Shown here: one piece after another, positions 1-64,000 of the stretch | Numbering within the stretch: position 1 is the stretch's first letter | Layout of the letters: every line of letters starts with the position of its first letter | Assembly (NCBI GenBank): GCA_903887415.1 | Contig: CAISPO010000037.1 | Location: 124,001-188,000, forward strand | Length of the DNA stretch: 64,000 bases | Source: an uncultured Bacteroidota bacterium | GTDB lineage: Bacteria > Bacteroidota > Bacteroidia > Chitinophagales > Chitinophagaceae | Reading direction: 5' to 3' | The notes under the pieces: model-generated | What the model saw: the letters and a program-made list of their open reading frames with translations, nothing else | Databases searched by the model: none | Told to the model about the DNA's origin: nothing | Program-made: the position numbers and the translations under genes

Positions 1-126
1 TTCCTTTCCTCTTGGCAGTTCTTTCAGCAGGGAGTCAACAAGAAACTGGCCCTGTAACCTGGCGGCGCAGGGTAAAGTACAGAGCAAACATAATGACAAA
101 ACAAGCCACTGTAGTTTTAGTTTCAC
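1..126 (-). CDS. N-terminus of a TPR-type sensor or cyclase paralogue (cut by window edge)
   Basis: A GTG codon at 126-124 opens a frame that stays open to the left edge (42 codons). The first residues are basic (MKLK), followed by a Leu/Cys-rich hydrophobic core and then QGQFLVDSLLKELPRGKE. This matches the layout of the two other TPR sensors in the window, where a signal peptide is followed by a 'DSLLKE' or 'DSIIKA' segment and then TPRs. It starts 29 bases after the stop of the frameshifted cyclase gene on the same strand, so the two are probably tandem paralogues in one transcription unit. Whether the missing part ends in a cyclase, a histidine kinase or another output domain cannot be seen. 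The start is non-ATG and no strong ribosome site is visible. Confidence 0.6.
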   Translation of the reverse strand, partial: MKLKLQWLVLSLCLLCTLPCAARLQGQFLVDSLLKELPRGKE

Positions 127-155
127 GGGAGAATTATACTACAATTTACAACATA

Positions 156-1989
156 TTATTTTTCGGCAACAAAATACATTTGCAGTTTTCCCTTGTTTTT
201 AGCTGTTATTTCTCCCCTATAGGTACAGTTAAAACTGTCCTTTACAAGTTCATAGGTGGTCTGTGAGATATTTACCTTCCCAGCCTCGCCGTGCTCCTCC
301 ATGCGCGCAGCGGTATTCACCGTATCTCCCCAGATGTCGTAAGCAAACTTTATTAAGCCCACTATGCCCGCGACAACATTGCCACTGTGTATGCCTATAC
401 GGACTTCAAAAGTGTTTCCGCCTAATAGTTTTTTACGGTTTTTCATAAAAGCGGAGATATCAAGCGCCGCATTTATCATATTTGATGCGTGTTCTGGGTC
501 AGCTATTGGCAACCCTGACACAGCGAGATAGGCGTCACCCACGGTTTTTATTTTTTCGATGTTGTGCCTGCGGATGATCTCATCGAAGGCTACGAAACAG
601 GCGTGCAACTCGTCAACCAATTGCTGTGGGGCCATTTTTTCTCCCGCTTTGGTAAAATCAACGAAGTCGGTGAACATGACCGTTACATTGTCAAAATATT
701 TAGCGGCTGCAGCACCGGTCTCTTTCAATTCATCCGCTACTTCTTCGGGAAGAATGTTAAGCAGCAAGTCATCAGACCGTTTTTTCTCTTTAGTCAGCAG
801 TTGGTTGGTCTTTTTCTGAATATTGGAATTACGAAGCACGATGATAATGACCAGCAACAGCAATGCTATACCTGCGACCAGAAATATTTTTTCATTCTGG
901 TTCTTAGCTACTGCAAGCCTCGCCAGTTTCAGGTCCCGGTCTTTAAGCTCGAGGTCGTGCTGGTGCTCGGTTTGTTTTATCCTGAAATCATTCGTGGAGG
1001 AATACACCGAATCATTCATGGTGCTGTATTGCTTGTAGCTTATGAGCGAATTTTTATAATCTCCTGCAAGCAGATAGGCGTCTGAGAGGTATTGGCTGAA
1101 CTCAATAATATTGTCCAGTTGCTTTATTTTTCTGCTGGCTTCTATTGCGTTATTCAGATAACTTATCGCCAGTCTCAGCGTCTCTGCTTTACTGCTGCGC
1201 GATTTACTTGCTGTATCTTTTACAATTGCCAGGTAAGCCTCGCCTGTATTGCCCAAAAGCTATGGCTGTGCTGTATTTATCGCCTTGTTCTTCAAAGGCC
1301 TTTAATGCTTTTGAATCGTATTCCAGTGCTTTTTGATAGTCTTTCTTGTGCATGTAGGCATCTCCTATATTGCACATCTGGATCGCAATACCATTGCGGC
1401 TACCAATTTCCTCTGATATTTTCAGCGATCTGAGATCGTATTCGATTGCCTTGTCATAGTCTCCCTGCGAAAAATAGAAAATACCGAGGTTGGAAAGGTT
1501 GGATGAAATTCCTTCCTTATCCCCGATCTCTTCGAATATCGTCAAAGCTTTCAGGTTATATTCCTGCGCTTTCGGGTAGTTTTTTTCATATTGATATACC
1601 GTTCCGATGCTCCTGATGCAGTTGGCCATGCCCCTCTTATCACCGATCTCTTCAAATTTTTTCAATGCCTTTAGGTCATAATCAAAAGCATTGGGGTAGT
1701 CTGATTTATATTGGTAATTATTGCCTATTGCGCTGTATGCAAGTGCGATTCCTTTTCCCCATTTTGCCTGTATAGCCAGCGTCAGCGCCTGCTGCCCGTA
1801 CTTTATGCCTTCATCGGGGTTAATAAGCCGGTAACCAGACGCTATGCGTTGAAGCATTCGTACCCGCGTGGTATCAGTTCTTTCAGAAGGAATGGCTTTA
1901 ATAATGGAATCTATCTCATCCTGTCCCTGCTTTTGAGCGCAAAGACGGACAGAAATCAGCAGCAAAAGAAAACAGATCAGTCTTTTCAA
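156..1989 (-). pseudogene. TPR-class III adenylate cyclase, split by a +1 frameshift
   Basis: The first frame (1989-1204, TTG start) has a signal peptide (MKRLICFLLLLISVRLCAQ) and about five TPR-like repeats of the type 'A..Y..KAL..FEEIGDK.G'. Near 1253-1260 the TPR text breaks off and continues in the +1 frame as GNTGEAYLAIVKD, then a coiled region, one TM helix (KIFLVAGIALLLLVIIIVL) and a class III cyclase domain ending at 156. Catalytic motifs are intact: the metal aspartates in FTDFVDF and VGDAY, the base-selecting Lys in IKTVGDAYL and Asp in YDIWGDTVNTAARM, which favours ATP. The joined product would be about 610 residues. One base too many in the TTTTGGG run explains the break; a sequencing or assembly indel and a real disabling mutation cannot be told apart here. 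Confidence 0.8.
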
Positions 1990-2137
1990 ACGTATTTTTT
2001 ATAACTATGGGATAAAAGTAGCCTTTAACCCTAATTTCATGTACTTTGTAACAAAGTTAATTTTTATTTATTTATTAGAAATCGGTAAAATTATTTTTAT
2101 ATCACTACATTTATGTTGTATAACAGCTGGTTTGAAT

Positions 2138-2719
2138 ATGCAATTTAACAAGGTCAAAAAGTTCATATTGGGTAAGCTCAGAAAAGAATTACCCGGCAAC
2201 CTTACTTATCATAGTTTGGGCCACATAAAAGATGTTTATAAAGCTGCGGAAAACCTGGCAATGCTTCAAAACGTGGTTGGCGATGATCTTACATTGCTGC
2301 TGACTGCTGTTTTGTTTCACGATTCAGGTTTCCTGAAGCAACAGAAGGAGCATGAGCGTGTGGGTTGTGAAATTGCAAGGGAGTACCTGCCCGAATATGA
2401 TTATTCACCGGAACAGGTAGAAAAAATATGCGGTATGATCATGGCTACGCAGATACCGCAAACGCCCCATAACAAGCTGGAACAGATCATTTGCGATGCC
2501 GACCTTGACTATCTTGGCAGGGATGACTTCTTTACTATTGGCGATAAGCTGTATGATGAGCTGTGCATGTATGGTATCATTAATACGGAGTTGGAATGGA
2601 ACAAACTGCAGGTGCGTTTCCTTGAAAAGCACCGTTATTTTACTCCCATAGCCAAAAAACTCAGGAAAGAGAAAAAAGCGGAGAACCTTGCATTGGTAAA
2701 GTCAAAGATCAAAAAATAA
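2138..2719 (+). CDS. HD-domain phosphohydrolase
   Basis: A 193-residue protein when started at the ATG at 2138 (MQFNKVKKFILG). The open frame extends further upstream but that part is AT-rich and unlike a conserved N-terminus. HD-superfamily metal ligands are visible: H25 and H29 in TYHSLGH, the H61-D62 pair in LFHDSGF, and an aspartate in CDADLDYLG. This resembles bacterial HD proteins thought to act as metal-dependent nucleotide or phosphoester hydrolases; no partner domain indicates the substrate. It is divergent from the TPR-cyclase gene, with about 150 bases between. A link to cyclic-nucleotide metabolism is possible from position only. Confidence 0.75.
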   Translation: MQFNKVKKFILGKLRKELPGNLTYHSLGHIKDVYKAAENLAMLQNVVGDDLTLLLTAVLFHDSGFLKQQKEHERVGCEIAREYLPEYDYSPEQVEKICGMIMATQIPQTPHNKLEQIICDADLDYLGRDDFFTIGDKLYDELCMYGIINTELEWNKLQVRFLEKHRYFTPIAKKLRKEKKAENLALVKSKIKK

Positions 2720-2877
2720 AGCCCTGGCATTGTAAACTGTTTGTACCTGCTTGCCATTTGTAACGGGCTGCAGCAGGCTGATGTTGTGCTTCCATTCTAT
2801 CAGAAAATTTAATTGTGCCGGAACCCACCGGGATGTTATTATATCCTCTTCTTAACGGCAATTGTGTTGTAACCAAT

Positions 2878-2885
2878 TATCTTTG
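2878..2885 (+). promoter_or_regulatory. Bacteroidota -7 promoter element for glyA
   Basis: TATCTTTG fits the TAnnTTTG element of Bacteroidota housekeeping promoters and lies 17 bases before the glyA ATG. No good TTTG partner at the usual 19-21 base spacing is visible, so only the -7 half is supported. Confidence 0.5.
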
Positions 2886-2902
2886 CCGCAAATCCTCAAA
2901 AT

Positions 2903-4183
2903 ATGCAACGCGATACTGCCATATTCAACCTCATAAATGACGAACTGCAGCGCCAGCGCCGTGGACTGGAACTCATAGCATCTGAAAACTTTACCAGTAT
3001 GCAGGTGATCCAGGCCATGGGCAGCGTGATGACCAACAAATATGCAGAGGGCTATCCCGGAAGGCGCTACTACGGCGGTTGTGAAGTGGTTGACATCAGT
3101 GAGCAACTGGCTATAGACCGGGCGAAAGAAATGTTCGGCGCAGGGTATGCCAATGTGCAGCCCCATAGCGGCTCGCAGGCCAACGCTTCTGTGATGCTTG
3201 CTGTGCTGCAGCCGGGAGATACGATCCTGGGGCTGGACCTGAGTATGGGCGGACACCTCACGCATGGGTCACCAGTTAGCTTTTCGGGAAAGCTGTATAA
3301 AGCAGTTCACTATGGGGTAGGAAAAGAGACTGGCCTTGTGGACTACGATGATATGGAGCGCAAAGCAATTGAACACAAACCAAAGCTTATTATTTGCGGC
3401 GCTTCCGCTTACAGCAGGGATTGGGACTATGCCCAAATCCGCGTGATAGCTGACAAGGTCGGCGCACTGGTGATGGCAGATATTGCACACCCTGCAGGGC
3501 TTATCGTTAAAGGGCTGCTCAACAGCCCGTTCGCCCATTGCCATTTCGTAACTACCACCACGCATAAAACATTGCGCGGCCCGCGGGGCGGCCTTATCCT
3601 GATGAAGGATGATTTTGAAAACCCGATGGGCATAAAGGGCCCGAAGGGAGAAATACGTATGATGAGCCAGCTTATAGACCTGGCTGTATTTCCCGGTTCA
3701 CAGGGCGGCCCGCTGGAGCATGTGATCGCAGCAAAGGCTGTCGCCTTTTATGAGATACTGGACGATCATTTCCTCGAGTATGCAAAGCAGATCATTAGCA
3801 ATGCCCAGGCGATGGCTGCTGCTTTTATGGAAAAGGGATACAACATAGTATCTGGAGGCACAGATAACCACCTGATGCTGATAGACCTTCGTAACAAAAA
3901 CATCAGCGGTAAGAAAGCGGAAAACACACTGGTACATGCCGATATCACCATCAATAAAAATATGGTGCCCTTTGATGATAAATCACCTTTTGTGACCTCT
4001 GGTATCCGCGTAGGCGTGTCTGCAATGACCACACGCGGTCTTAAAGAAAGAGATATGCCGACCATAGTTGACTGGCTGGACCGTGTACTAATGGCCCCGG
4101 ACGATGAGGCACTGATAAAGACAGTGAAAGGCGAAGTGAATGAATTTATGACGGGCTTCCCGCTGTACCCGGAGCTAGGTTAG
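2903..4183 (+). CDS. glyA: Serine hydroxymethyltransferase
   Basis: A full-length 426-residue PLP enzyme that converts serine and tetrahydrofolate to glycine and 5,10-methylene-THF in the cytoplasm. The N-terminus has the family text [23 protein letters not shown] and [12 protein letters not shown]. The cofactor-binding lysine is K222 in [14 protein letters not shown], with the PLP-stacking region DIAHPAGL before it, and the C-terminal domain has the usual [14 protein letters not shown]. The ATG follows a TAnnTTTG promoter element closely. The next downstream gene is nearly 400 bases away, so it appears monocistronic. Confidence 0.97.
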
Positions 4184-4238
4184 AAATATTTTTTCGCAAA
4201 AACCAAACACAGACGCTCATTTTATCGTCTATATAGGT

Positions 4239-4373
4239 ATGGATACCTATCAACTAAAAGCCGGCTATCAGAAGATCAAAGCGCGGATATGCTATTACCA
4301 TAAATCATACCACAAGCTGATCTTCTCTGTAAGAATTGTATTACTGATCATACGCCTGAAATATTATTTGTGA
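4239..4373 (+). CDS. Possible 44-residue basic amphipathic small protein
   Basis: ATG at 4239 opens 44 codons to TGA. The product is rich in Lys, Arg and Tyr, and its C-terminal half (LIFSVRIVLLIIRLKYYL) could form an amphipathic or membrane-associated helix. It sits alone in the glyA-kinase gap, preceded by AGGT just before the ATG, which is a weak ribosome site. No family is recognised. It could equally be a chance frame in a regulatory region; the first partial copy of the ACGCCTG operator overlaps its 3' end. Confidence 0.25.
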   Translation: MDTYQLKAGYQKIKARICYYHKSYHKLIFSVRIVLLIIRLKYYL

Positions 4374-4377
4374 CGCC

Positions 4378-4413
4378 GCACGCCTGAAAAAAAATATACA
4401 CGCCTGCAAAAAA
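4378..4413 (+). promoter_or_regulatory. Paired direct-repeat operator (20-bp period) upstream of the kinase/LytTR operon
   Basis: CACGCCTG occurs at 4379-4386 and again at 4399-4406, exactly two helical turns apart, with an A-rich spacer. An additional half-site TACGCCTGAA lies at 4351-4360. A 33-base stretch aligns without gaps to 7510-7542, upstream of the type IX cargo gene, with only transitions between them. The two-half-site direct-repeat form resembles sites bound by LytTR-family regulators, and such a regulator is encoded immediately downstream. Binding is inferred. The rest of the 4184-4570 gap holds only the possible small ORF and the promoter below. Confidence 0.5.
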
Positions 4414-4488
4414 CATGCGGGTTGCATCTCCTTGTTAGCTATAATTGTTTCGGTTTCCATAAAGGGCCTTGATCAGCGGCCTTGGAAT

Positions 4489-4519
4489 ATTGCCGGGAAG
4501 CTCCCATTACGTATGTTTG
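4489..4519 (+). promoter_or_regulatory. Candidate promoter of the TPR-kinase/LytTR operon
   Basis: TTG at 4490-4492, a 19-base spacer, then TATGTTTG at 4512-4519 fit the Bacteroidota pattern TTTG-N19-TAnnTTTG. Transcription would start near 4526, about 45 bases before the kinase ATG and about 110 bases downstream of the paired direct repeats. Confidence 0.5.
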
Positions 4520-4570
4520 GGCTAAAGCTGTAACTTGGCTTGTTTGGAGATCGCAAAATAATAATGCGCA

Positions 4571-6748
4571 ATGAAGAATGCTATTATTCTCTTTATCTTA
4601 TGCTTACCCATATTGCTGCGCGCACAGCCAAAACAAGGCAAGGCGTGCATAGACTCATTGCTGAAAGAAGTTTCCCGGCAAAAGAATGACACGGATGAAG
4701 TGCGTGTGCTCAATGAAATTGCCCGGAACTTCAATGGGATAGACGTAAATGAAGGCATAAGGTACGCAAACCAGGCGCTATCACTATCGCAGCATATCAG
4801 CTATAAAAAAGGAATGGCCGACGCTTACGCTGACCTGGCCCGTTGCTACCGGCTTCAGGAAAATACCAGCGAGGCTTTGAAAGATTTTGGCATCGCGTTA
4901 AAATTATATGAGGAGTTGGGAAAAAAACATGGGATGGCAAATTGTTACTATGGTATTGCAACAATGCTATCAAGCCAGGGAAGAAATGAGGAAGCGATAC
5001 AAGACATCAATATTGCACTGAAACTCTTTGAGCAGGAAAACGAAAAAAACAGCATTGGCAATTGCTATGGTGTGCTCTGTGACATTTGTTTTTCTCAGGG
5101 TAAGTACAGGGAAGCGCTGGATTATGAAAACCACGCGCTGGAGCTGTATAAACAAACAGGACAGAAAAACGGCATCGCTAATTGCTATTATTATTTTGGA
5201 CAAATTAATAACCACCTGGGCAATTACCCGGAGGCCATAAAGAACGCATACACCGCCATAAAAATCTATGAACCGCTTGGCCAGAAACAAGGGGCTGCGG
5301 CTTGCTACAACATTATTGGTGAGGTTAACGAACACCTCGGTAACCATGATCAGGCGCTTTCGAGTTACGATAGCTCTGTGCGAATTATGGATGAGGCGGG
5401 TATGCAGCCTTCAAAGAATGTCCCATACCAGAATATAGGAACTGTATATTTTGATGAAGGTAACTATCCCGAAGCAATGGTGTACTACAAGAAGGCGCTT
5501 GCCATATGCCGGGATATAAATGATAAGAATTGCATGGGGAATTGCTACTACATCTTCGGTAGTATCAATGAACGTGAAAAAAATTATCCCGAGGCACTGA
5601 GTAACTACTTCCGGGCAACAGAGCTTTACGGGCAGGTGAACTGTCAAACCGAACTGGCGGGAGCTTATACTGGAATAGGTAACGTTTACTACGATCAAAA
5701 AAAATATGCTTATGCCAAAACTTTTGGTACAAAAGCGCTGGCAACAGCGTCGAAAACAGGATCGCTGGAAGCAATAAAAAATGCCGATACCCTGATGAGC
5801 AGTATATCTGCCGCAATGAGGGACTACAAAAGTGCGCTGCAATACTACCGTGCGTATGTGATCATAAAAGACAGCATGTATAATGAGGAGGCCACAAAAA
5901 AAATAGTGCGTGACCAGATGCGGTATGATTTTGAGAAAAAAGAAGCTGCTGCAAAATCGGAACAGCAAAAAAAAGATTCGGAAACAAAACTTCAGTTGCA
6001 ACGGAAAAACATGCTGATCTATGCTTCTTTGTCTGCGTTGATCGCATTGGTTGTAATTGGTGCGATGCTGATGCGCCAGAGGAAACTGAAAGCCAACCAG
6101 CAGAAAACAGAGCTGGAGCAAAAGCAACCGAGGGCGCAGATGAACCCGCACTTTATTTTTAACTGCCTCAATTCCATACAGCATTTTGTGGTGATCAACG
6201 ATGTAAAAAATGCCAACAAATATCTTACGGGCTTTGCCTCGTTGATGCGGCAAACGCTGGAAAACTCCAGGGACGGTATCATAAGCCTGCAAAAGGAATT
6301 GGCTTATCTGGATAATTACCTTACCCTTGAGCTAATGCGCTTTAAGGATAAATTCACCGTAGAGATCATTTGTGCTGATGACATAAATACGTCCGCTATA
6401 AAAATACCTTCCATGATCATACAGCCCTTTGTAGAGAACTCCATAAGGCACGGGCTCTGCTTCCTGAAAGAGAAAACCGGAAGACTGACCATAAGATTTT
6501 ATTTAAAGGGAGATATTCTTTATTGCGAAATAGATGATAACGGTATAGGCCGCGCACAATCGCAGAAGCTGAAGGAGGATACAAATGTCATTTATGAATC
6601 GCAGGGCATGGCACTTACGAAACAGCGTTTGGCGCTAGTCAGCAAAAGCAGTGGATCTGAATACACGATAACGATAATAGACAAGGTGAATAAAGAGACT
6701 GAATCTGAAGGTACGACCGTGATCATTAAATTCCCCGTTGAAATATGA
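4571..6748 (+). CDS. TPR-containing sensor histidine kinase (LytS/His_kinase type)
   Basis: 725 residues: signal peptide (MKNAIILFILCLPILLRAQ), about nine TPR units over residues 25-420, a coiled coil rich in Lys/Glu/Gln, one TM helix near residues 480-500, then a His_kinase domain. The phospho-acceptor is H527 in QMNPHFIFNCLNSIQ, and the ATPase part has the N-box QPFVENSIRHG and G-box DDNGIGRAQSQ. The TPR sensor region should be periplasmic with the kinase cytoplasmic. The stop overlaps the next ATG (ATGATAA), so kinase and LytTR regulator are translationally coupled and form a two-component pair. The stimulus is unknown. The same architecture is common and highly paralogous in Bacteroidota. 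Confidence 0.92.
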   Translation: MKNAIILFILCLPILLRAQPKQGKACIDSLLKEVSRQKNDTDEVRVLNEIARNFNGIDVNEGIRYANQALSLSQHISYKKGMADAYADLARCYRLQENTSEALKDFGIALKLYEELGKKHGMANCYYGIATMLSSQGRNEEAIQDINIALKLFEQENEKNSIGNCYGVLCDICFSQGKYREALDYENHALELYKQTGQKNGIANCYYYFGQINNHLGNYPEAIKNAYTAIKIYEPLGQKQGAAACYNIIGEVNEHLGNHDQALSSYDSSVRIMDEAGMQPSKNVPYQNIGTVYFDEGNYPEAMVYYKKALAICRDINDKNCMGNCYYIFGSINEREKNYPEALSNYFRATELYGQVNCQTELAGAYTGIGNVYYDQKKYAYAKTFGTKALATASKTGSLEAIKNADTLMSSISAAMRDYKSALQYYRAYVIIKDSMYNEEATKKIVRDQMRYDFEKKEAAAKSEQQKKDSETKLQLQRKNMLIYASLSALIALVVIGAMLMRQRKLKANQQKTELEQKQPRAQMNPHFIFNCLNSIQHFVVINDVKNANKYLTGFASLMRQTLENSRDGIISLQKELAYLDNYLTLELMRFKDKFTVEIICADDINTSAIKIPSMIIQPFVENSIRHGLCFLKEKTGRLTIRFYLKGDILYCEIDDNGIGRAQSQKLKEDTNVIYESQGMALTKQRLALVSKSSGSEYTITIIDKVNKETESEGTTVIIKFPVEI

Positions 6749-7488
6749 TAACAGCGATCATAATTGATGATGAATGGAATAATGTGACCATGCTTTCGGG
6801 CCTGCTAAAAAGCTACTGTCCCCAGGTATCGCTGCTTGGAAGCGCGGAGAGCGCAGCTGAGGGCAAAAAACTGATAGAGGCACTCAAGCCCGAATTGATA
6901 CTGCTCGATATTGAGATGCCCTATTTCAACGGCTTCGATCTGTTACGGTCCATGCCTCAACTGGAATCAGAGATTATTTTTATCACTGCCTTCGATCAGT
7001 ATGCCATCAACGCATTCAGGTATGCGGCTATAGATTACCTGCTAAAACCAGTAAATATTGAACAACTGGAACAAGCCGTCATCCGGGCTGAGCAACGGAT
7101 AAAAGAAAAAGTGTCCTCCCGGAATTACGAGCTGCTGATCAATAACCTGGATAAAAAGGAGACTGAAAAAAAATCGATCATTATTACGGAAAAAGGAGAG
7201 CAGTACTTCATACAGTTTGCCGACATAAAATACATAATTGCCGATGGCAGCTATACCTGCATCCATACAGACAGGCGAAATTTCGTCAGTACCAGGAATT
7301 TAATTGATTTTGAAGACATACTGCCGGGCAGTATTTTCTGCCGTATCCACAATGGGCATATTGTAAACAGGAAGCACATCGATAAAGTGCATAAAGGCCG
7401 CGGCGGATCTGTGATCATGAACGATGGCAGAGAGCTGGAAATCGCCGTGCGCCGAAGGGACGCTTTCCTGAAAATGATGCAGGAATAA
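6745..7488 (+). CDS. LytTR-family response regulator
   Basis: 247 residues. The receiver domain has the acidic pair D8-D9, phospho-acceptor D55 in LILLDIEMPYFNG, the switch Thr in FITAFDQYAI and the conserved Lys in YLLKPV. The LytTR DNA-binding domain runs from about residue 145 to 245 (text such as IKYIIADGSYTCIHT, STRNLIDFEDILP, FCRIHNGHIVNRKHI). It overlaps the kinase gene by four bases. Likely targets include its own operon and the downstream secreted-protein gene, since both are preceded by matching paired direct repeats; this is inferred. Confidence 0.93.
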   Translation: MITAIIIDDEWNNVTMLSGLLKSYCPQVSLLGSAESAAEGKKLIEALKPELILLDIEMPYFNGFDLLRSMPQLESEIIFITAFDQYAINAFRYAAIDYLLKPVNIEQLEQAVIRAEQRIKEKVSSRNYELLINNLDKKETEKKSIIITEKGEQYFIQFADIKYIIADGSYTCIHTDRRNFVSTRNLIDFEDILPGSIFCRIHNGHIVNRKHIDKVHKGRGGSVIMNDGRELEIAVRRRDAFLKMMQE

Positions 7489-7509
7489 GCAGTTTATCTC
7501 TTCCGGGAA

Positions 7510-7543
7510 GCACACCCAAAAAAGAATATGCACACCCACAAAA
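7510..7543 (+). promoter_or_regulatory. Paired direct-repeat operator (20-bp period) upstream of the type IX cargo gene
   Basis: CACACCCA at 7511-7518 is repeated at 7531-7538. The spacer is A-rich and the layout matches 4378-4410 base for base in 25 of 33 positions. The six half-site differences are transitions present in both half-sites (ACGCCTG twice at one locus, ACACCCA twice at the other). It begins 22 bases after the LytTR gene stop and ends about 75 bases before the cargo ATG. It is a candidate LytTR site. Confidence 0.5.
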
Positions 7544-7616
7544 TAGGGCTTCAACGGTAGGTAGAAATTGCTTTGATTTGCGATGAAAAATATTGCCAAC
7601 CAATAAATCAATTTTT

Positions 7617-9278
7617 ATGCGAAATATCATCACTGTCATCACGTTGTTTTATTTTTTATCCGGCCCAGCACATGTATTTGCTCAGGCGTGGAAATGGGCG
7701 AAAGGAAGCTCTGTTGTTGATGGCTATTGCGAATCATGGTCGGTGGCTTTGGATCCTTCAGGCAATGTATATTCTGTCGGATATACCGAATCCTTGTCTG
7801 GGGGGATACCGGGGCTGCAATCGAATTTCGGTTCGCTCGCAGTTGTTGACAGCTATAATATTAATGAGCAGGGTGTGCTCGTCAGTACCGACTCGAACGG
7901 CAATTATCGCTGGGCTATAGGCACACAGAATGGCACAGCGTCGTTGCTATATGTTGTTTGCGATCCTTATGGATACCTTTATGTAACGGGTTATGACAGT
8001 AGCGGCAGCTTTCAGCTTGGCGCGCAATCGCACAGCGCAGTAGGTCCATTTTGTGCAAAAGTAGATGGCTCGGGAAATGTGCTTTGGATCAAAGACCTTG
8101 CTCCGGGCACACAGGGCTACGGCATACTTACGGGCAGCAGCACTAATATATATGCATATGGCTCGTTTACCGGCACCGCCCTGACGATAGGCGGCACTAC
8201 TCTTACCAATAATGATGCTACAGGAGCCACCAGTGATGCATTTTATGCAAAGTATGATTCCTCCGGCAACCCAATATGGGCGAAGAGCTTTGGTGGCAAT
8301 CTGACGGACGAGATCTATGTGGCTACATTGACAAAAGACAGTGAGCTTTACATGGCCGGTCCGTATTATTCTCCTGCCATGTCTGTAGGCAGCACAACAC
8401 TTACCTCGGGCGCAGGCGGTGATCTGTATGTGGCTAAATTTGACCCATCCGGCAACCCCGTATGGGCAAAAATGATCTATGCCAATGATACTTTTGACGG
8501 TTTTAACGGGATAACTGTGGATCCCGATTACAATTTATACCTCACAGGTATCTACTGGCACCACTTTACGATTGGCACCTATACTTTGCCGGTGCCGGCC
8601 TATGCGAACATGTTTTTGGCAAAATATGATTCCTCCGGCAATGTAAAATGGGCGCAGGCACAAACACACATAAGCGATTGTTTCGGGGTTGCGGCCGATC
8701 CGTGTGGCAATCTTTGGGTATGCGGCAGCGGCCAGACACTGTCCAATCCGCCAACCGTATCAGATACGTTGTACCTCGCAGAGTATGATACGTCTGGGAT
8801 TTTGGAAAACATAATTACCGTAAACTCAGGAGGAGATGATAATAGTGGCATTATTGTTGACAATAGAGGCAACTTCTACGTAGGCGGAGACTATCTTTCT
8901 TACCTGCCATTGGTGGTGGGCGGCGATACGCTTACTTTTTCAGATACTACTGAAGAAGCAATGTTTATATTGAAATATAATTACGAACCAGGAGGTGTGT
9001 GCCTTCATGATACCATGTCCAATCCGCTGACGACACAGGAAGACAATCTGTCGCCAGTATCAGGGGTATCGCTTTATCCGAATCCCGCTCACAATGAGCT
9101 CACGGTATCAGCATCATACGATATAAACAAAGTGGCTATAACTGACCTGATGGGGAGAACAATGTTTACACATGAATATTACACCCGGCTAGTGCAGATA
9201 GACCTGTCATATTTAGCTCCCGGGGTTTATTTCATAAAGGTAAATGGCAATGAAACCTTCAAATTCTTAAAGGAGTAA
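7617..9278 (+). CDS. Secreted beta-propeller-like protein with type A type IX sorting domain
   Basis: 553 residues from the ATG at 7617, which places a clean signal peptide (MRNIITVITLFYFLSGPAHVFAQ) at the N-terminus; the TTG at 7593 only adds eight polar residues. The body repeats the motif 'YDSSGNPIWAKSFGG' or 'FDPSGNPVWAKM' with Gly/Asp-rich strands, as in SBBP or beta-propeller surface proteins. The C-terminal 75 residues (VSLYPNPAHNELTV ... DLMGRTMF ... PGVYFIKV ... KFLKE) are a type A sorting domain for export by the type IX system and attachment or release at the cell surface. The gene directly follows the kinase/LytTR operon and has a matching operator, so it is a likely target. Ligand or activity unknown. 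Confidence 0.85.
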   Translation: MRNIITVITLFYFLSGPAHVFAQAWKWAKGSSVVDGYCESWSVALDPSGNVYSVGYTESLSGGIPGLQSNFGSLAVVDSYNINEQGVLVSTDSNGNYRWAIGTQNGTASLLYVVCDPYGYLYVTGYDSSGSFQLGAQSHSAVGPFCAKVDGSGNVLWIKDLAPGTQGYGILTGSSTNIYAYGSFTGTALTIGGTTLTNNDATGATSDAFYAKYDSSGNPIWAKSFGGNLTDEIYVATLTKDSELYMAGPYYSPAMSVGSTTLTSGAGGDLYVAKFDPSGNPVWAKMIYANDTFDGFNGITVDPDYNLYLTGIYWHHFTIGTYTLPVPAYANMFLAKYDSSGNVKWAQAQTHISDCFGVAADPCGNLWVCGSGQTLSNPPTVSDTLYLAEYDTSGILENIITVNSGGDDNSGIIVDNRGNFYVGGDYLSYLPLVVGGDTLTFSDTTEEAMFILKYNYEPGGVCLHDTMSNPLTTQEDNLSPVSGVSLYPNPAHNELTVSASYDINKVAITDLMGRTMFTHEYYTRLVQIDLSYLAPGVYFIKVNGNETFKFLKE

Positions 9279-9377
9279 ATGGTTCATAGCCCTATCATTT
9301 TTTTTAACTCAAAAGTGGCGCATGTTATCAGGCCGTATCCGGAGGTGCAAATGATCTTTTCACACTAATTTTTTGCG

Positions 9378-9947
9378 ATGAAAAAAATGCTTGTTTCACT
9401 TTTACTGCTGGCCCTTGAACTCTGCTCCTGCAAAAAATACAGGTGCCCTGAAACTGTGTATTGCAGCACAGGGTACAATTTTGTGCTGCTGGGTTTTGAT
9501 ACCGGCGATATTAGTACTGTTGTTTTTCGGGCATACCAGGCGGGCACTGATTTTGGTACGCTCCTGGATACCGCTGTGGTTTTAGATACCGTGTTATACC
9601 AGAGCTTCAATAGCCCGGTATATCCCTGGATACCGCTCTATGGAAATGATGCGGACAGCCTGCTCAACGGCTCTGTCGCACTGGCTAACTATCGTTCTTT
9701 TATGGCTGATACAAGCTATATAGCTTGCGATTGGGAGATATACCTGCCGAAAGATGGAAGAACGTTTAAAATATCGAACATACAATTTTCCGGCAGCACG
9801 GAGCAGACGGTAGAAAGCTGTGATGAGAAGGGCAATAAGATAGGCGGCTTCTGCCAGAAAAACCTCACATCTTATTTTGCAGATGGGGAGACATACAAGA
9901 ATGCCAATTCCGGGGTCAACAATAATTTTATTTTTTTGAAAAAATGA
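9378..9947 (+). CDS. Hypothetical lipoprotein
   Basis: 189 residues. The N-terminus MKKMLVSLLLLALELCSCKKY is a lipoprotein signal peptide with the acylated Cys probably C18 (LCSC) followed by KK. The rest is a Cys-containing, Asp/Thr-rich domain without a family I recognise. The stop overlaps the ATG at 9944, although the neighbour's signal peptide starts at 9995. It lies in the same direction as the type IX cargo gene, about 100 bases downstream, and may belong to the same surface locus. No function assigned. Confidence 0.7.
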   Translation: MKKMLVSLLLLALELCSCKKYRCPETVYCSTGYNFVLLGFDTGDISTVVFRAYQAGTDFGTLLDTAVVLDTVLYQSFNSPVYPWIPLYGNDADSLLNGSVALANYRSFMADTSYIACDWEIYLPKDGRTFKISNIQFSGSTEQTVESCDEKGNKIGGFCQKNLTSYFADGETYKNANSGVNNNFIFLKK

Positions 9948-9994
9948 GTAAACAACACCGATGTTTTATTTTAAACCTTTTAAAAAACAAACAT

Positions 9995-10660
9995 ATGCAA
10001 AAGATACCAGCAATACTGATCGCAAGTTTAGCGGTATTAACCGCCTTACCATTCACGTTGTGCGCCCAGGATAAAACGGGAACCCAGGAGTTTTCGCTCA
10101 GTTATGGCACAACTTCCGGCACCGACATGATACAGGGATTCTACCGCAACAATTCGCGGCCTAATTTCGACCATCCTGGTTACTTCGATGCGACTTCTAA
10201 AACAGGTAATATTTTTGCGACCTACCGCTACTTTATTAACAGGCGGCTGGATGTAGGCATAACGCTGGGAATGGAAGCGCTTACTTTTGATCATTATACA
10301 AATCCGGATATGGGCAGCCCTGTGCTGTTAGGGAAGTATAAGGCCAGCATCGCCACACTAGCGGTTGAGCTTAAACCTGTCTATTATAATGGAAGGTTTG
10401 TCCAGTTGTATGGGCTGATCGGTATTGGTGCGAGGTATTTCCAGGAAAGCCTTACAGAAGCAGGGCCAGGTGTTGCGCCGCAAAACAATCTACAAGTGAC
10501 GCCGTTCTTTCTCAATACACAATGGACGCCCATTGGCTTAAGGGCTGGGAAACGGCTGTGCGGTTTCGCTGAAATCGGCGTGGGTTACAAAGGGCTATTA
10601 AACGTTGGCGTTTGTTATAAGATGGATAAGAAAAAAGCCGCCAATGATCACAAAGAATAA
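9995..10660 (+). CDS. Hypothetical secreted, probably outer-membrane beta-barrel protein
   Basis: 221 residues when begun at the ATG at 9995, the start of a signal peptide (MQKIPAILIASLAVLTALPFTLCAQ). The open frame also reaches an ATG at 9944 that overlaps the previous stop but adds a basic non-signal segment. The mature part has alternating aromatic strands (FATYRYFINRRLDVGITLGMEA, AVELKPVYYN, YGLIGIGARYF, CGFAEIGVGYKGLLNVGVCYK) typical of an 8- to 10-strand outer-membrane barrel. It ends with a Lys-rich tail, without a type IX sorting domain. Exact family not recognised. Confidence 0.65.
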   Translation: MQKIPAILIASLAVLTALPFTLCAQDKTGTQEFSLSYGTTSGTDMIQGFYRNNSRPNFDHPGYFDATSKTGNIFATYRYFINRRLDVGITLGMEALTFDHYTNPDMGSPVLLGKYKASIATLAVELKPVYYNGRFVQLYGLIGIGARYFQESLTEAGPGVAPQNNLQVTPFFLNTQWTPIGLRAGKRLCGFAEIGVGYKGLLNVGVCYKMDKKKAANDHKE

Positions 10661-10678
10661 CGGCAGCTTCAATACGGA

Positions 10679-10713
10679 TTAGCAGGGCGCTTGCACTGCA
10701 ACGGCTCTGCTAA
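10679..10713. terminator. Hairpin between convergent genes
   Basis: TTAGCAG at 10679-10685 pairs with CTGCTAA at 10707-10713 around a GC-rich loop that can pair further. It lies between two convergent genes and could stop transcription from both sides, but there is no clear U-tract. Confidence 0.4.
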
Positions 10714-10754
10714 CAGAACGAAACATATTGCCAGCCCCTATTGATCCAGGCCCT

Positions 10755-11354
10755 TCAGCTTATCTCATTATCATACATGCCCCATTTCTTTGCGAGGCTG
10801 TTCCATTCTGTTGCAGGCAATTGTGTGGTGCCATTATAGTAACCTGCGATCTGTCTTTGGCGTAATGCCTCATAAAGTGTGATTGCGCAGGCTACAGAGA
10901 TATTCAATGATTGCACCATGCCCACCTGGGGAATTATAAAATTGCCATCGCAGTAACCAAGGCATTCTTCAGTAACCCCGGCATGTTCATTGCCAAAGAC
11001 AAGTGCAACACGCTGTGTAAGATCCAGCTCATATAGCGAATAGGACTCAACGCCAAGGTGCGTGGCGTATATTTTATCGCAATGTTTTTTTACCGCTTCC
11101 ATGCATTCCTTCGTATTGTCGTACTGGTGAATGGTGAGCCACCCTGCTGCACTGGCGGAACTTTTTTTGCCAAACCGCTTATGTCGGGAGATCACCGTAG
11201 TGAGCACAAACAGATCCTGCACTCCTATGGCATCGCAGGTGCGCATCACTGCCGATATATTGTGTGGGTCATGCACATTTTCCATTACAACCACCAGGCC
11301 GCTTTGCCGGTGGTTCAATACCTTTTTTATTTTCTCTTCCCTTTCAGGAGTCAT
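10755..11354 (-). CDS. trmH: tRNA (guanosine-18-2'-O)-methyltransferase, SpoU/TrmH family
   Basis: 199 residues with the trefoil-knot SPOUT motifs: motif 1 ENVHDPHNISAVMRTCDAIGV (Asn and Arg), motif 2 LVFGNEHAGVTEECL, and motif 3 IIPQVGMVQSLNISVACAITLYEALRQRQ. The RQSGLVVVMENVHDPHN start and the RR-like 'KKSSASAAGW' segment are those of TrmH, which methylates the ribose of G18 in tRNA with SAM. Length fits the family. It follows the phosphopantetheinyl transferase gene by 10 bases on the same strand, so the two are probably co-transcribed without an evident functional link. Confidence 0.88.
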   Translation of the reverse strand: MTPEREEKIKKVLNHRQSGLVVVMENVHDPHNISAVMRTCDAIGVQDLFVLTTVISRHKRFGKKSSASAAGWLTIHQYDNTKECMEAVKKHCDKIYATHLGVESYSLYELDLTQRVALVFGNEHAGVTEECLGYCDGNFIIPQVGMVQSLNISVACAITLYEALRQRQIAGYYNGTTQLPATEWNSLAKKWGMYDNEIS

Positions 11355-11364
11355 AAACTTTATT

Positions 11365-12015
11365 TTAACTGAGCAATTTATTTAGGTCCACTTCTTCTAT
11401 AGTTACATCCTTTTTTTTGTTCGTTGCGATACAGCAGGCATATCCTGTTTTAATAAGTACATCCTGCAAAAACCACCGCATACCATGCTCTATTACTACA
11501 TCATCGCAAACATCAATTTCTTGCAGCGGCTGAAAAACCCCCTTCCCAATCGCTTTGATACATGCTTCTTTTCTTACCCACATTTTATAAAATTCGGCAT
11601 TAATATTGTTACTGCTATTGATCTTATACCATTCCCTTTCGCTAAAGTATTCGCGCATTCCGGCAATATCCCGTTCTTTTTCCTGCTCTATGTCCACACC
11701 TATACGAGCGGCCAACCCCCCTGCGCAAAAAACGATATTCCCTGAATGAGATAAGTTGTAGTCAAAATCAGCGGATGCAAAATAAGGCTTTCCCCACCTA
11801 TTTATCTCCTGCCTGTCTATGAACAAACTATGGTCGAGGTTATGATCGCAGAGCAGTTTATAAAGTAACAATTTGCCTGCGAGTTTAGCATATTGAGTAG
11901 TGGTTGGAGGTTTTAACATTTCTTCTTTACCAATACCATTTACTTTAGCCAACAGCTTCCTATGTGCTTCTTCACTTATCGGCTCACCAATATCTATAAA
12001 ATAACCGGTTATCAT
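11365..12015 (-). CDS. Sfp-type 4'-phosphopantetheinyl transferase
   Basis: 216 residues. The Sfp/Gsp/HetI motifs are present: KPYF before YNLSHSG, IGVDIEQ (Mg-binding Asp and Glu), and the signature FYKMWVRKEACIKAIGKG with the W-x(2)-KEA-x(2)-K pattern. It transfers phosphopantetheine from CoA to the Ser of carrier domains. It is transcribed divergently from the Pls-type synthetase gene 172 bases away, whose carrier domain has the target GGHS serine, so it is its probable activator. Sfp-type size rather than the about 120 residues of AcpS argues for a role in secondary metabolism. Confidence 0.9.
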   Translation of the reverse strand: MITGYFIDIGEPISEEAHRKLLAKVNGIGKEEMLKPPTTTQYAKLAGKLLLYKLLCDHNLDHSLFIDRQEINRWGKPYFASADFDYNLSHSGNIVFCAGGLAARIGVDIEQEKERDIAGMREYFSEREWYKINSSNNINAEFYKMWVRKEACIKAIGKGVFQPLQEIDVCDDVVIEHGMRWFLQDVLIKTGYACCIATNKKKDVTIEEVDLNKLLS

Positions 12016-12037
12016 GTGGAGATAAAATAACTACAAT

Positions 12038-12053
12038 ATGGCGGTATCGCCAT
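12038..12053. promoter_or_regulatory. Palindrome in the divergent PPTase-synthetase intergenic region
   Basis: ATGGCGGTATCGCCAT is a perfect 6-bp inverted repeat with a 4-base centre, 23 bases upstream of the transferase ATG and 135 bases upstream of the synthetase ATG. It could be an operator or a small hairpin. The remainder of the gap is AT-rich with AGGAGGAG at 12127-12134, too far from the synthetase start to be its ribosome site. Confidence 0.3.
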
Positions 12054-12187
12054 CAAATTTCCCTTACAAATATCTAAGGCACGAAATTCGTATAGTAGTT
12101 ACAGTGGGACTAAAGAAATTATTACAGGAGGAGTAGAATTGTTGTAATTTTCGCTTAAATAAAAAGAATACACCCGCAGTAGTAAAT

Positions 12188-15100
12188 ATGAATCCCAGTA
12201 TAGTCCTTGGAGCTTCCCGCCCCGACCTGTTGCATGAAGAAACACTTGCAGACATATTCCGGATGTCTGCAAAGAACTTTCCGGGCAATACTGCGCTTAT
12301 TTTCGGAGATACGTCTGTCAGCTATTCTGAACTGGACCGCTGGAGCGATGCCATGGCTGATCACCTATATCAAAACGGCATTATGCCTGGCGACCCGGTG
12401 GGCCTGTGGTGGCCGCGCGGGCTGCAACTGCACGTGGCTGTACTTGGTATTGTAAAAGCAGGTGCATCTTACGTGCCACTGGATCGCGAGATGCCTGCTG
12501 AACGGGTGGAAACCGTACTTAACGAAGTAGGGGCAAAAGGATACATCAGCCAGGATAAACTCGATCTTAACTGCCCTATGTTTTCGGTTGTTCCGCAGCC
12601 AACCCCGTCCGCGGAAATTCCCATTACGATAGGAGCGAAACCTGATAACTGGGCGTATGTGCTATACACATCCGGCAGCACTGGGAAACCCAAAGGCATC
12701 CCTATTGCCCACCGGCAGATATGCCACCTGGTACGTGCAGAGCAAACCGTACTGGAAGTGCGCAGCACCGACCGCGTTTACCAGGGATTTTCTGTGTCCT
12801 TTGATATGTGGTGCGAGGAGGTTTGGATAAGTTACCTGGCCGGAGCTACTTTGTGGGTTGCAGATGCAACTACTGCAAAATCTATTGACGAGCTTGGGGA
12901 TATATTGCGCCGGCAGCATATTACTGTGCTCCATGCTGTGCCCAGCCTGCTTGCTGTGATGGAAGACGACATTTCATCTGCGTTGCGCATTGTGAACGCA
13001 GGAGGGGAGGCGTGTACCACACAAGTGCTTTCCAGGTGGTCTATACCGTCACGTAAATTTTATAACAGTTACGGGCCCACGGAAACAACCGTAACGGCTA
13101 CGCTTATAGCGCTGAAGCCGGGTGACCCGATAACGATAGGTATTCCGCTGCCCAATTATAACCTTGCGGTAGTTGATGAGCAGCTTAATATACTGCCTGT
13201 TGGCGAACGAGGAGAACTGGTGGTAACAGGTCCTGGCTTGTCCAAAGGATATATAAATCTGCCCGAACTTACGGCCCAAAAATTTGTACCGAAGCCGGCT
13301 GCGATGCCCGGATTGGCTGGTGAGACTATGTACAGAACCGGCGATGCAGCCGTAATTAATCCTGATGGCAGTATTGACTTCCAGGGGCGCTTTGACGACC
13401 AGGTGAAGCTGCGCGGATACCGCATAGAGCTGGGCGAAATTGAAAACCGGCTCAGCAACCTTACAGATATTACCGCGGCAGCGGTAGCCGTAAAAAAAGA
13501 CGCCAACGGCCAGGACCACCTCGCAGGCTATGTGGTGTGTGATGACCCGGTGACCATGAACCAGCAGCATATACGCGAAGAGCTGGCAAAGGTGCTGCCT
13601 GCCTATATGATACCCAGCGTCATCATGCAGCTATCAGAGATGCCGCGCCTGCCCAGCGGTAAAATAAACAGGAAGGCGCTGCCGATACCAGCTATGCTGC
13701 TGGAGAATGCTGGGGCGATCACTAATGAAGTGATAGACCTGGACGCGCCAATAGAAGAGCGAGTGGTAGCTGCGCTGCGAAAATTTTTCCCTAACCGTAA
13801 TATCGATCTTTCACAGGATTTCTTCACTGACCTCGGCGGACATTCTCTGCTTGCAGCTGCATTTGTATCAAAACTGCGGCGAGAAGCCAATATACCGCAG
13901 GCCGCTCTGAAAGATATTTACCTGATCCGGCCCCTGGATAAACTGGTGGAGCACTGGAAGTCCAAACCCGCTGGGGAGATGAAGGCCAAGCGCGTCTTTA
14001 ACGAGGTGCCAAAAAAACGGTTTTGGCTTTGCGGTATCGCGCAGACCATTTCCCTGCTCATGGTCTATGGCCTTTTTGCCGTGCAGATATTCTTTCCTTA
14101 CCTGGGGTATTACTATGTGGCGGAGGAAACTAAAAATACGCCCTATGCAGTAACCACTGCACTATGCCTGTTTTGCCTCATACCACCTTTATTTGCTGCA
14201 TTCACTATAGGTATCAAGTGGCTGGTTATCGGGAAGATGAAGGAGGGAGACTATCCGCTGTGGGGAAGTTATTACTTCCGGTGGTGGTTTGTGAAGACCA
14301 TGCAGCGGTTGCTGCCGGCTCAGTTTCTGAATGGCACGCCGCTATATCCCGGCTACCTGAGCCGGATGGGAGTAAAAGTGGCAAAAGACGCACAACTGGG
14401 CGCAGTGACCATAGGCGCAGAAGACCTTGTAACCATAGGCAATGATGTTAGCATCAGCTCCCGTGTAACGATCAACAATGCGTATGTGGAAGATGGTATG
14501 CTGAAGCTAAGGCGGGTGACCCTTGGCGACCACGCATACATAGGCAGCGGTGCTATACTTGGCGGCGGCACCACTGTTGAAGAATGGGGCGAGCTGCAGG
14601 ACCTCAGCTATCTGCAGGAAGGCAAGACCATAAAGACTGCGGAGGTATGGCACGGCAGTCCTGCTGCGCTTAAAGAAAAGAAAGCGATAGAAGACCTGCC
14701 TCAGCCACTATTTGTTTCCGCGGCAAGGCGGAGAAAGTATTCGCTCATCTTCACTTTATCGCTGCTTATATTTCCCTTCGTCATCCTGCTGCCCCTGCTG
14801 CCTACTATAATCATTATTCATAACATAGATAACTCCACACCCGATTACGACTTTAGCTATCTCGTCATCACGCCATCGCTGGCATTGAGCTATATCATTG
14901 TGTTTGCTGTGGTAACGGTTATCCTTACGCGTTTGCTGCAATGGGGTATAAAACCGGGCAAGTACCCTATCTACAGCATGTTTTATGTACGCAAATGGTT
15001 TGCTGACCAGTTGATGTCTTTGTCGCTTATTGTACTGCACCCTATCTACGCAACGGTTTATATATCACTGCTGTTTCGTGCGCTGGGTGCCAAAGTGGGC

Positions 15101-16129
15101 AGGAATACCGAAATATCTACCGCCAGCAGTGTTACGCATCCTTTGCTTACCATTGGCAAGAATGCATTTGTGGCAGATGCGGTAACACTAGGAGAATCGG
15201 ATGTGCGTGGCCAGCAACTGATACTTGATAATACGGTGATAGGCAATAGCAGCTTTGTGGGTAACAGTGCGCTGATACCTCAGGGCTACCAGTTACCGGG
15301 GCGTATGCTTATAGGTGTATTGTCTGTGCCACCAAGCAAGGAACAACTGGAAGCAGAGACCGCCAAAGACTGGTTTGGCTCGCCTTCTATAGCATTGCCA
15401 CGCCGCCAGGCCAGCCGCACATTTGCTACCGAGCTTACCGCCCGCCCATCAGCCACCAGGGTGCTTGCACGCAGCGTTGTAGAGTTCATCCGCATACTCA
15501 TACCCGAAACAGTGATACTGATATGCAGCATCCTATTTATCGCATATGCGCACGATCTTTTGGTTACTGAGGCATGGTGGATGATCATTTTGCAATTGCC
15601 GTTCTACTACTTGTTTTTCATGGGCCTGCCGGCATTTATTGTAACCGCAGCCCTGAAGTGGCTTACCATAGGCATTTACAAGCCCGACCAGAAGCCCATG
15701 TGGACATCAAAAGTATGGCGGAGTGAAGCCATCACCTCCACCTACGAAGCACTCTCCGTGCCCTTCCTGCTCGATTTTATGCGGGGCACACCCTGGCTAC
15801 CTGTTATTCTGCGCGTGCTGGGCATAAAAACAGGTAAGCGTGTATGGATGAACACCACCGATGTTACCGAGTACGACATGGTGCATATAGGCGACGACAC
15901 CGCCCTAAACGAAGACTGCGGCCCGCAGACGCACCTGTTTGAAGACCGCGTAATGAAAGTGGGCCCCATAAAAATAGGCAAGCGTTGCAGCATAGGCGCC
16001 GGCACCATCATCCTCTACGACAGCGAAATAGGCGACAATGTAAACGTAGATCCTCTATCCTTGGTTATGAAAGGCGAGAACCTGCAATCCAACTCCAGTT
16101 GGGGCGGCAGCCCGGTAAGGCCTGCGTAG
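12188..16129 (+). CDS. Pls/PosA-type single-module NRPS: adenylation, carrier and three TM-hexapeptide modules
   Basis: 1313 residues. Residues 1-505 are an adenylation domain: A3 LYTSGSTGKPKG (159-170), A5 NSYGPTETT (293-301), A7 YRTGD (382-386), A8 GRFDDQVKLRGYRIELGEIE (400-419), A10 LPSGKINRKALP (488-499). A carrier domain follows with S553 in DLGGHSLL. The rest is three tandem units, each a pair of TM helices (about 612-635/655-680, 852-880/892-915, 1100-1122/1130-1155) followed by a left-handed beta-helix hexapeptide region (about 725-825, 965-1065, 1210-1305). There is no thioesterase and no canonical condensation HHxxxDG. This is the architecture of epsilon-poly-lysine synthetase (Pls) and relatives, in which the terminal region joins amino acids from the carrier. 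The Sfp-type transferase is divergent next to it. By hand, the specificity residues read D-M-E-H-V-A-S-V-T plus Lys, which hints at a basic amino acid such as ornithine or lysine. Confidence 0.88.
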   Translation: MNPSIVLGASRPDLLHEETLADIFRMSAKNFPGNTALIFGDTSVSYSELDRWSDAMADHLYQNGIMPGDPVGLWWPRGLQLHVAVLGIVKAGASYVPLDREMPAERVETVLNEVGAKGYISQDKLDLNCPMFSVVPQPTPSAEIPITIGAKPDNWAYVLYTSGSTGKPKGIPIAHRQICHLVRAEQTVLEVRSTDRVYQGFSVSFDMWCEEVWISYLAGATLWVADATTAKSIDELGDILRRQHITVLHAVPSLLAVMEDDISSALRIVNAGGEACTTQVLSRWSIPSRKFYNSYGPTETTVTATLIALKPGDPITIGIPLPNYNLAVVDEQLNILPVGERGELVVTGPGLSKGYINLPELTAQKFVPKPAAMPGLAGETMYRTGDAAVINPDGSIDFQGRFDDQVKLRGYRIELGEIENRLSNLTDITAAAVAVKKDANGQDHLAGYVVCDDPVTMNQQHIREELAKVLPAYMIPSVIMQLSEMPRLPSGKINRKALPIPAMLLENAGAITNEVIDLDAPIEERVVAALRKFFPNRNIDLSQDFFTDLGGHSLLAAAFVSKLRREANIPQAALKDIYLIRPLDKLVEHWKSKPAGEMKAKRVFNEVPKKRFWLCGIAQTISLLMVYGLFAVQIFFPYLGYYYVAEETKNTPYAVTTALCLFCLIPPLFAAFTIGIKWLVIGKMKEGDYPLWGSYYFRWWFVKTMQRLLPAQFLNGTPLYPGYLSRMGVKVAKDAQLGAVTIGAEDLVTIGNDVSISSRVTINNAYVEDGMLKLRRVTLGDHAYIGSGAILGGGTTVEEWGELQDLSYLQEGKTIKTAEVWHGSPAALKEKKAIEDLPQPLFVSAARRRKYSLIFTLSLLIFPFVILLPLLPTIIIIHNIDNSTPDYDFSYLVITPSLALSYIIVFAVVTVILTRLLQWGIKPGKYPIYSMFYVRKWFADQLMSLSLIVLHPIYATVYISLLFRALGAKVGRNTEISTASSVTHPLLTIGKNAFVADAVTLGESDVRGQQLILDNTVIGNSSFVGNSALIPQGYQLPGRMLIGVLSVPPSKEQLEAETAKDWFGSPSIALPRRQASRTFATELTARPSATRVLARSVVEFIRILIPETVILICSILFIAYAHDLLVTEAWWMIILQLPFYYLFFMGLPAFIVTAALKWLTIGIYKPDQKPMWTSKVWRSEAITSTYEALSVPFLLDFMRGTPWLPVILRVLGIKTGKRVWMNTTDVTEYDMVHIGDDTALNEDCGPQTHLFEDRVMKVGPIKIGKRCSIGAGTIILYDSEIGDNVNVDPLSLVMKGENLQSNSSWGGSPVRPA

Positions 16130-16298
16130 GAACTAAAAATGAGCTTTCCGCATGATTTTCTGTATTCATTTCCAATATATTAGGGACAAAATATGCCTCT
16201 ATTAAGTGGTAAAAATAAATATTAATAATTTAGGATTCACCGCTATTGTATAAACAAAAAAATATTTGTAGGTCTGACTTTCATGATAAATTAATTTT

Positions 16299-18569
16299 AT
16301 GAAAATAAATATCCGGCAAATATTTGGCATAGCTTTGATAGCAGTTATTGTATCATTTGCAGCTTGTAATAAAACGGCTAATAAGACTAATACCAATGCA
16401 AACGGAGGGCCTTCAACTCCGGATTCGGTGAGTTTAAAGAACAACATTGTTGTAATTGATTCTACCAAGCTGACGCTTATTTCAAGCGCAGACCAGCTAA
16501 GTCAGGGTATATATGTTTATACATATACAGGCGCTACTCCTGGCTTTGTAGTTAATGGGGTAATCATTGGTATCACAGGTGACGGATATTTAAGAAAGAT
16601 AACTTCTATAACAAATTCACCGGGGCAAGTAGTATTAAATACTGTTCAAGGAGATTTTACGGATGTTTTCCAAAATGGGAAAATTAGTTTTTCTTCCGGC
16701 TTTTCAAATCTAATGAGAAAAACAGATGATGGTTATACCTACAATATTAGCAATGTGGCTTTATATGATCGGGGTGGTGTATCCGTAGAATTGACGAATG
16801 GGTCAGTCAAATTAAACCCTAATTGGAATTATAGTATGGAGTTTAATGATGGAGACCTTGCCAGTTTTTCAGCGTTATGCCAGAATGGAACACTCAATTC
16901 AAATTTTGACGTTAATGTTGCTGTAAGTACTACTGCAAGTTTCGATAAGTCAGATACAATTGCAACCGGTTCACGGCGTGATGTGGTATGGGTTGGCCAA
17001 TTGCCGATAGTAATAGTTACCTACTTTTATTTAATAGCAAATGTGTCTGGAAATATAAACGCTAACATTAACCGTGATGTAGTTTTTACTGATAATGAAT
17101 CCTTTAATTTAGGTGTCAATTATTTTGGTGGTTCCTGGAGTGGTGTTCACAATTTCAATCACGATGCTACTACAAGCCTTACAGGGCGCACAGGTGCCGC
17201 AGGCTTTGTGTTAAATTGCAGTCTCATTCCGCAGATGAATATAAAACTGTTTGGCATACTTGGGCCATATGGTTCCTTACCCATAAAGACATATATGGTG
17301 GGAAATATTGCCTCACCTGCTTTGGACTGGGATTTTTCCATGGGTGAGTTTTTGCAACCCACAATTGGTGTTTCCGCGAATATTTTATCGAAAAAATTGG
17401 CTGATTACAGCACGAGTTGGAACTCAGACTCTATAAAATATTACACGCCCTACCAGATTTCTGTAATTTCTGGAAATAATCAAACAGGATCTGCAAATTC
17501 ATATTTAGCACAACCGCTAAAAGTACAGGTTACCGATAACCTCGGTAAGAAGCAATCAAATGTACCTGTCTATTTTACGGTTACTAATGGCGGTGGCTCT
17601 GCAGAATCTACAAGCATTTTAACTGATACTAACGGATATGCTCAAACAAGGTTTAAATTGGGATCAAATCCATCTGCGCCTCAATGGGTACATGCAAGCG
17701 CGAAAAAGGCAAATGGTACTGCAATAAATGGATCTCCGGCTGGTTTTGTTGCTTCTATATCAGGATCAACCGGAACCGGACTGACTACTAACACAGTTAC
17801 ATCAATAACATCTGCTTCGGCAGTTTCCGGCGGTAATATACCTGCCTCATTGGGCACAATAACTGCTCGCGGAGTGTGCTGGGGCACCGCACATAATCCA
17901 ACAATAGCTGGGAACCATACAAGTGATGGAGCCAGCACGGGAATTTTTACAAGTAATATCACCGGACTTTCAGCCAACACTACGTATTATGTAAGAGCTT
18001 ATGCCACAAATAGCGTAGGAATTAGTTATGGGAATGAACAAACGTTTCATACTACAACAACTGCTTTCGGATATCATTTATATGAAGTTACAGCAATGCT
18101 AACCGGTCCATTCGGTTGTTTAGGAGATAGTATGACACTAAATATCGATGAGTATATAAGATATAGTGATTCGGGCTTCTTTTACGCGCCCACATCGCCT
18201 ACACCCCATTTTCCTTCCCGCCTTCATTCTGATTACTACAATTTAACATTAAGTAACATTCATGTGCATCCTGATCCTGATTCTGTTATATATCCTGTTA
18301 CAAATGGTCTAAATGTATTTATGCCTATTTCCTATGGCACCTACTTGTATTACCCGTTTTATGGGTATGTAGAAATAATAGACACCAGTGGTTTTATTTG
18401 GCCGTCAATTGAAGTTGGCATTGGAAATACAAATTGGGAAAGTAGTACAATTACGGATTTTACTGCAAATAGGGCTTTTGTGCAAATTTACGGCACAGGC
18501 GGTGCATGCCCTATGTATTATTATAGCGATTCTTTATATCACAATGTAACGCTAACGCAAATATATTGA
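16299..18569 (+). CDS. Large lipoprotein with Ig-like and fibronectin-like domains
   Basis: 756 residues. The N-terminus (MKINIRQIFGIALIAVIVSFAACNKT) is a lipoprotein signal with acylated Cys after SFAA. Residues about 30-380 are a beta-rich region of unknown family. Residues about 386-490 resemble a bacterial Ig-like (Big_1) domain (LKVQVTDNLGKKQSNVPVYF ... TDTNGYAQTRFKLG). Residues about 495-590 have the text ARGVCWGTAHNPTI ... ITGLSANTTYYVRAYATNSVG ... EQTFHT of the fibronectin-like repeats common in Bacteroidota surface proteins. The tail is unknown and lacks a sorting domain. Base composition is clearly more AT-rich than the synthetase gene before it. It probably sits on the outer membrane in adhesion or polymer binding; function not established. 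Confidence 0.75.
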   Translation: MKINIRQIFGIALIAVIVSFAACNKTANKTNTNANGGPSTPDSVSLKNNIVVIDSTKLTLISSADQLSQGIYVYTYTGATPGFVVNGVIIGITGDGYLRKITSITNSPGQVVLNTVQGDFTDVFQNGKISFSSGFSNLMRKTDDGYTYNISNVALYDRGGVSVELTNGSVKLNPNWNYSMEFNDGDLASFSALCQNGTLNSNFDVNVAVSTTASFDKSDTIATGSRRDVVWVGQLPIVIVTYFYLIANVSGNINANINRDVVFTDNESFNLGVNYFGGSWSGVHNFNHDATTSLTGRTGAAGFVLNCSLIPQMNIKLFGILGPYGSLPIKTYMVGNIASPALDWDFSMGEFLQPTIGVSANILSKKLADYSTSWNSDSIKYYTPYQISVISGNNQTGSANSYLAQPLKVQVTDNLGKKQSNVPVYFTVTNGGGSAESTSILTDTNGYAQTRFKLGSNPSAPQWVHASAKKANGTAINGSPAGFVASISGSTGTGLTTNTVTSITSASAVSGGNIPASLGTITARGVCWGTAHNPTIAGNHTSDGASTGIFTSNITGLSANTTYYVRAYATNSVGISYGNEQTFHTTTTAFGYHLYEVTAMLTGPFGCLGDSMTLNIDEYIRYSDSGFFYAPTSPTPHFPSRLHSDYYNLTLSNIHVHPDPDSVIYPVTNGLNVFMPISYGTYLYYPFYGYVEIIDTSGFIWPSIEVGIGNTNWESSTITDFTANRAFVQIYGTGGACPMYYYSDSLYHNVTLTQIY

Positions 18570-18637
18570 TAACATGATTGAGTAGGAATTAATTTCCACA
18601 ATTGCTTGTAGTCAAGAGAAAAAACATGATCCTTCGG

Positions 18638-18654
18638 CGTAGGCTGTGCCTACG
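18638..18654. repeat. Short perfect hairpin in gene-free stretch
   Basis: CGTAGGC TGT GCCTACG is a perfect 7-bp inverted repeat in the 18570-18777 gap. On the minus strand a codon-like stretch (PQIRDLPPLGDIPLLIEEVR, stop at 18686-18688) lies directly after the small gene at 18778 but has no usable start, so it may be a decayed gene end. Nothing else is recognisable in the gap. Confidence 0.4.
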
Positions 18655-18777
18655 TCCTAGAGGGTACTAGTCTAGGCGATAGCACTTACTCACCATCTCT
18701 GTTCAGCAATTGCCGGACCTCTTCAATTAAGAGTGGAATATCTCCTAGTGGAGGCAAATCTCTGATTTGCGGGGAGG

Positions 18778-18984
18778 TTACGCAACACCACGTTTACGGT
18801 TCTTGGCCCACCACGCTGCGTTCACTTCATCAGCGAGTTTGTCAACATCAGCTTGTTTAGCTTTGCTTTTAGCTGTCGCTTCCAGGTACTTGGCATAATC
18901 AATAAGCCGTTGTAGCCCGAATTTATCAACTGAAGATGGTAATGTGATGATAATGGAGTCGCTATTTGTTCTTTCTATAAGCAT
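18778..18984 (-). CDS. Small antitoxin-like protein
   Basis: 68 residues. The N-terminal strand IIITLPSS followed by VDKFGLQRLIDYAKYLEATAKSKAKQADVDKLADEVNAAWWAKNRKR resembles small Bacteroidota proteins that are often found before PIN-type toxin genes. No toxin frame follows here: the downstream 200 bases hold only a startless fragment and a hairpin. It may therefore be a solitary antitoxin or a remnant of a lost pair. The family assignment is from general resemblance, not a defined motif. Confidence 0.5.
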   Translation of the reverse strand: MLIERTNSDSIIITLPSSVDKFGLQRLIDYAKYLEATAKSKAKQADVDKLADEVNAAWWAKNRKRGVA

Positions 18985-19048
18985 AAAAATGCTTTTACTA
19001 TCCCAAAGGTAAGAAAAATCGATACTCTAAACGTTTATGCAAAACGCC

Positions 19049-19438
19049 TCACACATACACCCCATCCAGTTTGAACAGCGTATTACCGCCGGAGCTTAGT
19101 GATGCATTAATGCCGTAGCCGCTCTCAACTGATTTCCATGTGATCTTTACTATGGGTTGTACCTCGGGGGTAATAAATCCCAGGAACTTTACATTCCGTG
19201 CGCTGCTGAGCATTAGCGGTTTATCCAATTGTGTTTGCAGCAGCTCCTTTACCAATTCCATCATGCAAACGCCCGGCACCACAGGCTGTCCGGGGAAATG
19301 GCCTTTGAAAATGTCATGCTCCGCATTAAATACTATACGGCAGCCGTATTCATTTTCGTGTGTCTCAATATCGTGGCAGTTATAAAAATCGTTTATCAGC
19401 ACAGTAAAAAGTTTTTTATTAGTAAACATCATAATCAT
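19049..19438 (-). CDS. FabZ-like hotdog-fold dehydratase
   Basis: 129 residues from the ATG at 19438 (the frame also reaches a GTG at 19447). The hotdog dehydratase signature HDIFKGHFPGQPVVPGVCMME contains the catalytic-type His and the GHFPxxPxxPG loop of FabZ. It is close to the usual 140-150 residues. The neighbours on the same strand are kdnB and kdsB, so it may supply or modify hydroxyacyl chains for envelope lipid, but dehydratases of this shape also occur in aryl-polyene and flexirubin pathways. The gap to kdnB is filled by palindromic repeats, so co-transcription is uncertain. Confidence 0.75.
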   Translation of the reverse strand: MIMMFTNKKLFTVLINDFYNCHDIETHENEYGCRIVFNAEHDIFKGHFPGQPVVPGVCMMELVKELLQTQLDKPLMLSSARNVKFLGFITPEVQPIVKITWKSVESGYGINASLSSGGNTLFKLDGVYV

Positions 19439-19483
19439 GCAATCCACACTTTGTTTGAAAAGGCGAAATGAGAGGTGTGTTAC

Positions 19484-19539
19484 ACCTCCCCTCCTGTTTT
19501 TAGGAGGGGATGATTGTCGCTTGCGACGATCTGGGGTGG
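19484..19539. repeat. Intergenic double-hairpin palindromic repeat
   Basis: An outer arm ACCTCCCC (19484-19491) pairs with GGGGTGGT (19532-19539). Inside are a perfect 8-bp hairpin CCCCTCCT/AGGAGGGG with a GTTTTT loop, and a second one GATTGTCG CTTG CGACGATC. The nested structure is that of a REP- or MITE-like intergenic element, lying just upstream of the FabZ-like gene on the minus strand. Confidence 0.55.
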
Positions 19540-19560
19540 TTGGCTCGCGCCGTGCACACT

Positions 19561-19607
19561 ACTCATTCGACCTCACCCTCTCCTTCGGAGAGGGGCGGGG
19601 AGAGGTC
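19561..19607. repeat. Intergenic REP-like repeat, copy 1 (end of kdnB)
   Basis: The text ACTCATTCGACCTCACCCTC then a CCTTCGGAGAGG hairpin and GGGGAGAGGTC is shared with 20784-20820. The ends GACCTC and GAGGTC are complementary, so it folds. It overlaps the kdnB stop codon on the minus strand and may serve as its terminator. Confidence 0.55.
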
Positions 19608-20682
19608 ATAATTTCTCATACAGCCCACGTAGCCTGTCTCTTGTCATTATTGTTTTCCAGTCTTTTCCTAAAGCATTTTCCCAGAGCGGCACCATGCCTA
19701 GTGATACATCTATCATTGTATTGAACTGCTCATCATTAAGCCCCTTTGTTATTCCAGTAGGGATATCAATGTTGTTCTGCTCCACCATTTTATGAAAGGT
19801 ATCGACACCCTGCGGATAGAACTCGTACAGGTGGTTGAATACAATACAATTCCCGATGCCATGCTTCGTGCCAAGCAGGTAGCCCAGCCCATAGCTTACC
19901 GCATGGGCAACACCTACCTGCGAATAAGCAATGCTCATGCCGCCTGCATACGAAGCCATCATCAGTTGTTCATCGCTTTCCTCATTCCACTCCTGCTTAT
20001 GCAGGAACACCTCTTCACAAAGCTGCTGCGCCTTCTCGCCATACGACCGGCTGAACTCATTGATATACGTGCCTTCCAGCGATTCTATACAATGAATAAA
20101 GCAATCCATGCCCGTATAAAAGCGCTGGTCGGCAGGCGCGCCTTTCGTAAGCCCCGGATCCAGCACTATCTGGTCGAAGGGGGTATGGTCCGAATTCATG
20201 CCGAGTTTCCGTGCAGGGCCCGTAAGCACTGTTGTGCGCGACACCTCGGCTCCTGTGCCCGATAAAGTAGGTATCCCCACTTTGTAAACTGCGGGATGTC
20301 TTACAAGGTCCCAACCCTGATAGTCCTGCGCCCTGCCGGGGTTCGTGAGCATTATAGAAACAGCCTTTGCAATATCCATCGTTGACCCGCCGCCAATGCC
20401 GATCACCCCAGATATATTACCATGCTGTTCCTTTATTTGTTGCGCCAGTTCGTCTATATAGGCTGTCTTAGGTTCGTGTTCCACATCTGCATCTATCAGC
20501 AGGTCATTGCCCCTTATTGGTATCCGTGCTTTAAGTGCATCGTTGTTCTTAAAATAGTGATCCAGCAGAAAGATCATCGGAGCATCGCTTTTCCGGCGTG
20601 GCGCAATGATCTCATCCAGTTGGCCGAAACAGCCCCGGCCATACACCACATAATCCACCATCTTAAAATTGCGAAACTTCAT
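19606..20682 (-). CDS. kdnB: 3-deoxy-D-manno-octulosonate 8-oxidase (iron-type alcohol dehydrogenase)
   Basis: 358 residues from the ATG at 20682, chosen because a TAnnTTTG promoter at 20704-20711 lies just upstream and the extra residues before it do not look conserved. It is a group III alcohol dehydrogenase: GIGGGSTMDIAKAVSIML binds nucleotide, and metal ligands lie in TGMDCFIHCIESLEGT and VGVAHAVSYGLGYLLGTKHGIGN. The overall text follows the Shewanella KdnB pattern (FKMVDYVVYGRG at the start, TNPGRAQDYQGWDLV, GTGAEVSRTTVLTGP). KdnB oxidises C8 of Kdo so that KdnA can aminate it, giving 8-amino-Kdo for LPS. The kdsB gene directly upstream supports this; kdnA is not in the window. Confidence 0.85.
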   Translation of the reverse strand: MKFRNFKMVDYVVYGRGCFGQLDEIIAPRRKSDAPMIFLLDHYFKNNDALKARIPIRGNDLLIDADVEHEPKTAYIDELAQQIKEQHGNISGVIGIGGGSTMDIAKAVSIMLTNPGRAQDYQGWDLVRHPAVYKVGIPTLSGTGAEVSRTTVLTGPARKLGMNSDHTPFDQIVLDPGLTKGAPADQRFYTGMDCFIHCIESLEGTYINEFSRSYGEKAQQLCEEVFLHKQEWNEESDEQLMMASYAGGMSIAYSQVGVAHAVSYGLGYLLGTKHGIGNCIVFNHLYEFYPQGVDTFHKMVEQNNIDIPTGITKGLNDEQFNTMIDVSLGMVPLWENALGKDWKTIMTRDRLRGLYEKL

Positions 20683-20703
20683 ATCGGCAACCCTATTACA
20701 GCG

Positions 20704-20711
20704 CAAAAATA
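20704..20711 (-). promoter_or_regulatory. Bacteroidota -7 promoter element for kdnB
   Basis: Read on the minus strand this is TATTTTTG, with a TTTG 16 bases further upstream. It lies 21 bases before the kdnB ATG and supports that start. Confidence 0.5.
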
Positions 20712-20783
20712 GTGTTTAGTTACTTTGCAAAGAATATTTGTAAATGATGTACCTATCTCAACCGGGAAAATACAGTTCAAATA

Positions 20784-20820
20784 ACTCACTCGACCTCACC
20801 CTCCCCTTGGGGCAGGGGTC
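20784..20820. repeat. Intergenic REP-like repeat, copy 2 (end of kdsB)
   Basis: ACTCACTCGACCTCACCCTC followed by CCCTTGGGGCAGGGGTC is a diverged copy of 19561-19607. Both copies sit exactly at the 3' end of a minus-strand gene, in the same orientation. CCCCTTGGGG forms the core hairpin. Confidence 0.55.
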
Positions 20821-21554
20821 TATTCCCACCCATTCTTATTCATCAATTCCTCTGCGCGCAACATATCTTCGGGGGTATCGATCTCCACACCCATGTATCG
20901 GGTAATGGCCATCCGTATAGGCACCCCATGCTCCAGGAACCGTAGGCACTCTATTTTTTCCACAGCCTCCAGCGGCGTCATTGGCCAGTTAGTGAAATCC
21001 AATAGTGCCTTTTTTCTAAAGGCATAAACGCCTATATGCTCATAATAAGGAATACTCATCTCCGCATTTCGGGGGTAGGGGATCACACTCCGTGAAAAAA
21101 ACAAGGCATTGTTATTTATATCAAGCGCGACCTTCACATAGTTGGGGTCAATAATTAATTCAGGATCCGTGAGCAACTGCACCAGTGATGCAACCTGTAA
21201 ATCTTCCTCCTTAAATAAATTGATCAGTTGCGCCAGCGGTTCTTTTTGCACGAATGGCTCATCGCCCTGAATATTGACAAACACATCTGCGTCCATGTCA
21301 GCCGCTACCTCGGCTATGCGGTCAGTGCCGCTCTCATACGGGCCTTTACTTTTCATAGCCCTTCCGCCATGTTTCACTACTTCATTCAGTATGTCATCAC
21401 TGTCCGTTACTACGACCACTTCATCAAACAAACCGGCGCAAACTGCCGACTCGTAAGTGCGCCTGATAACACTCTTGCCTTTCAACAGCGCAAGCAACTT
21501 TGAGGGGAAACGGGTAGCGCCAAGGCGCGCTGGTATCAGTGCAATAACTTTCAT
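20820..21554 (-). CDS. kdsB: 3-deoxy-manno-octulosonate cytidylyltransferase
   Basis: 244 residues from the ATG at 21554 (MKVIALIPARLGATRFP), which is the classic KdsB start; the longer frame adds nine unlike residues. Motifs: IPARLGATRFPSKLL (CTP-binding), YESGTDRIAEV, VNIQGDEPF, and the C-terminal IGVYAFRKK, PLEAVEKIECLRFLEHG, EIDTPEDM. It activates Kdo, or 8-amino-Kdo in organisms with KdnA/KdnB, as the CMP-sugar for lipid A-core assembly. It is upstream of kdnB on the same strand, which makes the 8-amino sugar a likely substrate. Confidence 0.93.
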   Translation of the reverse strand: MKVIALIPARLGATRFPSKLLALLKGKSVIRRTYESAVCAGLFDEVVVVTDSDDILNEVVKHGGRAMKSKGPYESGTDRIAEVAADMDADVFVNIQGDEPFVQKEPLAQLINLFKEEDLQVASLVQLLTDPELIIDPNYVKVALDINNNALFFSRSVIPYPRNAEMSIPYYEHIGVYAFRKKALLDFTNWPMTPLEAVEKIECLRFLEHGVPIRMAITRYMGVEIDTPEDMLRAEELMNKNGWE

Positions 21555-21594
21555 AACTGAGCTGTATAAGTGCCGCATCACCGGCTTCCAGGTA

Positions 21595-21993
21595 TTACTT
21601 CTGCTTCAATATACCCAATAAAAGCGTTATCCAGCCCAGGATAAAAAATAATCCGCCTATCGGGGTAAGAATGCCCATGGGCCCAAGCCCTGCACCGCCT
21701 GTATGCAGCATCGTCATAGCATATAACGAACCGCTGAACAGCACTATTCCAATAATAAAGAAGGTAGCCGCCAGCTTTAATTGCTTTGCCGGAAATGATG
21801 AAAACAGTATCCCAGTGATCAGCAAGGCAAAGCTGTGATAAAACTGGTAGCGCACACCAGTATCAAATATCGCCAGTTGGTCTGCCGGCATCTGAAATTT
21901 TTCCTTAAGCGTGTGTGCGCCAAATGCGCCAATTATTACGGCCAGGCCTGCAAAAATTGCACCCGCGGCCAGCGCCCGTTTATTCATGATCAA
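21595..21993 (-). CDS. DUF423 family membrane protein
   Basis: 132 residues with four hydrophobic segments. The family text is GAFGAHTLKEK near the N-terminus, FDTGVRYQFYHSFALL, then GSLYAMTM and GPMGILTPIGGLFFILGW. It is an inner-membrane protein of unknown function (YgdD-like). It overlaps the shikimate kinase gene by 14 bases and is followed 40 bases later by kdsB, so it belongs to a minus-strand run of housekeeping genes. Confidence 0.85.
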   Translation of the reverse strand: MIMNKRALAAGAIFAGLAVIIGAFGAHTLKEKFQMPADQLAIFDTGVRYQFYHSFALLITGILFSSFPAKQLKLAATFFIIGIVLFSGSLYAMTMLHTGGAGLGPMGILTPIGGLFFILGWITLLLGILKQK

Positions 21994-22513
21994 TTATTTT
22001 GGCAAAGTTAGTCAGGCTAATGTCTCCCATTTGTAAAATATGGTGAGCTTGTTCGTAGAAATGCCTGCGTTTCTCCAGCAGGTCATTTAAATAAGTACCA
22101 AGGTCGCCCCTGTTATTCAGCAGCGGACGGGCTTCAGTTGCGGTTTCAAGATGTTTCAGGAGCAGCGCTGTATCGGCATGCAAATAGATCACCGTCCCGG
22201 CATCCTTCATCAGTTTCATATTATCCCCGAAGCAAGGTGTGCCGCCGCCACAGGCTATGATAGTAATAGGCACTGCTGTTTTAATGATCTTCTTCAGCTG
22301 TTTTTCCTCCCGCTCTCTAAAGCCTTTCTCGCCATAAGTAGCAAACAGTGCTGATACGCTGGCTTTCTCCTGCTCCGCTATAAAGACGTCCAGGTCAAAG
22401 AATGGAAATTTGTACGCAGCAGCGATTTTTTCACCCCAGTATGTTTTCCCCACGGCAGGCATGCCGATAAGGAAAATGTTTTTGAGGATTTGGGATTTGG
22501 AATTTTCCTCCAT
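21980..22513 (-). CDS. aroK: Shikimate kinase
   Basis: 177 residues. The P-loop is GMPAVGKTYWG, followed by FFDLDVFI (shikimate-binding Asp pair), GFREREEKQLKK, ACGGGTPCF and a lid-type segment with TEARPLLNN. It phosphorylates shikimate in aromatic amino-acid synthesis. The first dozen residues (MEENSKSQILKN) are encoded by a copy of the low-complexity ATTCCAAATCCCAAAT repeat seen elsewhere in the window, and no alternative start lies closer to the P-loop, so the repeat supplies the start of the gene. The C-terminus overlaps the DUF423 gene. Confidence 0.88.
   Translation of the reverse strand: MEENSKSQILKNIFLIGMPAVGKTYWGEKIAAAYKFPFFDLDVFIAEQEKASVSALFATYGEKGFREREEKQLKKIIKTAVPITIIACGGGTPCFGDNMKLMKDAGTVIYLHADTALLLKHLETATEARPLLNNRGDLGTYLNDLLEKRRHFYEQAHHILQMGDISLTNFAKIIDHE
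22484..22505. repeat. Low-complexity ggatttgggatttgg repeat inside the aroK 5' end
   Basis: On the plus strand, GAGGATTTGGGATTTGGAAT resembles the repeat text in 59226-59336 and the flanks of the palindrome inside cinA. Here it encodes part of the aroK N-terminus. Confidence 0.45.
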
Positions 22514-22615
22514 GATGATTTTTTCCGGGCTTATATTTTATTACTTACGACTAAATACCATCTCCTATAGACTATCTACCAGGAACTTTATACTTTCAAC
22601 TTTAAACTCGCACAC

Positions 22616-24007
22616 TTACGACTCGCGACGTAAAAACTTCCACACCATCAGCATTGCCATTCTTGCTGCCATCTCCTTATTCTGCTGCCGGTTATAGTGA
22701 AACCGGAACTCCTTTGTTTTTACCGTGTCTTTATCAGCAACAGCCATCCAGACAGTGCCCACCGGAACACGCTCAGTACCGCCATCCGGCCCCAGCACCC
22801 CAGATACTGCCAGTGCATAATCTGAGTTAAGCACACGCAATGCCCCTTTCGCCATTTCACGCACCGTTTGTTCACTTACCGCCCCGCAATCATCTATTGT
22901 TTCCTGCTCCACGCCCAGCACATCACGTTTTACGTCATTACTATAAGAGACAATACTGCCGTTAAAATACTTCGATGATCCATTCACCTGCGTTACCAGG
23001 TGCCCTATGAAACCACCCGTGCAACTTTCAGCCAGGCCCAGCATTTTTCCTTTTGCCAGAAGCGCATCGCCTATTATCTTTTCCATCGGGTAGTCGTCCC
23101 TGGCCACCACAATGTCTCCAAGCAAAGTTGCTATTTCTTCCTGCCTTGCTTCCAATTCCTTAGCCAAAAGTTCCTTATCCTTGCCTCTGCCAGTGAGCCG
23201 TAGTTTCACCATCCCTGCATCCGGCAGGTAGGCCAGCTTTATGTGCGTGGGCAATGCCTCTTCCAGTGCCAGTATTTTTTCTGCTATAAAACTTTCTCCC
23301 TCTCCCGCAGTCACAATGGTTCTGTGCAGCAATGCATCGCTGAAAAAACGCTCCCGCAGCCTTGGCAATACCTCATCCTGCATAATAGAGATCATCTCAA
23401 ACGGCACCCCCGGCATAGCAATAATAATTTTGCCATCGTGAGCCCCGCCGAACGATGGAATTTGGTCCCGATAGCTATCGGGATTGGAATTTGGAGTTTG
23501 AATCGTTGACTCTAAAATTTCACCATAAGTGTAATTGAACGGCTCCCGGACTGCTGGCTGCGAACTGCCGGCTGCCAACTCAAACAACATTCCCGGCGCC
23601 GTGCCCATTTTATTAAATAGCACTGTACAGTTTTCCGGCACTTCTGCCTGTTTCATATTCCGCTCCAGGAAGGGGCGGTTGCGTTTTGTGAATATCTCCT
23701 TCAGGTGTGCAAGTACACGCTCATTCACCACCAGTTTCCCGCCAAAATATTCGCTGAGGAGCGGCTTGGTAATATCATCAGAAGTTGGCCCCAGGCCGCC
23801 CGTTATTAATATTATAGTCGCCCCGGCTATTTCCTCATCCAGCGCTTTTACTATCGATGCCTTGTTATCTCCCACCGCTACACGGCGCACCACATCAATC
23901 CCCAGCTCATTCAAGTGCCGGGCTATCCACGCCGAATTAGTATCTATTGTCTGGCCTATCAGTAATTCATCGCCTATCGTTATGATCGCTGCTGCTATAT
24001 TGCTCAT
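22616..24007 (-). CDS. cinA: CinA-family protein (NMN amidohydrolase / ADP-ribose pyrophosphatase type) with in-frame insertion
   Basis: 463 residues; the usual length is about 415. The N-terminal MoCF-type domain has IITIGDELLIGQTIDTNSAWIA and GGLGPTSDDIT; the C-terminal CinA domain has LGLAESCTGGFIGHLVT, NGSIVSYSNDVKRDVLGV, SGVLGPDGGTERVPVGTVWMA. The C-terminal domain hydrolyses nicotinamide mononucleotide in pyridine-nucleotide recycling. Residues about 144-190, between APGMLFE and GKIIIAMPGVPFEM, interrupt a normally short loop with unrelated sequence encoded partly by a palindromic repeat. The frame and all motifs outside are intact, so the protein is probably active. It overlaps the upstream thioesterase gene by four bases. 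Confidence 0.92.
   Translation of the reverse strand: MSNIAAAIITIGDELLIGQTIDTNSAWIARHLNELGIDVVRRVAVGDNKASIVKALDEEIAGATIILITGGLGPTSDDITKPLLSEYFGGKLVVNERVLAHLKEIFTKRNRPFLERNMKQAEVPENCTVLFNKMGTAPGMLFELAAGSSQPAVREPFNYTYGEILESTIQTPNSNPDSYRDQIPSFGGAHDGKIIIAMPGVPFEMISIMQDEVLPRLRERFFSDALLHRTIVTAGEGESFIAEKILALEEALPTHIKLAYLPDAGMVKLRLTGRGKDKELLAKELEARQEEIATLLGDIVVARDDYPMEKIIGDALLAKGKMLGLAESCTGGFIGHLVTQVNGSSKYFNGSIVSYSNDVKRDVLGVEQETIDDCGAVSEQTVREMAKGALRVLNSDYALAVSGVLGPDGGTERVPVGTVWMAVADKDTVKTKEFRFHYNRQQNKEMAARMAMLMVWKFLRRES
23438..23578. repeat. Repeat-derived in-frame insertion in cinA with perfect 18-bp palindrome
   Basis: About 141 bases (47 codons) not expected in CinA. It contains TCCCGATAGCTATCGGGA (23466-23483), a perfect palindrome, flanked on both sides by direct copies of GGAATTTGG. 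The insert encodes a Pro/Asn/Ser-rich stretch and stays in frame, like the palindromic elements found inside Rickettsia genes. Confidence 0.65.
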
Positions 24008-24423
24008 GATTCTTTTTTGAAAAACGGCGCTAGCCGCGTGTGCAATTCCTCGGGCATATTTGTCTTCTTCTTTTCCTTCGGGTCAAAGAACACCAGTGTG
24101 GTCAATCCCTTATTCAGCAACTGCCCCGCCTCGTTATACAACTCAGAGTGAAACTGTATCCTCGACCCATCCGGCAGTTCCTTCAATATCGTCTTCGCCG
24201 TTATCAGGTCATCATACAGCGCCGGCCTGAAGTACTGGGAATTCAGCTCCGCCACCGGCATCATCGTGCCCATCTCTTCCAGTTGCCGGTACGTAAAACC
24301 TAGCTGCCTGATGGCTTCCGCCCTTCCGACCTCGTAATACAACGCATAATTACCATAGTACAGGTACCCCATCTGGTCCGTCTCCCCATAGCGTACCCTT
24401 ATTTGTGTTTCGTGGCTATACAT
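24004..24423 (-). CDS. Acyl-CoA thioesterase, 4HBT/YbgC family
   Basis: 139 residues with a hotdog fold of the 4-hydroxybenzoyl-CoA thioesterase class. The signature RVRYGETDQMGYLYYGNYALYYEVGRAEAIRQLG contains the catalytic-type Asp in ETDQMG and the 'YYGNY..Y.E..R.E' helix. It probably hydrolyses acyl-CoA or acyl-ACP in the cytoplasm. The last codons overlap the cinA start (ATGA), so they are co-transcribed. The chain-length preference cannot be read from the sequence. Confidence 0.88.
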   Translation of the reverse strand: MYSHETQIRVRYGETDQMGYLYYGNYALYYEVGRAEAIRQLGFTYRQLEEMGTMMPVAELNSQYFRPALYDDLITAKTILKELPDGSRIQFHSELYNEAGQLLNKGLTTLVFFDPKEKKKTNMPEELHTRLAPFFKKES

Positions 24424-24500
24424 ACAGTGCTCAATTTATATCATTGCGACAATAGGGGGAGGAAAAGCTAAATACTTGACTCTCCAAAACAAGGCCCCGC

Positions 24501-25292
24501 TCATTTCGCGTGAGGAGTCGGCTTCACTCTCTCCGCCTCCTTTATCGCATAAAAGCTATTTGCCTGCGTAAGGCATGTAACCGTAAGATCATTGATGCAT
24601 ACATGCGGCGGCAGTGATGCGCAATACCAGGCTATATCAGCGATATCCTCTGCCTGTAGCGCTTTTACGCCCGCATATACGCCCTTAGCCCGCTCTTCAT
24701 CACCATGAAATCGCACAGTGGAAAATTCCGTTTCCGCCATGCCAGGATTGATAGCGGTAACCTTTATCCCATAGGGCAGCAGGTCTATGCGCATCGCCTG
24801 AGTCAGCGCGTCCACTGCAAATTTTGTGGCGCAATAGACATTACCATTCTTATACACTGTCTTACCTGCTGTGGAGCCTATGTTGATGATATGGCCTGCT
24901 GCGCGGCTGCGCATCATTGGTGATATTTGACGGGTCACATACAGCAAGCCCTTTAGATTGGTATCTATCATTGTTTCCCAGTCGTCAATTTCTCCTTCAT
25001 CAATAGTAGATAGCCCTGATGCCAGGCCTGCATTATTAACCAGTATATCTATATGGGGTACCTGTGTTTTAAGATCACTGATTGATGCCTCTACCTGGCT
25101 CCGTACACGGATATCGAACAACAATGCGATAACTTTTACCCCATATTGTTGTTCGAGTTCCCCTTTTATTTCGGCAAGCCGGTCTTCCCTGCGGCCTGTT
25201 ATGCAAACGGTATAACCTTCTTTTGCAAATCGTATAGCTATAGCCTTCCCAAAGCCAGATGTAGCGCCTGTGACCAGTATTATCTTTTCCAT
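24501..25292 (-). CDS. Short-chain dehydrogenase/reductase (YdfG-like)
   Basis: 263 residues from the ATG at 25292 (MEKIILVTGATSGFG). This start is preferred over 25313 because the TATCTTTG promoter element at 25311-25318 lies over the longer frame. Classical SDR motifs: TGATSGFGKAIA (NADP-binding), ITGRRED, NNAGLAS, catalytic Ser in INIGSTAG and YCATK. The text matches NADP-dependent 3-hydroxy-acid or serine dehydrogenases of the YdfG group, which oxidise serine or reduce malonic semialdehyde. Substrate unproven. Confidence 0.85.
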   Translation of the reverse strand: MEKIILVTGATSGFGKAIAIRFAKEGYTVCITGRREDRLAEIKGELEQQYGVKVIALLFDIRVRSQVEASISDLKTQVPHIDILVNNAGLASGLSTIDEGEIDDWETMIDTNLKGLLYVTRQISPMMRSRAAGHIINIGSTAGKTVYKNGNVYCATKFAVDALTQAMRIDLLPYGIKVTAINPGMAETEFSTVRFHGDEERAKGVYAGVKALQAEDIADIAWYCASLPPHVCINDLTVTCLTQANSFYAIKEAERVKPTPHAK

Positions 25293-25310
25293 TTTGGTGA
25301 ATATTGGCGG

Positions 25311-25318
25311 CAAAGATA
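25311..25318 (-). promoter_or_regulatory. Bacteroidota -7 promoter element for the SDR gene
   Basis: On the minus strand the bases read TATCTTTG, 18 bases ahead of the ATG at 25292. This decides the start codon. Confidence 0.5.
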
Positions 25319-25377
25319 TGAAAACAAAAAACGGGCGCCATTGCTACGCCCGTCTTTGAATAGAATTATTTTAATGC

Positions 25378-26934
25378 CTAGGCCGAGACCACATGCCGTA
25401 CCTTCTTCTTATCCAGGTACGCTTCCCAGTCCTGCAACTGCGCTCCTTTCAGCACTCGTGGGAACTTGCTCATCGCACCCTCTTTGCCCTTTGCACGCAA
25501 ATAGCCAATGAACACGTTTTCCGGCAGTATCTCCAGGAATATCTCCTTCAGCGCTGAAGTGCGCTCTACTTCGTAGTCGTCGTTTAGTTTGCAAAGCGTT
25601 TCATCAAGCAATGCCTTTAATTTCTCAGCGTTCACATTTTCATTGTCGCAGCCTATGTACCACTGGTGCGCAAACAGGCCATCGTGCTTCAATCCTGCAA
25701 CTGCAAATTCGCGAATGGTAATATTTAGCTTCTTTGAAACTATCTCTATTGCCTTGTTCATATTGTCCACCGACATGTGCTCACCGCAAAGGCTTAGAAA
25801 TTGCTTGGTGCGGCCCACTATCGCTATCTCATGCTCTGTGGCGCTGGTGAACCGTACCACATCGCCTATCAGGTACCGCCATGCGCCGGCACAGGTACTC
25901 AGCACAACGGCATATTCCTCGCCTTCCTGCACTTCGCTCACTTTGTATATTTCAGGGTTTTCCCTTGGGTTGCCTTCTTCATCAAAGTTCTGCTCGTTGA
26001 AAGGTATGAACTCAAAGAAGATTCCCGCATTCAGCACCAATTTTATTCCTGCATCCGGCCTCGCCTGGAACCCAAAAGAACCTTCGGAAGCCATGTAGGT
26101 TTCAATGAACGTAACCTTTTTCTTGCCCCAAAGTTTTTTAAAGCTCTCCCGGTATGGCTCCATAGATACACCACCATGTATATATACACTCAGGTTAGGC
26201 CATATCTCGTGTATGTTCTTTACATTATGATGCTTAATAACCCGCTCCAATACTATCTGCACCCATGCCGGCACACCGCATATTGTACCTACATCCCACT
26301 GGTCCGCCTTTTCAACGATCAGCTTTATCCGGTCTTCCCATTTAGGGCGCTTTGATATGCGTTGTCCGGGTTTATATAAGAGTGAGGACATCCAGCGGGG
26401 CATGTTCTTTGCACTGATGCCGCTCATATCGCCCTCATAGTATTCGCCTTTTTCAAATAAGGAGGTTGTTCCGCCGAGCATCAGGATACCCTTCTCAAAA
26501 GCCACGGGGGGGATCTGGAAGTTGGCCATGCTGTATAACTGCTTGAAGCCCACTTTCTTGATCGACTTTATCATATCCTGGGTTACAGGTATGTGCTTGC
26601 TCGCAGACTCAGATGTGCCCGAACTAAGCGCGAAATACTTCACTTTTCCCGGCCATGTCACATTTTCCTCCCCATTCTGGCAGCGGTGCCACCACTTATC
26701 GTGCATATCAGTGTAGGTGTGCACAGGCACCCGCTCCCTGAAAGCCTTCATAAAGTCTATCTCCTTGCTCAGAATATCCCCAAACCCATAGTGTTTTCCG
26801 AAAGCAGTGTACTGGCCCCGTTCCAGCAACTGGCGTAACGCGTGGCGTTGATATGTTTGCGGTGTTGCCACCGGTAAATTGAACTGTTTCCGAAGCTGTA
26901 ACGAACGAGATATCAGATTCCCTAACAATGCCAT
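25378..26934 (-). CDS. GH3-family acyl-adenylating protein
   Basis: 518 residues covering the GH3 family end to end: ALRQLLERGQYTAFGKHYGF and PVHTYTDMHDKWW near the start, the ATP-type loop FALSSGTSESASKHIPVT, YMASEGSFGFQ, and the C-terminal GDVVRFTS, IVGRTKQFLSLCGEHMS. GH3 proteins adenylate a carboxylate and join it to an amino group; in plants the substrates are auxin and jasmonate. The role in Bacteroidota is not established and no pathway partner is adjacent. AGGAG precedes the ATG by six bases, and a TAAATTTG element lies upstream. Confidence 0.88.
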   Translation of the reverse strand: MALLGNLISRSLQLRKQFNLPVATPQTYQRHALRQLLERGQYTAFGKHYGFGDILSKEIDFMKAFRERVPVHTYTDMHDKWWHRCQNGEENVTWPGKVKYFALSSGTSESASKHIPVTQDMIKSIKKVGFKQLYSMANFQIPPVAFEKGILMLGGTTSLFEKGEYYEGDMSGISAKNMPRWMSSLLYKPGQRISKRPKWEDRIKLIVEKADQWDVGTICGVPAWVQIVLERVIKHHNVKNIHEIWPNLSVYIHGGVSMEPYRESFKKLWGKKKVTFIETYMASEGSFGFQARPDAGIKLVLNAGIFFEFIPFNEQNFDEEGNPRENPEIYKVSEVQEGEEYAVVLSTCAGAWRYLIGDVVRFTSATEHEIAIVGRTKQFLSLCGEHMSVDNMNKAIEIVSKKLNITIREFAVAGLKHDGLFAHQWYIGCDNENVNAEKLKALLDETLCKLNDDYEVERTSALKEIFLEILPENVFIGYLRAKGKEGAMSKFPRVLKGAQLQDWEAYLDKKKVRHVVSA

Positions 26935-26966
26935 TGATACTCCTTGATTATTTGTAATTTAAACGG

Positions 26967-26974
26967 CAAATTTA
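26967..26974 (-). promoter_or_regulatory. Bacteroidota -7 promoter element for the GH3 gene
   Basis: TAAATTTG on the minus strand fits TAnnTTTG, 32 bases before the ATG at 26934. Confidence 0.45.
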
Positions 26975-27112
26975 CATTTTCCTTCGTTAAAGTAGTGGTA
27001 AGTTATTTAATTAAATGTACAGGGCAGTTCATATTGTATTTGATTCTGCCGCCGCACCTCACCTTTTTTGTTTCATAGATTAGTTATAAACTTGCACCAT
27101 ATTTCAAACCTT

Positions 27113-27295
27113 ATGCTCAACTGGAGAACAGTGGTAGGATTTATATTGCTGGCTGGCGGTATAATTGGTTTATACACTATCATAGGCAATCATCTTAAAG
27201 CAAGCCCGATTGCCGCCGAGACTGGCTGTATTATATGGATGGCTGCAGGCGTATTCCTGATGATAAAGGGCATGAACAATAATAAGGCCGCATAA
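27113..27295 (+). CDS. Small two-helix membrane protein
   Basis: 60 residues from the ATG at 27113 (MLNWRTVVGFILLAGGIIGLYTII...). Two hydrophobic helices, separated by a short polar turn (GNHLKASPIAAETG), end in KGMNNNKAA. This is a small inner-membrane protein with no recognised family. The frame continues upstream to 27068 but without membrane logic. It is 80 bases before dut on the same strand. Confidence 0.6.
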   Translation: MLNWRTVVGFILLAGGIIGLYTIIGNHLKASPIAAETGCIIWMAAGVFLMIKGMNNNKAA

Positions 27296-27357
27296 CGAAA
27301 TGCCTGCATGAAATTTATTATACCATACTTTGTTCCCCATCTTTAATTCATGCACCT

Positions 27358-27365
27358 TACCTTTG
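27358..27365 (+). promoter_or_regulatory. Bacteroidota -7 promoter element for dut
   Basis: TACCTTTG ends 11 bases before the ATG at 27377, which excludes the in-frame ATG at 27350 as the main start. A TTTG lies 25 bases upstream, longer than the usual spacing. Confidence 0.45.
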
Positions 27366-27376
27366 CGCCCACAATA

Positions 27377-27814
27377 ATGACAAAAATCCAGATCATAAAT
27401 AAATCACCGCATGAGCTGCCTGCCTACCAGACAGAAGGTGCGAGCGGAATGGACGTACGGGCCTGGCTACAGGAAACGGTTACGCTGTTGCCCATGGAGC
27501 GTAAATTGATCCCGACAGGTTTATATATCGCACTGCCTGCTGGATGCGAAGCGCAAATACGTCCGCGAAGCGGCCTGGCAATTAAAAAAGGCCTTACGCT
27601 TATCAACACCCCCGGCACCATAGATAGCGATTATCGTGGCGAGGTGATGGTTCCGATGATCAACCTGTCCGGCGAGCAACAGCAAATAACCGATGGCGAA
27701 CGTATCGCACAAATGATCGTTGCTAAATATGAAAAAGTGGAGTGGGAAAGTACAGAATTGCTGGAGGGCACTGCCCGTGGTGCCGGCGGCTTCGGGCATT
27801 CAGGTGCGCATTGA
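27377..27814 (+). CDS. dut: Deoxyuridine 5'-triphosphate nucleotidohydrolase
   Basis: 145 residues, the normal trimeric dUTPase size. The five family motifs are readable: GASGMDVRA (motif 1), [10 protein letters not shown] (motif 2), [14 protein letters not shown] with the catalytic Asp (motif 3), GERIAQMIV (motif 4) and the Gly-rich tail [10 protein letters not shown] (motif 5). It converts dUTP to dUMP and keeps uracil out of DNA. The start is set by the promoter element just upstream. Confidence 0.96.
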
Positions 27815-27882
27815 TTGTTTTTAAATACCGTGACTATCTACAAACGACTAAATACTATTGACTAACTAATAATTACTCAACA

Positions 27883-28890
27883 ATGAACATTATTATCCCA
27901 ATGGCAGGTATGGGCAAGCGTATGCGCCCGCACACATTAATGACTGCAAAGCCGTTGTTGCCCATTGCCGGTAAGCCGGTGGTGCAACGGCTTGTAGAAG
28001 ATATATTAGCCACCTGCAACGAAAAAGTAGAGGAAATAGCATTCATCATAGGGCCATCCTTTGGTAAAGAAGTAGAGAGGCATCTCTGCCAGGTAGCAGA
28101 AACACTTGGCGCCAAAGGGAAAATATGTTACCAGGAAACACCGCTTGGCACCGCGCACGCGATATTGTGTGCGAGCGAGTCGCTTACCGGTAATGTCTTT
28201 ATTGCTTTTGCCGATACACTGTTCAAAGCCACGTTCAGTATTGATAAGAACAAAGATGCCATTGTATGGACGCAGAAAGTAGAAGATCCGCGTGCATTCG
28301 GTGTGGTGAAGCTAAACGACAAGGAAGAAATAGAGGCTTTTGTGGAAAAGCCGCAGGATTTCGTATCAGACCTCGCTATAATAGGTGTGTATTATTTTAA
28401 AGATGGAAATAATTTAAAAAAAGAGTTGCAGCGCCTGATAGACAATAAGATAATGCTGAAAGGCGAATACCAGATCACGGACGCTATGGAACATATGCTG
28501 CAAAATGGCGTAAAGTTCTATACTGGCCAGGTGGATGAATGGCTGGATTGCGGCAATAAGGACGCATTTGTTTACACCAATCAGCGTGTGCTGGAATTTA
28601 AAAAAGATACTGAAAAGCTCATCTCGCCTAAGGCTGTTATTGAGCAATCCGTAATCATTCCACCTTGCTACATTGCTGATGGCGTTGTAGTGAAGAACTC
28701 CGTAATAGGCCCGCATGTATCGCTTGAGAAAGGAGTGATGGTAGAAGACTCCCGTATCAAAAACAGCGTGGTCCAAAGTGATAGCGTTGTTAAAAATGCT
28801 TCGATCGCGGCGTCCATGTTGGGGAAAAACGTAACTTACATAGAGAAATCGAAAGAATTAAGCCTCGGCGATTTCTCCACCCAATTATAA
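27883..28890 (+). CDS. Sugar-1-phosphate nucleotidyltransferase
   Basis: 335 residues. N-terminal nucleotidyltransferase domain: IIPMAGMGKRMRPHTLMTAKPLLPIAGKPVV, with the G-x-G-x-R signature and the PK lysine, then ETPLGTAHAI and FVEKP. From about residue 245 the text becomes hexapeptide-like (VIEQSVIIPPCYIADGVVVKNSVIGPHVSLEKGVMVEDSR), indicating a left-handed beta-helix tail. It makes an NDP-sugar, probably dTDP- or UDP-glucose type, for envelope glycans. The exact base and sugar cannot be fixed from motifs. Confidence 0.88.
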   Translation: MNIIIPMAGMGKRMRPHTLMTAKPLLPIAGKPVVQRLVEDILATCNEKVEEIAFIIGPSFGKEVERHLCQVAETLGAKGKICYQETPLGTAHAILCASESLTGNVFIAFADTLFKATFSIDKNKDAIVWTQKVEDPRAFGVVKLNDKEEIEAFVEKPQDFVSDLAIIGVYYFKDGNNLKKELQRLIDNKIMLKGEYQITDAMEHMLQNGVKFYTGQVDEWLDCGNKDAFVYTNQRVLEFKKDTEKLISPKAVIEQSVIIPPCYIADGVVVKNSVIGPHVSLEKGVMVEDSRIKNSVVQSDSVVKNASIAASMLGKNVTYIEKSKELSLGDFSTQL

Positions 28891-28940
28891 ACCGCCTTCA
28901 ATGTTCCGGTTTTAATGTTGGCTGGGCTGATTATTTTTGA

Positions 28941-30680
28941 ATGAAGTTACCTCTGTTTACATACCTGATTTTTGCACTCTGCGTAGGCGGCCTTATGCCG
29001 CGTGGTTATGCACAAAAGGAAAACCCCGACTCTGTCCTGAATGCAAATATGACGGCCTTGACGAAGCCGGATAATATCTACTTCGACGGCCTAAAGGCAA
29101 AAATGCAGAATGACCCGAAACATGCTATGGAGCTATTTGAAGAGTTTGTAGCGCTGAGGCCACAGGTATCTGCAGGTTACTACGAATTGTCAAAGCTATA
29201 TTACAACGAGAAAAAAACAGACAAGGCCGAGGCGAACATTAAGAAAGCAATAGCCATTGATCCCGACAATAAATGGTATAAAGAGCAGTATGCATCGATA
29301 CTGGCGGAAAACGGGAGCTTCCTGGATGCAGCTAAAATAATAGGCGATCTCTGTAAGTCGGAACCTGGTGACGAGGAATATCCGAAAATGGCGGCCGAAT
29401 ATTATGAGCGGGCTAAGAAATACGAAGAAGCCGCCAAATACCTGGATATTGCGTTGAATCATGATCCGGATGATGAGGAAGTGCAATCGCATAAAGTGCA
29501 GTTGTACCTGGAGATGAATAATGCGGATAAAGCTGCCGAAGTGATCAACCAGTTGCTGGCCAGGGATCCCCACAACGGCAGATACTACAAGTGGCTTGGC
29601 GACCTGTACGATGTTAATAAGATGCCGCAAAAGGCCGCAGAAACATACGACAAAGCCCTGAAAGCACTGCCAGATGACCCGCAGGTACAGATAGGCCTCG
29701 CCGGACATTTTCTGAATATGGGTGATACCGCCAAATATCTGACCAATATTGAAAAAGCGATCGTAAACCCGGACCTGGATGTCCAGTCGCAAATGGACCA
29801 GGTGGGTGTATATATTCAGACTTTACCAAACGATTCAGTGGTCAGGTCTCATGGCCTTACCATGTTACAGCGTATTACTGCACAGCATCCCAATGACGCG
29901 CAGGTGCTGTCGGTTTATGGTGAGTTCCTGGATTGGAACAATAAGCGGGACAGCGCGGTTTGGGCATACAAGAGATCGCTGGACATAAAGCCCGGAGACT
30001 TTGATACGTGGAAGAAACTGCTGGATGATTATACGGATAAGCAAGGTGCAGATTCGCTGATAAAATATACCGAAAAAGCCATTCGTTTATTTCCCAACCA
30101 GGCTATTGTGAGCTACTATAGCGCTATCGGCTATTCCAACAAGAAAGATTACCCAAGAGCCATTAAGGCCGTAAACCGCGCGATAGATATTCAGCCCGAA
30201 TCAAATAAGCCAGCCATCGCCGAAATGTATGCGCTGTTGGCCGATATTTACCATAGTACCAAGCAGGATGACCTCTCTGACAAGGCGTTTGAAAAAGGGC
30301 TTAGCCTTGACCCCTTGAATTCCGGTATCCTTAACAATTACAGTTACTATCTCTCTGAGCGGGGCAAGAAACTGGACGAGGCGGAGAAATTGTCAAAGCG
30401 ATCGCTGGAAATAAGACCATCGGAGGCTACTTACCTGGATACTTATGGATGGATAGAATATAAAAAGGGCGAGTATGAGAAAGCAAAAACCTTTGTACAG
30501 AAAGCCATAGACCTTGCGGGCCCAAATGCTGATGCAACGCTGTATGACCATCTTGGTGACATTTATTTTAAATTGAACAATAAAGAGAAAGCGGAGGAAA
30601 ATTGGAAGAAATCGAAGGAGAAGGGAGGGGATGATCCGCAACTGGATAAGAAAATCAGTGAAGGGAAATTGTATGAATAA
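28941..30680 (+). CDS. Periplasmic TPR-repeat protein
   Basis: 579 residues with a signal peptide (MKLPLFTYLIFALCVGGLMPRGYAQ) followed by about 12 TPR units, such as AEANIKKAIAIDPDNKWY, AAETYDKALKALPDDPQV and AEKLSKRSLEIRPSEATYLDTYGW. It is a scaffold or assembly factor exported to the periplasm or held at the outer membrane. A TATTTTTG box ends one base before the ATG, so this box is either not its promoter or the message is leaderless. It overlaps the DUF4292 lipoprotein gene, so the two probably act together. Confidence 0.85.
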   Translation: MKLPLFTYLIFALCVGGLMPRGYAQKENPDSVLNANMTALTKPDNIYFDGLKAKMQNDPKHAMELFEEFVALRPQVSAGYYELSKLYYNEKKTDKAEANIKKAIAIDPDNKWYKEQYASILAENGSFLDAAKIIGDLCKSEPGDEEYPKMAAEYYERAKKYEEAAKYLDIALNHDPDDEEVQSHKVQLYLEMNNADKAAEVINQLLARDPHNGRYYKWLGDLYDVNKMPQKAAETYDKALKALPDDPQVQIGLAGHFLNMGDTAKYLTNIEKAIVNPDLDVQSQMDQVGVYIQTLPNDSVVRSHGLTMLQRITAQHPNDAQVLSVYGEFLDWNNKRDSAVWAYKRSLDIKPGDFDTWKKLLDDYTDKQGADSLIKYTEKAIRLFPNQAIVSYYSAIGYSNKKDYPRAIKAVNRAIDIQPESNKPAIAEMYALLADIYHSTKQDDLSDKAFEKGLSLDPLNSGILNNYSYYLSERGKKLDEAEKLSKRSLEIRPSEATYLDTYGWIEYKKGEYEKAKTFVQKAIDLAGPNADATLYDHLGDIYFKLNNKEKAEENWKKSKEKGGDDPQLDKKISEGKLYE

Positions 30681-31560
30681 GACTATTGCGGGGGTTATAT
30701 TGTTGTTTATATGCAGCGGCCTTTCTTCGTGCTCATTTCATTGGCATGCCACGGGTAAGAATGCAAAAAATAAGGAGAAAACTGCTGATACCAGCCGGGC
30801 TGCTTCTGTTCCCCCAGACTTAATGCAATCTGCCAAAGACACAGCCCAATCTGCAATTGCGGCCATTAAACCAGCCGATACTTCCAGCACGGCAAAGCAA
30901 TTGATAGAACAGCTCACCCCGTTACTGAATGCGCGTATTGATTACCGGACATTCTCAGGGAAGGCGAAAGTTCATTTTACCGGACCGGACAACGATATCC
31001 AATTTACCGCTCACTTTCGTGTCCGTAAGGACAGCGTGATATGGGTTAATGTAACCTTCGATGCGTTTCCCGTGGCAAGGTTGTTCATTACAAGGGATAG
31101 TTTCTTTTTGCTGAACACCAAGGACCAGGAAATAACAAGGATACCGCTAAGCCAGGCTGCGAAGATATTACCTACTAAAGTTGATTTTACATCGCTCCAA
31201 AACCTGGTTACCGGTGAGCCTTTGAGAAAAGGAACGATAACCAATGCAGTGAGCACAGGGGATTCAATAACAATGGATGTGGAAGACAGCAGTTACCTGC
31301 AGCACATTACTTTTAATAAAGCCGACAGCACGATACGCACAGGCCAGTTGCGCACCCGCGACCCAAAAGGCCCGCAAGCCGCGACTACTTACAGCAGCTA
31401 CGAAATGATCAATAACCGCAAAATATCGACATACCGTACACTCAATGTGCTGAAAGGTAATGAGACTTTTACCCTGGACATGAACTTTACAAAAACCGAT
31501 TTTGACGAGGAGCTTAGTTATCCTTTTTCCATACCGGGCACTTATACAGAAAAACGATAG
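30673..31560 (+). CDS. DUF4292 outer-membrane lipoprotein
   Basis: 295 residues from the ATG at 30673, which overlaps the TPR gene stop (ATGAATAA). The lipobox is LSSC (MNKTIAGVILLFICSGLSSCSFHW). The body has the DUF4292 text: RIDYRTFSGKAKVHF, FRVRKDSVIWVNVT, and FPVARLFITRDSFFLLN. The fold resembles LolA/LolB-like lipoprotein carriers, so a role in lipid or lipoprotein handling has been suggested. The overlapping TPR partner is the usual neighbour type for this family. Confidence 0.82.
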   Translation: MNKTIAGVILLFICSGLSSCSFHWHATGKNAKNKEKTADTSRAASVPPDLMQSAKDTAQSAIAAIKPADTSSTAKQLIEQLTPLLNARIDYRTFSGKAKVHFTGPDNDIQFTAHFRVRKDSVIWVNVTFDAFPVARLFITRDSFFLLNTKDQEITRIPLSQAAKILPTKVDFTSLQNLVTGEPLRKGTITNAVSTGDSITMDVEDSSYLQHITFNKADSTIRTGQLRTRDPKGPQAATTYSSYEMINNRKISTYRTLNVLKGNETFTLDMNFTKTDFDEELSYPFSIPGTYTEKR

Positions 31561-31563
31561 CAA

Positions 31564-32808
31564 TCAATTAAGCGGTTCTTTCAACGGGTTTCGCAGTTTC
31601 CACTTTCCGTCCTCCATAGCTGTGAAGTAATTTACAAACCAATTAATGGCCACGGCCGGGACATTCATTGTCTTGAAGAAATACTTTATTTCAACAGGCG
31701 TGGCGCCCAGGCTCGCTTTGGAGTCGAATGAGGTCCTGCCTAATTTCAATTCCTTCTTCTTCAACAGCATAGCTCGTTCCAACCCGGAAAATAAGAGGTT
31801 AAAATATAGCTGATACTCATCATTGAGCTGGTAATCAAATCCAGCATAGTAGATCTCGTATGCATCGGGGGTCACAAATGCAGAGTAAAAAGCCACAAGC
31901 TTTTTTTCGTGGTAAAATCCAAAAACTTCAAAGTCGTTTTTATAAAGCGATTTTAGTTTTGTAAAATGATCTTCACTGATCGTGGCAAGTGCGAACGACT
32001 GGTTTTCGACTACATTTTTATACAGCCGGTTCATTTGCCGCTCGCTCCCTGCTATGGTGTTTTCCTGTAGTTCTTCAATAGTCAGCTTATCGCGCAGTGC
32101 AAGTATTTTGTTGGCCCTTGTTTTATATTTCCTGGTGAGCGCGGATATATAGCCGCTGAGTGTAGCCCATTCAGGGTTAATAGTAAGCGTCATTACGCTA
32201 TCCGTCATTGGGGCATAGTAGCCCTGGCCTGCAAGCCATTTGGCCGCATGGGGAGAAACAGGAATGTCCTTTAATACCAGTACTGTGGCACGTTCGTCAC
32301 TGCCAATTTTCTCTGCTGCTGCAGCGATCATTTCTGTAGCTTCCGTATCATTGATCGCAGAGCTATTGTAGCAGTAGCAGGGCGTTTCATTACGAAGCGC
32401 GTTGCCGGAAATAAGGGCTTTTACTTTCTTCAAATCGAGAAAAAAGCGAACGATACCTTTAACGAAGGTCTTATTGTTTTTAAGATTGAAATTTTGTGAA
32501 GTGCCAGTAAATAATTGGAAATAGGCGAAAAGGATCGGGTCATTGTCCTTCTGAAAAATCACGTATCGAAAGCTCACACCAGGCAGCGATTGTTCCATCG
32601 CCAGGAGATAATCGTAGGACAATTCAATAGTTGTGCCGTTTATTTTGGCGAGCTCCTTTTTTATGCCGGCAACCTCATTACAGATAACATATCCCGGCAA
32701 TTTCTTACTTTTTACATGATTTTTGAACAGCCTTTTAAGACACGAGCTGATAAGGCAATCATCATAAATTTTACTTACTGGCAATGCAGTAGTATTGGAA
32801 CTGGCCAT
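31564..32808 (-). CDS. GNAT/FemAB-like acyltransferase-fold protein
   Basis: 414 residues, no signal peptide. The C-terminal half has the GNAT-like features LTRKYKTRANKILALRDKLTIEELQ, FEVFGFYHEKKLVAFYSAFV and YEIYYAGFDYQLNDEYQLYFNLLFSGLERAMLLKKKELKLGRTSFDSKASLGATP, similar to 'peptidogalycan biosynthesis' or FemAB-related proteins. It may transfer an acyl or aminoacyl group to an envelope precursor. The gene is convergent with the DUF4292 gene (3 bases apart) and divergent from maeB. Confidence 0.65.
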   Translation of the reverse strand: MASSNTTALPVSKIYDDCLISSCLKRLFKNHVKSKKLPGYVICNEVAGIKKELAKINGTTIELSYDYLLAMEQSLPGVSFRYVIFQKDNDPILFAYFQLFTGTSQNFNLKNNKTFVKGIVRFFLDLKKVKALISGNALRNETPCYCYNSSAINDTEATEMIAAAAEKIGSDERATVLVLKDIPVSPHAAKWLAGQGYYAPMTDSVMTLTINPEWATLSGYISALTRKYKTRANKILALRDKLTIEELQENTIAGSERQMNRLYKNVVENQSFALATISEDHFTKLKSLYKNDFEVFGFYHEKKLVAFYSAFVTPDAYEIYYAGFDYQLNDEYQLYFNLLFSGLERAMLLKKKELKLGRTSFDSKASLGATPVEIKYFFKTMNVPAVAINWFVNYFTAMEDGKWKLRNPLKEPLN

Positions 32809-32925
32809 CAGTTTATTTTACTCAAAAATAACGGAAATTACCTTTATGCCGGTTATGCCTGTATCAGGAGAGATTATCCACTTTCTCTCCTAATGCGTAT
32901 CTTAGTCAATTCAAACCCCCATACA

Positions 32926-35196
32926 ATGGCACAATTGATAAGAAAGGAAGACGCGCTGGAATACCACGAGAAGGGGAGGCCGGGAAAGATAGAGGTAGTT
33001 CCAACAAAGGAAACGAAGACGCAGCGTGATCTTGCACTGGCGTACTCCCCAGGCGTTGCCGAGCCATGTATGGAAATTCATGCCAACCCGGAAGACGTGT
33101 ATCGTTATACCGCCAAGGGTAACCTTGTGGCCGTAATCAGTAATGGTACCGCCGTACTTGGCCTTGGTGATATTGGGCCGTTGGCATCCAAGCCGGTAAT
33201 GGAGGGTAAGGGGCTGTTGTTTAAAATTTACGCCGATATTGACGTTTTTGATATAGAGCTCAATGCAAGGGATATTGACGATTTTGTAAAAGTGGTTAAA
33301 GCGCTGGAGCCTACTTTCGGGGGTATCAACCTGGAGGATATAAAGGCACCGGAATGCTTTGAGATAGAAACAAGGCTGAAGAAAGAGCTGAGCATCCCTA
33401 TCATGCATGATGACCAGCATGGCACCGCAATTATAAGCGGCGCGGCACTGCTCAATGCAATAGAGATCGTAAAGAAGAACCTGGCCGATGTAAAAATAGT
33501 GATCAGCGGCGCAGGGGCATCGGCTATATCCTGCTGCAAGATTTACCTTGCACTTGGGGCTAAAGTAGAGAACATGTATATGTTCGACAGTAAGGGACTG
33601 ATCACGAAGAGCCGGACTGATCTTGACGAATACAAACAGCAATTTGCACAGGATGCTAAATCAATGGACCTGCAAGAGGCAATGAAGGGCGCAGACGTAT
33701 TCATAGGGCTTTCTAAAAAGAACCTGGTGACGCAGGATATGGTAAAATCGATGGCGAAGAGGCCAATTGTATTTGCCCTTGCCAACCCAGATCCGGAGAT
33801 CACATACGAAGACGCCATTTCGGCCCGCCCGGATGTGATCATGGCCACGGGCCGCAGTGACTACCCCAACCAGGTAAATAACGTGCTGGGCTTCCCCTAT
33901 ATTTTCAGGGGCGCACTGGATGTGCGTGCGGGCAGTATAAATGAAGAAATGAAACTGGCAGCAGTAAAGGCGCTTGCCGCCCTTGCCAAGGAACCTGTGC
34001 CTGATATTGTAAACGTGGCCTATAACAATACAACGCTCGTTTACGGGCCTCTCTATATTATACCAAAACCAATGGACCCACGGCTGCTGGTGCGTGTTTC
34101 CACAGCAGTAGCACGGGCCGCTATGGAGAGCGGTGTAGCCAGAAAACCAATTACCGACTGGAACGAATATGAAACAGAGCTGAACCGCCGCCTGGGCTCT
34201 GACGATAACCTGCTGAAATACATCATCAACAAAGCAAAGCAGGCGCCAAAGCGCGTGGTATTTGCTGAGGCCGAAAATATTAAAATACTGAAGGCCGCAC
34301 AGATAGCGAAGGATGAAGGAATAGCCATCCCAATTCTGCTTGGTGACCGGGAACGGATAAATACGATGATCGCCGAAAATGCACTGCACCTGGATGGTGT
34401 GGAAATAATAGACCCGCAAAGTGATGATACCGACAAGAAGCGCTGTGAATATGGGGAGGCATTCTTTGAGAAACGTAAACGCCGGGGCTACAACTTGTAT
34501 GAGGCTAAAAAGACAATGCGCAGCAAAACATACTATGGCTGCATGATGGTGGATAACGGAGAAGCGGACGCAGTAATATCGGGCCTCACACGCAAATACC
34601 CGGATACGATAAGGCCTGCGCTGGAAATTATTGGTATGAGCCCCGGAACTAAAAGGGTTGCGGGCATGTACATTATGCTCACCAAAAAAGGGCCGCTTTT
34701 CTTCGCGGACACAACTCTGAATATCAATCCTACGGAAGATGAACTGATAGACATAACGATGCTTACTGCCAATGTTGTCAGCAACTTTAATATTAAACCA
34801 CGTATCGCTATGCTGTCTTATTCCAATTTTGGCAGCAATATGTCGCCGGAGGCAGGGCTGGTGCGCAATGCTGTGGCCCGCATCAAAGAGGCGCATCCCG
34901 AAATGGTAATAGATGGGGAGATGCAGCCCGGCGTGGCTTTTAATAAAGAGCTGCTAAAGGAAAATTATCCGTTTTCCGATCTTGTTAACGAGTCGCCAAA
35001 TGTGCTGATATTCCCTAACCTTGCTGCCGGTAACATTGCTTACCACTTGCTGCAGGAGGTGGGCGGTGCTGAGGCAGTCGGACCAATTTTGCTGGGCCTC
35101 AGAAAGCCCGTATATGTATTGCAGCTAGGCAGCACTGTAAGGCAGATAGTGAATATCATCGCGCTTTCTGTCGTTGAAGCACAGGTTAAGGGGTAG
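32926..35196 (+). CDS. maeB: NADP-dependent malic enzyme with phosphotransacetylase-like C-terminus
   Basis: 756 residues from the ATG at 32926 ([17 protein letters not shown]). The frame is open far upstream but that part runs over the opposite-strand acyltransferase gene. The malic domain has [29 protein letters not shown], and HDDQHGTAI; the NAD(P) fold has [22 protein letters not shown]. From about residue 430 a PTA-like domain follows ([51 protein letters not shown]), normally regulatory and without transacetylase activity. It turns malate into pyruvate, CO2 and NADPH. Confidence 0.95.
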
Positions 35197-35228
35197 AAGG
35201 TTGCTTTGCAGCCTAAAAGGATCAGCAT

Positions 35229-35972
35229 ATGTTCAGACATAAAGGCAAGGCGCGGACATTTGAGCACAACTTCAGGTTAGCGACATTTTTGTCTTTTATC
35301 GCGGGGTTTGTGAACATCTGCGGCGTACTGGCCCTTGGTGTATTGACTACCAATGTTACCGGCCACTTCGCTTATTTCGCCGAAGGTATTGTTAAGGAGA
35401 AGAACCTCTCGGGTATCTATTTTCTGTTCTACATTCTGTCTTTCTTATTGGGTTCTTTTATATCCAGCCTGCTCACCGAATACTTTACCAATAAAGGCAG
35501 TAATGCGCCGCATAATGCAGCCATGTTCCTCGAAATATTATTGTTGTTAGTACTTGGTGTTTGTGGCGATGCTTTTTTAGTAGGTGGTGTTTCTATTCCG
35601 TTGCTGGCCTGCATTTTGTTGTTTGCAATGGGTTTGCAAAACTCTCTTGTGAGCAAAATATCTAATTCTGCTGTGCGTACAACACATCTTACTGGCTTAT
35701 TTACTGACCTGGGCATAGAACTATCCCAACTGTTTTTCTATAAAGAAGAGGGGCAGCGCAAGCGGTTACTGCGAAGTATAGGACTGCGCGGTGGTATCAT
35801 TGCGTTTTTCTTTTTGGGATGCGTGGTGGGTGGGTTGTTGTTCGTAAAAATAAAATTCAGGATACTTATCGTTGCTGCTGTTACGCTTATCATTGCACTT
35901 GTTTATGACAATCTTCGGCTTGGATATTACAGGATCAGAAAGCGGTTGAGTGTGCATGACAATAAAGATTAG
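35229..35972 (+). CDS. DUF1275 (YoaK) family membrane protein
   Basis: 247 residues with about six membrane helices. The family signature FLSFIAGFVNICGVLALGVLTTNVTGH lies at the N-terminus and MGLQNSLVSKISNSAVRTTHLTGLFTDLGIELSQ in the middle. It is an inner-membrane protein of unknown substrate. It is 32 bases after maeB in the same direction and could be co-transcribed. Confidence 0.88.
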   Translation: MFRHKGKARTFEHNFRLATFLSFIAGFVNICGVLALGVLTTNVTGHFAYFAEGIVKEKNLSGIYFLFYILSFLLGSFISSLLTEYFTNKGSNAPHNAAMFLEILLLLVLGVCGDAFLVGGVSIPLLACILLFAMGLQNSLVSKISNSAVRTTHLTGLFTDLGIELSQLFFYKEEGQRKRLLRSIGLRGGIIAFFFLGCVVGGLLFVKIKFRILIVAAVTLIIALVYDNLRLGYYRIRKRLSVHDNKD

Positions 35973-36047
35973 CATGCCTGCGGCGGAAGACATGCAAAAA
36001 AAAGTGGTTGGCCGTAGCTAACCACCCAAACAATTCAAGTGCTGTGT

Positions 36048-38768
36048 TTACTTAAAATCACCGGCCTTCACAAATGTGATCTTGTCTTTTGAAAGGTATT
36101 TTTTGATCGCAGTATTTATCTGTGTTGTTGTCAGTTTTTGCAACTTATCGTCTAAGTCTTTATCCCAGTACATTGTCCGGTTCAGGTACAAATACCGGTT
36201 AATTGTACCTGCGAGCTGGCCGTCATCCGAGCGGCTGTTTTCCCGATATTGTATATAGCCTTTTTTTGCCTCTTTCAGCTCGTTTTCGTTGATTCCATTT
36301 TTTACGAGCTTGTCCAGTTCCTCGTTCCATGCAGTTTCCAGCTTCTTTTTATTATCAGGGTTATAGATAGCGTAAGAGCCAAAGCTACCTGTCTCGTCAA
36401 GAGACCCTGCGTCCAACCATGAGCCTACGCCGTAGCTGATGCCTTCTTTCTGGCGTATGCGCGTAGCCAGCCGCGAGTTAAGGAACCCTCCTCCAAAAAT
36501 GAAGTCAGCCATTTTCATCATCGGGTAGTCTGGATTGTCATCCTTCATTTTTATATTCATACCACACATCATCATCGCATTTTTCTTGTCCGGGGTTTTT
36601 ACTTCTTTATTCTGTGGAAGGATATCCATGTATTGGTCAGCTACCCGCACATAAGGCTCAGAAGAAGTCCAGTTACCAAGTATCTTATCCAGTTTCCCTT
36701 TCACCACGGCATCATCAAAGTCACCTACAAATGTCGCAGTAGCTGCGCTGCCGTTGTAAAAGTCATTGTAAAAGTTGCGCACATCTTTGTTCGATGTGTT
36801 CTTCAGTGCATCTTCTTCTTCATCAACCGTCATCTGGTAGCCAATATTTCCTTTAGATTTCGGTTTCATAATACGGTTGAACTCCCGGGATGCTATACTT
36901 TGCGGTTCAGAACGCTCCTGTTCCAGCGAACTCGTATTTTCGTTTTTCAGCGTAGTAAGTTCATCATCCGGAAATGATGGCTCCCGTAGAATTTCATATA
37001 CAACATCAAGCGCCTGCGGCAGGTTTTGCCTTGTTGACGTAATATCGATATTTACAGTTTGCCGGGCTCCCCACACGTAAACACTTGTCGATAGTTTATT
37101 CAGTGCTTCGTTTATCTGGGCCATCGTTTTGTTTTTTGTGCCACGCTTCAGCATGCTTGCAGTGAGTGCCGCGACTGTGGCTTTATTCTCAAGGTCTTTT
37201 TCATTCCCGAGGCGCAATGTGATCGTTGCTTCCACCGTGTTACCCCTGGTGGTTTTCACAAGGAGGGCATATTTTGCGCCCCCGGCTATTGTGCCTCTGG
37301 ACGTGCGTTTTTCAATATTGGCGGGCGATGCGTCAAAGGCCTCTGCCTTTGCCAGCGCTTCCTGGCCTTTGTAGTTTTTAACCAGTGCTGCTACATCCGG
37401 TGCAGACGGCGGCTGTACACGAACAGGGTCGGCAGTGGGTATGAATTCACCAACCGTCCGGTTAGATGTGATCAGGTATTTCTTAACGATGCGGTTCACA
37501 TCGTCCGGAGTAACATTTTTCAAAATGTCGCGGTAAAGGAAGGCGAGGCGCCAATCACCTTGCGCTATGTATTCGCTTAGTGTGAGTCCGATATACCCCG
37601 TGTTGCGATACGTCTCGTCGAAATCCTTCATTAGTTTACTCTTCGCCAGCGCCACCTCTTCAGCGGTGACCGGTTTCGCGGTGAGTTCATCTATGGTGCC
37701 AAACAAGGCATCCTTTGCTTTTTCCAGCGATTTGTCCTTGAGTACGTCGGCATAAATAAACAGGAACCCAGGGTCTTTTAATGCAGCATCCCAACTCCAT
37801 ACGTTAGTGGCCTTTTCGGATTTTACCATACTTTGGTACAGGCGGCCGTTTGGATGGTTGGTGAGTACCTCATTCAGTATATCGAAGGCAGGATAATCAT
37901 GATCTGATCCCGCAACAATATGGTAGGCCACCGCAACACCCTGTACATCGCCAACGCGGTTCAGTGTTACACTTCGCTCACCGTCCTGCGCTGGTTCTAC
38001 CGTGTAGGCCGGGTCAATGACACGGGAAGGGCGAGGTATGGCTGCAAAATATTTCTCCACCAATGCCAGGGTTTTTTGTTCATCTATTTTACCAGCTACC
38101 AGCAGCACGGCATTATCAGGTTGGTAATACTTTTTATAAAAGGCCTGGAGGTTTTTTATCGGTACCTTTTCGATGTCCTCCTTAGAGCCGATTGTTGCCT
38201 TACCATAATTATGCCATAAGTAGGCAGTAGAAAGCACCCGCTCCTCGAGCACATTCCAGGGAAGATTCTCCCCCGATTCAAATTCGTTCCTTACAACACT
38301 GAATTCACTCTTAAGGTCAGAGTCCGCAATAAACGAATTCACCATTCTGTCTGACTCGAGACTCAATCCCCAATTCAGGTTCTCGTCTGTTGCAGAGAAT
38401 GTTTCGAAATAGTTGGTACGGTCATAAGAAGTAGTGCCGTTGGGGTCTGCGCCGTGTGCGGTCAGTTCGGCGGGTACGTGACGATGGTTCTTTGATCCTT
38501 TGAACATCATGTGCTCCAGCAGGTGAGCCATTCCCGTTTCTCCATAGCCTTCCATTCGCGAACCAACGAGGTAGGTAATGTTTACGGTTATGGTAGGTTT
38601 TGACGGATCGGGGAAGAGGAGCACCTTCAGCCCGTTAGGCAATTGATATTCTGTTATGCCTTCTACCGATGTTACTTTAACTGCTTTTTTGGTCTGTGCA
38701 GATGTGTTGTAACCTACATGCATAATTGCAGGTAACAATAGGAGTGGTAATATTTTTTTCAATCGCAT
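36048..38768 (-). CDS. M16-family zinc metallopeptidase with two tandem domains
   Basis: 906 residues with a signal peptide (MRLKKILPLLLLPAIMHVGYNTSAQ), hence periplasmic or surface. The inverted zinc motif HxxEH is H82-L-L-E85-H86 in MAHLLEHMMFKGSKNH, with the third ligand region EFSVVRNEFESGEN downstream. The second half (from about residue 480) is an M16 C-terminal pair including MMKMADFIFGGGFLNSRLATRIRQKEGISYGVGS with the R/Y substrate-clamp motif and no second HxxEH. It degrades peptides in the envelope. It is monocistronic on the minus strand. Confidence 0.92.
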   Translation of the reverse strand: MRLKKILPLLLLPAIMHVGYNTSAQTKKAVKVTSVEGITEYQLPNGLKVLLFPDPSKPTITVNITYLVGSRMEGYGETGMAHLLEHMMFKGSKNHRHVPAELTAHGADPNGTTSYDRTNYFETFSATDENLNWGLSLESDRMVNSFIADSDLKSEFSVVRNEFESGENLPWNVLEERVLSTAYLWHNYGKATIGSKEDIEKVPIKNLQAFYKKYYQPDNAVLLVAGKIDEQKTLALVEKYFAAIPRPSRVIDPAYTVEPAQDGERSVTLNRVGDVQGVAVAYHIVAGSDHDYPAFDILNEVLTNHPNGRLYQSMVKSEKATNVWSWDAALKDPGFLFIYADVLKDKSLEKAKDALFGTIDELTAKPVTAEEVALAKSKLMKDFDETYRNTGYIGLTLSEYIAQGDWRLAFLYRDILKNVTPDDVNRIVKKYLITSNRTVGEFIPTADPVRVQPPSAPDVAALVKNYKGQEALAKAEAFDASPANIEKRTSRGTIAGGAKYALLVKTTRGNTVEATITLRLGNEKDLENKATVAALTASMLKRGTKNKTMAQINEALNKLSTSVYVWGARQTVNIDITSTRQNLPQALDVVYEILREPSFPDDELTTLKNENTSSLEQERSEPQSIASREFNRIMKPKSKGNIGYQMTVDEEEDALKNTSNKDVRNFYNDFYNGSAATATFVGDFDDAVVKGKLDKILGNWTSSEPYVRVADQYMDILPQNKEVKTPDKKNAMMMCGMNIKMKDDNPDYPMMKMADFIFGGGFLNSRLATRIRQKEGISYGVGSWLDAGSLDETGSFGSYAIYNPDNKKKLETAWNEELDKLVKNGINENELKEAKKGYIQYRENSRSDDGQLAGTINRYLYLNRTMYWDKDLDDKLQKLTTTQINTAIKKYLSKDKITFVKAGDFK

Positions 38769-38909
38769 AAAGATTGGTTTAAATGAGGAAAAGCATATAA
38801 AAATAGCAAAATATTTAAGCGCCTATATATAATTCCAACATTTTTTAACCGTTTCCGTCAAAAAGCCTTTGTATTATTATGCTCTCAGTAAAATGCTGTA
38901 ATAGAAAAA

Positions 38910-40136
38910 ATGAAGATAGCGATCATAGGCGCAGGCGCAGCGGGCTGTTTTGCGGCAGCCAATATTTCTTATCAGCCTGGTGTGGAAGTATCCGTTTATG
39001 AAAAAACCGGGAAGGCGTTGCAAAAGGTAAAAGCATCCGGTGGCGGCAGGTGCAATGTGACCCATGAATGTTTTGATATTCCCGAATTGATAACCCGATA
39101 CCCAAGGGGCAAGCAGCTACTGAAAAAATCCCTTTACCGTTTCGGGCCGCAGCAAACTATTGAGTGGTTTGAGCAAAGGGGAGTGAAACTGAAAACAGAA
39201 GACGATGGCAGGATGTTCCCAGTTACTGATGACTCACAAACGATAATGGACTGCATCTGGCAGCAGATGATGGCCAATAAAGTACAGGTGTATTACCACA
39301 AGTCGGTTACAAAAATTGAAAAATCGTCAAGTGGGTGGGTGCTGCATTTTGCAGATACCTCTGTAGCTAGTGCAGATGTGGTATTAATAGCCGTCGGCGG
39401 ATTCCCTAAGCCGGAACAATATAATTGGTTAAAGGCATTGGGCCATACCATACAGCCTCCGGTACCATCGTTGTTCACATTCAATATGCCTAAGCACCCT
39501 ATTACCGAACTTATGGGCGTAAGTGTTCCGGAAGTAGCCATAAAAATTTCCGGAACTAAAATAATACAACGGGGAGCATTGCTCATCACACATTGGGGCA
39601 TGAGCGGCCCGGCTGTTCTGAAGACTTCTGCTATTGCGGCCCGTGAGCTTGCCGATCGCAACTACGAATTCCAGGTAATGATAAACTGGCTAAATGATGT
39701 AACTGATGCAGACATCAAGGAAATAATTACCGGACTGCGCAGAGAGCAGGGCAAACAACTGGTTCAAAATAAAAACCCCTTCAACCTGCCGCGAAGATTA
39801 TGGGAATACCTGCTTGCGCAATGTGACATCAAAGACGACACCCGCTGGGGCGATCTGCCCGCCGCAGCGCAAAATAGGCTTATGGAGCATCTCATCCGCG
39901 ATACCTATTCCGTGAAAGGGAAAACTACATTTAAGGAAGAGTTTGTAACCTGCGGCGGGATATCGCTCTCAGAAATAGATCCCCAGACCATGCAAAGCAG
40001 GGTTGCGCCCGGCCTCTTTTTTGCTGGTGAGATCCTGGATGCAGATGGTATTACCGGAGGCTACAACTTCCAGCATGCCTGGAGCAGCTCGTGGATAGCG
40101 GCAGGAAGTATTACAGCGATGATGCCCGCTATTTAG
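38910..40136 (+). CDS. HI0933-family NAD(P)/FAD-dependent oxidoreductase
   Basis: 408 residues. The N-terminal dinucleotide fold is [19 protein letters not shown], followed by the family text [14 protein letters not shown]; the middle has [17 protein letters not shown] and the C-terminus [51 protein letters not shown]-like FAD contacts. Members include BaiN-type and tRNA or rRNA related flavoproteins of unclear role. Its 3' end overlaps the convergent gene at 40129 by eight bases. Confidence 0.9.
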   Translation: [408 protein letters not shown]

Positions 40137-40737
40137 CCACAACGTTTATAAATACTGCAATTGCAATAAAAATAGCAGTACCGATCCCATAACCTATCCA
40201 TGTTTTACCGGCTTTTATTTTGTGGGCTTTTTCCCGGTATGCATTACCGTATGCAGGCGTGTTTAACAGATCAGGGTAGGGGCAATTCAGGTTTTTCTCA
40301 TTTGGGGGTGTTGCTGAGCATATCACAGCCGGGAAAAGCCCTATTGCCGGTGAGCCAAGAAATGCAGCCGTTGTTGTCCATGACTGTGGGTTTTTATATT
40401 TTTTGTAAAATTTTTTAGCGTCAGCCGTACCTCGTGCCGCCATCATGGAATCATCGCTGTGTGATATGGTGTCTGTTTTTGCAATGCCATTTGTTTCCTT
40501 CCTCTCTTCATGTTTCTCACTAAAGTATTCTTTTCTGCCGCCTTTGTAACTGATCATTACCACATCGCTCTTGTTTATCGTGTGTGTTTCGTTCTTTTGT
40601 TTGTATTTTATCTCGCCCGGGGTTATTTCAGTAACTTTCACATGCAGCTCCTTTCCGTCCTGCATGGTAATAACATCCTGCGCTTTTGCGTGTCCACAGA
40701 AAACAAACAGGGTCAGCAGTAAAATAACCGTTCTCAT
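40129..40737 (-). CDS. Hypothetical secreted/membrane protein
   Basis: 202 residues with a signal peptide (MRTVILLLTLFVFCGHAKAQ). The N-terminal domain (DVITMQDGKELHVKVTEITPGEIKYKQKNETHTINKSDVVMISYKGGRKEYF) matches the short 'GKE..KV.EI....IKYK' beta domain seen in many Bacteroidota envelope proteins. A middle Ser/Ala/Lys-rich linker is followed by two hydrophobic segments, the last at the C-terminus (WIGYGIGTAIFIAIAVFINVV). No function known. Convergent and overlapping with the HI0933-type gene. Confidence 0.68.
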   Translation of the reverse strand: MRTVILLLTLFVFCGHAKAQDVITMQDGKELHVKVTEITPGEIKYKQKNETHTINKSDVVMISYKGGRKEYFSEKHEERKETNGIAKTDTISHSDDSMMAARGTADAKKFYKKYKNPQSWTTTAAFLGSPAIGLFPAVICSATPPNEKNLNCPYPDLLNTPAYGNAYREKAHKIKAGKTWIGYGIGTAIFIAIAVFINVVAK

Positions 40738-40869
40738 TTAATTGGAGTTTGCTATGAGCGTTAAAGGTAATAAACACATGTAGGTTTATAAAAAGGCAGA
40801 TAAAGTATTTTGTGGGGTAGTGTTGCATATTACCGGGGAAAACGTCGGAATTTCATATATTTTTGAACA

Positions 40870-41592
40870 ATGAACATCGCACTGATAGGATACGGCAAAA
40901 TGGGGCATGTGATAGACCAGATAGCTATGAAGCGAGGGCACCACATTGTGTTGCGCATCACTTCTGCCAATAAGCAGGAACTGAATGAAGAAAACCTGCG
41001 AAATGCGGATGTGGCCATCGAATTTACCAACCCCGTTGTGGCAAAGGAAAATGTACTGCAGTGCCTGGAGGCAGGGGTAAATGTTGTTTGCGGCACCACC
41101 GGCTGGAACACTCATGTGATTGAGGCCGCGAACAAGGCGAAAGAGAAGGGTATGGGCTTTCTGCATGCTTCTAACTTCAGTGTAGGCGTAAATATTTTTT
41201 TTGAAGTGAATAAGATGCTTGCTTCGCTGATGGATGGCCGCACTGATTATGAAGTATCCATTGAAGAAATCCACCACACGCAAAAAAAAGACGCACCCAG
41301 CGGCACAGCCATCACATTGGCCGAGCAGATCATACACAGCCTTGGCAATAAAGATCATTGGGCATTAGATAAGCAGGATGATAAAAGCGCTGTAGCAATA
41401 ATAGCACACCGGGTGGAAAACGTGCCCGGCACCCACAAGGTTACCTATACTTCTGCCATCGATAATATCGAGATCACGCATACGGCACATAACCGGGAAG
41501 GCTTTGCACTGGGCGCGGTACTGGCCGCAGAATATATTATGGGCAAAGCAGGTGTTTTTTCAATGAAAGATGTTTTGTTCGGCACCAAATGA
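40870..41592 (+). CDS. dapB: 4-hydroxy-tetrahydrodipicolinate reductase
   Basis: 240 residues, the short Bacteroidota form. N-terminal GYGKMGHVIDQIA binds NAD(P)H; DVAIEFTNPVVAKENVLQCLEAGVNVVCGTTGW is the hinge region; the catalytic motif is EEIHHTQKKDAPSGTA with the HH pair and the Lys. It makes tetrahydrodipicolinate for lysine and diaminopimelate of peptidoglycan. A T-rich stretch close to a TAnnTTTG box directly precedes the ATG. Confidence 0.96.
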   Translation: MNIALIGYGKMGHVIDQIAMKRGHHIVLRITSANKQELNEENLRNADVAIEFTNPVVAKENVLQCLEAGVNVVCGTTGWNTHVIEAANKAKEKGMGFLHASNFSVGVNIFFEVNKMLASLMDGRTDYEVSIEEIHHTQKKDAPSGTAITLAEQIIHSLGNKDHWALDKQDDKSAVAIIAHRVENVPGTHKVTYTSAIDNIEITHTAHNREGFALGAVLAAEYIMGKAGVFSMKDVLFGTK

Positions 41593-41660
41593 AACTGATC
41601 TCTGCAAGCCATTATGGGTATGGTATTTTTAACTAAATTTGGAAAAACTAAAACAGTATT

Positions 41661-42062
41661 ATGAGATCAGCCTTTTTGTCATTGCTCGCAATTGTGTTCA
41701 TATGTTCGCTTCATTCCTGCGACAGGATCGGGGATATTTCCGGCAAATCACAGGTAATTAAAGATAGCCTTGTCAATATTTTCCCTACCTGGCAGTCTGC
41801 AAAGATCATAATAGGTGATAATAATACCAGTATGTCGGTTGTGATAGGCGACGCAACGTTCTATAAAGCGCCTGACAATGAAAAAAAGGAGAAGGCCGTG
41901 GAATTAGGGAAAATGGTGCTACGTATATGCGGAAAAGACAATTTCCTGGAAAAGGGTTATATGGTCGTAACCGCAGATATACATAATATTTCCGCGTCGC
42001 CCACTGATGGCATTAGTGTTCCTATTGATTTTACTGCGCTAAAAAAGCAAGCAGAAAAATAA
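41661..42062 (+). CDS. Hypothetical lipoprotein
   Basis: 133 residues. The lipobox Cys lies in SLHSCDRIGD after an N-terminal hydrophobic stretch. The body, with IFPTWQSAKIIIGDNNTSMSVVIGDATFY and the tail SVPIDFTALKKQAEK, is a compact alpha/beta domain without a family I recognise. It follows dapB by about 70 bases. The 42063-42317 gap after it holds only a possible TAAATTTG promoter box at 42240-42247. Confidence 0.65.
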   Translation: MRSAFLSLLAIVFICSLHSCDRIGDISGKSQVIKDSLVNIFPTWQSAKIIIGDNNTSMSVVIGDATFYKAPDNEKKEKAVELGKMVLRICGKDNFLEKGYMVVTADIHNISASPTDGISVPIDFTALKKQAEK

Positions 42063-42317
42063 AATATCACTTTTATTTTTAGAAATACCCAAGATTGGTG
42101 TGCGTTTTTACGTCTATACAGTAATGCGCTATTGCTATAAGGACGTTTTCGGGCTTATTATAAGAATCTCAAGTCGCATAATTAAACAAATTATATATTG
42201 AATGCTATGACCGCAGTTAGAAAGTTAGGTTGAATTGATTAAATTTGCCAACTTTAGCTTTCTGAAATTACATTGCGTGGTAAGGCCACTATAATAAAAA
42301 AATAAAAAACAGATAAC

Positions 42318-44774
42318 ATGAGAAAAAGTTTTTACCTACGAGGCTTGCTTGCATTTTGCTTTATTTTGTTTTCTGCCGCAGTGAGAGCCACCCCTGTTGA
42401 TACGCTTGTTATTATCAGTAACCCGGTCAACGATACGGTTTTTGCAGGCTTTACAGCCCATTTCACCGTTAGTGCAATTGACACTCCTTCAAATCTGGCC
42501 AAAACATACGACTGGCAATTTTCTAATGACGGAACTACCTGGAGCGATTATTCAATATCAGACCCGGTTACAGATACATCTTCCACTATTTCGTTTGTTG
42601 TAAATATCGGCTCACCGGCGGGTACTACTTGGTATCGGTGCGTTGTAGTTAACGATAACGGAAATGATACCTCGGCAGCAGCAGAACTTGTTGTTCTTGC
42701 CGGCCATGCGCCTATAATAACTTCAAATCCACACGACACAACCGTTTGTGTTAGTGGGTCTGCAGGTTTTTCGGTAGCAGCAATTGATACTCCGGGAACT
42801 CACGTCCTCCAATATACATGGTTTGAATCTCCTGACGGAAGTATCTGGGACACCGTTGCTACTGCTGATATTGACACTGCAGATCTGTCGGGCCTGGGAA
42901 CAAACTCTTTAACAATGGCAAGTGGTTACTTGTTGCTGCACGATGGTTACATGTATGAGGTAGTTGTTGGAACAGATAGCGGTATGGCTGTATCAACGGC
43001 TGCTACACTTCATATCGACCTCCCGGTTGCAGGAACTATTACAGGCCCATCTGCGGTATGCCAGGGCTCGACGATCACGCTAAGCTCTGATATTGCCGGC
43101 GGCATATGGAGTAATACGCATCATGCCATAGATACGGTTGACGCCAGTGGTGACGTTTATGGCATTGCTCCGGGTACAGACACTGTTACCTATGCACTCA
43201 CAAACGCTTGCGGACCTGTTTTTTCAGCAGCGTATATCACAGTTGATACAGTATTAACCGGCATGCCTATTTCCGGCCCGACTTCAACATGTATCGGCCG
43301 CGTAATCGACCTTACAGACCCTGTTCCTGGTGGTGTATGGAGCTCCTCCGGAGTGTACGCATATGTTAATCCATCGGGTATGGTTGACGGCGTTTCATCT
43401 GGCTTTGAAATTATCCATTATACGCTTTCTAATGCATGCAATACTGACGATGAAACTTATGGCGTAGAGGTTGATGCGGTTATTAATCCGGGTACTATAT
43501 CAGGCCCATCTACGGTATGTGCAGGTTCATGGGTTAGTTTCACCTCTACAGGTGAAGAAGGTACCTGGCTCACTAGCAGCTCTGCTATAGCTATTGTAGA
43601 TGGCGATGGCAATGTTACCGGCGTGTCTGATGGTGTTGCTATCATTTCCTACTATTATATGAATGCATGCGGCGTAAGCGCCGCTACGGATACATTAATT
43701 GTTTCTGCTCCTGCCAGCGAAATCGTTGGGCTCGATAGTGTAGGCGTTGGCTTTACAAGGCTGCTTACCGACAGCTCGGCCGGTGGCACATGGGCAAGCG
43801 CAGACAATTCTATTGCTACAGTTGGCAGCGCTACAGGTGTTGTTACTGGCGTGGCCTCGGGTTCTGTTGTTATTAGCTATACTGTTACCAATTCATGCGG
43901 CACCAGTACAGCATCTGTAATAATGCAAGTAGGTGTGACTAGCGCTGGCGTAATTCATGGAGCTGATACCGTTTGCCGTGATTTTACTATAACCTTGACT
44001 AATACACTGTCCGGCGGATTCTGGACAAGCAAGTACGATACAGTTGCTACAGTTGACAGTTTTACTGGGGTGGTTACCGGTGTTGGCCAGGGCATTGACA
44101 GCGTCTATTACACATATTCAGGTGGGTTTGGTGCAAGCTCGGTAAAAGCTTCGGTTTTTGTTGACCAGCCGCCTGTTGATAGCATTGCACGGCCTTCGAT
44201 TTTTGCATATGGCGGGTCTTATACTCTTGTCGGATACGTCTTTTCAAGACAAGTTGTTGTATTGGATTCAGTCCGCCATCCCGATAGTATTACAAGAGGT
44301 GTGTATGTGGACAGTTCGATATGGGTGCAGACTCCTGGCACATGGACCAGCAGTAATCCTTCTGTAGCTATTTTTATCAGTGGTTCCAGCTCTGGTTTTA
44401 TTGTTATTCACGGTCATGGCACGGCAACCATCACTTATACTGCTGCCAACCGTTGCGGTACTACAGATACCACTTTTGTGATTGATATACCTTCATCGAC
44501 TGTTAGCGGTGTAAACGAGATCACAGGCGGTGTTTCAGTTCTGAACGTCTATCCAAACCCATCTACTGGCGATTTCACTATCAACATGGCATCTGACTTG
44601 ACGGAACAAGCTGTAGTGACAGTAACGAACATAGTTGGAGAGAAAGTAAAAGAATTTACCATTGCTACCAATCAGCCAACCGAATTATCTCTGGATCAGC
44701 CTGACGGTGTTTATTTCATCAGTACCGTAACGTCAACCGGGAAATATTCAGCCAAGGTAACGATAACCAGGTAA
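42318..44774 (+). CDS. Surface protein with Ig-like repeats and type A type IX sorting domain
   Basis: 818 residues: signal peptide (MRKSFYLRGLLAFCFILFSAAVRA), two N-terminal Ig-like domains, then about six BIg_2-type repeats. The repeat has the pattern G.I.GP..VC.G....L.....GG.WSSS...A.VD..G.VTGV..G...ISY...N.CG. The last 75 residues (VSVLNVYPNPSTGDFTINM ... NIVGEKVKEF ... PDGVYFISTV ... AKVTITR) are a type A sorting domain. It is exported by the type IX system to the cell surface, probably as an adhesin or scaffold. Thr/Val/Ser-rich composition and repeat identity suggest internal duplication. A terminator follows. Confidence 0.87.
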   Translation: MRKSFYLRGLLAFCFILFSAAVRATPVDTLVIISNPVNDTVFAGFTAHFTVSAIDTPSNLAKTYDWQFSNDGTTWSDYSISDPVTDTSSTISFVVNIGSPAGTTWYRCVVVNDNGNDTSAAAELVVLAGHAPIITSNPHDTTVCVSGSAGFSVAAIDTPGTHVLQYTWFESPDGSIWDTVATADIDTADLSGLGTNSLTMASGYLLLHDGYMYEVVVGTDSGMAVSTAATLHIDLPVAGTITGPSAVCQGSTITLSSDIAGGIWSNTHHAIDTVDASGDVYGIAPGTDTVTYALTNACGPVFSAAYITVDTVLTGMPISGPTSTCIGRVIDLTDPVPGGVWSSSGVYAYVNPSGMVDGVSSGFEIIHYTLSNACNTDDETYGVEVDAVINPGTISGPSTVCAGSWVSFTSTGEEGTWLTSSSAIAIVDGDGNVTGVSDGVAIISYYYMNACGVSAATDTLIVSAPASEIVGLDSVGVGFTRLLTDSSAGGTWASADNSIATVGSATGVVTGVASGSVVISYTVTNSCGTSTASVIMQVGVTSAGVIHGADTVCRDFTITLTNTLSGGFWTSKYDTVATVDSFTGVVTGVGQGIDSVYYTYSGGFGASSVKASVFVDQPPVDSIARPSIFAYGGSYTLVGYVFSRQVVVLDSVRHPDSITRGVYVDSSIWVQTPGTWTSSNPSVAIFISGSSSGFIVIHGHGTATITYTAANRCGTTDTTFVIDIPSSTVSGVNEITGGVSVLNVYPNPSTGDFTINMASDLTEQAVVTVTNIVGEKVKEFTIATNQPTELSLDQPDGVYFISTVTSTGKYSAKVTITR

Positions 44775-44797
44775 TAATTAATTGAAGAACATCGAGA

Positions 44798-44822
44798 GGG
44801 CCGGCTTTTAGCTGGCCCTTTT
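44798..44822 (+). terminator. Rho-independent terminator after the Ig-repeat gene
   Basis: GGGCCGGC and GCTGGCCC form an 8-bp stem around TTTTA, followed by TTTT. It closes the surface-protein transcript before eno. Confidence 0.8.
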
Positions 44823-44871
44823 GCGTGTTGCCTGTGTATTCCTAACTATTTTTAACGTTGAGGCGGGCTAA

Positions 44872-46221
<1,350 letters not shown>

Positions 46222-46307
46222 AGTCAGATCCCGTGCTTGCCTGGTTTTTGTGAATATGTTGATAATGACGGTTTGAGTGGGTCACAGGAGTTTTGTAAAT
46301 TTAGGGT

Positions 46308-46619
46308 ATGAAGAAAGTGCTGAAGGTTGTTACCAATAAGTATTTTATCGCTGTAGTGATATTTGTCTCCTGGACATTGTTCTTTGACCAGAACGATTGG
46401 TTCTCCTTACAACAGCGGCAAAAAGAGCTGAACGGCGTAAAAGGCAACATCAGGTACCTGAATACGGAGATTACGCGTATGAACACTGAACGGAACAACC
46501 TGCTTACCAACCCGCAAAAGCTGGAGCAGTACGCAAGAGAGAACTACCGCATGAAACATGATGGTGAAGATGTTTATGTAATTGATGATGTTTCTGAAAA
46601 TAACAATGCTGCTAAATAA
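46308..46619 (+). CDS. FtsB/DivIC-type septum formation initiator
   Basis: 103 residues: a short cytoplasmic N-terminus, one TM helix (YFIAVVIFVSWTLFFD), then a periplasmic coiled coil (LQQRQKELNGVKGNIRYLNTEITRMNTERNNLLTNPQKLEQYARENYRMK) ending in the family motif 'ARE.Y.MK..GEDVYVI'. It belongs to the FtsL/FtsB/FtsQ subcomplex that activates septal wall synthesis. Its place after eno is the usual bacterial gene order for ftsB. A strong terminator follows. Confidence 0.88.
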   Translation: MKKVLKVVTNKYFIAVVIFVSWTLFFDQNDWFSLQQRQKELNGVKGNIRYLNTEITRMNTERNNLLTNPQKLEQYARENYRMKHDGEDVYVIDDVSENNNAAK

Positions 46620-46649
46620 GGCGATTTAGAATATACTATACCATGGTTG

Positions 46650-46674
46650 CCCCGGCTTTTTAGCCGGGGTTTTT
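46650..46674 (+). terminator. Rho-independent terminator after ftsB
   Basis: CCCCGGCT and AGCCGGGG make a perfect 8-bp stem with a TTTT loop, followed by TTTTT. The rest of the gap to 46881 holds ACTTACGACTTATG-type low-complexity repeats near 46737-46770 and nothing else. Confidence 0.85.
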
Positions 46675-46881
46675 AATGATAGGGCATTTGCTTTTCGAAA
46701 TGATCAGCCGTCTTCTTACAAGGATTTAACTTGCGGACTTACGACTTATGATTCATGACTTACAACTAAGAATAGCATTTTGTTATGTTCAAATAAAAAG
46801 AAATTGTGTTAAAGTGCAGCATCCATTGCATTTTATCTCGCAAATTGTGCCCACCTTTGAGCTTTCATTTTTTAATTCTGA

Positions 46882-47382
46882 ATGATAACGATCATAGCAG
46901 GCACTAACCGTTCAGACAGCATGACGCTGCGAACTGCCAATCTTTATTATAAAATATTATCTGAAAAGTACCAGGACGTTCGCCTTTTATCGCTTGAGCA
47001 GAAGCCGGTGTGGGAACGGGGAGCAGAGATGTTGGCACTTGAGCAGGAATTTTTGATACCTGCTGAGAAATTTTTGTTCATTATGCCCGAATACAACGCA
47101 AGTTTTCCTGGCATACTGAAACTGATGATCGATAATAGTGATGTTAAAAAATGCTGGTGGTATAAGAAAGCCGCCCTGGTGGGCATATCAGATGGAAGAG
47201 CGGGCAATCTGCGTGGCATAGAGCATATGACATCCATCCTGCATTATCTGAAGGTGCATGTTTTGTACAACAAAGTATTGCTGTCCAAGATCAATGAAGA
47301 GATAGACAGCAGCGGTGACCTGGTAAAAACCGAAACAAAAACAATGATAAACCAACAGGTAGAAGAGTTCTTAAAATTTTAA
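46882..47382 (+). CDS. NADPH-dependent FMN reductase-like flavoprotein
   Basis: 166 residues with the flavodoxin-like fold of the NADPH-dependent FMN reductase family. The phosphate-binding loop is IIAGTNRSDSMTLRTA, followed by LFIMPEYNASFPGILKLMIDN (the PEYN.S motif that holds FMN) and KKAALVGISDGRAGNLRGIEHM. It reduces flavin or quinone-type substrates with NAD(P)H. The metallophosphoesterase gene starts 10 bases later, so the two form an operon. Confidence 0.87.
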   Translation: MITIIAGTNRSDSMTLRTANLYYKILSEKYQDVRLLSLEQKPVWERGAEMLALEQEFLIPAEKFLFIMPEYNASFPGILKLMIDNSDVKKCWWYKKAALVGISDGRAGNLRGIEHMTSILHYLKVHVLYNKVLLSKINEEIDSSGDLVKTETKTMINQQVEEFLKF

Positions 47383-47392
47383 AAAGACGTTT

Positions 47393-48640
47393 ATGGCGAT
47401 CAGGTTAATAATAATTCTCAGTATTGTGGGGTTGGCAGAGTACTACAGCTTTATAGTTGTGCGCTCGGCAGTGAGGAATATGCCGCCCCCATGGCGCATT
47501 GGTATCACGGTTGCTTATCTGGCGCTTACTACCTTAAGCTGGCTTGGCCTCATATTCATCCGCCAGATCAACTGGGCAAATGTACCGCATCTGCTGCGCA
47601 ATGTGTATATCGCCTTCGTGCTTGGGTTCACAGTAGGAAAGATACTGATACTGCTGGTAATGCTGGTGGATGATATCCGCAGGCTCGTTACCTGGCTCAT
47701 CACTTCACTGGCTTACAACTCGTCTTCTGTACCGGAGGGCACCAACTCCATTGAGCGCTCTGTGTTTCTGAAGCGTACCGCATTGGTGCTAGGTGGCCTT
47801 TCACTGCTCGGGTTTACCTATGGTATTAAAAACCGTTATAGCTACCGGGTAAGAAAAATAAAACTCAATCTGGCTTCATTGCCGCAAGCATTCAAAGGAA
47901 TGAAGGTCGTGCAGATATCAGATATTCATACCGGGAGCTTCGATAACCATGAGGCTGTGGCACATGGCATACAACGGGTAATGGACCAAAACCCAGACCT
48001 TATTTTATTTACGGGCGACCTGGTGAACAATCATGCCGATGAAGTTGATCCGAAATACCAGGAAATATATGCTCGGCTGAAAGCCCCTATGGGTGTATAT
48101 TCCACGCTTGGCAACCACGATTATGGCGACTATGTTCATTGGGAGACAAAGCAGGCCAAGATAGATAACCTCGAAAGGCTGAAAGGCATACATGCATCCA
48201 TGGGCTGGAAACTGATGATGAATGAACATGTGATACTGGAGCGGGGCAATGATAAGATAGCCCTGATAGGCATCGAGAACTGGAGCGCCAAGGCCAACTT
48301 CCCTAAATATGGGAATATGAGCAAAGCCTATGAGGGGCTGAAAGAAAAGAACATTCCTTTTAAGATACTCATGTCACATGATCCTTCTCACTGGCATGCA
48401 CAAGTAATACCCGAATACGGCGATGTGGACCTCACCCTCAGCGGACACACCCACGGCATGCAGTTTGGAGTGGACAGTAAGTGGTTTAAATGGAGCCCGG
48501 TGCAGTATATGTATAAAGAGTGGGCGGGGCTTTATACAGAAGGTAGGCAGAATCTTTATGTGAACCGTGGCTTCGGTTTCCTCGGCTATCCCGGCAGGCT
48601 GGGCGTAATGCCGGAGATAACGGTTTTCGAGTTCGCTTAA
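47393..48640 (+). CDS. Membrane-anchored metallophosphoesterase
   Basis: 415 residues. Three to four TM helices lie in the first 130 residues, and there is a Tat-like or membrane stretch around 150. The calcineurin-like domain follows with the five metal blocks: QISDIHTGSFDN, LFTGDLVNNHADE, LGNHDYGDY, LMSHDP, and TLSGHTHGMQFG. The text resembles YaeI/YkuE-type phosphodiesterases acting on lipid A or UDP-sugar lipids. It is co-directional and nearly contiguous with the flavoprotein gene. Confidence 0.88.
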   Translation: MAIRLIIILSIVGLAEYYSFIVVRSAVRNMPPPWRIGITVAYLALTTLSWLGLIFIRQINWANVPHLLRNVYIAFVLGFTVGKILILLVMLVDDIRRLVTWLITSLAYNSSSVPEGTNSIERSVFLKRTALVLGGLSLLGFTYGIKNRYSYRVRKIKLNLASLPQAFKGMKVVQISDIHTGSFDNHEAVAHGIQRVMDQNPDLILFTGDLVNNHADEVDPKYQEIYARLKAPMGVYSTLGNHDYGDYVHWETKQAKIDNLERLKGIHASMGWKLMMNEHVILERGNDKIALIGIENWSAKANFPKYGNMSKAYEGLKEKNIPFKILMSHDPSHWHAQVIPEYGDVDLTLSGHTHGMQFGVDSKWFKWSPVQYMYKEWAGLYTEGRQNLYVNRGFGFLGYPGRLGVMPEITVFEFA

Positions 48641-48664
48641 GGATTAGCTAGCAGAAGGTGTTGT

Positions 48665-49636
48665 TCACGTAAAATACTGCAGCTCTTTTCCAAGATCAAG
48701 GAAAGGGTGTTTTTCCATCAGCGCTTTTGTTTTCCCTGCATAGCTTTCTTTGAATTTCTTATGTGCAGCAGTATCGGGAAAGCGGGTGCGGTGTGAGCGC
48801 GCTGTTACGATTTCCTGCACGTGCTGCATAGCTTCCTGCGCCGGGGGTGCTATGCACGATTTAACGAATTGCTCCCATACATAGCTCGTTGCAGCGAAAT
48901 TAGGGTGCACCAGGTCTATATCAAAGAAACGGTGATCGCGCAGCACGTCTATTACCAGTTCATAAGCAGGGAAGTAATATGCCTTTTCAAACTGGGCACA
49001 AAGGGTGTGCACCGCTTCTAAAAGCCGCGCCTTACTGCGGTTATTGTCAATAACGCCATCCCGTATATGCCGCACCGGGCTTATAGTCATCATTATCTGC
49101 ACAAACGGATTTATATCGAATAGCCTTTGTATGGTATTGCCCAAAGCAATAATGATCTCCTCTGTAATCAATAATTTTTTCTCAAACCACTGTGCAGGTG
49201 CACGATGGTTATTGGCAACAGGCTTACCGGTTTCCTTTAAATAATATTGGAATGCAGAACCAAGTGTAATAATTACCCAATCGGCTTTTGTAATAAAATC
49301 CGCGGCTTCTGCCTGCGAAGCATTAATTCCGGTAAGTGCTGCTGCCGCATCGGTATTAGAAAAACGGGTATGATGGTCCCAGCTATTCCACAGTTCATTG
49401 AGGTTAAACAGGTCTTCCTGTTGGTATAATTTACCATCCAAGTATCCATCAAGGCTGCTGGCAACGCTCAGCGGGTTAAAGAGGATGCCGTGGGGATTAG
49501 AAAGTACCCTGAATTTGCTTTGCTGCAGGCGGTCTGCAATATGCTCTGTGAAACAAGAGCCCGTAAGCAATATGTTATCCGTATAAGCTATGGGCTTCGG
49601 TAATGGCGGAATATCAAGCGGGAGCATAAATTGCAT
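48665..49636 (-). CDS. GSCFA-domain protein
   Basis: 323 residues from the ATG at 49636 (MQFMLPLDIPPLPKP); an earlier in-frame start would run into pcm. The defining motif is ILLTGSCFTEHIADRLQQSKF, followed by NPHGILFNPLS, WVITLGSAFQYYLKETGKPVANNHR, MMTISPVRHIRDG, and FDIDLVHPNFAATSYVWEQF. It has the SGNH-hydrolase-like layout (Gly-Ser, Asn, and D-x-x-H), so it may be a carbohydrate esterase or acyl hydrolase. It is common in Bacteroidota with unknown substrate. It lies downstream of pcm on the same strand. Confidence 0.87.
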   Translation of the reverse strand: MQFMLPLDIPPLPKPIAYTDNILLTGSCFTEHIADRLQQSKFRVLSNPHGILFNPLSVASSLDGYLDGKLYQQEDLFNLNELWNSWDHHTRFSNTDAAAALTGINASQAEAADFITKADWVIITLGSAFQYYLKETGKPVANNHRAPAQWFEKKLLITEEIIIALGNTIQRLFDINPFVQIMMTISPVRHIRDGVIDNNRSKARLLEAVHTLCAQFEKAYYFPAYELVIDVLRDHRFFDIDLVHPNFAATSYVWEQFVKSCIAPPAQEAMQHVQEIVTARSHRTRFPDTAAHKKFKESYAGKTKALMEKHPFLDLGKELQYFT

Positions 49637-49667
49637 ATCCAAAAATACCTTTTTTGCACATGCGGGA

Positions 49668-50342
49668 TCAGCGGGAAGTATTATTTTTTCCTTCCAGCAT
49701 TGGCACAAATGAAAAGTCACCCATTTCCTGCTGGCCTATGTCGCCTTCATTGTACTTAATAATGCGCATCATTTTCTGTTTGCCATCTTCTCCTACAGGC
49801 ACCACCATTATGCCTCCGGGTTTCAACTGATCTACTAGTTTCGGTGGTATGAATGGCGCTCCGCAGGTGATGATGATCTTGTCAAATGGAGCATAGGAAG
49901 GCAACCCTTCAAAACCATCACCATAAAATCGTTTGATATTCGGATATTTTTTCAGAAGAAAAAATGTGCCGGTAAAGTCATACAGTTTTTTTTGCCGCTC
50001 TATAGTGAACAGGCTTACGCCCAATTCGGCGAGTACGCATGACTGGTAGGCGCTGCCAGTGCCCACTTCCAGCACTTTATCAAATTTCTTTATTTCAAGT
50101 AGTTGGGTTTGGTAGGCTACTGTATATGGTTGTGAAATAGTTTGATCGGCCTCGATTGGAAATGCTTTGTCTTCATAAGCCCGGCGTTCAAACGCAGTAT
50201 CCAGGAAAAAATGCCGGGGTATTGCCTCCATCGCAGCCAGCACTCGCTCATCCTTTATGCCCTTCACGCGCAGACTGTCTATCAGTTGCTTCCTCATACC
50301 TTTATGCTGGTAATTATCTTCTTTTGGCTTACTGTGCAACAT
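49668..50342 (-). CDS. pcm: Protein-L-isoaspartate O-methyltransferase
   Basis: 224 residues. Family motifs: HKGMRKQLIDSLRVKGIKDERVLAAMEAIPRHFF, ISQPYTVAYQTQLLEI, the SAM loop VLEVGTGSAYQSCVLAELG, and ITCGAPFIPPKLVDQLKPGGIMVVPVG. It methylates damaged isoaspartyl residues so they can be repaired. A TAACTTTG box (50348-50355 on the minus strand) ends six bases before the ATG, so the message is almost leaderless. An internal ATG at 50297 is an alternative start, but the residues before it look conserved. Confidence 0.93.
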   Translation of the reverse strand: MLHSKPKEDNYQHKGMRKQLIDSLRVKGIKDERVLAAMEAIPRHFFLDTAFERRAYEDKAFPIEADQTISQPYTVAYQTQLLEIKKFDKVLEVGTGSAYQSCVLAELGVSLFTIERQKKLYDFTGTFFLLKKYPNIKRFYGDGFEGLPSYAPFDKIIITCGAPFIPPKLVDQLKPGGIMVVPVGEDGKQKMMRIIKYNEGDIGQQEMGDFSFVPMLEGKNNTSR

Positions 50343-50461
50343 ATGGACAAAGTTAACTTAGTACGGGCTGAAATAAAAGTGCGCTATCGCACCTGGCATT
50401 GTTAACTGCGGCCTAAAATTTGGTGGCACGAAATATGTAATCAATGTTGCAAGGTAATTAG

Positions 50462-50535
50462 GCCTGTGTCTTTTTTCCGGTGCATTCGCAATTTTCATTG
50501 CGCAACAAATCCGAAAAGTTGACACAGGCTTTTTT
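50462..50535 (+). ncRNA. Long hairpin with U-tract in a divergent gap: candidate leader or small-RNA terminator
   Basis: GCCTGTGTC (50462-50470) pairs perfectly with GACACAGGC (50521-50529). Inner arms also pair partly (TCCGG with CCGAAAA-side bases, and TTCGCAA with TTGCGCAA). The T-run TTTTTT follows at 50530-50535 on the plus strand only. No plus-strand gene ends nearby (the last one stops at 48640), so this does not end a known transcript. It may terminate a short RNA starting in 50343-50460 or attenuate the downstream reductase gene, which begins 47 bases later. A small hairpin GTGCG CTAT CGCAC sits at 50379-50392. Confidence 0.5.
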
Positions 50536-50581
50536 CATAAAACAGAGGTGTAAAAGCCATTTATTTTTAATAAATTAGAAT

Positions 50582-51250
50582 ATGGAAAACTACATCGTAA
50601 AAATCCTTGAGATCATTGACGTAACACACAACGTGAAATGTTTCCGGTTCGAGAAGCCGGAGGGCTATACTTTTACTCCTGGCCACGCCACCGATGTATC
50701 TATTAACAAGCCGGGTTGGGAGCATGAAAAAAGGCCATTTACTTTTACTGCCCTCGCCGACAAGCCTTACCTGGAATTTACGATCAAAAGATATACCAAT
50801 CATGATGGCGTAACCAACCACTTGCACGGATTAAGTAAAGGCGATGAGCTGATCATAAGGGATGTGTGGGGTGCCATTGAGTATAAGGGGCCTGGATATT
50901 TCATTGCAGGTGGGGCTGGCATAACTCCTTTCATTGCCATACTGCGGCAATTGCACAGAGACGATAAACTGCAGGGTTGCAAACTTATTTTTGCCAATAA
51001 GACTGCAGCGGACATTATCTATGAAGCAGAGCTCAAATCAATGCTGGGCAACGATCTTATCAATATTCTCTCCGAAGAAAATAATGATAAATATCTGCAC
51101 GGGCGTATCAATGAAGATTTCTTAAAAAGACAGATACCGGATTTTAATACACGCTTCTATGTATGCGGGCCCGATAAGATGATCGCAGATATTAATGAGG
51201 TGCTGTTAAAAAACGGGGCAAATCCGGATACCGTAGTTTTTGAAAAATAA
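50582..51250 (+). CDS. FAD/NAD(P)-binding oxidoreductase of the ferredoxin reductase family
   Basis: 222 residues. FAD-binding: FRFEKPEGYTFTPGHATDVSI and KRPFTFTALADKPYLEFTIKRY (the RPFTF motif). NAD(P)-binding: GPGYFIAGGAGITPFIAILRQL with the Gly-rich loop, and the end motif RFYVCGPDKMIADINEVL. There is no iron-sulfur domain. It probably passes electrons between NAD(P)H and a flavodoxin, ferredoxin or other acceptor. The hairpin upstream suggests it may be controlled by transcription attenuation. Confidence 0.87.
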   Translation: MENYIVKILEIIDVTHNVKCFRFEKPEGYTFTPGHATDVSINKPGWEHEKRPFTFTALADKPYLEFTIKRYTNHDGVTNHLHGLSKGDELIIRDVWGAIEYKGPGYFIAGGAGITPFIAILRQLHRDDKLQGCKLIFANKTAADIIYEAELKSMLGNDLINILSEENNDKYLHGRINEDFLKRQIPDFNTRFYVCGPDKMIADINEVLLKNGANPDTVVFEK

Positions 51251-51358
51251 ATTAAGCGTGGCGAATACATCAGGCGCCCGTATAGCTAGTTAAATCGCAG
51301 TTAAACTGTATATTGCTAAACGATTTGGTTCTTTAAGCAATAGTACATTTGTTATGGC

Positions 51359-52633
51359 ATGAAGAGAATTTTTCCTTTAATAGTTGTTCTGATAACTCTT
51401 TCGGTAGTAGGCATATTGTTTATCCAGATGTCCTGGATCAACAATGCGCTGAAGCTGAAGAACGAAGAATTTTTAAGGGGTGTGGACAATGCATTGATCC
51501 AGTCCAAAAAGGCTTTGCATGACAAATTCGTATCCAAATCAGGCGCAGATTTCTTTAATGAAGAATCCCGGCAGTTTTTCCTCCAGAACAATTTTAGAAT
51601 AGACGGTGTACTCACCCGCGATGAAGTGCAGGATGTCATTGAAACTCAACTGAGGCAGAATAATATTAAAGAGCCTTTTGAATTTTGTGTCACTAACATT
51701 TTCAAGCTGGCCATTTTACAATCTGATGGGTTCCAGATGTCATCGCTCAATATGGCGAAAAGCATAGAGGTGGCCCCTGATAATGCCATGCGGTCGCACG
51801 AAACATTGTATCTCTCTATCTTCGAAGACAAAAATGCTATCATTCGTGAAATGTTGTGGATGATCATCGCGTCTATAGTTTTTACCACTATTATTATCCT
51901 GGCATTCTTTGTTACGGTGCGTACGCTGTTCAATCAGAAAAAATTATCAGAGATCAAGTCGGATTTTATCAACAACATGACCCATGAGCTTAAGACCCCG
52001 CTGGCAACTATCTCGCTGGCTATCGATGCACTGACTAATGAAAAAGTGATACATGATACGGATAAGATAAAGGTGTATAGCAGCATGATAAAGGAAGAGA
52101 ACAAGCGCATGAATAAGCAGGTGGAGAAGATATTGCAAGCCGCCCGCCTTGAAAAGGAAGAAATAAAGCTCAACCTGCAGTTATTAGACGCGCACCAGGT
52201 GATTCACAAAGTGGCGGATAATTTCGCGCTGCAAGTACAGGAAAAAAATGGTGTGCTGGAACTGAAACTCAATGCCAGCAACCCGAATATCAAGGCAGAC
52301 GATGTTCACTTTTCCAATATCATTTTTAACCTGCTGGATAATGCCTTGAAATATTCAGAGGGATCGCCGCATATTACTGTAGAGACCTTTAAGCACGGCA
52401 ATGGCATGTTGTCGATAAGCATAAAAGACAATGGCATTGGTATGGACAAGGAAACGCAGTCGCGCATTTTCGAGAAGTTCTACCGCGCGCATACGGGCAA
52501 TCTGCACAATGTAAAAGGTTTTGGGCTTGGGCTTAGCTATGTAAAAGCTATAGTTGACGCTCACGAAGGTAAAATAAAGGTGGAAAGCACACCAGGAAAG
52601 GGAAGCACTTTTACCATTACGTTGCCTGGATAG
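51359..52633 (+). CDS. Sensor histidine kinase (HisKA/HATPase), no adjacent regulator
   Basis: 424 residues: TM1 near 4-23, an extracytoplasmic sensor of about 140 residues, TM2 near 166-187, HisKA with H209 in NNMTHELKTPLATISLAI, and the ATPase domain with the N-box NIIFNLLDNALKYSE, G1 KDNGIGMD, and G2 FGLGLSYVK plus TPGKGSTFTITLPG. It is an ordinary membrane two-component kinase. The gene is followed by the minus-strand AhpD-like gene and preceded by the reductase gene, so no response regulator is adjacent and the partner must be elsewhere. Confidence 0.92.
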   Translation: MKRIFPLIVVLITLSVVGILFIQMSWINNALKLKNEEFLRGVDNALIQSKKALHDKFVSKSGADFFNEESRQFFLQNNFRIDGVLTRDEVQDVIETQLRQNNIKEPFEFCVTNIFKLAILQSDGFQMSSLNMAKSIEVAPDNAMRSHETLYLSIFEDKNAIIREMLWMIIASIVFTTIIILAFFVTVRTLFNQKKLSEIKSDFINNMTHELKTPLATISLAIDALTNEKVIHDTDKIKVYSSMIKEENKRMNKQVEKILQAARLEKEEIKLNLQLLDAHQVIHKVADNFALQVQEKNGVLELKLNASNPNIKADDVHFSNIIFNLLDNALKYSEGSPHITVETFKHGNGMLSISIKDNGIGMDKETQSRIFEKFYRAHTGNLHNVKGFGLGLSYVKAIVDAHEGKIKVESTPGKGSTFTITLPG

Positions 52634-52659
52634 CTGCGGGCTTCCTTTCGGGTGCATTA

Positions 52660-53250
52660 TTACAGGGCCACACACAAGCCCCTTATCACTGCCGCGAGCC
52701 GTATAGCGTCGTATATGCGCTGCTCTGATGCTCCCTGTTCCTTCACAGAACGCTCATGCGATACCACGCACTTTTCACAGCCATTGACCGCAGATACTAC
52801 GAGGCTCATTAATTCAAACAAGCCCTTACCCATAGCCGGGTTCATCATCAGGCTCATACGCAGGCCGGCGGGCTGTTTCTGATAATATTCATGGCTGTGC
52901 ATGTAATGTTTGAAGCGGTAGAACACATTATTAAGACTCAGCAATGATGCGCAACCGTGAGTTTCTGATATTTCTTCGGCAGTTGCTCCCTCTTTCAGTG
53001 CAAGGTTTTCAAAAGCAGTTATCAGCGTGTTATGTTTTTCTGTCGAAGCGACGGACAGCGCCAGCAGGTATGCTTCTTTGCGGGTCATGTGGTTACTGGC
53101 AAGCGTTGAGGATACATTCAGGCGCAGGTCTTTCAGATAGCGGCTGTTGGTAACGGCCAGGCTGGTAAGTGCAGGGCTGGTATGTGCCGGGTCCAGGCCC
53201 AGGTCTTGCAGCAGGTTTTGTAATGTTTCATTCACTACAGGAGTTTCCAT
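52660..53250 (-). CDS. AhpD-like alkylhydroperoxidase (carboxymuconolactone decarboxylase fold)
   Basis: 196 residues. The redox motif is CEKCVVSHERSVKE (C158, C161, H165), the AhpD CxxC-xxx-H signature, in the usual C-terminal half; the N-terminal half is a helical repeat of the same fold. AhpD proteins regenerate or replace peroxiredoxin activity with a lipoyl or thiol donor. The peroxiredoxin gene lies directly upstream on the same strand, which fits. A terminator between them suggests partly separate transcription. Confidence 0.87.
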   Translation of the reverse strand: METPVVNETLQNLLQDLGLDPAHTSPALTSLAVTNSRYLKDLRLNVSSTLASNHMTRKEAYLLALSVASTEKHNTLITAFENLALKEGATAEEISETHGCASLLSLNNVFYRFKHYMHSHEYYQKQPAGLRMSLMMNPAMGKGLFELMSLVVSAVNGCEKCVVSHERSVKEQGASEQRIYDAIRLAAVIRGLCVAL

Positions 53251-53276
53251 GACAAAGGATATTTTTGAAATGATAC

Positions 53277-53307
53277 AAAAAAGCCCCGCGCCCGGGAGGC
53301 ACGGGGC
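53277..53307 (-). terminator. Rho-independent terminator after the peroxiredoxin gene
   Basis: On the minus strand GCCCCGTGCC pairs with GGGCGCGGGGC, a GC-rich stem closed by GCCCCG/CGGGGC, followed by TTTTTT. It sits in the 72-base peroxiredoxin-ahpD gap. Confidence 0.85.
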
Positions 53308-53322
53308 ATGTTAATAATAATT

Positions 53323-53883
53323 TTAGCCTACAGCAGCAACCAGTGTTTCTTCGCCTTTCTCCCAGTTGCATGGGCACAGCTCATCTGTCTGCAGCGCATC
53401 CAGTACACGCAGCACCTCGTCCACATTGCGGCCTACGCTGAGGTCGTTCACACATAGCCAGCGCACTATTCCTTCCGGGTCTATGATGTAGGTGGCACGA
53501 TAAGCGACTTTTTCATCATCGTTGGAAAGTATGCCCAATGCTTCTGCCAGGCTTTTTGAAGTATCGGCGATCATCGGGAATTTCAGGTCCCGCAGGTCTT
53601 TATGATCTACGCGCCACGCGTGGTGCACATATTCATTGTCTGTAGAGGCGCCCAGCAGCACGGTATCACGGTCGGTGAAATTTGAATAATTTTTGTTGAA
53701 TTCAGCTATCTCGGTCGGGCATACAAACGTAAAGTCTTTCGGCCACCAGAACATTACCGCCCATTTTCCTTCAATGTCCCTGTTGCTTACATCGCGGAAT
53801 TCTTTTCCTTTTTCAATAGCTACCACAGATTTCTTGTTGAATTCCGGGAACTTCATGCCTACTGTAACAAAATTGTTTGCCAT
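53323..53883 (-). CDS. Peroxiredoxin (AhpC/Prx1 type)
   Basis: 186 residues. The peroxidatic C55 is in FTFVCPTEIAEFNKNY, preceded by MFWWPKDF. The C-terminal tail carries CPC (C170 and C172) in DELCPCNWEKGEETL; one of the pair would be the resolving cysteine in the 2-Cys typical mechanism. It reduces peroxides in the cytoplasm. The AhpD-like gene follows on the same strand. A second cysteine next to the resolving one is slightly unusual. Confidence 0.93.
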   Translation of the reverse strand: MANNFVTVGMKFPEFNKKSVVAIEKGKEFRDVSNRDIEGKWAVMFWWPKDFTFVCPTEIAEFNKNYSNFTDRDTVLLGASTDNEYVHHAWRVDHKDLRDLKFPMIADTSKSLAEALGILSNDDEKVAYRATYIIDPEGIVRWLCVNDLSVGRNVDEVLRVLDALQTDELCPCNWEKGEETLVAAVG

Positions 53884-53980
53884 ATTTTCTGTTTTAAGTT
53901 TTACAAAGCAAATATCGGTTTTTAAAAACAGATAACGCTGATTTTGGTCATTGTGTTTAACTATGAAAGAATAGGATAAT

Positions 53981-54277
53981 TCAATTCAGGGATATGCCGG
54001 GCATAGAGGCCGGCAGTGTATTGTGGAATAATAAAGGGTGGCAGGATACCTCGGTGAAGTATTGATACAGCGGGAATGAAAGCACCATTTCCATAGCCTC
54101 CTGTTCGTCTTCCGCATTGATCACACACCATATCATGTTGCGGTGTACAGATACGCTGTAAGACAGTATCCTGCCTTCTGCAAATAATTTATTGATATGC
54201 TCCCGGTGCATAGGCACAACAGCCGCAAGGTCATCAGTAAATTCAGATAACTCTAACTGGAACAAATAAGCAGCCAT
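53981..54277 (-). CDS. Muconolactone-isomerase/YciI-like small protein
   Basis: 98 residues from the ATG at 54277 (MAAYLFQLELSEFTDDL). The ferredoxin-like fold of dimeric alpha-beta-barrel proteins is suggested by VVPMHREHINKLFAEGRILSYSVSVHRNMIWCVINAEDEQEAMEMVLSFPLYQYF, similar to muconolactone isomerase or YciI-type domains. Active-site residues are not certain. It starts 30 bases after the type IX cargo gene stop on the same strand and may only be a read-through neighbour. Confidence 0.65.
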   Translation of the reverse strand: MAAYLFQLELSEFTDDLAAVVPMHREHINKLFAEGRILSYSVSVHRNMIWCVINAEDEQEAMEMVLSFPLYQYFTEVSCHPLLFHNTLPASMPGISLN

Positions 54278-54307
54278 CAGCAATTTTTACTTTTGGATTA
54301 TAAGGGG

Positions 54308-56383
54308 TTAGCGCAGTAATGTTACATTCCCCGACTTCTTGATTTCTTTGCCGCTGGTACAGAAAGCGTCCGCTTCCCAAACATATACGTCGGCGGTTTC
54401 CGGTTTGCCATTGTAGTTGCCATCCCAACCCTGCAGCGGATCGGAAGTTTCAAATACCTTTACGCCCCACCGATCAAAAACACGCAGATAATTCAGCTTG
54501 GTTATCTCTTTATTAAGAAGGCCGAATTTGTTGGTCAGCGGGCTCACGCTGGCAGGGGAGAACGCATTAGGCAGTACCAGGTCTGCGCAGGTCACATGTA
54601 CCACCATAGTGTCTTTGGCAGTACATTGGTATTCACCATCAAGTGTAGTTACTGTAAGATAATAGGTGAAATCAGTTGGCGGGGAAGCTACCGGGTTGGG
54701 TATAGTACTGTCGCTGAGGTACTGGAATGGTGTCCATTGGTACAGGTACAGCGCGTTCTCTGTTGTATTCGGCCCGCCTATTATTGTAGATGCGCCATCA
54801 GCTATCCAGCGGTCTGGTCCTGCGTCTGCAGCCACTTTAATAACGTTTACCCTGATCGTTGTATCCAGTATGCAGCCAAAAGGATAATAAAGTGTTACGT
54901 GGTATCCGGTGGAGTAATCAGGATATACTTTTACCGAATCGCGGAAGAGATAAGTGGTATCAATATTGTAGGTTGACGTCCACCTGATGGAATCAGCTTC
55001 ATCGGACACTACATGCAGCTTTATGGTATCGCCTTCGCAAATACTGGTATCGTTATTCGAGTACATGGGCGGAGGTGGTATCACAGTTATGGTCTTGCAC
55101 TCCACCTGCATGGACGGCAGCCCCTGATTCACCACAAAGTAAACATTGTAAACACCGGCAGTATCATAAGAGTAAGCGGGTGGTTCTACCTCCGAGAAAG
55201 AAGGTATGCTCGCATTAGTGCATTGCTGGAACACGATCTTGGTCAGGGTGCTGTCTCCGGCATTCGTAATAAACCCGTAAAGATTATCGCCCTCCCTGAT
55301 GATGCTGGATATGCCAGATGGCTGGTTCATTGCGCCTACGTTGTTGTAATCAACGGCGCTGTAAGGCCCTGTTGCGGCAGACATTTGTATGCCAATGAGC
55401 TGGGCGCTGAGGCTATCAGTAATATAGGCATAAATGTTGCCACAATCCCTGTTTATGGAAATAGCAGACGGAGAATTTATCCTGAAATTAAACGAAGTAG
55501 AGTTGCTGCCGTTTGCGATCTTGGTACTCTTTATGGCAAGCTGGGCAGTATCAAAACCAGTGCCAAGGTCGAGGCGTGTGATCGTATTATCACCCTCATT
55601 AGTAACGAAGAGGTACCAGTTGCCGTTATCCTCTATCGCTGCAAGATCAGTCGGGAAACTTAAATTATAAGTATTGCCGTAATTGGCCATCAACGGCGTA
55701 TTCGATACATTGAACGAAAAATCAAGGTGTATCAGTTCATTCGTGTTATGGTTTACGATATAGCCATACCAGTTATTGCTGGCATCCTGCGCTACAAATA
55801 TGCCTTTAGGGCCATTCAGCACATTGGCATAGTTGCCGAAGTTAACAATATCCGGCCCCGGATTGTTCAGGTGATGCCCAAAGTCCACACGGGCAAGCTG
55901 AGACGTGGCTTGTGTAAAGCCACCTGATATAAAAATGAACCAGTTTTTCGAGAAGGTATCCCGGAGAATAAAAAGGGACGTTGGATTGATCGGGATGCCA
56001 TTGGTAAGATTACCAAAATTGGTAACGGTAGGCACATTATTCAGGCTGTTGCCGAAGTTGAGCCGGATAAATTCTGTTGTCTCGGAGTTGAGCACAAAGC
56101 CGTAATAAGTACCGCTGTCTTCAACAATATCAATATTTGAAGGGATGTGAAAGCCGAAATTGTTGCCAAGGTTTGTGCCGATAGGAGGCACCCACGTGGG
56201 TATCTCATTTTCCGTGCCGGAGCAAAAGCCCCAGTAATACGACTGGGCATTTAAGATATTGGTTCTAAGCGTTACCGGCTGGTTTACGCAAACGGTATCA
56301 GGACCACTAAACAGGGTTTGGGCTTGGAGGTTATTCAGTTGCGTTACTATTAATAGCGCAGCAAGAAGCAGGCATTTTTTCAT
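54308..56383 (-). CDS. Gliding-motility-type C-terminal domain protein (type B type IX cargo)
   Basis: 691 residues: signal peptide (MKKCLLLAALLIVTQLNNLQAQ), a beta-propeller-like region with repeats of 'NFGN....P......I..DSGNWY.FI.N....I.RLDFG' over about 45-390, PKD/Ig-like strands (SICEGDTIKLHV ... VNVIKVAADAGPDRWI), and the C-terminal domain from about 600: VLPNAFSPASVSPLTNKFG, LNYLRVFDRWGVKVFET, GWDGNYNGKPETADVYVW. That C-terminal text is the CHU_C/type B sorting signal of type IX-secreted gliding-associated proteins. It is a surface protein of unknown ligand. Confidence 0.88.
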   Translation of the reverse strand: MKKCLLLAALLIVTQLNNLQAQTLFSGPDTVCVNQPVTLRTNILNAQSYYWGFCSGTENEIPTWVPPIGTNLGNNFGFHIPSNIDIVEDSGTYYGFVLNSETTEFIRLNFGNSLNNVPTVTNFGNLTNGIPINPTSLFILRDTFSKNWFIFISGGFTQATSQLARVDFGHHLNNPGPDIVNFGNYANVLNGPKGIFVAQDASNNWYGYIVNHNTNELIHLDFSFNVSNTPLMANYGNTYNLSFPTDLAAIEDNGNWYLFVTNEGDNTITRLDLGTGFDTAQLAIKSTKIANGSNSTSFNFRINSPSAISINRDCGNIYAYITDSLSAQLIGIQMSAATGPYSAVDYNNVGAMNQPSGISSIIREGDNLYGFITNAGDSTLTKIVFQQCTNASIPSFSEVEPPAYSYDTAGVYNVYFVVNQGLPSMQVECKTITVIPPPPMYSNNDTSICEGDTIKLHVVSDEADSIRWTSTYNIDTTYLFRDSVKVYPDYSTGYHVTLYYPFGCILDTTIRVNVIKVAADAGPDRWIADGASTIIGGPNTTENALYLYQWTPFQYLSDSTIPNPVASPPTDFTYYLTVTTLDGEYQCTAKDTMVVHVTCADLVLPNAFSPASVSPLTNKFGLLNKEITKLNYLRVFDRWGVKVFETSDPLQGWDGNYNGKPETADVYVWEADAFCTSGKEIKKSGNVTLLR

Positions 56384-56492
56384 AATCCGTAAAAGTATAT
56401 CTTAATCTTCCGCTAATATAATGAATTAGTACAAAACTTTGCTAGCAAAGATGTAAATTTATTTCCGCAAATCAAAAAAATAACCTTTACAA

Positions 56493-58697
56493 ATGCAGAC
56501 GAGGCCCTCTTTATTAATTATAAGTTTAATTATTATCTTTTTTATTTTTTGCCAGTTCCCCACAGTTGCAAAAGAAGGCATGTGGATACCGGCCACGCTT
56601 AAGGATCGCGAAAAAGAAATGAAGTCCATGGGATTGGAAATACCCATAGACCAGCTATACAATGCAAGTGGTACTGGGCTCAATAATGCCATTGTGCTTT
56701 TTGGGAGGGGGTGTACCGGCGAGATCATCTCTCCGAAAGGACTGATCCTCACTAATCACCATTGCGGTTATGGTAGCGTACAGGGCCTGAGCAGCGCCCA
56801 GCAGGATTATTTTGCAAATGGTTTCTGGGCAAAAAACATGGAGGAAGAGTTGCCATGCAAAGGGCTCACCGTCACTTTCATCCGGCGTATGGAGAACGTG
56901 ACAGGGCAGGTGCTGGAAGGACTGAAGGATACACTAAGAGATTCGTTTCGCGACACCGTTATTGCGCTCCGCATTGCATCGATTGAAAAGGAGTTTCACT
57001 CTAAAACCGGGTTGGATGTCTCCATTAAGCCGTATTTCGATGGGAATCAGTACTGGGCTGCATTTACGGAAACCTACCGGGACATAAGGCTGGTCGGCTT
57101 CCCACCAAATAGCATAGGTGCTTTCGGTGGTGATGTGGAAAACTGGATATGGCCCAGGCATACCGGCGATTTCAGCATGTTCCGGGTTTACGCCGGCGGG
57201 GACAACCGGCCTGCAGACTATGCGGGCTCAAACAAGCCATATCACGCAGAAGAGTTTTTTAATATTAATATCTCGGGTTACAAAGAAGGCGACTTTACGA
57301 TGGTCTATGGATTTCCTGGTACAACGAAGGAGTACATTTCGTCTTATGAGCTAAGCCAGGTGTATAATATTACCGACCCTATAAGCATAGAAGCCCGCAC
57401 CCGCAGGCTGGACATATGGACCAAGCATATGGGCTGGACCCGCAGCGACTTTCTGAAATATACATCAAAGCGGGCGGGGGTAGCCAATGGCTGGAAAAAA
57501 TGGCAAGGTGAACTGCTGGGCTTGAAGGCAAATAATGTGGTGGGAAAGAAACTCAATGACGAAAAGACGTTCCAGGCATGGGCAGATACGAGCAGGGCTG
57601 TACCATACGCGGCGACTATACTTCCGCAAATGCGCACAGCAGCAGAAATAGCCAGCCCATTGCTCACACAAGAGCAGTATATAAGGGAAGCAGTGCTGGG
57701 GATAGAACTGATACAGCAGGGTGCGGCTTTTGAAAATGTCGCCGCATGTTTCCGGTTGGGGCTGTCGCAAGCAGCCCTGCGCGATACGCTCACTAAGCTG
57801 GTAACAGGGATGGAAGGATTTTACAAGAACTACGATCCCAATACCGACAAAGACGTATTCATTTCCCTGATAGTACTGTACTTCAACAAATGCGCAGCCT
57901 GGATACCAGAGGAGTTCAAGGAGCAGTACCGCGCCCACAACCAGGATGTAAATGTATGGGCGGCAGATGTGTATAAAACTTCTATGCTTACCTCCATTGC
58001 CCAGCTAAAAGACTTTGCCGCAAATGCGGGCGTAGCAGACAGTGCAAGGCTTTTGTCCGACCCCGCGTGGAAACTGTATGATGCTATTGCAGCCCTGCGC
58101 AAACAGAAGATAACACCGGTGCTAAAAGACTACTACAGCCGTATGCATTACCTGGACCGGCTATATACCAACGCACAAATGCAGCAATTAAAAAACAAAA
58201 CGTTCTACGCGGATGCCAACCTTACCCTGCGGCTCGCCTACGGCCAGGTAAAAGGCCTGGATCCCGAAGGCCCGGCACCTTATTCATTTCAGACCAACCT
58301 GAAAGAAGTGGTTGCGCTGGATGATACGGCATCAGATATTTTCAGGGTGCCGCATAAACTGAAAGAACTTTATGAAGCAAAAGATTATGGACAATGGGGG
58401 GTGAATGGTATAATGCCTGTCGCATTTGTAGCGTCCAACCACACTTCTGGCGGTAACTCTGGCAGCCCGGTGCTCAATGCCAGGGGTGAGCTCATAGGTA
58501 CCAATTTCGACCGGGCATATGAAGGCACTATGAGTGACTATTATTTTGACCCGACACGCTGCCGCAACATTTCAGTTGACATCCGCTACACCTTGTTTAT
58601 CATTGACAAATTCGGCGGGGCAGGATGGCTCATTGATGAAATGAATATTCTGAAGTCCAAGAACAAGCCTGCAGCAAAGACAAAAGCGAAAAAGTAG
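56493..58697 (+). CDS. S46 dipeptidyl-peptidase, DPP11-like (Asp/Glu-specific type)
   Basis: 734 residues with a signal peptide or anchor near 8-25, hence periplasmic. The catalytic His is H90 in LILTNHHCGYGSVQ, the Asp region is NWIWPRHTGDFSMFRVY, and the nucleophile is S656 in SGGNSGSPVLNARGELIG. The residue 18 positions after that Ser is R674 in TNFDRAYEGTMSD. In Porphyromonas enzymes this site is Arg in DPP11 (acidic P1) and Gly in DPP7 (hydrophobic P1), so an Asp/Glu specificity is indicated. It releases dipeptides from the N-terminus for amino-acid uptake. A small secreted-protein gene follows by 18 bases. Confidence 0.88.
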   Translation: MQTRPSLLIISLIIIFFIFCQFPTVAKEGMWIPATLKDREKEMKSMGLEIPIDQLYNASGTGLNNAIVLFGRGCTGEIISPKGLILTNHHCGYGSVQGLSSAQQDYFANGFWAKNMEEELPCKGLTVTFIRRMENVTGQVLEGLKDTLRDSFRDTVIALRIASIEKEFHSKTGLDVSIKPYFDGNQYWAAFTETYRDIRLVGFPPNSIGAFGGDVENWIWPRHTGDFSMFRVYAGGDNRPADYAGSNKPYHAEEFFNINISGYKEGDFTMVYGFPGTTKEYISSYELSQVYNITDPISIEARTRRLDIWTKHMGWTRSDFLKYTSKRAGVANGWKKWQGELLGLKANNVVGKKLNDEKTFQAWADTSRAVPYAATILPQMRTAAEIASPLLTQEQYIREAVLGIELIQQGAAFENVAACFRLGLSQAALRDTLTKLVTGMEGFYKNYDPNTDKDVFISLIVLYFNKCAAWIPEEFKEQYRAHNQDVNVWAADVYKTSMLTSIAQLKDFAANAGVADSARLLSDPAWKLYDAIAALRKQKITPVLKDYYSRMHYLDRLYTNAQMQQLKNKTFYADANLTLRLAYGQVKGLDPEGPAPYSFQTNLKEVVALDDTASDIFRVPHKLKELYEAKDYGQWGVNGIMPVAFVASNHTSGGNSGSPVLNARGELIGTNFDRAYEGTMSDYYFDPTRCRNISVDIRYTLFIIDKFGGAGWLIDEMNILKSKNKPAAKTKAKK

Positions 58698-58715
58698 CCC
58701 CGTTAATTTTTTTTT

Positions 58716-59225
58716 ATGAAAATGAGCACCTTCTTATTACTTGCTTTCTGTTTTGCTATCGCAATCCCCGTGACTGCAAAAAAGAAATCAAAGAAAAGAT
58801 CAAAAGCAAACCTCGCATTGGTAGAAGCGTACTCCCAGCGCATAGTGCCCGGCATTCCCGGCTCACAACCACAGACCGTAATACATATTATTGCCGTTTG
58901 GGAAGGCGCCGACTATCCCGAAACCATGTTCTGGCGCGGTGATGGTGCCTGGCTTGGGTGCAATATTGGAGAAGCGCATAAGATCGTAAACCGGCAGTAC
59001 ATACGCGCAGACTACCGCGAATATCAAACCACAAAAATTTCACCCGACAAAATTCAAAAAGGCGATACACTGCAAATAGACCCATTGCCCGGCGGCAAAC
59101 TTCCTTTACCTGCTGATATGCCAAACGCTGCACAAAACACGCTGGTGTTCAAAATCGGCGGCAGCAAATGGCTTTCACTGCACATAGACACGATCGTGAA
59201 AAAGCATGACATTGTAAAGCCTTAA
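58716..59225 (+). CDS. Hypothetical secreted protein
   Basis: 169 residues. A signal peptide (MKMSTFLLLAFCFAIAIPVTA) is followed by a Lys-rich linker (KKKSKKRSK) and a compact domain (IVPGIPGSQPQTVIHIIAVWEGADYPETMFWRGDGAWLGCNIGEAHKI). No family recognised; the WRGDG and 'KGDTLQIDPLPGG' strands suggest a small beta domain. It directly follows the dipeptidyl-peptidase gene, so it may share its transcript. Confidence 0.65.
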   Translation: MKMSTFLLLAFCFAIAIPVTAKKKSKKRSKANLALVEAYSQRIVPGIPGSQPQTVIHIIAVWEGADYPETMFWRGDGAWLGCNIGEAHKIVNRQYIRADYREYQTTKISPDKIQKGDTLQIDPLPGGKLPLPADMPNAAQNTLVFKIGGSKWLSLHIDTIVKKHDIVKP

Positions 59226-59336
59226 TTTAGGAATTGGGAATTTGTTTTTTGGGAATTTGGGTTGGAATTTGGTTTTTTCTTTTGGAATTTCTTTTTAAAA
59301 TTTTGAGCCTTGGATTTGGAATTTCCTCCTTGGAAT
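59226..59336. repeat. Low-complexity gggaatttg tandem-like repeat region
   Basis: The stretch consists of diverged copies of GGAATTTG and GGATTTGG separated by T-runs. The same words flank the palindrome inside cinA and open aroK. It lies between the convergent secreted-protein and recN genes. Confidence 0.5.
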
Positions 59337-60992
59337 TTAGCTAACCAGTTCCTTAGCATTGCTGATCGCCGCCTCGCTGGGCTGCTCACCGCCTATCATA
59401 CGGGCTATCGCCAGCACACGTTCATCGTTCTTCAGCACCTTCACCTTAGTAGTTAGCCTGTCTCCTTTATCCGCTTCTTTATAGACATAAAAATGCCGTG
59501 TCCCCCTTGCCGCAACCTGTGGCTGGTGTGTGATGCAGATGACCTGGTGATATTGCGAAAGATCTCGCAAAAGACTTCCTACCTGCCTTGCTGCCTCGCC
59601 GGATATACCTGTATCCACCTCATCAAAAATAAGCGTGGGCATATGCAGCGCCTCTGCAGTAAGCGATTTGATACACAACATAATTCGGCTCATTTCTCCT
59701 CCGGATGCAGCTTTTTGCAATGGCTGGAACTGCCCGCTCTTATTGGCATCCAGCATAAATTGCACCTCATCAGTACCATGCAAAGAAGGAGGTGTTTTCT
59801 CCAGTCGTATATCGAAGCGCGCGTTCGGCATGCCCACTAATATCAGCAGCTCATTTATTTTCTTTACAAATTTTGGCACAGCTTTTTTTCGCATGGCTGA
59901 CAGTTCCTCTGCTTCTGCAACCAATTCTTTATAAAGCGCTCCCTCTTCTTTCGCCAGCCTTTCTATGGCATCATTTACGTCCAGCGTGGCCTTCAGTTCG
60001 TCTTCCAGCCTTCGCTGCAGTTCCAGCAATTCTGCAGTGGTATTGGCCCCGTGTTTTTTTAACAGCTTGTAACCAATGTCTATCCGCTCCTGTAGCTGGG
60101 CCATTACCGCAGGGTCCAGCAACACTTTGCCCTCTTCAATTTCCAGTTCGCCGGCTATGTCCTTCAGCTCTACCCATACAGAATTTACACGCTCCTGCAG
60201 GGCCTTTAGCTCCGGCATTACATCGGTAATGCCCTGCAATTGCTGGCTGATGCGCTTTAATTCATTTACCATCGGCTGCTCTCCTTCATCGAGCGCCGCT
60301 CTGCCCGCCTGCAGCACACTGATGATCCGCTCCGAATGGCTCATCTGTTTCAGTTGCTGGTCTGCCAGTTCTATTTCGTCTGCTTTGAACGCTGCCTGCA
60401 GCAACTCATCCAGCAGGTATTGCTTGTAGTCACTTTCCTTCTTCCACTGTGCTTGTCGCTCGCGGTTGTCGGCCAGCTTCTGTTTTATGCTTTTGTGTTT
60501 GTAATACAGTTTTCGGTAGGTATCTGCCATTGCAGTTGTGCTGCCCACAGCATCCAGCGCTTCCATCTGGAAATGGTCATCTTCCAGCGCCAGGTGCCCA
60601 AACTGCTGGTGAAGGTCCACAAGCAGGGATGTAAGCTTATTCAGTACAGTAAGTGTTACAGGCGTATCATTAATAAACGCCCTCGATTTGCCAGCGGGGC
60701 TTATTTCCCGGCGTATGATGCATTGATCGTCCTGGTCCAGTTCTGCCTCGATGAGCCCATTTTGAAACAATTTGTTACTGCTCACATCAAAATAGCCCTC
60801 TACCACAGATTTCTCATTGGTATTGATCAGTACAGAAGTGTCCGCCCGGTCACCGAGTATCAGCGACAGCGCTCCCAGGATAATACTTTTACCCGCACCT
60901 GTTTCCCCGGTTACGGTATTAAGATGCCCATCCGGCTCGATTGTTAGATGGTCGATAATGGCGTAATTCTTTATAACTAGCTTTTGCAGCAT
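59337..60992 (-). CDS. recN: DNA repair protein RecN (SMC-like ATPase)
   Basis: 551 residues. It starts MLQKLVIKNYAIIDHLTIEPDGHLNTVTGETGAGKSIILGAL with the Walker A loop, then a long coiled coil (about 150-350), and ends with the ABC signature AASGGEMSRIML and Walker B TLIFDEVDTGISGEAARQVGSLL, QVICITHQPQVAARG. It is an SMC-family ATPase that tethers broken DNA ends for recombination repair. It is close to the usual about 550 residues. No SOS box can be judged in this phylum. Confidence 0.96.
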   Translation of the reverse strand: MLQKLVIKNYAIIDHLTIEPDGHLNTVTGETGAGKSIILGALSLILGDRADTSVLINTNEKSVVEGYFDVSSNKLFQNGLIEAELDQDDQCIIRREISPAGKSRAFINDTPVTLTVLNKLTSLLVDLHQQFGHLALEDDHFQMEALDAVGSTTAMADTYRKLYYKHKSIKQKLADNRERQAQWKKESDYKQYLLDELLQAAFKADEIELADQQLKQMSHSERIISVLQAGRAALDEGEQPMVNELKRISQQLQGITDVMPELKALQERVNSVWVELKDIAGELEIEEGKVLLDPAVMAQLQERIDIGYKLLKKHGANTTAELLELQRRLEDELKATLDVNDAIERLAKEEGALYKELVAEAEELSAMRKKAVPKFVKKINELLILVGMPNARFDIRLEKTPPSLHGTDEVQFMLDANKSGQFQPLQKAASGGEMSRIMLCIKSLTAEALHMPTLIFDEVDTGISGEAARQVGSLLRDLSQYHQVICITHQPQVAARGTRHFYVYKEADKGDRLTTKVKVLKNDERVLAIARMIGGEQPSEAAISNAKELVS

Positions 60993-61079
60993 TCAATCAA
61001 TGTTCTTGTGCAAATTTAAAGGTAACGCAACTCAATTTGCAATAAAAAATACTTGCTCATATTAATTCACTGCTTTTTC

Positions 61080-61087
61080 TATTTTTG
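61080..61087 (+). promoter_or_regulatory. Bacteroidota -7 promoter element for the LUD gene
   Basis: TATTTTTG fits TAnnTTTG and lies just before the TTG at 61095. Transcription would begin near the start codon, so the message would be almost leaderless. Confidence 0.5.
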
Positions 61088-61094
61088 CACTCAA

Positions 61095-61757
61095 TTGCAA
61101 ACATTCAAGACATCAAAGGCCAGGGAGAATATACTCAGCAAGATCCGTAAGGGACTGGGCGGAGAGCCGCTGCCCATGCCCTTCCCTGATGCAGAAAAGG
61201 AAACAGGCGCCATTTATGCTGACAGTGGTTTTGCGCCGGAAGAAATGTTTGCAGAAGCCTTTATTAAGCTGGGCGGTAAATTCATCTTCTGCGAAAATGA
61301 GCAGGAACTGCTTGACAACATAAACGTGCTCTATGAAAACCGCGGATGGAAACAACTTTTATGCTCGGATGAACGCCTGCTCAAAAAATTTCACAACCAC
61401 AAAATAGATATTGTCACCGCCGCTGACCCCAAAGCTGAAGCAGCAGACGCCTGCATCACCGGCTGTGAAGCCCTGGTAGCCCGCACAGGCTCGATACTCC
61501 TGAGCAGCAGGCAGAACATGGGCCGTGTAGCGCCTGTGTACTACCCGGTGCATATAGTATTTGCCTACGCCAACCAGGTAATGCGCGACATAGAAGACGG
61601 CCTCGCCGCCCTAAAGAAAAAATACGGCAACGACCTTCCCTCTATGATCAATCTAACCACCGGCCCCAGCCGTACCGCCGATATTGAAAAGACGCTTGTA
61701 GTAGGCGTCCACGGCCCCGGAGAGGTATTTTGTTTTTTGATCAATGCGGAAATTTAA
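61095..61757 (+). CDS. LUD-domain (LutC/YkgG-type) protein
   Basis: 220 residues from a TTG at 61095 (MQTFKTSKARENILSKIRKGL, with Met from the TTG). No ATG is available near the conserved start; the frame continues to another TTG at 61053, but a TAnnTTTG box at 61080-61087 argues against it. The LUD text is DACITGCEALVARTGSILLSS, VYYPVHIVFAYANQVMRDIEDGL, and NLTTGPSRTADIEKTLVVGVHGPGEVFCFLI. In the LutABC system this subunit takes part in L-lactate oxidation, but lutA and lutB are not here. Its end overlaps the next gene by 14 bases. Confidence 0.8.
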   Translation: MQTFKTSKARENILSKIRKGLGGEPLPMPFPDAEKETGAIYADSGFAPEEMFAEAFIKLGGKFIFCENEQELLDNINVLYENRGWKQLLCSDERLLKKFHNHKIDIVTAADPKAEAADACITGCEALVARTGSILLSSRQNMGRVAPVYYPVHIVFAYANQVMRDIEDGLAALKKKYGNDLPSMINLTTGPSRTADIEKTLVVGVHGPGEVFCFLINAEI

Positions 61758-62289
61758 TTATTTTGAAATGGTAAGATCAAAATTTTGGTCATTCGGATTT
61801 TGGTTAATGATGCTGTTTTTGTTGTTTTTCCTTGTATTGTTTCTTTCCAGTTGTACGCAATATTATTTAGGTAAATCTATACTGATAAAGATGAGCACTA
61901 AGAGCGGCTTGGTGGGTATCGTATTGTCTTTGTTTGGGTTAATACTCTTCGGTTCCGTTCTCGTCAGCAGTGCGAAAATTGTTATTATTGACACCATTGG
62001 CGGATCAATTTCTTTTAAGAACATGCTTTTTCGTAACGAAATTGTATTTGCATTTGATGAATTAGACGGTTATGTAGAAACTATTCAAAGAGATGGTAAC
62101 TCCAATGAGTACAGTGTAATTTATCTTGTAAAAGAGGCTAAATATGTAGCAAAGGTCAGTGACTTTTTTTGTTCTAATTATAATGAGCTAAAACAGGGTT
62201 TGGGAGGATTGAAATATTTGGGCATAAAAAAATTCAACATAATAGATAGTTTCAAAGTCTTGTGTGGCCTGTCGGTTTATCATAAATAA
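61744..62289 (+). CDS. Hypothetical membrane protein
   Basis: 181 residues. Two hydrophobic segments lie at about 15-38 (SFGFWLMMLFLLFFLVLFLSS) and 55-80 (GLVGIVLSLFGLILFGSVLVSS), the second followed by a cytoplasmic domain with DTIGGSISFKNMLFRNEIVFAFDELDGYVE. It resembles PH-like or DUF304-type membrane proteins in layout only. It overlaps the LUD gene end. Composition is more AT-rich than its neighbours. Function unknown. Confidence 0.6.
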   Translation: MRKFNYFEMVRSKFWSFGFWLMMLFLLFFLVLFLSSCTQYYLGKSILIKMSTKSGLVGIVLSLFGLILFGSVLVSSAKIVIIDTIGGSISFKNMLFRNEIVFAFDELDGYVETIQRDGNSNEYSVIYLVKEAKYVAKVSDFFCSNYNELKQGLGGLKYLGIKKFNIIDSFKVLCGLSVYHK

Positions 62290-62292
62290 GGG

Positions 62293-62667
62293 CTACATCG
62301 CCAACCCACCAGCGACATTTGGCCGTTCCGGATGAACGCTTAGCTTCTGTAATTTCGGATGCACGATCAGGTCCATATCCTCCACAGGTATAGCACCTAG
62401 CAGCACAGTATCACCCATTACCATTGCACCCACATAAGATTGCCTGTCTTCAAACTCAACTTTTAGAGGCCCCACGTAGGGCACTTCAACAATGTGGCCA
62501 TTCGCTAGTTTTACATCACGTTTCTGCAGCTCTTCCAGTTTTAGCTGCATTGCGATTTCCTGTGTAATGCACAAGTAGGTAGCTCCGGCATCGGCAATAC
62601 AATTAGTTTCTACAGGCTTCAACTCTGTATTCCTTGCGTTTGATAGTCTGATTTTGGCAGCTACTAT
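62293..62667 (-). pseudogene. Clan AA retropepsin-like aspartic protease with lost start and altered active site
   Basis: The homologous text runs from the ATA codon at 62667-62665 to 62293: IVAAKIRLSNARNTELKPVE, IADAGATYLCITQEIAMQLKLEEL, VPYVGPLKVEF, MVMGDTVLLGAIPVEDMDLIVHP. Related proteins start 'MV.A.I.LSNP...EL.P' and have DTGA in the active site. Here the position of the expected ATG reads ATA (an ACG is two codons earlier), no standard start occurs until a TTG at 62622, and the DTGA motif is DAGA. Both point to an inactive or decaying gene. A 109-residue product from the TTG would lack the first strand. Confidence 0.6.
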
Positions 62668-62701
62668 TCCCGTATTGTAAAGTTATGAAAAGTACAAGAA
62701 C

Positions 62702-62728
62702 AACAAGGGCTGCCCAAAGCAGCCCTTG
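62702..62728 (-). terminator. Strong hairpin terminator downstream of lpd
   Basis: ACAAGGGCTGC and GCAGCCCTTGT form a perfect 11-bp stem around CCAAA (TTTGG on the minus strand), followed on the minus strand by a T-rich TGTTCTTGT. It lies 36 bases after the lpd stop. Confidence 0.75.
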
Positions 62729-62763
62729 TACAAATAACAATCCTAATTCCCAACCACCAATTG

Positions 62764-64000
62764 CTATAAATGTATCGCTTCGCCCAGCGCAGCTTCCACC
62801 GCATCTTTAATGCCCTCGCTCATAGTCGGGTGGGGGTGTATGCTGTCCAGCACTTCCTGCCAGGTTGTTTCCAGTTTGCGGGCTACCACTGTTTCTGCAA
62901 TGGTCTCGGTTACATTGTAACCAATAGAGTGCGTGCCCAGCCACTCGCCATACTTGGCATCAAATATCACTTTCACAAAACCTTCGGTAGCGCCTGCGCC
63001 CACTGCCTTGCCCGATGCCGTAAATGGGAACTTGCCAACTTTTATTTCGTAGCCTGCATCCTTGGCTTGCTTTTCGGTAAGGCCTACGCTGGCTATTTCC
63101 GGCGAGCAGTAGGTACAGCCGGGTACATTGCCGTAATCCAGTGGCTCGGGCATGTGCTTGTACTTGCCTTCTTTATTGGCTATAGCTTCCACGCAAATGA
63201 TAGCTCCCTTAGATGCCACATGCGCCAGCGCCTGGCCGGGTGTAATATCGCCTATCGCGTATATTCCGTCCACATTGGTCTTAAAATATTTGTCTACCAG
63301 CACCTTGCCCTTGTCTGTCTTTATGTTCAGGGCTTCAAGGCCTATGTTCTCTATGTTTGCTGCAATGCCTACTGCGCTTAGCACCACGTCTGCTTCCAGC
63401 ACCACATCGCCAGTTGCTGTTTTTACCGTAGCTTTTACGCCTGCGCCCGCTGTATCCAGTTTCTCAACAGATGCATTGGTCATTACGGTAATGCCCTTCT
63501 TCTTGAAACTCTTTTCCAGTTCTTTGGAGATGTCCTCATCTTCAACAGGTACTATCCTTGGCAGGAACTCCACAATTGTCACCTTAGTGCCTATACTATT
63601 ATAGAAATATGCAAACTCCACACCTATCGCACCGCTGCCTACAACTATCATTGTTTTCGGCTGTGTTGGCAGGTTCATCGCCTCGCGGTAGCCTATTACC
63701 TTCTTGCCATCCTGTGGCAGGTTGGGTAGCTGGCGGCTGCGCGCGCCGGTAGCCAGTATCACATGGCGGGCCTGCTGTACAGTTACTTTACCATCTGTTC
63801 CGGTTACTTCCACTTCTTTTTTAGCGTTCAGCTTGCCCATGCCCATGATCACGTCTATCTTGTTCTTCTTCATCAGGAACTGTACGCCCTTGCTCATTTT
63901 GTCGGCTGCGCCACGGCTACGCTTGATCACCGCACCGAAATCAGCTTTGAAATCTGTAGCAACGATCCCATAATCGGCCGCATGAGTGAAGTTTTCAAAC
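62764..64000 (-). CDS. lpdA: Dihydrolipoyl dehydrogenase, C-terminal part (cut by window edge)
   Basis: About 412 codons are present; the frame is open to the right edge and reads ...DYGIVATDFKADFGAVIKRSRG before position 63930, so the start and the redox-active CxxxxC lie outside. Visible: ILATGARSRQLPNLP, the second dinucleotide fold TMIVVGSGAIGVEFAYFYNSIGTKVTIVE, GIYAIGDITPGQALAHVASKGAI, the interface PGCTYCSPEIASVGLTEKQAK, and the catalytic His-Glu motif HPHPTMSEGIKDAV. It is the E3 subunit of 2-oxo-acid dehydrogenase and glycine cleavage complexes. A terminator closes the gene. Confidence 0.95.
   Translation of the reverse strand, partial: FENFTHAADYGIVATDFKADFGAVIKRSRGAADKMSKGVQFLMKKNKIDVIMGMGKLNAKKEVEVTGTDGKVTVQQARHVILATGARSRQLPNLPQDGKKVIGYREAMNLPTQPKTMIVVGSGAIGVEFAYFYNSIGTKVTIVEFLPRIVPVEDEDISKELEKSFKKKGITVMTNASVEKLDTAGAGVKATVKTATGDVVLEADVVLSAVGIAANIENIGLEALNIKTDKGKVLVDKYFKTNVDGIYAIGDITPGQALAHVASKGAIICVEAIANKEGKYKHMPEPLDYGNVPGCTYCSPEIASVGLTEKQAKDAGYEIKVGKFPFTASGKAVGAGATEGFVKVIFDAKYGEWLGTHSIGYNVTETIAETVVARKLETTWQEVLDSIHPHPTMSEGIKDAVEAALGEAIHL

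Follow-up and report, generated by a model that had tools for sequence, protein, structure and literature searches.

A PosA-type membrane synthetase in a Bacteroidota genome with a predicted preference for L-ornithine

The window (the whole stretch of DNA analysed, 64,000 nucleotides) encodes a 1313-residue membrane synthetase that is a new member of the described Pls/PosA family (TIGR02353). Taken as a whole, the synthetase is proposed to be a PosA-type enzyme for a cationic homo-poly-amino acid, probably generating short delta-poly-L-ornithine (probability roughly 0.8). The proposal builds on what was observed of the domain order and the substrate code, on membership of the family and the phylogeny, and on the linkage and co-occurrence of the genes. 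The sequence-only reading had offered the locus as an undescribed system, which is rejected since NCBIfam already names Pls/PosA and delta-poly-L-ornithine synthesis is reported for PosA of A. baumannii (PMC10522769). The family itself is thus already described, and the useful additions are the code-level prediction of ornithine and the association with a GNAT acetyltransferase. The ornithine-type branch of the family is extended across Bacteroidota, where the readable code gives a concrete candidate substrate.

Domain organization of the synthetase

The features of the locus are as follows.

11365..12015, − strand: Sfp-type 4'-phosphopantetheinyl transferase (PPTase; PF01648), 216 aa, ATG start, divergent from the synthetase
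12016..12187: divergent intergenic region of 172 bases between synthetase and PPTase
12188..16129, + strand, stop included: PosA-type membrane NRPS, 1313 aa, ATG start
12188..13693, + strand: adenylation (A) domain, about residues 1-502 (TIGR01733)
13790..13891, + strand: carrier domain core, residues 535-568, with GGHSL (PF00550)
14021..14707, + strand: unit 1, residues 612-840, hydrophobic pair (612-641, 651-682) and hexapeptide unit
14732..15427, + strand: unit 2, residues 849-1080, hydrophobic pair (849-882, 888-922) and hexapeptide unit
15470..16126, + strand: unit 3, residues 1095-1313, hydrophobic pair (1095-1129, 1132-1163) and hexapeptide unit (PF00132, 39.7 bits)

Both open reading frames described by the sequence-only reading were re-found at these positions, divergent and 172 bases apart, and the region between them presumably holds the promoters of both genes. 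The A domain scores 387 bits against TIGR01733 (cut-off 317) and the carrier 23.7 bits against PF00550 (cut-off 20.8), with Ser553 in GGHSL as the presumed phosphopantetheine site. In the family profile search, AMP-binding and PP-binding are both matched, and no condensation or thioesterase family is among the matches. A motif search of the 1313 residues finds no HHxxxDG, and the sole GxSxG, at residue 350, lies within the A domain. The earlier description of one A domain and one carrier domain, lacking both a thioesterase and HHxxxDG, therefore agrees with TIGR01733, PF00550 and the motif search. That reading had also assigned the protein to the Pls/PosA type and proposed a profile comparison of its C-terminal part; when run, the comparison gave 660.2 bits for residues 618-1310 against TIGR02353 (NRPS_term_dom), well over the curated cut-off of 423.1.

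Kyte-Doolittle hydropathy places the hydrophobic pairs at 612-682, 849-922 and 1095-1163, and the units 612-840, 849-1080 and 1095-1313 align mutually by HMM-HMM comparison at a probability of 99.4-99.9 %, which indicates an internal triplication. Six transmembrane helices in three pairs, together with three related hexapeptide units, are thereby recovered much as first described; an extra hydrophobic segment at 942-966, seen in hydropathy only, falls outside the six-helix picture.

The C-terminal body contains 25 positions that are invariant across 18 diverse members, distributed unevenly as five in unit 1, eight in unit 2 and 12 in unit 3. Among these members, D997 and N1026 of unit 2 are invariant, and the sole invariant histidine, H1249 (bases 15932-15934), is situated in unit 3, opposite an Ala in unit 1 and a Ser in unit 2 in pairwise unit alignments read by eye. 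From the uneven distribution and the lone His we infer one asymmetric active site, located in unit 3, within a pseudo-trimer. A three-fold pseudo-trimer of the C-terminal body has been predicted for PosA (PMC10522769). Residues 605-1313 match solved structures only weakly, all of them hexapeptide proteins (best E 4.5e-6, PDB sequence search), and the conservation pattern points to a single putative site in a body with weak structural matches of this kind only.

Substrate-binding pocket and predicted product

In an 88-sequence alignment, the pocket is lined by D206, M207, E210, H249, N270, G272, S294, V302, T303 and K492, giving the code DMEHNGSVTK. An A. baumannii homologue reads DMEHNGTVSK in the same alignment, as published for PosA, which verifies the register. 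The two codes are identical at 8 of 10 positions, and the remaining two are Ser/Thr swaps. When residues 180-324 are compared with the PDB, the PosA crystal chains form the top match (162.7 bits), followed by Pls (100.1 bits).

The alignment holds 78 Bacteroidota sequences, namely the window, five from a phylum-wide sample and 72 of 80 loci, the other 8 having an ORF not longer than 1250 aa. DMEHNG[ST]V[ST]K is present in 76 of the 78; one further sequence has DMESNGSVSK, and one (L107) has the lysine-like DAESIGTVIK. Lysine-type members of the alignment read DAESIGTV[VI]K, and four further members start with DFE. The window synthetase has the Met at position 2 and the Glu at position 3 that mark the ornithine type, and it lacks the DAES... 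code that marks the Pls subgroup. In PosA, the Met at position 2 is important for substrate length and the Glu at position 3 is essential (PMC10522769).

On this basis L-ornithine is the best predicted substrate, held with fair confidence; pocket codes can mislead. Delta-poly-L-ornithine is correspondingly the best prediction for the product, with the polymer itself assumed. The earlier expectation of a homopolymer of a single amino acid stands as the likely outcome, at the level of a prediction.

Phylogenetic position

From 37 sequences, midpoint-rooted trees were built for the full protein, for the A domain only and for the C-terminal body. In all three, the Bacteroidota clade and the sequences of PosA, Azospirillum and Rhizobium come together at 0.999-1.0, with Pls elsewhere, and the window synthetase groups with PosA rather than with Pls. 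The Bacteroidota clade has a support of its own of 0.89-0.95, with L107 outside; PosA's own position in the A-only tree has a support of 0.16. The Chitinophaga synthetases adjoin the Flavipsychrobacter clade in the full (0.90) and C-terminal (0.96) trees, not in the A-only tree. Two loci, L105 and L101, have apparently identical sequences (zero branch lengths).

The substrate cannot be read from the tree by itself, in which Rhizobium and Azospirillum lie beside PosA despite a different code and the Sphingomonas synthetase with an ornithine-type code sits outside the grouping. An actinomycete-like Pls is rejected on both the code and the branch. The layout had been introduced as one best known from actinomycetes; the family assignment holds, but among characterised members the proteobacterial PosA is the nearest, ahead of Pls.

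Distribution across Bacteroidota

The nearest synthetase records are Bacteroidetes and Chitinophagaceae MAGs with up to 95 % identity, in accordance with the Bacteroidota host named earlier, and the nearest isolate is Flavipsychrobacter stenotrophus RB1R16 (75 %). From these records we infer membership of the window in the Flavipsychrobacter clade, taken here as its genus. The synthetase is over the cut-off in 32 of 35 genomes of this genus, and in 24 of the 25 with a completeness of 90 % or more and a contamination of no more than 5 %. Of 15 genomes outside the family but inside the order, not one carries a synthetase over the cut-off, and a phylum-wide sample yields 6 of 395, own genome counted. 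The locus set comprises 80 kept of 118 confirmed loci, and relatives also occur under the names Chitinophaga, Mucilaginibacter, Chryseobacterium, Taibaiella, Niabella, Ferruginibacter and Edaphocola. The strings "Bacteroid", "Chryseobacterium", "Flavobacter" and "Chitinophag" are absent from the main text of PMC10522769, whose supplements list more homologues. Within the open-licence literature, neither such a Bacteroidota product nor a link to a GNAT was found, which does not imply absence overall.

Adjacent phosphopantetheinyl transferase

The Sfp-type PPTase noted next door is borne out by PF01648 at 58.9 bits against a gathering score of 25. PF01648 has two matches in the own genome: the copy in the window and, on a different contig, an ORF of 238 aa. 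Among 29 other clade loci that retain 1 kb or more of sequence upstream of the synthetase, two have a PPTase beside it, with none found in 27. It lies upstream and divergent in 10 of 23 Mucilaginibacter-like loci, and downstream in 9 of 17 loci of the Chryseobacterium group. These counts are lower bounds because PPTases diverge fast and a BLAST family was used; the three groups were set by record title and tree, MAGs included. Among nine annotated plasmid stretches, two (Sphingomonas and Rhizobium) carry a co-oriented PPTase immediately downstream of the synthetase. The window PPTase joins the synthetase-linked Mucilaginibacter-like PPTases at a node of 0.88, with weak deeper nodes.

Two or three PF01648 matches are found in 21 of 24 good-quality genus genomes with a synthetase and a single one in the other three (G011, G016 and G443); G437, the sole good-quality member without a synthetase, also has one. 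These counts fall short of proving that a second PPTase accompanies the synthetase within the genus. The PPTase–synthetase pairing is recurrent but loose, an on-and-off partnership. What had been called a minimal self-contained system consequently keeps its adjacent PPTase, but not its self-containment, given the 27 clade loci without one and a GNAT that tracks the synthetase in some lineages. A TrmH-like gene (10755-11354) was considered as a functional partner and rejected; it lies upstream in 18 of 33 clade loci, the others differing there, and its presence with or without an intervening PPTase looks like plain synteny.

An acetyltransferase as a possible lineage-specific partner

In 20 of 80 loci, the synthetase is followed by a 160-aa GNAT (PF00583, 38 bits) of the same orientation. 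In a Chryseobacterium-like genus, the synthetase occurs in 30 of 158 genomes at E 1e-60, of which 29 are over the cut-off, the remaining one, G667, being partially matched and having an internal stop. The GNAT is found in the same 30 genomes, where it shares contig and strand with the synthetase and lies no more than about 215 bases away; owing to this adjacency, the 30 represent largely one linked unit, not as many independent cases. The label of this genus reflects a member, G134, that branches with Chryseobacterium loci.

In the phylum sample of 395, taken as the same sample as that searched for the synthetase (the shown handles agree), the GNAT is present in two genomes, both with the synthetase, and in 0 of 389 without it; 4 of the 6 synthetase genomes lack the GNAT. 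In a class sample it occurs in 1 of 99, the own genome, where it lies at G000:C43:23296-23766 (41 % identity) on a contig other than that of the synthetase. Within the window's genus, 32 of 35 genomes carry it, unlinked to the synthetase: 30 have both, two the synthetase only (G002, G004), two the GNAT only (G434, G437) and one neither (G014). This cross-table is weak evidence by itself, the genomes being close kin. Against a general role, the GNAT stands without a synthetase in G437 (99 % complete), and the synthetase without a GNAT in G002 (100 % complete). Four clade GNATs, the own one not among them, group with linked Chitinophaga GNATs at 0.998. Of 38 genomes picked for the synthetase, 37 (all but L065) were searched and 11 of these have the GNAT; 0 of 21 Mucilaginibacter-like synthetase genomes, several of them probably incomplete MAGs, have it, which likewise counts against a general role.

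The Sphingomonas synthetase is adjoined by another GNAT, which finds no match among 20 Bacteroidota GNATs (phmmer, E 10). Against solved structures the GNAT has one listed, weak match (E 0.002), and none of three copies is assigned an NCBIfam family over the cut-off. We read the GNAT as a lineage-specific partner of the synthetase, and possibly as a self-protection enzyme, its chemistry being a guess. In the Streptomyces pls operon, the partner is a polymer-degrading peptidase with a postulated role in self-protection (PMC8117764). A search of open-licence literature for poly-lysine self-resistance combined with an acetyltransferase found nothing. How producers tolerate their own polycation is a question on which the GNAT link offers a testable lead.

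Proposed mechanism and alternatives

In the scheme that follows, the use of ornithine, the formation of a polymer, the location at the membrane, the pairing with the PPTase, the placing of the active site in unit 3 and all GNAT chemistry are predictions. A PPTase, either the window copy or the second PF01648 protein of the genome, would load phosphopantetheine onto Ser553. The A domain would activate L-ornithine and then load the carrier. The membrane-embedded three-unit body would behave as one pseudo-trimer with a single asymmetric active site, not as three independent condensation domains, and would join the delta-amine of one ornithine to the alpha-carboxyl of the next. The output would be short delta-poly-L-ornithine at the inner membrane. 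The GNAT would belong to the same pathway in several lineages, probably in this genus too, and may N-acetylate the polycation for self-protection or capping.

A tentative extension, held at clearly less than even odds, is that in part of Bacteroidota the synthetase, the PPTase and the specific GNAT form a three-part module. N-acetylation of the ornithine polymer by the GNAT would then either disarm the cell's own polycation or generate an undescribed acetylated poly-ornithine. For the Flavipsychrobacter clade, with its near-core synthetase and unlinked GNAT, this extension would make the polymer a standing envelope component rather than an occasional antibiotic.

An enzyme of the same family could instead utilize lysine, diaminobutyrate or a modified diamine, generating an epsilon-poly-lysine-like or other polymer. 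PosA also binds lysine in crystals, one mutation (M218A) raised its lysine use, and a Bdellovibrionales homologue with another code accepted arginine (PMC10522769); the lysine-like code of L107 shows that this type occurs in the phylum sample. Yet the window's pocket matches the ornithine type both at position 2, where it has Met and lysine-type members have Ala, and in its other residues; the Bacteroidota clade also stands apart from Pls, and a different substrate is judged quite unlikely. That the enzyme attaches one activated diamino acid to a lipid, glycan or protein acceptor of the membrane, modifying the envelope with no free polymer, is considered very unlikely. A presence in 32 of 35 genus genomes would be unusual for an antibiotic, and the weak hexapeptide-protein matches of the body suit such a role; against this, homo-oligomers or homopolymers are the products of the characterised members that the Discussion of PMC10522769 lists, and apart from PPTase and GNAT no neighbour family in a fixed place is common to the groups (ORFs of at least 60 aa, 80 loci).

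The adjacent PPTase might also serve another carrier protein and owe its position to coincidence, as its rarity in the clade (2 of 29) and four other PP-binding matches in the own genome would allow. Such an accident is unlikely, though of some weight, when set against the linked PPTases of other lineages and orientations (Mucilaginibacter-like, Chryseobacterium group, Sphingomonas, Rhizobium) and against the single PF01648 match of G437, compared with two or three in 21 of the 24 genomes with the synthetase and one in the other three. The synthesis of delta-poly-L-ornithine by a PosA-type enzyme remains the preferred reading.

Comparison with known systems

The plasmid-borne TIGR02353 synthetases of Azospirillum, Rhizobium and Sphingomonas share the architecture of the window synthetase. 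Those of Azospirillum and Rhizobium (L146) differ by their DLEDIG codes. In the case of Sphingomonas, the GNAT is without similarity to the Bacteroidota GNATs (phmmer, E 10), but the synthetase has an ornithine-type code and both PPTase and GNAT neighbours.

Pls, the epsilon-poly-L-lysine synthetase of Streptomyces (A domain, PDB 7WEW), agrees in family and architecture. It differs in having a lysine code and a separate branch, and the window synthetase is 31.4 % identical to an annotated Pls. Furthermore, the operon of pls in both Corynebacterium and Streptomyces is described as also encoding a peptidase (PMC8117764), and an M1 metallopeptidase adjoins pls at one locus (L143).

In PMC10522769, posA of A. 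baumannii is described as a single-gene operon without obvious neighbours, whereas the window has an adjacent divergent PPTase and its genome a GNAT elsewhere. The window synthetase nevertheless resembles PosA (PMC10522769) in domain order, length, TIGR02353 body and, except for two Ser/Thr swaps, pocket code, and is 38.5 % identical to the A. baumannii plasmid homologue with the published PosA code.

Position and divergence of the PPTase

Along the window, the Sfp-type phosphopantetheinyl transferase (PPTase) is situated between a TrmH-like gene and the Pls/PosA-type synthetase, and the same order is observed in two fetched loci of relatives, L023 and L034.

10755-11354, TrmH-like gene
11365-12015, PPTase

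In 16 other loci of the Flavipsychrobacter clade, the TrmH-like gene is the ORF immediately upstream of the synthetase; the difference between loci with and without the intervening PPTase would correspond to a gain or a loss of the PPTase. Between L023 and the window, the PPTase retains 67% identity, compared with 95% for the synthetase, and the sequences point to a PPTase that diverges fast. At 0.506, the G+C content of the synthetase stretch (12001-16000) exceeds that of every other 4-kb bin in the window (0.411-0.482).

The GNAT acetyltransferase

The distribution of the synthetase is tracked by a GNAT acetyltransferase. Both genes are present in the same 30 of 158 genomes of a Chryseobacterium-like genus. 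In the window's genus, 32 of 35 genomes carry the GNAT; the window's own genome is one of them, and there the GNAT is unlinked to the synthetase.

G000:C43:23296-23766 (L166:6210-6773), GNAT, own genome
L083:14046-14525, GNAT, relative's locus
L145:2938-8053, consecutive synthetase, PPTase and GNAT genes, Sphingomonas plasmid

A phmmer comparison of the Sphingomonas GNAT with the Bacteroidota GNATs gave no match, and the two lineages may have recruited their GNATs separately. In the Chryseobacterium-like genus, G667 carries a partial synthetase with an internal stop and G670 a stop within the GNAT frame; the module is possibly decaying in single genomes.

Other window genes and comparison with known systems

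19049-21581, one strand, FabA-like dehydratase, iron-containing alcohol dehydrogenase and KdsB-like cytidylyltransferase
25378-26934, GH3-family protein (PF03321, 129 bits)

The first three genes may belong to an 8-amino-Kdo-type pathway; among the listed NCBIfam equivalogs, none matched the alcohol dehydrogenase over its cut-off. Finally, the phylum sample includes one family member, L107, that is placed outside the main Bacteroidota clade in the tree and possesses the lysine-like pocket code DAESIGTVIK; it is a candidate poly-lysine maker in Bacteroidota.
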